Virus record (IMG/VR): IMGVR_UViG_3300025151_000350
Coordinates: 1-21,646 of that record
Direction: 5' to 3' (one strand)
DNA: 21,646 nucleotides
DNA from: a virus
Numbering within the stretch: position 1 is the first letter of the stretch; every line of letters starts with the position of its first letter. Positions 1-21,646 of this stretch are shown piece by piece. The notes under the pieces were generated by a model. That model was not told the origin of the DNA. It saw only the letters and a list, made by a program, of their open reading frames with translations, and did no database searches. The translations under genes were made by a program, and so were the position numbers.

Positions 1-702
1 CAAAACCGGTTTCCCAAAGTGTACCGCCCTCGGCAAGAGCGCGGACGAATACTGCGTGTGCCGGACATCCGCTCCATAGATATGTCGCAAGGCACTTGGC
101 TCGTTATGGCACAAGCCCGTTTTATGCTGCACCCGATTATGCAAGAGCTTAAAAACAGCGGCTATTTATTTGAAAAACAAGACGGGTCTAGGTCCATTCC
201 GCACAAAATGTCCGTGGCTATTAATGGCTGGGAGGCCATGCGGAAAGGGCGGGTGATTACCTGCGGCACGGCGCAGGCCATCTACTCTTATATGTCGGGC
301 AACGGGGTGCGTATCAAACGGGGCTATAAAAAGATAGAGGCCCACGATAACGAAATGTTTGGACTAACCGACTTACAAGAACATTTTGGTCTATTGGCTA
401 CGAATGAGATGATCTGGCACGAGGCCATGGATAAAATACCAGAGGGGGACAGGGCATACATCACGGCCCTTCTCCGGCGAGGCGAGAAGTTCAACGCCAA
501 GCCCCGAATAAGATTGTCCACGATCCACGGAACAAAAGGTGGAGAGGCAGAAAACGTTGTAATCCTACCGGATTTGACCGCCGCGGCGTTAGACACGCCG
601 GGGGACGATCTTCACCGCGTTTTTTACGTGGGGGTGACGCGGGCCCTTCAGAACCTTTACATCTTAGAACCTGAAGACTATTTAAGAGCATACGCTTTAT
701 GA
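1..702 (+). CDS. UvrD/Rep-like superfamily 1 helicase, C-terminal part (5' end outside window)
   Basis: The reading frame is open from base 1, so the true start lies upstream; 233 residues are visible. Near the C-terminus it has the SF1A helicase motif V region (STIHGTKGGEAENVVIL, about bases 520-570) and motif VI (RVFYVGVTRALQNLYIL, about 616-669). These are the ATP-binding and coupling motifs of UvrD/PcrA/Rep helicases, which unwind DNA 3' to 5' using ATP. The Walker A motif must be upstream. It is followed directly by a zinc-ribbon gene and PolA, which fits a replication or recombination role. The family assignment is firm; the exact subfamily is not. Confidence 0.88.
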   Translation, partial: QNRFPKVYRPRQERGRILRVPDIRSIDMSQGTWLVMAQARFMLHPIMQELKNSGYLFEKQDGSRSIPHKMSVAINGWEAMRKGRVITCGTAQAIYSYMSGNGVRIKRGYKKIEAHDNEMFGLTDLQEHFGLLATNEMIWHEAMDKIPEGDRAYITALLRRGEKFNAKPRIRLSTIHGTKGGEAENVVILPDLTAAALDTPGDDLHRVFYVGVTRALQNLYILEPEDYLRAYAL

Positions 703-716
703 AAAAGGAAACAGAA

Positions 717-857
717 ATGAGTCGAATACCCTGTCCAAAATGTGCCAACAAGGCAGAAGAAGTCATTAACGCTGAAAAGCAATTACGTTTAGGCTGGTGG
801 TGCCCGGTGTGCAACCACTTTGAGCAAGCAATCTATCGCGAGCGAAAGGTGGCCTAA
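717..857 (+). CDS. small zinc-ribbon protein
   Basis: 46 residues with two CxxC knuckles (C6/C9 in CPKC and C29/C32 in CPVC), so it probably binds one zinc. The ATG at 717 is chosen because GGA lies 7 bases upstream. An in-frame ATG at 699 overlaps the helicase stop (ATGA) and would add six residues. Its TAA overlaps the PolA ATG (TAATG), so the two are probably translationally coupled. Zinc ribbons of this size are often nucleic-acid or protein binding, but nothing here defines the partner. Confidence 0.75.
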   Translation: MSRIPCPKCANKAEEVINAEKQLRLGWWCPVCNHFEQAIYRERKVA

Positions 858-2764
858 TGACAACCGGTAAACTGCAAATGGCTATGTTCCCGCCGAAGAG
901 CGATTGGGTGCCCCCTGTTGAGCTTCCCGACATTTTTGACGCGGACGAAATTGCCATCGACGTAGAAACCCGCGACCCGAATCTAAAGCAGAAGGGACCG
1001 GGCTGGCCTACGGGCGATGGTGAAGTGGTGGGCTATGCCATCGCAGTTTCCGGGTGGAAATGCTACATCCCCGTCGGCCATGCTGGCGGGGGTAACCTCG
1101 ACAAACGCATTGTGAGCAAGTGGCTTAAAAAAGTATTTGAGTCACCTGCTGACAAAATCATGCACAACGCCCAGTACGACCTTGGCTGGATTCGCGCCAT
1201 GGGGTTTGAGGTTAAGGGCCGCGTAATCGACACAATGATTACCGCTAGCCTGATTGATGAGAACCGGTTCAGCTACAGCCTGAATGCGCTCTGCTACGAC
1301 CATCTGGGCAAGACAAAATCCGAAAAGACTCTGGTGGAGGCGGCCAAGGAGTTTGGCGTTGATCCCAAGGGCGAGATGTGGAAGCTGCCCGCGATGTATG
1401 TGGGGCCCTACGCAGAGACCGATGCCGAGATCACACTGGAGCTTTGGAGCCACTTCAAGACCTTGCTCAACCGGGAAGATCTTTGGGACGTTTGGCGGCT
1501 AGAGATAGACCTGCTCCCGCATCTGGTAGAGATGACCATGCGCGGTATCCGGGTAGACATTGACCGCGCTGAACGGACCAAGCAAGTCTTGATGAAGCAA
1601 GAAAAGGAAGTCATCAAAAAGATCAAAGCGCTGACAGGAAGCAACGTTGAGATCTGGGCGGCTCAATCTATAGCCAAGGCATTTGACGGACTAGGCCTGC
1701 CGTACCCCAAGACAGACAAAGGCTCGCCCAGTTTTACAAAACAGTTTTTATCGGAACACCAGCATGAGCTTGCACAGTTGATCGTGAAGGCTCGCAATCT
1801 CAACAAGACCAACGGAAACTTTATTGACGGCATATTAAAGTTCACTCATGACGGGAGAATACACAGCCATATCAATCAGTTACGTTCGGATGACGGCGGC
1901 ACAGTGTCGGGCCGCATCTCCATGAACTCGCCCAACCTTCAGCAGATCCCGGCCCGCGATCCACAACTGGGCCCCATGATCCGCTCTTTGTTCCTCCCGG
2001 AAGAAGGCCAGCAGTGGGCGGCGATTGACTTCTCGCAACAGGAGCCACGGATCTTGGTCCATTTCGCCAAGAACTACGGCGACTATAAAAACATGCCGAT
2101 GCCCGGGGTAGAGGATTTCGTGGACGGCTATCGCAACGACCCCAACATGGACTTCCACAGCATGGTGAGTGAAATGGCGGGCATTCCGCGGAAACAAGCC
2201 AAGGTCATCAACCTTGGCATGATGTACGGTATGGGCGTGAACAAACTGTCCGACCAACTCGACCTCAGTGTCGAAGAAGCAAAGGCCCTGACCCAGCAAT
2301 ACCACAAGAGGGTCCCGTTTGTGAAAGGCCTGATGCGTGGCGTACAGAACAAGCTTGACGACCCACGGTCCTCGGGCAGTCTCCGTTCTCTTCGGGGCCG
2401 GAAGTGTCGCTTTGATCTATGGGAGCCGGACAGCTTTCAAATGCACAAGGCTCTTCCCCGTGATGAAGCAATCTCGGTCCACGGGCCTACTACACGCCTT
2501 CGACGCGCATACACGTACAAGGCCCTCAATCGGCTCATACAGGCTTCGGCGGCGGACATGACCAAGCAGGCGATGGTGAACGTTTGTGCCGCAGGGAGCG
2601 TCCCAATGCTTCAGGTGCATGATGAGCTTGCTTTCTCCGTCGAAAGCGCAGAGCAGGCAAAAGAATTGGCAGAAATAATGGAACAATCCGTTCCGTTACA
2701 AGTCCCGAACAAATGCGATGTGGATCTGGGTCCTAGCTGGGGCGAATGCGAAGAGCTTGAATAG
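857..2764 (+). CDS. polA: family A DNA polymerase with 3'-5' exonuclease domain
   Basis: 635 residues, the usual size for a phage PolA without the 5' nuclease domain. Exonuclease (DEDD) motifs are complete: I at D35/E37 (IDVET), II at HNAQYD with D108, III at YAETD with Y185 and D189. Polymerase motif A is DFSQQEPR (D391, E396, R398), motif B is RKQAKVINLGMMYG (K449, Y457) and motif C is QVHDE (D589, E590). It is predicted to be a proofreading replicative polymerase. The residue matching E. coli Pol I Phe762 is Leu453. AAAGGTGG precedes the ATG. It follows a helicase and a zinc-ribbon gene, so these three probably form part of the replication module. Confidence 0.97.
   Translation: MTTGKLQMAMFPPKSDWVPPVELPDIFDADEIAIDVETRDPNLKQKGPGWPTGDGEVVGYAIAVSGWKCYIPVGHAGGGNLDKRIVSKWLKKVFESPADKIMHNAQYDLGWIRAMGFEVKGRVIDTMITASLIDENRFSYSLNALCYDHLGKTKSEKTLVEAAKEFGVDPKGEMWKLPAMYVGPYAETDAEITLELWSHFKTLLNREDLWDVWRLEIDLLPHLVEMTMRGIRVDIDRAERTKQVLMKQEKEVIKKIKALTGSNVEIWAAQSIAKAFDGLGLPYPKTDKGSPSFTKQFLSEHQHELAQLIVKARNLNKTNGNFIDGILKFTHDGRIHSHINQLRSDDGGTVSGRISMNSPNLQQIPARDPQLGPMIRSLFLPEEGQQWAAIDFSQQEPRILVHFAKNYGDYKNMPMPGVEDFVDGYRNDPNMDFHSMVSEMAGIPRKQAKVINLGMMYGMGVNKLSDQLDLSVEEAKALTQQYHKRVPFVKGLMRGVQNKLDDPRSSGSLRSLRGRKCRFDLWEPDSFQMHKALPRDEAISVHGPTTRLRRAYTYKALNRLIQASAADMTKQAMVNVCAAGSVPMLQVHDELAFSVESAEQAKELAEIMEQSVPLQVPNKCDVDLGPSWGECEELE
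2473..2487 (+). repeat. dispersed 15-mer variant
   Basis: CTCGGTCCACGGGCC inside polA (codes SVHGP), 14 of 15 with the 5149 copy. Confidence 0.45.
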
Positions 2765-2774
2765 GGCGCAAAAT

Positions 2775-2805
2775 GGCCCTATACTGTCCCATACTTGTGT
2801 AGGAG
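2775..2805 (+). promoter_or_regulatory. probable promoter and RBS for the ribbon-helix-helix gene
   Basis: TATACT at 2780-2785 and CATACT about 10 bases later are good -10 candidates just after the PolA stop. AGGAG at 2801-2805 is a strong ribosome-binding site 7 bases before the ATG. The -35 is not clear. Confidence 0.45.
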
Positions 2806-2812
2806 ATGTCCC

Positions 2813-3046
2813 ATGGATACAACAAAATGGAAGTCGGTTTTGCTGCCGAGAGATGTGTACGAAGAGGTTGTAGTAATCGCTCGTGTAGAAGGCCGAACCA
2901 TTAGTGGTCAACTTCGCTACATTGTCGAAGCATGGAAGCAAGAGAATTTATCTAACCGCGATCAGGAATACATCGTGGATCAGATCAAAGAGTTTAAGAA
3001 AGAAACGGGCACTGAAGCTTTGACTTCAAAAAGTTATTCGATATGA
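2813..3046 (+). CDS. ribbon-helix-helix (Arc/CopG-like) DNA-binding protein
   Basis: 77 residues. The N-terminal pattern SVLLPRDVYEEVVVIARVEG then RTISGQLRYIVEAW fits the ribbon-helix-helix fold: a short beta strand with alternating hydrophobics, an amphipathic helix, a turn with G-R-T, and a second helix. Such dimers bind short palindromic operators. The C-terminal half is charged and helical. The start is fixed by AGGAG 7 bases upstream; an in-frame ATG at 2795 lies before the RBS and is rejected. The stop overlaps the next start (ATGA). It is the best local candidate for the regulator acting on the promoter boxes seen elsewhere, but that link is inference. Confidence 0.72.
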   Translation: MDTTKWKSVLLPRDVYEEVVVIARVEGRTISGQLRYIVEAWKQENLSNRDQEYIVDQIKEFKKETGTEALTSKSYSI

Positions 3047-3213
3047 CGTTTAGTGTTATGCAGGCCGAGTTTGATAAGGCCTTGAAAAAATTGGAAAAAG
3101 GTTACGAAGAAGGGAAGGTAGACAAGTCCGACTTCGATAAGTTGCACATTTGGCATGAATTTCTCAAGGCAAAGGTTGATGCGGAGCGAGAAAAGAATGC
3201 CAAAGAACTTTGA
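3043..3213 (+). CDS. small helical protein of unknown function
   Basis: 56 residues (starting MTFSVMQAEFDKALKKLEKG), strongly charged with heptad-like hydrophobics, so probably one or two helices or a coiled coil. Its ATG overlaps the preceding TGA (ATGA), and its end overlaps the DUF3310 start by 17 bases. That polycistronic layout and the natural amino acid pattern support real coding. No family recognised. Confidence 0.65.
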   Translation: MTFSVMQAEFDKALKKLEKGYEEGKVDKSDFDKLHIWHEFLKAKVDAEREKNAKEL

Positions 3214-3436
3214 CAACGTAACCTGCCCTTCGCATTACAACCAAGGTGATGTCGAGTGCATCGACGGCATCAAGGCCAGCATGTCTCCTGAAGGTTTTCA
3301 GGGGTATCTCAAGGGGAACATCCAAAAGTACATATGGAGATACGAGATAAAAAAAGAGCCTGTAGAGGACCTGCGGAAGGCCCGTTGGTACTTGGACCGT
3401 CTCATTATGGAGCTAGTAAATGGCACCATGGAGTAG
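3197..3436 (+). CDS. DUF3310 family phage protein
   Basis: 79 residues. The conserved DUF3310 pattern is clear: SHYNQGDVECIDGIKASMS near the N-terminus, then GYLKGNIQKYIWRYEIK and EDLRKARWYLDRLI. This domain occurs in many tailed phages and in the T7 gp1.7 nucleotide-metabolism protein. Its biochemical role outside T7 is not established. The start is the ATG at 3197 with CGGAG about 10 bases upstream; an in-frame ATG at 3155 would add 14 residues lying fully within the upstream gene. It belongs to the same apparent operon as the RHH gene. Confidence 0.88.
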   Translation: MPKNFDNVTCPSHYNQGDVECIDGIKASMSPEGFQGYLKGNIQKYIWRYEIKKEPVEDLRKARWYLDRLIMELVNGTME

Positions 3437-3459
3437 ACTCCCGGGATGCCCAGCTAGCC

Positions 3460-3597
3460 GTGCAAGCAGCGCACCAGATGGCGGATCGGTTCAACCGCAA
3501 CATGGCAATACAGCACGACTTGTCTGTAGTGCCTGAAGCCGAAGCAACAAAAGAGATTCTTGAGGTAGTAAGGCCCGATTGGTATACTACGCCTTGA
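3460..3597 (+). CDS. short hypothetical protein, start uncertain
   Basis: The frame reads like protein from just after the DUF3310 stop (GVDSRDAQLAVQAAHQMADR onward) to the TGA at 3595-3597, but no good start is visible. GTG at 3460 (45 residues) and ATG at 3478 (39 residues) both lack a ribosome-binding site. The frame is -1 relative to DUF3310, so it may be reached by coupling or by frameshift. The last bases also hold the promoter of the downstream small RNA. Function unknown. Confidence 0.4.
   Translation: MQAAHQMADRFNRNMAIQHDLSVVPEAEATKEILEVVRPDWYTTP
3560..3588 (+). promoter_or_regulatory. strong sigma70-like promoter for the small RNA
   Basis: TTGAGG (3560-3565), a 17-base spacer and TATACT (3583-3588), with TGG immediately before the -10 as an extended -10. 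It lies inside the end of the upstream ORF, as expected for an independently transcribed small RNA. Predicted start is about 3595. Confidence 0.65.
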
Positions 3598-3702
3598 CGG
3601 TCATTCCGTCATTTCAAACGTTTTAGGATTCTAGTAGGCTTTTCTCCCAAAGTGAGTTGAACTGAATCCGACTCCCAGCCCCCCGCAAAGGGGGGCTTTT
3701 TT
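3595..3702 (+). ncRNA. candidate small regulatory RNA with anti-RBS loop
   Basis: About 108 nt between a strong promoter and an intrinsic terminator, with no ORF. Three stem-loops can be drawn. SL1 is TGACGG/CCGTCA (3595-3600 with 3606-3611). SL2 is closed by GGATTC/GAATCC (3626-3631 with 3664-3669), extended by AGT/ACT, with an inner CTTT/AAAG stem showing a TCTCCC loop (3643-3648). SL3 is the terminator. TCTCCCAAAGT (3643-3653) is the exact reverse complement of ACTTTGGGAGA, the ribosome-binding element in seven leaders of this window. Complementarity reaches 14 nt for the leader at 7068-7081. C-rich loops that bind Shine-Dalgarno sequences are a known bacterial sRNA mechanism; its use here is inference. 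Confidence 0.6.
3677..3702 (+). terminator. intrinsic terminator
   Basis: Perfect 8-bp stem AGCCCCCC/GGGGGGCT (3677-3684 with 3690-3697), 5-base loop and T6. It ends the small RNA and the rightward left-hand operon, just before a convergent minus-strand gene. Confidence 0.9.
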
Positions 3703-3703
3703 A

Positions 3704-3967
3704 TTAATGGATGGTGTCCCCATCGCCGGGCGAAAGATTACCTACCTGTAGGAAACAGGGCCCGGTTTCTCCCAAGTAAATCCCAACAATATTGAACTCA
3801 ACGAATTCTTTTGCTTCGTCCCATGTCATGTCGATGCTGTCGTCCATAACAATTTTGATCATTTTCTGAACGTCGTAGACCAACACTTCTTCATCGCCGT
3901 CTTTTGTGGAAACCGTGCCAATTCCAAGAATGGCTTCGTCAAATCCCTCTGGCCCCATCATTTGCAT
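3704..3967 (-). CDS. conserved-looking phage protein, unknown function
   Basis: 87 residues, acidic (for example EAILGIGTVSTKDGDEEV and DSIDMTWDEAKEFVEFNI). It has its own minus-strand promoter-like box (GTATACGATAATATAGG, 3978-3994) and a purine-rich GGTCGAGG about 5 bases before the ATG, which supports real expression. It is convergent to the small RNA. No domain recognised. Confidence 0.7.
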   Translation of the reverse strand: MQMMGPEGFDEAILGIGTVSTKDGDEEVLVYDVQKMIKIVMDDSIDMTWDEAKEFVEFNIVGIYLGETGPCFLQVGNLSPGDGDTIH

Positions 3968-3977
3968 TCAACCTCGA

Positions 3978-3994
3978 CCTATATTATCGTATAC
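3978..3994 (-). promoter_or_regulatory. promoter-like box for the minus-strand gene
   Basis: Read on the minus strand: GTATACGATAATATAGG. It matches 15 of 17 bases of the plus-strand box at 6984-7000 (GTATGCGATGATATAGG), so it belongs to the same repeated promoter family. Confidence 0.5.
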
Positions 3995-4027
3995 AAATAT
4001 TTTGCTGCCCCCGAATTGGATTTTAAC

Positions 4028-4840
4028 ATGGACCTGATTAAAGCCATTGACGGTGGGACAGAAAGAAACTCAGAAAGCGAGCGCCGTTGTTACATCGGTG
4101 CAAGTAACGTCGGCCATCCTTGCCGGGCCTTCCTCCAGTTTAGCCTTCGTGGTTACCCGCAGAAAAAAGTTCCCCCCGCAGTAAAAAGAATTTTTGAGAT
4201 AGGCCACATCATTGAAGACCTTGTGGTTAGAGACTTGAAAAAAGCTGGGGCCACCGTCTACGAAGTCGATCCTAAAACCAAAGAACAGTTTGAATACACC
4301 TCGTTTGGCGGACACTTGCGCGGCCACGCCGACGGTATCATCGCGCTTGGCGAAGATAAGGCCACCCCTGAGATCCTTGAGATCAAATCCATGAACGATA
4401 AAAAGTGGATGATGTTTCGGGACAGGGGCATCCACAAAAGCCACCCTATCTACTACTACCAAACGCAATTGCTAATGGGGTTATCCGGGGCAAAAGGCGC
4501 ATGGATGGTGGCATACAACAAAAACAACTCCACCTACCACGCAGAACACGTGCCCTACAACCACAACGATTATGTTTTCCTGATCTACAAAGTTATGTCC
4601 GTGGTCCGGGACTTGTCGGCAAAGAAGATTTCGAGTGACCCACGAAACTTCCACTGCCGTTATTGCAACTACCGCCCACATTGCTGGCCAGAGGGAGAAG
4701 TATCCCTGCCCCTCCCTGTTGAGTGCCGAACATGTAAGCACAGCAAACCAGTTGGTAACCGCAAATGGTTTTGCACGTTGCACAAGTCTCGGGCCACGGA
4801 CCCCTGTTCACAGTGGTACAAAGTGGAGTCTACCGAATAA
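4028..4840 (+). CDS. Cas4/RecB-like PD-(D/E)XK exonuclease with Fe-S cluster motif
   Basis: 270 residues. Nuclease core in order: GHIIED with H60 and E63, HADG with D102, EIK with E118 and K120, then a YYYQTQLL segment (Q145) resembling the RecB QxxxY motif. One cysteine (C32) precedes the core and three follow it (C210, C213, C219 in HCRYCNYRPHC), the layout that holds a 4Fe-4S cluster in Cas4 and AddB nucleases. A C-terminal extension carries further cysteines (CRTC and two more), perhaps a zinc site. The ATG at 4028 fits the domain start; an in-frame ATG at 3962 would run through the minus-strand promoter and is rejected. No cas1, cas2 or CRISPR array is nearby, so a recombination or end-processing role is likely. 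Confidence 0.85.
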   Translation: MDLIKAIDGGTERNSESERRCYIGASNVGHPCRAFLQFSLRGYPQKKVPPAVKRIFEIGHIIEDLVVRDLKKAGATVYEVDPKTKEQFEYTSFGGHLRGHADGIIALGEDKATPEILEIKSMNDKKWMMFRDRGIHKSHPIYYYQTQLLMGLSGAKGAWMVAYNKNNSTYHAEHVPYNHNDYVFLIYKVMSVVRDLSAKKISSDPRNFHCRYCNYRPHCWPEGEVSLPLPVECRTCKHSKPVGNRKWFCTLHKSRATDPCSQWYKVESTE

Positions 4841-5040
4841 TGAGTATGCGCGACGTTTCACGGCCCACGGTCCAATCCGGGGATGTTTGTTGGTATTGCC
4901 GGGGCCGCCTGATCTGGGGCGGCGATCACGACCTCTCGGAAGAAGAAGAGTTTTTCGACATGTCCAGCAATCTCTCCTGCTCGGACTGCGGCGCACACGT
5001 TATCTACTATCGCCTGAAGGACGAAGAAGATGACGATTAA
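4840..5040 (+). CDS. acidic zinc-ribbon protein
   Basis: 66 residues with CWYC (C17/C20) and CSDC (C47/C50) separated by an acidic stretch, consistent with one zinc. The ATG overlaps the nuclease stop (TAATG) and GGAG lies about 10 bases upstream. Likely cotranslated with the Cas4-like nuclease. Partner unknown. Confidence 0.7.
   Translation: MSMRDVSRPTVQSGDVCWYCRGRLIWGGDHDLSEEEEFFDMSSNLSCSDCGAHVIYYRLKDEEDDD
4859..4873 (+). repeat. dispersed 15-mer variant
   Basis: CACGGCCCACGGTCC, 13 of 15 with the 5149 copy. Confidence 0.4.
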
Positions 5041-5251
5041 GCGCATCCACATCAACCAGCACATCATTCGCCGTAACGCCAAGACCGGGGATCGGGAGCC
5101 CGTGATCACCGTCAAAGAAGGAAAAAAGAATACCTACGGACAAAGCGTCACGGTCCACGGGCCAAGTAAAGTTGTGTACTCCCCGGACAAGCCCCTGTCA
5201 TGCGGCGCAAAGGTCTGGGTGGAAACTACCGCAGAAGTGGAGATTTGTTAA
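5030..5251 (+). CDS. small basic protein, unknown function
   Basis: 73 residues, basic in the N-terminal half (MTIKRIHINQHIIRRNAKTG) with beta-like segments later. It overlaps the preceding gene by 11 bases and its TAA overlaps the next ATG, typical of this compact operon. The TVHGP segment is encoded by one copy of the dispersed 15-mer (5149-5163). No family recognised. Confidence 0.6.
   Translation: MTIKRIHINQHIIRRNAKTGDREPVITVKEGKKNTYGQSVTVHGPSKVVYSPDKPLSCGAKVWVETTAEVEIC
5149..5163 (+). repeat. dispersed 15-mer copy
   Basis: CACGGTCCACGGGCC. Related copies lie at 2473-2487, 4859-4873, 6029-6043, 7673-7687 and 20811-20825. Confidence 0.6.
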
Positions 5252-5334
5252 TGGAAGACAAAGAACGCATCCAGCCGGATTGGAAGGACTACTTCATCAT
5301 GGGGTTGCTTTTATTAATTATGACCCTAGTATGA
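5251..5334 (+). CDS. 27-residue single-span membrane peptide
   Basis: MEDKERIQPDWKDYF followed by the hydrophobic IMGLLLLIMTLV. A charged head and one C-terminal membrane span. The ATG overlaps the previous TAA. Very small, but the amphiphilic layout and overlap support it. It could have a lysis- or membrane-related role; that is a guess. Confidence 0.5.
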   Translation: MEDKERIQPDWKDYFIMGLLLLIMTLV

Positions 5335-5364
5335 AGGCACCTAATCGCATGTTGGGGCAGGCGG

Positions 5365-5880
5365 TTGAAAAAATACCCATGCCATTGGTGTGGCGAAGAA
5401 AAATTATATAGAGACTTTGCGGCCCGCTTCAAAAAGGGCGGCAAGCTAGTCCGTTACAGAAGCCAAGCGCCAAGCTGCTCTGCTTGCGACGTTAAACGTC
5501 AAAGCGAAAGCATTCACAAAAACCGTATCAACTTCCTCAACACGAAGTTGCGGGACATCGAACGCCGGGCAAAAAAAGACGGTCACAAACTTTCAGTCAA
5601 ATGCACCGTCGATTTTTTCTTGCAACTGTTTGAGGCGCAACAAGGCCTGTGCGCCATCACCGGACTGCCTATGACATGGGGTCACGAAAACCAACACGGC
5701 AACAGCGGCAACCGGCGCGGCACTAACATATCAATAGATCGGATAAATTCCGACCAAATGTACAGCCCGGAAAACGTCCGCCTCGTCTGTGACCGCGTCA
5801 ACAAAATACGATCCAATATGGACGACACCGACCTCTACTTCTGGTGCGCCCAAATTGCAGCAAGTATCCGAAGAATCTAA
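5365..5880 (+). CDS. HNH-type endonuclease with N-terminal zinc knuckle
   Basis: 171 residues from a TTG start with a purine-rich GGGGCAGG upstream. N-terminal CHWC (C6/C9) and CSAC (C38/C41) look like a zinc finger. The C-terminal half has LCAITGLPMTW (C95), SIDRINSD (D125) and YSPENVRLVC then N146, the pattern of phage HNH nucleases that often act as homing enzymes or stand-alone nicking enzymes. It may be a mobile insertion in the operon. The end overlaps the minus-strand gene by 4 bases. An overlapping 26-codon ORF at 5331-5411 is not annotated. Confidence 0.8.
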   Translation: MKKYPCHWCGEEKLYRDFAARFKKGGKLVRYRSQAPSCSACDVKRQSESIHKNRINFLNTKLRDIERRAKKDGHKLSVKCTVDFFLQLFEAQQGLCAITGLPMTWGHENQHGNSGNRRGTNISIDRINSDQMYSPENVRLVCDRVNKIRSNMDDTDLYFWCAQIAASIRRI

Positions 5881-6038
5881 CCCTTGCGAAGCTTTTTGGC
5901 CGCGTCTTCAATTAGCTTCAGCCGCTTCTCGTAAAACGACATCGACTCTTCACCGACCTCGGCCATCGGATCTTCCTCCACGTAATGCTCTGCCTCTTCC
6001 AGCGCGTCTTCCCACTCGTCCCCCGGATCACGGTTCAC
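5877..6038 (-). CDS. 53-residue acidic helical protein
   Basis: Starts with GTG overlapping the stop of the upstream minus-strand gene (GTGA), with GGAG about 8 bases before it: translational coupling. The sequence begins VNRDPGDEWEDALEEAEHYV and ends in a basic helix (KLIEDAAKKLRKG). Alternating acidic and hydrophobic residues suggest helices. It converges with the HNH gene. Function unknown. Confidence 0.65.
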   Translation of the reverse strand: MNRDPGDEWEDALEEAEHYVEEDPMAEVGEESMSFYEKRLKLIEDAAKKLRKG

Positions 6039-6043
6039 GGGCC
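6029..6043 (+). repeat. dispersed 15-mer copy
   Basis: CACGGTTCACGGGCC, identical to the copy at 7673-7687. It spans the overlap of two minus-strand genes. Confidence 0.6.
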
Positions 6044-6292
6044 TAGCTCCGTAATGCTCATGACCCAGCCCATGGGGATGGCAATCTCAGCATCACCCTC
6101 GACTACGTTTCCGTCGGCATCTGGAATGATGTGCGGACAGACAATCAAGCGCTCTTCATCCATGTGAATTACTGCGCCACAAGACAGGATCGTCGCTTCA
6201 CGGATCTGCTTCAGATCTTCCAGCGGCCTCCAGCCCTCTTTTGTTCCCCCACATGCATCGCGCCACTCAACTAAATAAAGCTTGGTGTTCAT
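6035..6292 (-). CDS. unknown phage protein
   Basis: 85 residues starting MNTKLYLVEWRDACGGTKEG, with a compact mixed alpha/beta look and 3 cysteines. No obvious ribosome-binding site, so it may be leaderless or poorly expressed. It is divergent from the gene at 6365, sharing a 72-bp control region, and coupled to the 53-residue gene downstream. Confidence 0.65.
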   Translation of the reverse strand: MNTKLYLVEWRDACGGTKEGWRPLEDLKQIREATILSCGAVIHMDEERLIVCPHIIPDADGNVVEGDAEIAIPMGWVMSITELGP

Positions 6293-6308
6293 CTTGTATA
6301 CGACTCGT

Positions 6309-6321
6309 GTATGCGATAAAG
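6309..6321 (+). promoter_or_regulatory. GTATGCGATA promoter-like box in divergent region
   Basis: GTATGCGATAAAG, the same box as in the cassette leaders, 43 bases before the ATG at 6365. A GTATACGA half-like copy sits just to its left (6297-6304), so the divergent region may carry paired sites. Confidence 0.5.
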
Positions 6322-6364
6322 TATTGTTCTACCTTTAAGCCTACTACATAACCGAGGAAAAAGA

Positions 6365-6646
6365 ATGGAATTCAACCCAAACCTGCGCATTACCCGAAAG
6401 GCTGACCGCGTCGAGGCTGCCAAGTCTTTTGAAGACAACGAAGGGTTCCGAGAATACGTGATGGATATTTTGGAAAAGCGAGTCAGCGAAGCCCCGGCGT
6501 CGGAAGAGTTTAAGATCATGGAGTCTTTAAGCTATGCGTCAACCGACGAAGAATTTGTTTTCAAGTTATGCCAGATGGGCTACATCATCTACACCGACTT
6601 CCTCATGGATGCTTATGCAGGGTTCGAGAAAAAGCACCTGCACTAA
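6365..6646 (+). CDS. unknown acidic protein
   Basis: 93 residues, acidic and helical (for example KSFEDNEGFREYVMDILEKR). GAGGA lies about 7 bases before the ATG. Expressed from the GTATGCGATA box and followed by an overlapping zinc-finger gene (TAATG). No domain recognised. Confidence 0.7.
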   Translation: MEFNPNLRITRKADRVEAAKSFEDNEGFREYVMDILEKRVSEAPASEEFKIMESLSYASTDEEFVFKLCQMGYIIYTDFLMDAYAGFEKKHLH

Positions 6647-6876
6647 TGCGTCACTGCTACGTTTGCAACAAACCCGGCGTCCCCATCAAAAACGCTTTAT
6701 GTGAGAGGTGTTCTAATGACCTTTATGGAGTGGGCCCTGACCATGTCCCTGCTTTCCAACGTGATCCTGTTCGCTGTGCTTCGGCATCACAAATCTCAAT
6801 TGACCCTCTTGAAAGACAACGCCAAGCGGTTCGCGAAATATTGATGGACGACAAAACGTACAAACCCTTGATATGA
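6646..6876 (+). CDS. zinc-finger protein overlapping a membrane peptide gene
   Basis: 76 residues. The first 25 contain CYVC (C4/C7) and CERC (C19/C22), a plausible zinc site. The remainder is less typical. ATG overlaps the previous stop (TAATG) and its TGA overlaps the next ATG (ATGA), which supports the full length. A second ORF in another frame (6716-6844) lies wholly inside it. Confidence 0.55.
   Translation: MRHCYVCNKPGVPIKNALCERCSNDLYGVGPDHVPAFQRDPVRCASASQISIDPLERQRQAVREILMDDKTYKPLI
6716..6844 (+). CDS. 42-residue membrane peptide nested in the zinc-finger gene
   Basis: MTFMEWALTMSLLSNVILFA then a basic tail (LRHHKSQ, LLKDNAKRFAKY): one membrane span with positive inside charges. AGAGGTG sits 5 bases before the ATG, a better ribosome-binding site than most genes here. 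Nested phage membrane genes are known in lysis cassettes, but no lysis gene is recognised nearby. Confidence 0.5.
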   Translation: MTFMEWALTMSLLSNVILFAVLRHHKSQLTLLKDNAKRFAKY

Positions 6877-6947
6877 AGTTCAGCACCCACATTGCAGTCT
6901 CTATCGCCCTCTACGGGTTTGCCCTCATTTATTTCCTTTTGATATAA
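6873..6947 (+). CDS. 24-residue hydrophobic peptide
   Basis: MKFSTHIAVSIALYGFALIY then FLLI: almost all one membrane span. ATG overlaps the preceding TGA. Its last codons lie within the 22-bp palindrome. Very short, so moderate confidence only. Confidence 0.4.
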   Translation: MKFSTHIAVSIALYGFALIYFLLI

Positions 6948-6959
6948 GCTTATATCAAA
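6938..6959. repeat. 22-bp perfect palindrome
   Basis: TTTGATATAAG followed by its exact reverse complement CTTATATCAAA. It lies between the end of a gene and the promoter of the next transcription unit, so it is most likely an operator for a dimeric regulator. Confidence 0.75.
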
Positions 6960-6966
6960 TCAATCT

Positions 6967-7081
6967 TTGACTTTACTCCCTTAGTATGCGATGATATAGG
7001 AGTCGGGGGTTATGCCCTCGATTTCTGTTGCCACCCGGTGACAGGGTATGTTCCACGTGGAACACTAACTTTGGGAGAAAA
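6967..7081 (+). promoter_or_regulatory. promoter and leader of the 7084 unit
   Basis: TTGACT at 6967-6972, box GTATGCGATGATATAGG at 6984-7000, a parS-like palindrome (7049-7064) where the other leaders have a GC hairpin, then ACTTTGGGAGAAAA (7068-7081) as RBS. The last element is complementary over 14 contiguous bases to the candidate small RNA. Confidence 0.65.
7049..7064. other. parS-like palindrome 1
   Basis: TGTTCCACGTGGAACA, a perfect 16-bp palindrome. It matches the core of bacterial chromosomal parS (TGTTtCACGTGaAACA type) with a symmetrical change at two positions. An identical copy lies at 15513-15528. ParB binding is inference. Confidence 0.55.
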
Positions 7082-7083
7082 TT

Positions 7084-7290
7084 ATGGAATTTTATAAGGG
7101 CTTTGAGATAGCGAGCGAGTTAGAAAATGTCGGCGGCGACGACCTCACTCGCGTGTACCGTGCTTATCGTACCGTGTTGAATGATTACACGTTTGAACCT
7201 GAGTGGGAGTACGTCGATGGCACAGCGGCCCACACAAAAGACGTATGTATTTCGCAACTTGATGATGTGATAGAAGAGGGAAAGGTATGA
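7084..7290 (+). CDS. unknown small acidic protein
   Basis: 68 residues starting MEFYKGFEIASELENVGGDD, acidic with aromatic residues. First gene of a three-gene overlapping unit behind the parS-containing leader. RBS GGGAG in the shared element. No family recognised. Confidence 0.7.
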   Translation: MEFYKGFEIASELENVGGDDLTRVYRAYRTVLNDYTFEPEWEYVDGTAAHTKDVCISQLDDVIEEGKV

Positions 7291-7544
7291 AACCAGAAAC
7301 CACTAACGACGTACCGCTGACCAAAGCGGAAGCGCAATACGGCAAACCACAAGACCGCATCGTCAAGCTGCTCCAGCTAGGGTTCAGCCGGGATGAAGTC
7401 TTTCACGACATTACCGAAAAATGCTCCATGTCTACCACCCACAGCCGGTCACCCAAAAAGCGTAAGCAGGAACTCGCTAACCTCATCGCCCAAATAGACA
7501 GCATGAGCGTCTTCGCCACCGGAACCATCCCGGAGGGCGCGTGA
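7287..7544 (+). CDS. unknown protein, possible DNA-binding
   Basis: 85 residues. A segment with QDRIVKLLQLGFSRDEVFHD could form a helix-turn-helix-like unit, followed by a basic stretch (SPKKRKQEL). ATGA overlap with the previous gene and GTGA overlap with the next. Assignment as DNA binding is tentative. Confidence 0.65.
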   Translation: MKPETTNDVPLTKAEAQYGKPQDRIVKLLQLGFSRDEVFHDITEKCSMSTTHSRSPKKRKQELANLIAQIDSMSVFATGTIPEGA

Positions 7545-7636
7545 GTAACCGAATAGGTGAACTGCTCGTCGCCGCGGCTATCGCCGTAGCCGGGATAAGC
7601 GTCATCCTCGGCGTACTATTCCTCTTGATCCTTTGA
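7541..7636 (+). CDS. 31-residue membrane peptide
   Basis: GTG start overlapping the previous stop (GTGA), with GGAGG about 5 bases before. Sequence VSNRIGELLVAAAIAVAGIS then VILGVLFLLIL: one membrane span. Last gene of the unit before the non-coding region. Confidence 0.55.
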   Translation: MSNRIGELLVAAAIAVAGISVILGVLFLLIL

Positions 7637-7659
7637 TCGTGACCCGGGGTCCGTGAATA

Positions 7660-7674
7660 GGTCATTTCTGGCCA
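7660..7674 (+). repeat. GGTCATTTsTGGCCA repeat, copy 1
   Basis: GGTCATTTCTGGCCA; matches 14 of 15 bases of the copy at 15565-15579. Confidence 0.55.
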
Positions 7675-7687
7675 CGGTTCACGGGCC
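7673..7687 (+). repeat. dispersed 15-mer copy
   Basis: CACGGTTCACGGGCC in non-coding DNA, followed by a further CCACGGG. Confidence 0.6.
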
Positions 7688-7707
7688 ACGGGTCTTAATT
7701 TCGCTAT

Positions 7708-7742
7708 CTATATAGTGTTTTCCCAGAGAAATAAAAAAATAA
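7708..7742 (+). repeat. left arm of long imperfect inverted repeat
   Basis: CTATATA, then TTTCCCAGAGAAATAAAAA and A-rich DNA. The right arm (7911-7941) read on the minus strand gives CTATATA then TTTCCCAGAAAAATAAAAA. Confidence 0.7.
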
Positions 7743-7759
7743 AAAATAAATTAAAAATA

Positions 7760-7785
7760 GGCGTAACCGGCGTAACCGCGTAACC
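7760..7785 (+). repeat. three tandem GGCGTAACC iterons
   Basis: GGCGTAACC at 7760-7768 and 7769-7777, then GCGTAACC at 7778-7785. Confidence 0.75.
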
Positions 7786-7818
7786 ATGGCCTGAAAGCCG
7801 CACAAACACTGGGTTTTG

Positions 7819-7837
7819 TTGGTTACAGTTGGTTACA
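7819..7837 (-). repeat. two opposed TTGGTTACA iterons
   Basis: TTGGTTACA at 7819-7827 and 7829-7837, 10 bases apart. GGTTAC is the reverse complement of the GTAACC core of the first group. Confidence 0.7.
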
Positions 7838-7910
7838 CGGGTATACACCACTATGTGCAGAGTTTGTTAATCAGGCTATTGCTATTGAGGTTTTTCAGTT
7901 TTGAAAAAAA

Positions 7911-7941
7911 TTATTTTTATTTTTCTGGGAAATATATATAG
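7911..7941 (-). repeat. right arm of long imperfect inverted repeat
   Basis: Partner of 7708-7742; 19 of 20 bases match in the TTTCCCAGA(G/A)AAATAAAAA segment. Confidence 0.7.
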
Positions 7942-7996
7942 GGAGGGCAAAATTAAGGTATGGTTATGCTGACTTACTCACATATGGGGGCCTTCC

Positions 7997-8614
7997 ATGC
8001 CTAAACAGAAAAGCCGCTATGCCAAGGTGCTGGACACCAAGGCGGCGTCCCTTCCCGAAGCCAAGCGCCAGAAGCGCAACCGACCCCCGCTAGCCGAAAA
8101 GCGCCTGACCCGAAAGCAGGAGCTTTTTGTCCGGGAACTCGTGTCAAAAGATGGACAGATCACCATGCGGGAAGCGGCAATCAACGCAGGCTATCCCGAA
8201 CGGTCTGCCCATGTCAGGGCCTCTGAATTAACCAACCCCAAGATCAGCCCGCACGTTTGCCGTGCGATCCGAGAATACCGACAGGAGCTTGATCAAAAGT
8301 ACGGCGTGGAATACCAGCGGCACCTGCGAGATCTTCAAGTTATCCGGGATGCTGCGTTGGATAGCGGCGCGTTTTCTGCCGCAGTGCAGGCGGAGTATCG
8401 CCGGGGTCAGGCGCAGGGAGACATCTACGTCAACAAGACCGAGATCCGTCACGGTACGATTGAGCAAATGAGCAAGGAAGAAGTTTTGAAAGCTTTGGAC
8501 GAACTCAAGCAGGTCTATGCCCCCTTGACACATGATGCGGGAGTAGAGGATGCTGGTAATAGAACAAAAGCCAGAGAACGTTTGGGAGAGCAAGCAATAG
8601 ATGTTTCTGATTGA
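7997..8614 (+). CDS. terS: terminase small subunit
   Basis: 205 residues. After a basic N-terminus, LTRKQELFVRELVSKDGQ then MREAAINAGYPERSAHVRAS (about residues 37-76) is the helix-turn-helix region typical of Terminase_2-type small subunits, which recognise the packaging site and present DNA to the large subunit. The helical middle fits the oligomerisation core. GGGGG lies 7 bases before the ATG. Unusually, terL is about 7 kb away, beyond the cassette array. Confidence 0.82.
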   Translation: MPKQKSRYAKVLDTKAASLPEAKRQKRNRPPLAEKRLTRKQELFVRELVSKDGQITMREAAINAGYPERSAHVRASELTNPKISPHVCRAIREYRQELDQKYGVEYQRHLRDLQVIRDAALDSGAFSAAVQAEYRRGQAQGDIYVNKTEIRHGTIEQMSKEEVLKALDELKQVYAPLTHDAGVEDAGNRTKARERLGEQAIDVSD

Positions 8615-8762
8615 ATTTTTTGGGCAGTGGTGGTACGGCAAAGACGAGTGGGACCGAAGGAAGTCTGGTCGTAGCGGCATACACGAAAAATGGGTTGAGC
8701 CGCATTTCTCTCACCCCTTAGAGCGACAAGCTTGGGAGCTTCGTAAAAAAAGATTCAAATAA
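8601..8762 (+). CDS. 53-residue basic protein
   Basis: MFLIEFFGQWWYGKDEWDRR start, aromatic and charged, overlapping the terS end by 14 bases. GGGAGAG 10 bases upstream, inside the terS coding sequence, can serve as RBS. Unknown function; possibly peripheral membrane or packaging related, which is a guess. Confidence 0.55.
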   Translation: MFLIEFFGQWWYGKDEWDRRKSGRSGIHEKWVEPHFSHPLERQAWELRKKRFK

Positions 8763-8764
8763 AC

Positions 8765-9184
8765 ATGGCGGATATTTTGGACACGCCGGTTAAGGCGAAG
8801 CGCCCACGCGAAGCCAGTTTTTGGCAGGCCATGAAACAGGCCATGAAAACACATCATCCTGAGTGGAGTGCCACGCGACTAGAGTCTCGTGCGACTCAAG
8901 GTGTGCCTGACGTTTTGATTTTGGACAGCGACGGCAATTGGCATCTAGTGGAGTTAAAGACTACGCAAAATAATTCTGTCCGCATTTCACCCCATCAAGT
9001 TGCGTTTGCTACCAAACACGCCCACGGCAGTTGCTGGATCGCAGTTAAGCACCCTGCGGGGGTGTCCCTGTACCGTGGTGATTGCGTGATGGATTTGCGC
9101 TTAGATGGATTGGACTCTGAACCTACGGCCTTCTTTCCCACGCCTGTGGATTGGGCCGCCTTCTTTAAAACACTTGCCGTATAA
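8765..9184 (+). CDS. PD-(D/E)XK (VRR-NUC-like) nuclease
   Basis: 139 residues. Core motif RLESRATQGVPDVLIL then HLVELKTT: E40, D49 and E63-x-K65 match the PD-(D/E)XK active site, as in VRR-NUC and Holliday-junction-resolvase-like phage enzymes. It probably cuts branched or replication-intermediate DNA, consistent with its place beside terS. No good RBS is visible; it begins 2 bases after the previous stop. Confidence 0.82.
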   Translation: MADILDTPVKAKRPREASFWQAMKQAMKTHHPEWSATRLESRATQGVPDVLILDSDGNWHLVELKTTQNNSVRISPHQVAFATKHAHGSCWIAVKHPAGVSLYRGDCVMDLRLDGLDSEPTAFFPTPVDWAAFFKTLAV

Positions 9185-9240
9185 GCGATATATCGCATAT
9201 ACTTTTCCCTGCGGTATTCATTCATTGTTATGGGAGAAAA
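9185..9240 (+). promoter_or_regulatory. degenerate cassette leader (unit A)
   Basis: A 12-bp palindrome GCGATATATCGC (9185-9196) overlaps an inverted TATCGCATA and a TATACT -10 (9198-9203). The left hairpin arm TGCGG is present but its partner is lost. TGGGAGAAAA (9231-9240) is the RBS and matches the small RNA over 10 bases. Confidence 0.55.
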
Positions 9241-9242
9241 AC

Positions 9243-9452
9243 ATGAAACTGACACCTAGAGAAAGCGCCATTCAAATTGTGATTAATTTGATTGAAAATG
9301 AAATTCATGACCAAGAAAAAGAGGCCACGCGTGTAAGAGCATTTGGTATTCCGCCGGAAACGACCGATGCCGTTATAAGGCACCTCAAAAAGTACGCGCA
9401 CCAAATGCGCAGAAAAATTGGTGCTGACCCAATATATGAGGAGGTGATATGA
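9243..9452 (+). CDS. unknown basic helical protein
   Basis: 69 residues (MKLTPRESAIQIVINLIENE start), two or three charged helices. First gene of unit A. GGGAG lies about 7 bases before ATG. No family recognised. Confidence 0.7.
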   Translation: MKLTPRESAIQIVINLIENEIHDQEKEATRVRAFGIPPETTDAVIRHLKKYAHQMRRKIGADPIYEEVI

Positions 9453-9655
9453 CTAGGGGTGAAGCTGCTGAACAGCGGTATGCAGGACAAAATTATGATC
9501 ACGCGTTGCCGCAGGGCTGGGTGGACGCCTGCTGTGAAAAGGGCATGGACCCGAGGGGCCATTTCGTTTGGCTGTTTGATGACTACGTCGGACGCCCCGC
9601 ACCGATTACGGAAGAGGGCGACAGGATCGCCAGCCTGCTGGCCCGCAACCCATGA
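9449..9655 (+). CDS. unknown small protein
   Basis: 68 residues, rich in aromatic and acidic residues (MTRGEAAEQRYAGQNYDHAL start). ATGA overlap and a near-perfect GGAGGTGAT Shine-Dalgarno directly before the ATG, so expression should be strong. Function unknown. Confidence 0.68.
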   Translation: MTRGEAAEQRYAGQNYDHALPQGWVDACCEKGMDPRGHFVWLFDDYVGRPAPITEEGDRIASLLARNP

Positions 9656-9819
9656 TCACTCACGCTTTTGATTTTGGTTTTGAGATTGAGTGCGGCCTGT
9701 CCGATCCTGCGGACATTCCTGCCGAAGTTTTGCGGGCCGCCATTCAGCAGTTGATAGATTCTTTGCCTGACGAAGAATTATTAAACGCCTGCGCCATTGT
9801 AGATAGCGTTGCGCACTGA
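9652..9819 (+). CDS. 55-residue acidic protein
   Basis: MITHAFDFGFEIECGLSDPA start, strongly acidic with an amphipathic helix. ATGA overlap with the previous gene; ends at the unit terminator. Unknown function. Confidence 0.6.
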   Translation: MITHAFDFGFEIECGLSDPADIPAEVLRAAIQQLIDSLPDEELLNACAIVDSVAH

Positions 9820-9838
9820 CCCCGCTCCGGCGGGGTTT
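9819..9838 (+). terminator. weak intrinsic terminator, unit A
   Basis: ACCCCGC/GCGGGGT 7-bp stem (9819-9825 with 9830-9836), TCCG loop and only TTT after it. Confidence 0.6.
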
Positions 9839-9844
9839 CCCTTC

Positions 9845-9898
9845 TATCGCATATGCGATACTCTCCCCCTGCGGAATCCACCGCATCACTTTGGGAGA
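9845..9898 (+). promoter_or_regulatory. cassette leader, unit B
   Basis: TATCGCATATGCGATA (9845-9860), a perfect 16-bp palindrome holding the TATGCGATA box; hairpin TGCGG/CCGCA (9870-9885); RBS TCACTTTGGGAGA (9886-9898) complementary to the small RNA over 13 bases. Confidence 0.7.
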
Positions 9899-9904
9899 CA
9901 AATC

Positions 9905-10156
9905 ATGCAAACGGAAAAATTAAAACGCGTCGTCCTCATGCTTGAGGCCTATCACGGGGATTTAACGTATTGGAAATCCTGTGGCCTTGAAAATTGGGTG
10001 GCCTGTACGTCCGGCACACCCACCCCGCATTACAAAGATTTGAGCAAGCTAAACGAAGCGGAATGGCAACAGGCCGAATCCTTTATAACAGAGTATGTCG
10101 CGGATGTTGAATTAGCGATTGCCGACTTACAAAATTTAGTGGAGACGCAGTCATGA
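9905..10156 (+). CDS. unknown protein
   Basis: 83 residues (MQTEKLKRVVLMLEAYHGDL start), helical with a polar middle and an acidic C-terminal helix. First gene of unit B; RBS GGGAG in the shared element. No family recognised. Confidence 0.7.
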   Translation: MQTEKLKRVVLMLEAYHGDLTYWKSCGLENWVACTSGTPTPHYKDLSKLNEAEWQQAESFITEYVADVELAIADLQNLVETQS

Positions 10157-10650
10157 CTCGGACCGAACAATACGGGCAGGACCCTGCCACCGTGACCAAC
10201 CCCGATTACTGGGATTGCGAATGCAAGACTAATTACATCCGGCCCAAACAAAGCTTGGGTGCGGACCAATCAAAATTTGAGTGCCCCCTCTGCGGGGCGA
10301 GTGAAGACGAACAGCCGGACAGCCGAGCCGACGAAGTCGCGGCGGCACTGGCGGACGTTGAGTTGTGGCCTGCGATTGAAATGCGAGATCACTATCAGGT
10401 TCACGGTTGGGTTTCGATGGATACGAAGATCGACATCTTGGCGTCATCGGAAGAGGAAGCGATAAAGATTGCCGAGCGTGTTTTTAATCAGCGCGTTATC
10501 GATATGTATAACGCCAGCATTGGAGCCGACGAACGGGTGCATGACGATTGGTATGAACCCGGATGCGACCAAATGGAAATCGTGGACGTTCGCGAGTATG
10601 ACGGCGAGGGCTGTTGGACGCTGGAATCCAGCGAGGGGATGGCGGAATAA
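10153..10650 (+). CDS. zinc-ribbon protein with C-terminal acidic domain
   Basis: 165 residues. C22/C24 (DCEC) and C44/C47 (CPLC) suggest a zinc ribbon; the rest is acidic, with HYQVHGWVSMDTKIDI then EEEAIKIAERVFNQRV looking like a small alpha/beta domain. ATGA overlap upstream, TAATG overlap downstream. Function unknown. Confidence 0.7.
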   Translation: MTRTEQYGQDPATVTNPDYWDCECKTNYIRPKQSLGADQSKFECPLCGASEDEQPDSRADEVAAALADVELWPAIEMRDHYQVHGWVSMDTKIDILASSEEEAIKIAERVFNQRVIDMYNASIGADERVHDDWYEPGCDQMEIVDVREYDGEGCWTLESSEGMAE

Positions 10651-10814
10651 TGAATGACGCACTGAGTGAACACGAGTGGGAGCAAGTCTTTGACCAGATT
10701 AAAGAGGACCTTCAATACGGCGACTTTACCGCTCTATTTGAAATGCTGGATCAATTGCCTCCGCGAATTCTGATGGGTTATGTGAAAAAATCTGGCGAGG
10801 GACTGCCCCATTGA
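10650..10814 (+). CDS. 54-residue acidic protein
   Basis: MNDALSEHEWEQVFDQIKED start, helical and acidic. TAATG overlap; GGCGGA just upstream. No terminator follows before the next leader, so read-through to unit C is possible. Confidence 0.62.
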   Translation: MNDALSEHEWEQVFDQIKEDLQYGDFTALFEMLDQLPPRILMGYVKKSGEGLPH

Positions 10815-10848
10815 AATTTTAAAAAGAGGACTTGCCGCCCCACCGTTG

Positions 10849-10894
10849 GTATGCGATAGTTCGGGTGCGGCAATCCGCCGCTTACTTTGGGAGA
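10849..10894 (+). promoter_or_regulatory. cassette leader, unit C
   Basis: GTATGCGATAGT (10849-10860), hairpin GCGGC/GCCGC with AATCC loop (10867-10881), then ACTTTGGGAGA (10884-10894). Confidence 0.7.
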
Positions 10895-10900
10895 TACACC

Positions 10901-12034
10901 ATGCAACATACGATTGAAAATTCAGACAACACCCTGACCCGCTTGCTTCAACAGGTGCAGGATCAAGCCGCCAGATCGCAGGATTTTCTGGCCCCCACTA
11001 ATCAACTTCAACTGATGACCGGTGATCGGGGCGATGGCAGTAAGGTCAGCCAGATCATCATGGAGCAGTCTGGCGGGGCACCGACTCAGATTCTCGCCGC
11101 TAATGAGGTGGCGTTTGATCAGATCAGCCAGCGGGCGGGTATCGACGTTCGGACTGCCCGCCGGTTACAGCAAGATTACTCCACCGAATTTGATGGATTG
11201 ATCAATGCTATCTGGCAGAAAGAACCGGCGGTGCGGATGATCCGCTCGTTTCAGCATTCTGACCGAGCAGGAACTGCCCGCGCATTTGTTAGCGACAAAT
11301 TCAAAACGTTCGATAACGTTCACCTGTTGCAGTCCGCACTGCCCGAACTGCTGGAAAGCGATGCCCAGTGGAAAGTGGTGAACGGTCAGGTGACTGACAA
11401 GCGGCTGTACCTCCGACTCAAGTCTGAAGTGATCACGGGTGAGGGCGCGGCGGTTGGCGACATCATGGCGCTGGGCATTGGTATGTCTAACAGCGAAGTC
11501 GGTTGCGGTAGCGTGAACGTGTTCCAAATGTTCTGGACGCTGGCCTGTTTGAACGGGATGCAGACCGAGAAGCGGACCCGCAAGTCTCACATTACTGGGG
11601 CGCGGGGCGATGCCGATACTTGGGGCCTGCTGACTGATGAAGCAAAGGATGCGGATAACCATGCGCTGGCGCTTCAAATGCGGGATGTCACGAGAGCGTA
11701 TGCTAGTCGCGAGGCGTTCGATGAAGTGCTGGAAAAAATGAAAGCGGCTCACGACGATAAAGTCGAGGGCTCGCCGCAGTCTGCTGTGGAGGCCATGGGC
11801 AAGGTGCTGGCGCTTACCAAAAAGGACACCGCCAGTTTGATGGACGGCCTGCTCGCCACTATCGGGCAGGCAGGCTACGCCGGTCAGCCGGTAACCCGCG
11901 CCACTATGGTGAACGCGGTGACGGCGGTAGCGCATCAGGCGGACCCCGATACGGTTGACGATTGGCAGAAACTGGGCGGGCGCGTTCTGGACCTGCCCCG
12001 CTCCGATTGGCAACGAGTAGCAATGGCGGCATAA
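10901..12034 (+). CDS. DUF932 family protein
   Basis: 377 residues. The segment RAFVSDKFKTFDNVHLL then RLYLRLKSEVITG, GDIMALGIGMSNSEVG and NVFQMFWTLACLNGM is the DUF932 signature found in many phages and plasmids; some relatives are called LGT_TIGR03299 plasmid proteins. The function is not established. The ATG at 10901 follows the leader RBS; an in-frame upstream ATG at 10832 lies before the promoter box and is rejected. It is the largest gene of the cassette array and has its own leader and terminator. Confidence 0.85.
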   Translation: MQHTIENSDNTLTRLLQQVQDQAARSQDFLAPTNQLQLMTGDRGDGSKVSQIIMEQSGGAPTQILAANEVAFDQISQRAGIDVRTARRLQQDYSTEFDGLINAIWQKEPAVRMIRSFQHSDRAGTARAFVSDKFKTFDNVHLLQSALPELLESDAQWKVVNGQVTDKRLYLRLKSEVITGEGAAVGDIMALGIGMSNSEVGCGSVNVFQMFWTLACLNGMQTEKRTRKSHITGARGDADTWGLLTDEAKDADNHALALQMRDVTRAYASREAFDEVLEKMKAAHDDKVEGSPQSAVEAMGKVLALTKKDTASLMDGLLATIGQAGYAGQPVTRATMVNAVTAVAHQADPDTVDDWQKLGGRVLDLPRSDWQRVAMAA

Positions 12035-12050
12035 CTCGGTCCCCAAAGTG

Positions 12051-12083
12051 CCCCCCGTATGGTTTGCCCTGCGGGGGGTTTTC
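12051..12083 (+). terminator. intrinsic terminator, unit C
   Basis: CCCCCCG/CGGGGGG (12051-12057 with 12072-12078) with a 14-base loop and T-rich tail. CCCCAAAGTG at 12041-12050 just before it is complementary to the CACTTTGGG of several leaders. Confidence 0.8.
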
Positions 12084-12093
12084 TTTTTCTGGG

Positions 12094-12146
12094 GTATGCG
12101 ATAAATTCCCCCAGTGCGGCAATCCTGCCGCGTACTTTGGGAGAAA
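12094..12146 (+). promoter_or_regulatory. cassette leader, unit D
   Basis: GTATGCGATAAAT (12094-12106), hairpin GCGGCA/TGCCGC with ATCC loop (12116-12131), then ACTTTGGGAGAAA (12134-12146), 13 bases complementary to the small RNA. Confidence 0.72.
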
Positions 12147-12151
12147 TTTCT

Positions 12152-12355
12152 ATGCAAATTACAGCAGAAAAGCGCCTCGCCTCTGGGGCATTACATTCCG
12201 ATTATTTCAGCAGTCTGGACGCGCTCCGAGAGTCGGGCGTCATGAATATGTTTGGCGCTCCGAGTTGGCTTCAGGACAATTTTGATCTGAACCGCAATGA
12301 AGCGCGGGCGGTGTTTGTATCTTGGACCGAATCGTTTCAAGGGGGTGACGAGTAA
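12152..12355 (+). CDS. unknown small protein
   Basis: 67 residues (MQITAEKRLASGALHSDYFS start). First gene of unit D; RBS GGGAG in the leader. Its TAA overlaps the next ATG. No family recognised. Confidence 0.65.
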   Translation: MQITAEKRLASGALHSDYFSSLDALRESGVMNMFGAPSWLQDNFDLNRNEARAVFVSWTESFQGGDE

Positions 12356-12711
12356 TGGCGACACTTAATTTAGACCTTCGCGATTATGATATTGAGCCGG
12401 ATGAAATTTCGGTGAGCGCTTGGGAAGCGGGCGCGTTGTTGGAAGCTAACAGCATCGATCCCGCAGAACTCCACGGCGAGTGGACTGCGCTAGATCTTTA
12501 CATCCGCGAAGAATGCACCCCCGATTTAAACGCGGACAAAATTGCGGAGTTAATTGCGGGCGGCGGCTGGGAGCCAGACGATTTAGACCGGTTTATTATA
12601 AATTGCGTCCGGTGTTTAAAACTGCAAATTATTGGTGAGAAACAAAGGGCGGCGAGAGCGGTGCGGGACCTTGAATATGGTTCCCCATTGGAAACCGCCG
12701 AAGCGGGATAG
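12355..12711 (+). CDS. acidic helical protein
   Basis: 118 residues, very acidic (MATLNLDLRDYDIEPDEISV start), three or four helices. TAATG overlap and AGGGGGTGA upstream. Ends shortly before a strong terminator. Acidic small phage proteins often mimic DNA or inhibit host enzymes, but nothing specific supports that here. Confidence 0.68.
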   Translation: MATLNLDLRDYDIEPDEISVSAWEAGALLEANSIDPAELHGEWTALDLYIREECTPDLNADKIAELIAGGGWEPDDLDRFIINCVRCLKLQIIGEKQRAARAVRDLEYGSPLETAEAG

Positions 12712-12728
12712 CCCGCACCCGATCCGAT

Positions 12729-12756
12729 AGCCCGCCACACTGGCGGGCTTTTTTTT
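12729..12756 (+). terminator. intrinsic terminator, unit D
   Basis: 9-bp stem AGCCCGCCA/TGGCGGGCT with CAC loop and T8. Confidence 0.92.
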
Positions 12757-12765
12757 GCCCGTATG

Positions 12766-12812
12766 GTATGCGATAGTGATCGGGCCGCGATTGGCGGCGA
12801 CACTTTGGGAGA
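12766..12812 (+). promoter_or_regulatory. cassette leader, unit E
   Basis: GTATGCGATAGT (12766-12777), hairpin GCCGC/GCGGC with GATTG loop (12784-12798; arms swapped relative to unit C), then CACTTTGGGAGA (12801-12812). Confidence 0.72.
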
Positions 12813-12817
12813 TTGTT

Positions 12818-13513
12818 GTGAAACTATTGGATACGCGGGGATCAAACCCCAAATTGAAAAAGACCGGCGCGGCGGCCCCGTTCCGGTACGCTGGGCTATC
12901 GCTCTACCCTGATCCGGTTTTATGCCCGGGCGCGAAGGCCGCCGGATGTATGGCGGAATGCTTATCCGAGCAAGGGCGCGGACGGTTTACCAGTGTGCGA
13001 GATGCCCGCCAAAACAAGGCCGAATTTTTTCACGGGGATCGGGCGGGGTTTGTCGAGCAATTGAGCAGGGAGCTGCTTAATTTCCAGCGAACGTGCGACC
13101 GGTCCGGCGAGCGGGGCGCGGTCCGGCTTAACGTGCTCTCCGATGTGGCGTGGGAAGCGCTGGGCATTCCGCAAGCCTTCCCGCGTTTGTTATTTGTGGA
13201 TTACACCAAACAGGCGGCGCGGCTTCAAAATACCCCAGACAATTACCGGTTGATATTCAGCTATAGCGGACGGCCCCAGTACCGGAACCAAAACCGGCGA
13301 GCATTCCTGACCGGTGCCCCCGTGGCGGTAGTTTTCCGCGGCGGGTTCCCCCGAGCGTTTCGCGGGCGGCCTGTTATCGATGGGGATCGCGACGACATCG
13401 CGAACGCATTTGCGGGCGGGCAGGTTGTGGCGCTAACCCCGAAAGGATCGGCGGCCCGTGATCGGTCCGGCTTTGTGATCGATAATCCCGACTTGATCGG
13501 GGCGGCGTCATGA
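12818..13513 (+). CDS. Gp88-like phage protein
   Basis: 231 residues from a GTG start 5 bases after the leader element. GSNPKLKKTG near the N-terminus, LCPGAKAAGCMAEC (C36, C44, C48), then RDARQNKAEFF and the VRLNVLSD and LLFVDYTKQAAR segments resemble the gene product 88 family of actinophages and many other phages, whose function is unknown. The three-cysteine cluster is the most notable feature. GC-rich codon use. Coupled by ATGA to the next gene. Confidence 0.65.
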   Translation: MKLLDTRGSNPKLKKTGAAAPFRYAGLSLYPDPVLCPGAKAAGCMAECLSEQGRGRFTSVRDARQNKAEFFHGDRAGFVEQLSRELLNFQRTCDRSGERGAVRLNVLSDVAWEALGIPQAFPRLLFVDYTKQAARLQNTPDNYRLIFSYSGRPQYRNQNRRAFLTGAPVAVVFRGGFPRAFRGRPVIDGDRDDIANAFAGGQVVALTPKGSAARDRSGFVIDNPDLIGAAS

Positions 13514-13701
13514 CTAAGCGGGAGCAGTGGCGAGCGAAGGCGGCGCGTTATCTCCGCTGGCATCGGGCGGCGATGCGCTCACGGTTTCCCGCTAGCGAGC
13601 CGGATTGGTTTCGGATGTATCAGGAAGCCAAAACCGCCGCGCATTACTGGGGGCGGCACGGGGAGCAAGCCCGCGCCCCCAGTTGGTATTTTCCCGAGTG
13701 A
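13510..13701 (+). CDS. small basic aromatic protein
   Basis: 63 residues (MTKREQWRAKAARYLRWHRA start), rich in Arg, Trp and Tyr. ATGA overlap with the Gp88-like gene; ends at a strong terminator. Basic helices suggest nucleic-acid contact; function unknown. Confidence 0.65.
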   Translation: MTKREQWRAKAARYLRWHRAAMRSRFPASEPDWFRMYQEAKTAAHYWGRHGEQARAPSWYFPE

Positions 13702-13707
13702 TCAAAC

Positions 13708-13733
13708 AAGCCCCCGCCGCGGGGCTTTTTTTT
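13708..13733 (+). terminator. intrinsic terminator, unit E
   Basis: AAGCCCC/GGGGCTT stem (13708-13714 with 13721-13727) with a CGCCGC loop and a T-run to 13733. Confidence 0.9.
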
Positions 13734-13742
13734 GCCCGTCGA

Positions 13743-13788
13743 ATATGCGATAAAGGGCGGGCGGCAATGTTGCCGCGCACTTTGGGAG
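13743..13788 (+). promoter_or_regulatory. cassette leader, unit F
   Basis: ATATGCGATAAAG (13743-13755), hairpin GCGGCA/TGCCGC (13761-13776), then CACTTTGGGAG (13778-13788). Confidence 0.72.
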
Positions 13789-13796
13789 TTTTAAAA

Positions 13797-14237
13797 ATGG
13801 ATACAAAAACGCTAGTTGTCCGCCCCTCTGAGTTGATACTTGATCGGGTTTTAAATCCTGCCGGTGACGCGAATTTAAACCGCGTGAGCCCCGCCCAGCT
13901 TTTGAAAGCTTGCGGGACCGTTCCCGACTTTTTCGCAGAGGCCTGTATCACTGCCGAAACGGAAAACCCCGACGGCGTGAATATCGACGCTATAGCGGAC
14001 GCGATGGACCGCGTTTATCAGATGGGCGGGTTCTGCTACCCGTGGGGCGGAGATCTGGACGCGGACGGGGTTTATCGATCCCAATACGCTGAGGAAGCGG
14101 ATCTCTCGCCGCTGGTTCGGTTCGCCTATGCGGTGGCCATGGGCGGGCAGGCCTTTGAGTGTTTCGTCTATCAGGGCGGGATCACGGCGATCCGCGAGCG
14201 CGGAAGCGAAACCGCCAAGGTTGCGCGGTTCGATTAA
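13797..14237 (+). CDS. unknown acidic protein
   Basis: 146 residues (MDTKTLVVRPSELILDRVLN start), acidic, with a central MDRVYQMGGFCYPWGGDLDA segment and a C-terminal VRFAYAVAMGGQAFECFVYQ segment. A monocistronic unit with its own leader and terminator. No family recognised. Confidence 0.68.
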   Translation: MDTKTLVVRPSELILDRVLNPAGDANLNRVSPAQLLKACGTVPDFFAEACITAETENPDGVNIDAIADAMDRVYQMGGFCYPWGGDLDADGVYRSQYAEEADLSPLVRFAYAVAMGGQAFECFVYQGGITAIRERGSETAKVARFD

Positions 14238-14255
14238 CCCGCCCGCCGCTGAACC

Positions 14256-14282
14256 AGCCCGCCACATGGCGGGCTTTTTTTT
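14256..14282 (+). terminator. intrinsic terminator, unit F
   Basis: 9-bp stem AGCCCGCCA/TGGCGGGCT, nearly identical to the unit D terminator, with T8. Confidence 0.92.
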
Positions 14283-14289
14283 GGGCGGC

Positions 14290-14339
14290 GTATGGGATAC
14301 CCTCGGCGGGCCGCAATGGTGCGGTGACACTTTGGGAGA
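14290..14339 (+). promoter_or_regulatory. cassette leader, unit G
   Basis: GTATGGGATACC (14290-14301), a variant box; hairpin CCGCA/TGCGG (14311-14324; arms swapped relative to unit B), then CACTTTGGGAGA (14328-14339). Confidence 0.68.
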
Positions 14340-14345
14340 TCATCA

Positions 14346-14765
14346 ATGAAAATTGAATATGTAGTGATAGCGGATAACCACTGCTGGGGCGCGGGGGATT
14401 CTCTCCGCGAAGCGTTCAGCAATGCACATCTCCGCGAAAGTACGCGCCTTTCGTTTTTCGATTGGATTATTGACGCGGCGGAACTGCGCGAGCAGTGGGC
14501 TAGCTGGTGCGATTGGGGACGCGACGAATGGCGACACGCAAGCGAAGACGAAAAGCCGGTGGAGTGCGTGATTTACCCGCTGGATCGCGAGCAGTGGGCA
14601 AGCTGGCGCGTTTGCGACGTTACCGGCGGCCTTTCCGCTATCCCCAGCGATGAAAGCGTGACGGGCTCCGAGGCATCCGCCCGCCTTCGGGATCTAGTGA
14701 TCCGCGCCCAGTGGCATAACGGGGAACTGCGGCCCGTGAGCGATCCCGAGGGGGCCGAGTCGTGA
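14346..14765 (+). CDS. unknown protein with internal EQWASW repeat
   Basis: 139 residues, acidic and tryptophan-rich. REQWASW occurs twice (AELREQWASWCDWGRDE and PLDREQWASWRVCDV), suggesting a small internal duplication. Overlaps the next gene by GTGA. Function unknown. Confidence 0.68.
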   Translation: MKIEYVVIADNHCWGAGDSLREAFSNAHLRESTRLSFFDWIIDAAELREQWASWCDWGRDEWRHASEDEKPVECVIYPLDREQWASWRVCDVTGGLSAIPSDESVTGSEASARLRDLVIRAQWHNGELRPVSDPEGAES

Positions 14766-14956
14766 GGGGGGCACTACACGACTGCCAATTGTTCGATTGG
14801 GTGAAGGCGCTAGGGCAGTGGCACCTTGCCGATCCCAGCGCTTCAGAGACGCGGTGCGGCGCTCCTATGCTGGGGAACAACCACGCTCGCCGCATTCCCG
14901 AGCAGGATCGGCGGAAGTGCCCGAAGTGCTGGGGCACCGGACCCGAGCGAATCTGA
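14762..14956 (+). CDS. small cysteine-containing protein, possible zinc site
   Basis: 64 residues from GTG (GTGA overlap), with GAGGGGG upstream. Cysteines at C8, C32, C53 and C56 (CPKC) could form a zinc site. Last gene of the cassette array. Confidence 0.6.
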   Translation: MRGALHDCQLFDWVKALGQWHLADPSASETRCGAPMLGNNHARRIPEQDRRKCPKCWGTGPERI

Positions 14957-14978
14957 CCCGCCGCCGAACTGCTACCCG

Positions 14979-15003
14979 AACCCCGCCCCGTGCGGGGTTT
15001 TTT
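14979..15003 (+). terminator. intrinsic terminator, unit G
   Basis: AACCCCGC/GCGGGGTT (14979-14986 with 14992-14999) and T6. It closes the array. Confidence 0.9.
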
Positions 15004-15332
15004 GTGCCCGCGGTTTCCGCCCCGCCGCCGACAGTTTTTGGTTTTTGGCACGGGCACCGGGCAAGCTGCCGAACCGCCCTGGCGTCGCATACGCCCCCCA
15101 GTGTTTACGCGGCTTTCCGAGCGGTTCGCGGGAGAGACTCGAAAAACGCTTCCTCGAATCTACTTTAAGTGTCCGCCGCAACGCGCAACGCGTAACACGT
15201 GGCGCGGGGGCCGCGCCCCCTGCACCCAGCGAAACGCACAGCGGCCCGTGGGCCGCGATCCCCAGCGCCGCGGGCCGCGTTGCCGTTGTCATGACGCGTG
15301 TCCGGTTTCCCACCCTGCCGCGTGTCCGGTCA

Positions 15333-15360
15333 ACTGTCTATAACGTTCATTATAGGAAGT
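15333..15360. other. dif-like XerCD site
   Basis: 28 bp as two 11-bp arms around 6 bp: ACTGTCTATAA, CGTTCA, TTATAGGAAGT. The arms match 9 of 11 as inverted repeats. The right arm read in reverse is ACTTCCTATAA, 10 of 11 with the XerC arm of B. subtilis dif (ACTTCCTAGAA, from memory). Functional status is inference. Confidence 0.4.
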
Positions 15361-15512
15361 TAGGAATCCCCGCGGGGCCCGTGGCCGGATCGCGTCAAAC
15401 GGCGCTCTGGCAACTGGTCGGGGCCGCCGCGCCTCGCATCGCGGCCCGCGGCTGGCAAGCGGGCACAAGTTGCATGTTTTTCACAAACAACACAGTTGTG
15501 AAACCATATCGA

Positions 15513-15528
15513 TGTTCCACGTGGAACA
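15513..15528. other. parS-like palindrome 2
   Basis: TGTTCCACGTGGAACA, identical to 7049-7064. Confidence 0.55.
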
Positions 15529-15564
15529 AAAAAGTCGATAAAAAAGGGTAAGCCGAGAAGAAAA

Positions 15565-15579
15565 GGTCATTTGTGGCCA
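15565..15579 (+). repeat. GGTCATTTsTGGCCA repeat, copy 2
   Basis: GGTCATTTGTGGCCA, followed by AAATAAAAAAA as near copy 1; a related GTCACATGTGGCCA lies at 15606-15619. Confidence 0.55.
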
Positions 15580-15597
15580 GATAAATAAAAAAACTAG

Positions 15598-15665
15598 CCG
15601 TAGGAGTCACATGTGGCCAAAAATTTTGTAAAAATTTTCAAACCTACGGTATCCTATATGCTTTA
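15598..15665 (+). promoter_or_regulatory. terL control region
   Basis: Inverted repeat CCGTAGG/CCTACGG (15598-15604, 15643-15649) encloses two AAAAATTTT copies 11 bases apart (15619-15627, 15630-15638). Right after it, GGTATCCTATATG gives -10-like hexamers. It looks like an operator-promoter for the late genes. Confidence 0.45.
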
Positions 15666-15696
15666 ATACCCTGAAGTAATTAAAAGGCCATCTCAT

Positions 15697-17166
15697 ATGT
15701 CGATTGAATTGGGGTCAGAAGAAGAGTTAGAAGAGAAGTTTCTGAAGCTTCAGTACCGCTTGGCCCAGATTGAAAAGGTCGAATCGTGCCAAAACAGCTT
15801 CCTAAGCTTTGTCCGCTCCATGTGGCCCGAGTTCATTGCAGGGCGACACCACAAGATCATGGCCGAGAAGCTTGAAAGGGTGGCCAACGGCGAGTTAAAG
15901 CGCCTGATCATCAACATGCCGCCGCGACATACCAAGTCTGAATTTGCCAGCTTCCTGTTCCCTGCGTGGATGATCGGAAAGAAGCCTGCGATGAAAATTA
16001 TTCAGGCAACGCACACTACGGAGCTTGCGGTTAACTTTGGCCGAAAGGTGAAAAACCTTCTGGAGCGCGAGGATTATCTTGAGATGTTCCCGGACGCCGC
16101 CCTGTCGGCGGATTCCAAGGCATCGGGCAGATGGGACACGGCCCGTGGTGGCATGTACTACGGCGTGGGTGTTGGCTCAAACTTGGCGGGCCGTGGTGGT
16201 GATTTGATCATTATTGACGATCCGCACTCGGAGCAGACGGCGATGTCGCTGAGTGGCTTTGATGATGCGTGGGATTGGTACACGGGTGGTCCTCGACAGC
16301 GTTTGCAGCCGGGCGGAGCCATTATTGTGGTGATGACGCGGTGGTCAGAGAAGGATTTGACGGGTCAATTGATCCGGGCGCAGGGCCGGGATGAGCTAGC
16401 GGACAAGTGGGAAGTTATCGAATTTCCTATGGAGATGCCGTCTGGCGAGCCTTTGTGGCCGGAGTTTTGGTCTTTTGAGGAGATGCAGGCGGTCAAGGCG
16501 TCTATCCCGGGTCCGAAGTGGAATGCGCAGTACCAGCAGAATCCGACGGGTGATGAGAACGCGATTATCAAGCGCGAGTGGTGGAAAGTTTGGGACAAGC
16601 CCACGGTGCCGCAGCTTCAGTATGTTATTCAGAGCTACGATACGGCGTTTTCTAAGAGTACCCGGGCGGACTACAGTGCGATTACCACGTGGGGTGTTTT
16701 TTACCCAGACGAAGGCACCGTAGCAAATTTGATTCTTTTGGACTCAAAGAAGGGCCGCTGGGACTTTCCAGAGCTAAAACAGATGGCGATGGAGATGTAT
16801 CAGTTTTGGGAGCCTGAAACGGTCATTATTGAGGCTAAGGCAAGTGGTTTGCCGCTTACGCACGAACTGCGAAATATGGGCATTCCTGTGGTAAACTTTA
16901 CCCCTAGTCGAGGAAATGACAAGGTGTCAAGGGTGTTCAGTGTTTCTCCGTTGTTTGAAAGCGGAATGATCTGGGCCCCCGACGAATCTTGGGCGGAAGA
17001 AGTTATTGAAGAGTGTGCCGCGTTTCCTAATGGCGAACACGACGACTTGGTGGACAGCACCACTCAGGCGTTAATGCGATATAGGCAGGGTAATTTTGTT
17101 CAATTGCCCTCTGATTATTGGGAAGATGAAACTGCAAACATTAAGCCCATGCAGTATTACGGATAA
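15697..17166 (+). CDS. terL: terminase large subunit
   Basis: 489 residues, normal length. ATPase: deviant Walker A NMPPRHTKSE (K80), Walker B DLIIIDDPHS (D174/D175) and the coupling-type VVMTRW (211-216). RNase H-like nuclease: SYDTAFS (D315), VIIEAKASG (E379) and EHDDLVDS (D449/D450, D453). It packages DNA into the prohead using ATP and cuts concatemers. AAAGG lies about 9 bases before the ATG. It leads the putative structural gene block and is separated from terS by the cassette array. Confidence 0.96.
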   Translation: MSIELGSEEELEEKFLKLQYRLAQIEKVESCQNSFLSFVRSMWPEFIAGRHHKIMAEKLERVANGELKRLIINMPPRHTKSEFASFLFPAWMIGKKPAMKIIQATHTTELAVNFGRKVKNLLEREDYLEMFPDAALSADSKASGRWDTARGGMYYGVGVGSNLAGRGGDLIIIDDPHSEQTAMSLSGFDDAWDWYTGGPRQRLQPGGAIIVVMTRWSEKDLTGQLIRAQGRDELADKWEVIEFPMEMPSGEPLWPEFWSFEEMQAVKASIPGPKWNAQYQQNPTGDENAIIKREWWKVWDKPTVPQLQYVIQSYDTAFSKSTRADYSAITTWGVFYPDEGTVANLILLDSKKGRWDFPELKQMAMEMYQFWEPETVIIEAKASGLPLTHELRNMGIPVVNFTPSRGNDKVSRVFSVSPLFESGMIWAPDESWAEEVIEECAAFPNGEHDDLVDSTTQALMRYRQGNFVQLPSDYWEDETANIKPMQYYG

Positions 17167-17171
17167 CATTG

Positions 17172-18842
17172 ATGGCTAGCCAATACCAAGATCTTTTAAA
17201 CGCGCTTTTTAATCCTTACGCCTCTGAAATCATGCAGGCTTATGGGTACGTTCCCTCTAGTGGAACTCCTTCGATCACGGACCCCGGAGCATATGCTCCT
17301 ACGGGTGGCGCTGGGCCACAACCATATGTTCCCCCTAGCGGCACTCCCGGAGCAGTTTTTTCCGGCGGCAGTTCTCCTGTAGATTTTATTACCGGCGGCG
17401 GTGCTACGGGCGCTGTAGATTTTATTACCGGCGGCACTACGGGCGGCGGCACTACGGGTGGCGGCACTACGGTGGTTGGTACTCCGGGCGGCAGTGGAAG
17501 CTTTGTAGACAGCACTCCGTACAATCAAACCGATGAATTTAAAGCTTACGTTGAAGCAGACATTCAAAACAGGTTTGGCGGGGACCGGTTCTTGCACAGC
17601 AAGAGAGGCCTTGTGGGCGGAGAGGAACTTGGGCCGCGGCAGACATACTCGCTGGAAGAGTTTGCCAGCGGAATATTGCCTTATGCTAAAGGCAAGTACG
17701 GCTCGGGCGTGACTTACGACCCCAAAACCGGCTTGATGTACAACAACATTACTCAAGAAGAACTTGCACGGCGGCGAGGTGAGGATGGATATGCCCGTAT
17801 TTTTGGCGTTCATCCCGACGCCCTGACTGCCCGCGAAAGAGAGCTTCTTAAACTTGGCGGTCATGGTGAGATGTCGCCCGGCACTAAATATATTCGTATT
17901 GGCGGACCAACCACGGGTACGCATTATTTTATTGAAAACGGTCAGGTTTACGCATACGACTACAACGCGGAGGACAGGCTGGGCTTTGGCGGCATGGGTC
18001 CAAAATATGGTGAGGACAACTTCCAAACGACCCCGGTTGAGTTTAACCAGTGGATAGATGATTTAAAGCCCAGTGCTTCCGAATCAACGTCTGGAGCCGA
18101 CACGGCACAGGCGAAACAAAAAGAGGTGGGGCCAAGCCTTGCCTCCGAGTTGGTCATGGAGGCAGAAGAAGCACCACAACAACTTACCGTTGCAGCACCA
18201 TCGCCTCGTAAAAAGAAGCCCGCTGATGCTAATACAATGGGCCAATTTGCTGGTTTAATAAATTTTCCGAGTTATTCTGAAATGCTCCAGAGTAATTTGG
18301 ATGTGTTTCGGAACATGACCGCAGAAGAGTTAATGGAAATGAACCGTGGTCGCGTTCCTCCACCAAGGATATCTTCTGCGGCTCCCGCGGCCCCTGCGGG
18401 GCTCATGGGCAACATAGAACCTTCGCCCCCGATGGCATCGCCGCCCCTTAATCGGATAATCCCTCAGAGCATTCCGCCATCGCAACCTCCTCAGAGCATT
18501 CCGCCACCGCAACCTTTTGACGGCTTTGTCAAAGGCCCCGAGCTTCCAGAGCTTACCATCCCTCCCTTTGGGCCCCCCGGAACTCAGGTTCCAGCGGCTC
18601 CTCCGGGTGATAGCGGCACTCCGGCTCCCCAGCCGATTCCGTTTCCGGGGGCTCCGGGTGATAGCGGTACTCCGGCTCCCCAGCCGATTCCGGCCCCTGA
18701 GTTTACTCCAGAGCAACGAACGGCAATTGCTCAGGCGCTTGGGGCAATTAACTCCGGCGGCGGTTTCCGCCTCCCTTTTAAAAATGGCGGCCCGGTAACT
18801 TCGGGCATTGGTAAATTATTTAAAAAAGAGGTAATGCGATAA
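17172..18842 (+). CDS. putative virion-associated protein, Gly/Pro-rich
   Basis: 556 residues from ATG 17172 (TTG at 17169 also possible). N-terminal third is low-complexity with TGGGTTGGGTT and repeated PVDFITGG units; the middle (about 110-290) is globular; the C-terminal third is proline-rich with two DSGTPAPQPIP repeats. It ends in FKNGGPVTSGIGKLF, an NGG motif shared with the next two genes. Location after terL suggests a structural or internal protein; no portal or capsid motif is seen. Confidence 0.7.
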   Translation: MASQYQDLLNALFNPYASEIMQAYGYVPSSGTPSITDPGAYAPTGGAGPQPYVPPSGTPGAVFSGGSSPVDFITGGGATGAVDFITGGTTGGGTTGGGTTVVGTPGGSGSFVDSTPYNQTDEFKAYVEADIQNRFGGDRFLHSKRGLVGGEELGPRQTYSLEEFASGILPYAKGKYGSGVTYDPKTGLMYNNITQEELARRRGEDGYARIFGVHPDALTARERELLKLGGHGEMSPGTKYIRIGGPTTGTHYFIENGQVYAYDYNAEDRLGFGGMGPKYGEDNFQTTPVEFNQWIDDLKPSASESTSGADTAQAKQKEVGPSLASELVMEAEEAPQQLTVAAPSPRKKKPADANTMGQFAGLINFPSYSEMLQSNLDVFRNMTAEELMEMNRGRVPPPRISSAAPAAPAGLMGNIEPSPPMASPPLNRIIPQSIPPSQPPQSIPPPQPFDGFVKGPELPELTIPPFGPPGTQVPAAPPGDSGTPAPQPIPFPGAPGDSGTPAPQPIPAPEFTPEQRTAIAQALGAINSGGGFRLPFKNGGPVTSGIGKLFKKEVMR

Positions 18843-20203
18843 TGCCTGTACCGCCCAACTTTAGGGGTCTTCCTCCCGGTTACACGCCCCCCGGAACAAA
18901 TTCTTATGTATCTCCCGGATCTTCTTATAGGCCCCTCGCCCCTGATTATTTAACACGTAATTCTGACGGCACGTACTCCTTTGGAGAAGGCACTACTAAC
19001 CAAGAAGTAGTACACCTTTTGCGGGAGATGGGCATTCTGAACGAGGCTGACCACGAATGGTTTTTAAAGTGGTTTATCGAGTCTTCGTTGCAAGGCAACG
19101 ACGTTGCCAACGGAACTTGGATGGCTGCGGGAGCGGGCGGACTAAGTACGGAAGGCCAAGATTGGGCTCCTGAAAGTAGACGCCGCTTAGAATTGGTTTA
19201 CGCTTTTTTGAACAACTACGGAGAAACCGGTTCGTTTACGCCATCGCAAACTTTCACGGAAAAGTATGGTGGGGACCCCAATCCGCCCGGAGGTGATTAC
19301 GGGGAAACAAGCGACATGGGCCCGGGGTATACCGACTCGGGTCGGCCTATTTTTTCGGGAGCCCCGCCCACAGGTGGCGATCCACGGGCCCCGTACTATA
19401 CGCCAGAGGATACGTTAGTTAGGAGCGACCAGCTTCCCGATTTATATGCGGATACGCCCCCTCCGCCTCCGCCCCCTACTCCGCCTCCGCCCCAAGATCT
19501 TACGTCGGACACGACTGCGCCAGAGGATGTGCCTCCGCCGCCCCCTCCGCCCCCTCCGCCCGCAGATACTCCGCCTTCAGATACTACTCCGTCCGCTCCA
19601 GCAGAAGGAATAGCCGCTGTTTTTGGCGTGGATCTTCCTGACTTTGGCGATTTTGGGGCTTTTATGGCTCCACGGGGCCAACAACGCGATGCGGAGCCTG
19701 CTTTTGAAAATGAGGTAGAAAGAGAAATTGAGCGCCGCGCCGCACAGCGAGCCGCCGCGTCTGGCTCCTCCACCGCTTCAACTTCGCCTTACACAGGTTC
19801 GGGTATTTATGGCACGGGCTTTATGGGGATTAGCCCTGAAGTAATTCAAGCCGCGATTGCCGCCGCTCGTGAACGGGAGGCAGTTGCCGCGGCTGCCGCT
19901 GCGGCAGCAGCAGAAGGCACTCCACCGCCCGCGCAAATGGCAAATGGCGGCATTGTGAGCCTGATAAAAGAAAACATGAAGACTACGGGCGACGGCATTG
20001 AGTCTTTTTTGATGAAATACAAAGAACCCATTGCAGACGCCGTGTCTCCTGAACGAAGGGCCGCGGCGCTAAAACGCACGTTAAGACAACTTCAACCACG
20101 GCCCACGGCCCCCGGGCCACTGCCCATAGGCCCCGGACCAATGCCTATGGGCCCCGGACCAGCGCCCACGATGCAACAGGGCATCATGCCCATGGCGGGC
20201 TAA
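18842..20203 (+). CDS. putative virion-associated protein, polyproline
   Basis: 453 residues, TAATG overlap with the previous gene. N-terminal folded part (about 30-130, EVVHLLREMGILNEADHEWF), then long proline runs (PPPPPPPTPPPP and a 10-proline run) and an alanine-rich helix (EREAVAAAAAAAAA). A MANGGIVSLIKENMK motif near residue 375 and a G/P/M-rich tail follow. Long polyproline usually needs EF-P for translation. Function unknown. Confidence 0.7.
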   Translation: MPVPPNFRGLPPGYTPPGTNSYVSPGSSYRPLAPDYLTRNSDGTYSFGEGTTNQEVVHLLREMGILNEADHEWFLKWFIESSLQGNDVANGTWMAAGAGGLSTEGQDWAPESRRRLELVYAFLNNYGETGSFTPSQTFTEKYGGDPNPPGGDYGETSDMGPGYTDSGRPIFSGAPPTGGDPRAPYYTPEDTLVRSDQLPDLYADTPPPPPPPTPPPPQDLTSDTTAPEDVPPPPPPPPPPADTPPSDTTPSAPAEGIAAVFGVDLPDFGDFGAFMAPRGQQRDAEPAFENEVEREIERRAAQRAAASGSSTASTSPYTGSGIYGTGFMGISPEVIQAAIAAAREREAVAAAAAAAAAEGTPPPAQMANGGIVSLIKENMKTTGDGIESFLMKYKEPIADAVSPERRAAALKRTLRQLQPRPTAPGPLPIGPGPMPMGPGPAPTMQQGIMPMAG

Positions 20204-21088
20204 GTGGCCGAGCAAGAACCTGAATTTCTGGCGGCGTTAGAGCGTCAGCGACTCCGAGAGCAAGCTTTTGACAATGAGTTTGCTATTGAAGTCGCTGCGC
20301 AGAGCAACTACGCGGCGGACATTGATCCGTCTATTTCTCGCTACCACGGGCTACCTAACGCCGCTTCCGGAATCATTAACTACGATGGTTTGAGGGGTTT
20401 TTATTTGCGTCCAAATAAAGAATATCCCGAAGGCACTTTTGCGGACGATTATCCCAAGCATGTTTTTTATAAGTCAAAAGACGATACCACGGATGTTCTA
20501 ACCATAATTCCAGAATTTGGAATGGTGAACACAATTGATAAAGACGCCACCCCCCAAATCCTTGCTCATGAATATCGGCACAGACAATTCCCTCAGTTAA
20601 ACGAAAGACAAATTAGAGTTGCGGATTTTTTGACCGCTTTAGATGAACGTCAAGTAGTTAACACGCTTCGCAGTCAAAGTTCTAAGGAAAAAGGACCATT
20701 AACCGGCTCCGAAGCCCTTGATAATTTTCGTTATGCTTTACGGTTTGAAAGAGACAATCCGGGACAGGGAGTCGGTGCGCAGATATTTGGAGAAGAGTGG
20801 GACCGCGGCGCACGGTCCACGCGCCAAGGACCACACGACAACAAAGATCAGTACATTCGGGCTCGTATAGAGGAATCCCCAGCTATTAAGCTGTTGAATG
20901 AGTACGAAGACTTAATAGAGTACAACGAAAAACTTCCCGAGCAAAACGAAGAGCGTCGAGAAGAGGCGGCGGTACGAGGCTATGCCAACGGCGGAATTGC
21001 GGGCCTTGCCCCGGTTGCGAGAAACATGTTTAATGGGCCTTATATCAAGCGCGGTGTAGGCGCATACGCCCCTTACGTTAGGAGATAA
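20204..21088 (+). CDS. putative zincin-like protein with HEYRH motif
   Basis: 294 residues from a GTG directly after the previous TAA. ILAHEYRHRQF contains H122-E123-x-x-H126, the HExxH zinc-metallopeptidase signature, in a helical context. It may process virion proteins or the cell wall, but the third ligand is not identified. C-terminus has GYANGGIAGLAPVARNMF, the NGG motif shared with the two upstream genes. The dispersed 15-mer variant lies at 20811-20825. Confidence 0.7.
   Translation: MAEQEPEFLAALERQRLREQAFDNEFAIEVAAQSNYAADIDPSISRYHGLPNAASGIINYDGLRGFYLRPNKEYPEGTFADDYPKHVFYKSKDDTTDVLTIIPEFGMVNTIDKDATPQILAHEYRHRQFPQLNERQIRVADFLTALDERQVVNTLRSQSSKEKGPLTGSEALDNFRYALRFERDNPGQGVGAQIFGEEWDRGARSTRQGPHDNKDQYIRARIEESPAIKLLNEYEDLIEYNEKLPEQNEERREEAAVRGYANGGIAGLAPVARNMFNGPYIKRGVGAYAPYVRR
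20811..20825 (+). repeat. dispersed 15-mer variant
   Basis: CACGGTCCACGCGCC, 14 of 15 with the 5149 copy. Confidence 0.45.
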
Positions 21089-21091
21089 ACC

Positions 21092-21646
21092 ATGAAGTTT
21101 ATTCTTGTGTTGCTGTGTGCGGTAACCTTGTCGGCATGTTCTTCGACAACTTCTCAATATTATGAAGCGGTTCAAAAAAGTGCTGAAGCTAACGCACAGG
21201 CGGCGCAGGCAAAGTTTGATGCGTTGTCGGCTATTGCGGCGGCAGGCGATGGACAAGCGGCTAGTGCTGCGGTTATGGCTCTAGCCATGACACAGACACC
21301 TGTTGTACAGCCTATTCCCCAGCAGTCTCAAGCAATTCAGTGGGCAAGCATACTGGCTGCCCCGATCAGCAACTTGGGTATGGTGTGGATGCAGGCAGAC
21401 TCAACCAAGACCATGGCCCGCTATTCAGCAGAGGTTGATATGGCCCGTATCACCGCGGATGCGACCACTCAGCAAGCGCTTTACGGTTCGTTTGTCAGTA
21501 TGGGCGAGACTACTGCCACGGTAGCCAGCAACATCGACTACACACCCTTCGTAGATGGAATGGTGACTCTTGGCACTACGGGCATGGATAATCTAACAAC
21601 CCTCGGCACCAACGGTATGGATAACCTGACGGCGCTTGGCACTCAT
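21092..21646 (+). CDS. lipoprotein, C-terminus outside window
   Basis: 185 residues visible with no stop. MKFILVLLCAVTLSAC is a lipoprotein signal with lipobox LSAC and C16 as lipidation site. TAGGAGATAAACC before the ATG is a strong RBS. The mature part is Ala/Gln/Ser-rich and helical. The visible end has short repeats (TTGMDNLTTLGTNGMDNLTALGT). Phage lipoproteins include superinfection-exclusion and spanin outer-membrane proteins; the length and late position leave the role open. Confidence 0.8.
   Translation, partial: MKFILVLLCAVTLSACSSTTSQYYEAVQKSAEANAQAAQAKFDALSAIAAAGDGQAASAAVMALAMTQTPVVQPIPQQSQAIQWASILAAPISNLGMVWMQADSTKTMARYSAEVDMARITADATTQQALYGSFVSMGETTATVASNIDYTPFVDGMVTLGTTGMDNLTTLGTNGMDNLTALGTH

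Follow-up and report, generated by a model that had tools for sequence, protein, structure and literature searches.

The stretch of DNA analysed here, called the window (21,646 nucleotides, positions 1-21,646 of the IMG/VR record IMGVR_UViG_3300025151_000350), contains a candidate small RNA (sRNA), proposed to act in trans as an antisense RNA: by pairing with the ribosome-binding elements of an array of 7-9 gene cassettes, it would block their translation. A probability of about 0.8 is assigned to this reading. The predicted pairing is well supported, by complementarity beyond chance, a conserved fold and seed, an open loop, and the joint change of seed and leaders; transcription of the sRNA, the repressive sign of its action, and what it is for (timing or dosage) are inferred, in the absence of expression data.

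The small RNA locus and its predicted targets

The sRNA locus lies directly 3' of the last gene of the replication operon, and features the following elements:

3560-3588, plus strand: predicted sRNA promoter, by direct reading (-35 TTGAGG at 3560-3565, 17-nt spacer, extended -10 TGGTATACT)
3595-3702, plus strand: candidate trans-acting sRNA, about 108 nt, with homologs in about 30 contigs
3595-3611, plus strand: 5' stem-loop SL1, from the fold and the comparison of homologs
3626-3669, plus strand: stem-loop SL2, presenting the seed; its outer helix, GGATTC/GAATCC, covaries
3643-3653, plus strand: seed UCUCCCAAAGU, in the apical loop of SL2, complement of ACTTTGGGAGA by match search; CCAAAGTG is constant in homologs
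3677-3702, plus strand: intrinsic terminator, from sequence and fold

The -10 hexamer, TATACT, is located at 3583-3588, with a TG-G extended -10, and the 5' end of the sRNA (3595) is inferred from the promoter position; that the RNA has its own sigma70-type promoter and Rho-independent terminator is predicted from sequence, not from transcripts. The promoter, the stretch of about 108 nt without open reading frames, and the three stem-loops with a strong terminator had all been proposed in the first-pass annotation, and were found again: no reading frame crossing 3595-3702 is open past a short stretch, and the stems fall at 3595-3611, 3626-3669 and 3677-3702. The fold has an energy of -39.6 kcal/mol (z -3.5), equalled in one of 200 shuffles, and leaves the CCCAA of the SL2 loop open, with a mean unpaired probability of 0.90. 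Searched with the Rfam 15 covariance models, the sRNA matched no family at gathering score: the best score noted was for isrD, at 3657-3702 (22.7, against a gathering score of 37).

Eight gene starts carry a complement of the loop:

7068-7081, plus strand: leader element, 14-nt match, before gene 7084-7290
9231-9240, plus strand: weak element, 10-nt match without CTTT, before gene 9243-9452
9886-9898, plus strand: leader element, 13-nt match, before gene 9905-10156; TATGCGATA at 9852
10884-10894, plus strand: leader element, 11-nt match, before gene 10901-12034 (phrog_1362); TATGCGATA at 10850
12134-12146, plus strand: leader element, 13-nt match, before gene 12152-12355; TATGCGATA at 12095
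12801-12812, plus strand: leader element, 12-nt match, before gene 12818-13513 (GP88, PF17338); TATGCGATA at 12767
13778-13788, plus strand: leader element, 11-nt match, before gene 13797-14237; TATGCGATA at 13744
14328-14339, plus strand: leader element, 12-nt match, before gene 14346-14765; TATGGGATA at 14291

These eight match lengths, previously counted by eye, were all reproduced. The segment 3643-3653, described as the reverse complement of the leader element, is indeed so and, as TCTCCCAAAGT, is the sole exact minus-strand match of ACTTTGGGAGA in the window; on the plus strand, exact copies start at 7068, 9888, 10884, 12134, 12802 and 14329, while the copy at 13779 differs in the last base. 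The match at 9231 (TGGGAGAAAA), where the CTTT half is missing, is the weakest of the eight.

Matches of at least 11 nt to the sRNA are present at 7 of the 421 possible start sites in the window. Shuffled sRNAs, the control suggested earlier, match 0.16 start sites on average, with a maximum of 3, and none out of 2000 reaches 7. When overlapping 108-nt stretches from both strands of the window are compared, only the sRNA reaches the top, besides the antisense strands of the leaders themselves. A chance match, for which nothing but the shortness of the seed can be cited, may be regarded as practically negligible, given these shuffles and the conservation and co-change reported below. Two class criteria are also satisfied: a seed predicted to be unpaired that complements mRNAs from several other loci, as in trans-acting antisense sRNAs, and a UCUCCC loop facing GGGAG, i.e. 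a UCCC seed in a loop against a G-rich Shine-Dalgarno (SD) sequence.

In most of the strong targets, the terminator of the previous gene is followed by TATGCGATA, a G+C-rich hairpin (e.g. GCGGCAATCCTGCCGC) and ACTTTGGGAGA, which ends 5-7 nt upstream of the start codon; the distance of TATGCGATA (once TATGGGATA) from the leader element is about 36-40 nt in 6 out of 8 targets. TATGCGATA may be read as an extended -10 (TGC-GATAnn); a phage-specific promoter, also considered, reads as well, and the choice is undecided. A natural non-target is found at 6310, where TATGCGATA drives a gene without the element, whose SD is GAGGAAAAAG. The fixed module shared by the leaders would also fit a protein recognizing ACTTTGGGAGA, as DNA or RNA and in either orientation, with the inverse copy at 3643 as just another site. 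This is scarcely plausible: the leader copies are in sense orientation at ribosome-binding distance, and the inverse copy is presented by a loop whose RNA stem covaries, an arrangement that a DNA site does not need.

The array of predicted sRNA targets is located between the replication genes and terL. The same arrangement is seen in a near-complete record of 57.8 kb (G007), where the element precedes 8 genes, all at 45.0-52.2 kb between the replication module and terL, and the sRNA is found at 39.7 kb. The target products are GP88 (PF17338), the phrog_1362 protein and unknowns; no antirepressor is present among them in Pfam or PHROG matches. For the product of 10901-12034, an initial assignment to DUF932 was rejected: Pfam gives it no support, and PHROGs indicates phrog_1362.

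Other repeated sequences were noted in the window: a palindrome, TATCGCATATGCGATA, at 9845-9860; a parS-like palindrome, TGTTCCACGTGGAACA, at 7049-7064 and 15513-15528, which replaces the leader hairpin in some leaders of relatives; and four copies, unexplained, of a 16-nt repeat like CACGGTCCACGGGCCA, at 4859, 5149, 6029 and 7673.

Conservation and co-change of loop and leaders

Relatives were selected by similarity of the DNA polymerase alone, without use of the seed, yielding contigs from 99% to 71% identity. The sRNA is present in all 31 loci where the polymerase is at least 76% identical (76-99%) and the DNA is long enough; one locus, L009, was left out as the contig ends inside the sRNA. 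Only this set is free of ascertainment, because the regex searches used the seed. Relatives keeping the leaders but losing the loop, which would have refuted the first-pass proposal, are not found among these seed-independent loci: the loop is kept in 31 out of 31.

Across homologs, the 5' hairpin, the linkers and the terminator vary in sequence and length, while CCAAAGTG is invariant, in an alignment with some rows that the seed itself had retrieved. Forms of the SL2 outer helix include GGATTC/GAATCC, GGGTTG/CAACCC, GGGTTA/TAACCC, GGGATC/GATCCC, GATTCA/TGAATC and GGGC/GCCC. In 23 distinct homologs, 136 of the 138 cells pair; permuting the 3' arms gives 110.5 on average and 124 at most. Pairs were counted on end-anchored arms, because MAFFT alignments, of the whole RNA or of SL2, misplace the 5' arms. 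The loop core is open in 24 of 27 homologs (unpaired probability at least 0.83); the open loop faces competing folds in L002, L003 and L004. A promoter of the form TTGAx-17-TAxxxT, with a varying -10 sequence, occupies the same position in 27 distinct homologs, partly by construction, since these were picked using the promoter pattern. In the segment from SL1 to SL2, another C-rich motif hardly varies among homologs: (A)CTCC, frequently ACTCCTAAA, which might be a second seed.

A neutral scan was carried out for 9-mers located before at least 3 ATG starts, whose complement lies no more than 45 nt upstream of a terminator. Matches were obtained in 12 of 20 clade-1 contigs, and in all 12 the sRNA ranks top or joint-top, in ties with the 3'UTR element described below (L030, L156) or with an unrelated site (G001). 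In the background, 3 of 183 contigs have matches, all of low complexity. Several clade-1 and most clade-2 contigs are overlooked by the scan, partly because its terminator finder accepts only perfect stems and because three or more targets per contig are required.

Covariation of the leaders with the loop in related phages had been suggested as a check; the leaders do track its changes, with one partial exception (G005). In five relatives (L028, L029, L286, G001, G002) the loop is TCTCCAAAG, one C fewer (lost-C form UCUCCAAAG); the leaders seen in four of them (L028, L286, G001, G002) read CTTTGGAG, one G fewer. In the polymerase tree this CC group is nested in the CCC group, beside L027 and L030 (support 100/97), so the one-base loss is derived, and had to strike the loop and several leaders. 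Duplexes between seeds and their own leaders range from -17.8 to -25.0 kcal/mol, those of crossed CCC/CC sets from -12.0 to -17.7 kcal/mol. Pairing of the same leaders with the anti-SD reaches only -4.2 to -11.5 kcal/mol, against -16.9 to -25.0 kcal/mol for the own sRNA when G005 is included.

A separate monophyletic clade (100/99; L064-L081, e.g. L079:13432, with leaders at 13528 and 14610) has a shorter putative sRNA, with TTCCCGTAGTGA before the terminator, and ACTACGGGA leaders preceding one to four genes per contig; in L064, the promoter of this RNA is TTGCAA-16-TATATT. Homology between the clade-1 and the TTCCCGTAGTGA-clade RNAs is not settled.

Exceptions are also present. In G005, L034 and L035 a two-C loop, TTTTCCAAAGTGG, faces three-G leaders, so that only CACTTTGG plus a bulge pairs (-16.9 kcal/mol for the own set of G005), and G004 has one discordant leader. 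A variant leader, CTTTGGGGA, is seen in L210 and L240.

The locus might be merely the 3'UTR of the replication operon with its terminator, whose anti-SD-like C-rich loop would be complementary to gene starts as a by-product, without any dedicated regulon. It does adjoin the last gene of the operon, and downstream of polA, in L041, L043 and L056, hairpin loops near terminators read TTCCTCC, the anti-SD sequence itself. Yet the complementarity reaches over ACTTT, beyond the SD core, the seed changes together with specific leaders, and the promoter is retained, which makes this explanation very unlikely. At the level of sequence comparison, the joint changes of loop and gene starts argue strongly for control of a block of viral genes by one viral RNA.

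In L053:14125 and L054:12684, TTCCTTTTTTG, next to a terminator, is complementary to AAAAAGGA, which precedes four starts: these form a possible further seed-leader set, of low complexity.

An additional complement, absent from the first-pass list, is located in the window after the phrog_1362 gene:

12041-12050, plus strand: another complementary element, CCCCAAAGTG, within the phrog_1362 3'UTR, immediately before the terminator of that gene

In many relatives this element reads ACACTTCCCAAAGTGT; in the CC group, where the leaders read CTTTGGAG, it is mostly ACACTCCAAAGTGT. It is found in an ACACT..AGTGT hairpin (examples are L012:9550, L028:18887 and L240:1483); in L240 the 3'UTR element is ACACTCCCCAAAGTGT, alongside the CTTTGGGGA leaders. 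By analogy with icaR, it could target the leader of the same gene, or it could give rise to a second small RNA.

The sRNA appears to be carried by a marine phage family. Polymerase matches in genome bins are scattered (Verrucomicrobiales, Pirellulaceae, Maricaulis, Flavobacteriaceae, Dokdonia) and do not firmly point to a host. In the partial sequence examined of four named relatives (HTVC027P, 023Pt_psg01, HTVC023P, DSL-LC04), no leader and no loop of either of the two kinds was recognised.

Proposed mechanism

At the end of the replication operon, a dedicated sigma70-type promoter would drive transcription of the sRNA, which might in addition be produced as the 3' end of that operon. SL2 would display UCUCCCAAAGU as an open loop, forming 10-14 bp in trans with the ACUUUGGGAGA element of seven cassettes and with one weaker site; the duplex would mask the SD, preventing 30S loading and/or exposing the mRNA to RNase. 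A single RNA would thereby set the translation of the entire array, in line with the earlier suggestion of one phage RNA pairing with many cassette leaders, which conservation and co-change support.

The SD region of the leaders has a predicted unpaired probability of 0.22-0.70, and is largely paired at 12802 (0.22-0.30) and 12134 (0.28-0.34), while other leaders are open. The pairing could be real but activating or stabilising, by opening the leader structure or protecting the 5' end; RNAIII, for one, is reported to have a stimulating effect on the translation of hla (PMC9217828). In every leader, however, the duplex spans the SD itself, and the leaders pair much more strongly with the sRNA than with the anti-SD: activation is thus considered improbable, although for some leaders unfolding is not excluded, as the SD is not always predicted open.

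Dosage control and timing are equally possible: the temporal order cannot be deduced, because sRNA and leaders both have sigma70-like promoters. A T7-like RNA polymerase was searched for, but the control gave no signal, and its absence is not shown. Searches of three long records, which may be incomplete, yielded neither an integrase nor ParB_N, so lysogeny is not indicated. It is conceivable, if rather doubtful, that the sRNA serves superinfection control: a related phage entering the cell would have its cassettes silenced by the sRNA of the resident genome if it belongs to the same group, but not if it belongs to another, and this would drive the co-change of seed and leaders. The specificity groups, on this reading, would be CCCAAAG/CTTTGGG, CCAAAG/CTTTGGAG and CCCGTAG/CTACGGG, and are not excluded.

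If the proposed regulon is real, phages can run blocks of genes post-transcriptionally, by one RNA and a repeated leader. The natural compensatory changes, involving the loop and several leaders at once, offer ready-made orthogonal seed-leader sets; a search rule also follows for any phage genome, namely a repeated ribosome-binding element with its complement before a terminator.

Comparison with known systems

The closest parallels come from phage and staphylococcal RNAs. The c4 antisense RNA of phages P1 and P7 is structured, with a proposed loop complementarity; it acts on the ant mRNA, where pairing at the ribosome-binding region blocks translation, and its specificity differs between related phages, resulting in heteroimmunity (PMC12197685). 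The sRNA is likewise a phage-encoded structured RNA whose loop is complementary to phage ribosome-binding regions, and here too the predicted specificity varies among related phages. Unlike c4, it does not target an antirepressor, its targets being phrog_1362, GP88 and unknowns; 7-9 separate cassettes share one common element, the RNA is predicted to have a promoter and a terminator of its own, and the search for an integrase in three long records gave none.

In Staphylococcus, a UCCC-motif, C-rich seed of RNAIII and RsaE binds the G-rich SD of several mRNAs (PMC9217828). The phage sRNA would work alike, without being a sequence relative. In contrast with these bacterial RNAs, its seed is longer (10-14 nt) and extends past the SD, into a leader element dedicated to it, and seed and targets evolve together. 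The icaR mRNA carries a UCCCC motif in its 3'UTR, which pairs with its own SD (PMC3868564); the second element, after the phrog_1362 gene, resembles this 5'-3'UTR pairing but differs in its potential partners, which by sequence would include the leaders of other cassettes besides its own.

The phage antisense RNAs c4, sar, OOP and aQ are each described as targeting one phage gene. One viral RNA with a repeated leader, forming a regulon, would differ from these; priority cannot be claimed with certainty, as the coverage of the literature is partial. VpdS of the temperate phage VP882, an Hfq-bound, trans-acting sRNA, affects both phage and host mRNAs (PMC12197685). Like VpdS, the sRNA reported here is a trans-acting phage RNA with more than one predicted target; unlike VpdS, it would act through a repeated leader, forming a regulon inside the phage itself.

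Follow-up and report, generated by a model that had tools for sequence, protein, structure and literature searches.

A conserved 28 bp site beside the terminase genes of tailed phages: a possible target of host tyrosine recombinases

Introduction

Why should a tailed phage with lytic-type genes carry, shortly upstream of its large terminase gene, a near-palindrome of the kind on which site-specific recombinases act? The question is raised by a 28 bp element in a stretch of viral DNA of 21,646 bases (hereafter the window). The original prediction took this element for a dif-like site with adjacent accessory repeats and a nearby parS, and proposed that host XerCD is used at it for integration or dimer resolution, as in IMEX phages and phage-plasmids. 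The interpretation that we favour, with something short of even confidence, is that the element is an orphan tyrosine-recombinase crossover site at which a host enzyme makes circular, monomeric phage DNA.

The phage and its relatives

The window, which is the full length of its own record, covers part of the genome of a tailed phage. The gene for the terminase large subunit (TerL; 15697–17166, plus strand) was identified by tblastn to annotated terminases, and its product shares 63.9% identity with that of phage 023Pt_psg01 from seawater and 62.6 and 54.3% with those of the Pelagibacter phages HTVC027P and HTVC023P, respectively. The terminase small subunit is encoded at 7997–8614 on the plus strand (phrog_51, E = 1.4e-13). 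The gene content is of lytic type, with a DNA polymerase, helicases and an exonuclease, and no lysogeny gene was seen in it. The replication genes are 94% identical to those of G431, a record of 57,758 bases with a 77-base end repeat, which we take to be the complete circular map of a close relative. No tRNA gene was found in the window or in G431.

The 28 bp site and its conservation

The site lies in a non-coding gap (14957–15696) that separates TerL from the last early ORF; a mechanical ORF of 241 residues that spans this gap is not kept open in two relatives (L013 and L115). At 15333–15360 the plus strand reads ACTGTCTATAA CGTTCA TTATAGGAAGT; the site is described here on the minus strand, where it consists of ACTTCCTATAA (the XerC-like arm), TGAACG and TTATAGACAGT. 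The predicted 11+6+11 geometry, with arms symmetric at nine of 11 positions, is present in the sequence. Taken alone this geometry is weak evidence and close to chance, since the window contains seven such arrangements with at least 9/11 symmetry, whereas 20 first-order Markov sequences average 2.95. It is the conservation of the site across contigs that raises it above chance.

The consensus ACTGNCTWWAA-N6-TTWWAGGAAGT was found beside terminase genes in 32 contigs, 22 belonging to the family of the window and ten to unrelated phages (L084, L086–L089 and L093–L097). A strict TTAAAT pattern matched eight IMG/VR contigs and the looser pattern ACTGNCTWWWWNNNNNNWWWWAGGAAGTT matched 15, where less than one match would be expected by chance given uniform composition and the collection sizes assumed. 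Terminase genes adjoin 13 of these 15 matches, while the other two (L092 and L098) are inside long open frames. A search with a flank motif of the family returned 23 contigs, 19 of which have the site. The site is absent from the family contigs L111, L113 and L120, and also from L014, and is therefore dispensable; L112 begins at the flank motif. There is exactly one copy in G431.

The terminases beside the site are clearly of different kinds. In the unrelated phages, those of L084, L087, L093, L094, L095 and L097 were confirmed by PHROGs or tblastn: the L095 terminase is approximately 40% identical to those of Klebsiella and Escherichia phages, that of L093 is 40–45% identical to those of Pseudomonas, Paracoccus and Sulfitobacter phages, and that of L094 gave weak matches only. 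Sequence resemblance was the basis for recognizing those of L086, L089 and L096. For L088 there is a putative small subunit only; the contig stops before any large-subunit gene. The small-subunit label in L088, L089, L093, L095 and L096 was given by position and appearance; the ORFs adjoining the site in the last four of these, which the PHROG scan covered, have matches of unknown function only, and the corresponding ORF of L094 has no PHROG match. Searches of open-licence PMC papers showed no account of the 28 bp site, nor of a parS kept upstream of these terminases. When the L087 site was compared with phage and plasmid collections, partial matches were obtained in two phage and 124 plasmid records, those listed having E of about 4. 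They include one in pSK41, upstream of the replication initiator gene, and were taken as chance.

To the left of the site, the window has its only two copies of the 12 bp direct repeat CGCGTGTCCGGT (15295–15306 and 15319–15330, plus strand), as had been noted. The related motif CGT[AG]TCCGGT is found near the site in five of 21 family contigs, with nine matches in 16.8 kb near the site against two in 206 kb. Repeats of this type are a local feature of the site neighbourhood. The suggestion that they act as Xer accessory sequences fared less well: since only these five of 21 relatives keep them, they are not obligatory as accessory sequences.

Anatomy and orientation

The anatomy of the site was scored over 23 distinct sites, with the right arm read as its reverse complement. 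At position 4, all 23 left arms have G and 20 of the 23 right arms have T; at position 5, every right arm has C, which no left arm has. Such a fixed difference between the arms is unlike a homodimer operator, and for this reason a heteromer of the Xer type is the most likely to act here. The six central bases are variable, although T comes first (in the reverse-complement reading) in 22 of the 23 sites. The centre starts with TGT in nine of them, and the TGTATA of L087 and L088 is the commonest gammaproteobacterial centre in the dif set that we examined.

TerL faces the right end of the site in 12 of 21 family contigs and the left end in nine (L108 was left out of the 22, and the side in L007 was read from coordinates). 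Alignment ends cluster at the site edges, with 72 of 800 in the 15-base bin before the site and 60 in the bin after it. With respect to TerL, the site thus undergoes inversion in place. Since TerL is found on either side and alignments break at the edges, the directions of packaging and transcription are irrelevant to the site.

Recombinase and partition genes

No match to the Phage_integrase profile PF00589 was obtained in 22 records, or at E ≤ 10 in 12 more including the complete G431. A phage-encoded cognate recombinase of the Cre/lox type was thus not found with PF00589 in 34 records, one of which is both complete and site-bearing. ParB_N gave no match in G431 at E ≤ 1 and none in ten records overall. 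In 14 control genomes PF00589 was found in all 14 and ParB_N in 11. As neither profile matches G431, its site and its parS are orphans so far as these two profiles reveal, which fits the use of host proteins for both. The position of the site beside packaging genes, together with the failure to find such an enzyme, suggests that the enzyme is borrowed from the host; a highly divergent phage-encoded recombinase, or a recombinase of another class, may act instead. The features of a phage-plasmid were not found either, as the ten records gave no ParB_N partition gene and the closest plasmid TerL is only 36% identical. Plasmid relatives were rejected on account of these distant TerL matches.

Related palindromes in bacteria and similarity to lox and rox

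Among 84,980 species genomes the strict pattern was found in six contigs, three of which are from two Sumerlaeota-type genomes and one Halomonas, the other three matches resembling terminators or chance. The two Sumerlaeota-type genomes and the Halomonas genome have one copy each (allowing up to three mismatches). Ten of 40 genomes of the Sumerlaeota-type phylum match, including G056, with eight extra repeat matches, and G033, in which the match is inside an ORF. In G038 and G061 (L131 and L136), 112 and 127 bp separate the palindrome from an Xer-type gene, and in G282 and G165 (L141 and L142) a tyrosine-recombinase gene lies 161 and 173 bp away, Pfam having been run on L131 and L141 only. These Sumerlaeota-type and gammaproteobacterial palindromes beside Xer/Cre-like genes share the arms ACTTC[CG]..AA-N6-TT..[CG]GAAGT with the phage site but, unlike it, they are symmetric and chromosomal and have a recombinase gene 112–173 bp away in the four cases given. 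The arm type is thereby tied to tyrosine recombinases by neighbourhood only. The canonical dif pattern was found in none of seven genomes (G382, G165, G282, G091, G022, G023 and G058).

We note that at the Sumerlaeota-type loci L127, L128, L131 and L133–L136 the palindromic 28 bp site is mostly present as one copy, in some cases beside an Xer gene, and is possibly the dif of this phylum. In G382, five loci (L166–L170) have lox-like palindromes, GTTACTTTCG..N6..CGAAAGTAAC, whose surroundings are phage-like and whose neighbouring genes vary; several are near terminase-like ORFs (by eye), as if the palindromes marked a cargo spot in related prophages. The copy on the Halomonas contig (L102) is near-symmetric, and an ORF on this contig is plasmid-replicase-like by eye.

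The phage site has near-palindromic arms round a short asymmetric spacer, as do sites of the Cre/lox type. It has the outer bases TAACTTC in common with loxP of P1 and rox of Dre. It can also be read as 14+4+14, which is the layout of rox (PMC4777119). The role expected of the phage site beside the packaging start is likewise that of loxP and rox, whereas its arms are fixedly asymmetric and no Cre/Dre-like gene was detected in the complete relative.

Proposed role of the site

The loxP site of P1 serves in circularizing incoming DNA and in resolving multimers. By analogy, the 28 bp element would be an orphan Xer/Cre-type crossover site, made up of an 11 bp arm, a 6 bp overlap and a second 11 bp arm, with the host recombinase supplied in trans. 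As packaging is expected to start near the terminase genes, many packaged genomes would carry a copy of the site at each end, within their terminal redundancy. Recombination of these end copies with each other would circularize the incoming DNA, and recombination among the copies of a multimer would resolve it to monomers. We infer that a recombinase acts on the site, that this enzyme is the host's and that the reaction has this outcome. If the site is indeed a target of a host recombinase, phages without a recombinase gene would solve circularization or multimer resolution by carrying the site alone.

Supporting this interpretation are the asymmetric arms, the variable centre, the single copy, the terminase neighbourhood and the flips in place, as well as the lack of any recombinase or ParB gene detected in G431 and the recombinase genes adjoining the related palindromes. 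Counting against it are the second arm, which is not an XerD arm, the presence of the phage form in no sampled chromosome, the resemblance of neighbouring boxes to regulator sites and the dispensability of the site. In our view a crossover site is still the preferred reading over an operator, a dif site for IMEX integration, or a packaging site or hairpin, but the preference is tentative.

parS and regulator-like boxes upstream of TerL

The original prediction placed a parS-like site about 150 bp away, and this is borne out by a perfect parS-type palindrome, TGTTCCACGTGGAACA, at 15513–15528, upstream of TerL and 152 bp past the 28 bp site. A second perfect palindrome of this type, absent from that prediction, lies between ORFs at 7049–7064. 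Both copies agree with the 16 bp parS consensus palindrome TGTTYCACGTGRAACA. Two parS sites are present in G431 too. If one mismatch is allowed, 36 of the 73 relatives with enough sequence have parS in the 400 bp upstream of TerL, compared with three matches elsewhere in 574 kb. Upstream of TerL it is often paired, with the copies 24 bp apart.

Near the site in the ten unrelated contigs parS is absent. In the 5.85 kb that lies no more than 300 bp from the site, these contigs have 13 NtrC-like GCACYANNNTRGTGC boxes, compared with none in the other 66 kb; the boxes are near the site in L084, L086–L089 and L093–L096, often on both sides. Fur-like boxes give ten matches in seven of the unrelated contigs and none in 66 kb, and sit on the GGAAGT side of the site. 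SlmA-box-like palindromes, GTGAG[CT]ACT[CT]AC, were seen in the pre-TerL gap of L007 (448 and 686), L008 (4691 and 4941) and L014 (4941). The names NtrC, Fur and SlmA presume the consensus sequences that we assumed for these boxes.

The concentration of parS, NtrC-like and Fur-like sites in these gaps fits the main rival reading. On this view the 28 bp element would serve a host DNA-binding protein as an operator or architectural site and would belong to a set of host-protein sites before the late genes, through which the phage senses or uses the state of its host. There is a precedent in the CtrA-box-rich gaps of Alphaproteobacteria phages: according to PMC9437464, phage gaps are dense in such host-regulator sites, which are maintained despite rearrangement, and lytic deferment has been put forward as an idea for them. 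In both cases an intergenic phage gap gathers sites for host proteins, but the present gaps hold parS, NtrC-like and Fur-like sites together with a 28 bp recombinase-type core. We consider an operator possible but somewhat less likely than a crossover site, since a fixed asymmetry over 28 bp with a free 6 bp centre is unusual for a homodimeric regulator, the related palindromes adjoin recombinase genes and the complete genome G431 has a single copy.

A broader proposal, which we regard as rather unlikely, is that unrelated tailed phages share a chromosome-mimicking kit consisting of an orphan Xer-type site plus orphan parS or regulator-like boxes, with which lytic-looking phages lacking ParB and recombinase would use the segregation and dimer-resolution proteins of the host. 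One family combines the site with parS, others combine it with regulator-like boxes, and their terminases differ; if a host recombinase does act on the site, this joint occurrence would make a testable case of phages carrying sites for host chromosome-maintenance and regulatory proteins beside their packaging genes.

Comparison with dif

The gammaproteobacterial dif sites examined mostly read ACTTCG[CT]ATAA-TGTATA-TTATGTTAA, and nine of them plus that of E. coli were used to construct a matrix. One arm of the window site had been described as close to a known XerC arm, and it is indeed identical to gammaproteobacterial ACTTCGTATAA at ten of 11 positions and scores 13.0 of 18.5 bits, with most relatives lower (4.3 bits). 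The XerD arm, TTATGTTAA, is not conserved in the phages, scoring 0.9 of 18.9 bits in the window and −7.8 to 3.1 bits in the relatives scored. The whole site scores 10.8 bits, the best in the window yet below the null 95th percentile of 11.0; the relatives scored range from −4.2 to 11.7 bits in the better orientation, and the G431 site is not among the top four scores of its own genome. Where gammaproteobacterial dif has CG, the phage arms have CC without exception.

The phage site and bacterial dif thus have in common their 28 bp length, the 11+6+11 arrangement, the XerC-like arm and a centre that is often TG-first, but they differ in the XerD arm, in the location of the phage site beside the terminase and in that no chromosomal match was found. 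The phage form was found in none of 398 Pseudomonadota genomes, the four matches there being of a different form; 369 gammaproteobacteria had only symmetric or near-symmetric forms, in seven genomes, and none of the six GTDB-scan matches (TTAAAT core only) was an asymmetric copy of the phage type. The canonical dif of a sampled host was rejected as an identity for the site, as no chromosome examined carries a matching site.

Judged by its sequence at the defining feature compared, the XerD arm, the site does not appear to be a member of the dif family, but it may still work like dif. The proposed use of host XerCD is therefore upheld in part: the conserved Xer/Cre-type architecture, the XerC-like arm and the lack of a phage recombinase speak for it, and the XerD arm and the whole-site score against it. 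Genes for an integrase, ParB or lysogeny were not seen, so that IMEX integration and a phage-plasmid life are unproven, and membership in the dif/XerCD or IMEX group is not established. We therefore think it improbable that the site is a true dif or attP at which host XerCD integrates the phage into a chromosomal dif. The XerC arm and the TGT-first centres are what such a site might show, and PMC3025954 describes the XerD arms of phage dif-like sites as degenerate; the low XerD score, the whole-site score within the null, the lack of a matching host dif in the genomes surveyed and the lytic-type genes with no lysogeny gene seen all weigh against it. Least probable is a packaging cut site (cos or pac) or an RNA or DNA hairpin since, although the site is always beside terminase genes and is partly palindromic, it is common to phages with very different terminases and flips relative to TerL, which led us to reject a packaging site, and its arms vary independently, with complementary inner arms in no more than 11 of the 23 sites and 76.1% of cells paired compared with 75.1% in shuffles, which led us to reject a hairpin.

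Other features of the window

Between 9.8 and 14.4 kb the window has a row of genes, each preceded by a repeated leader; this is often a terminator-like hairpin followed by GTATGCGATA-like and [CT]ACTTTGGGA motifs and then the start codon. A small lipoprotein-like gene at 21092–21646 is similar, by eye, to one at 3383–4228 in L097, an otherwise different phage with the same 28 bp site.
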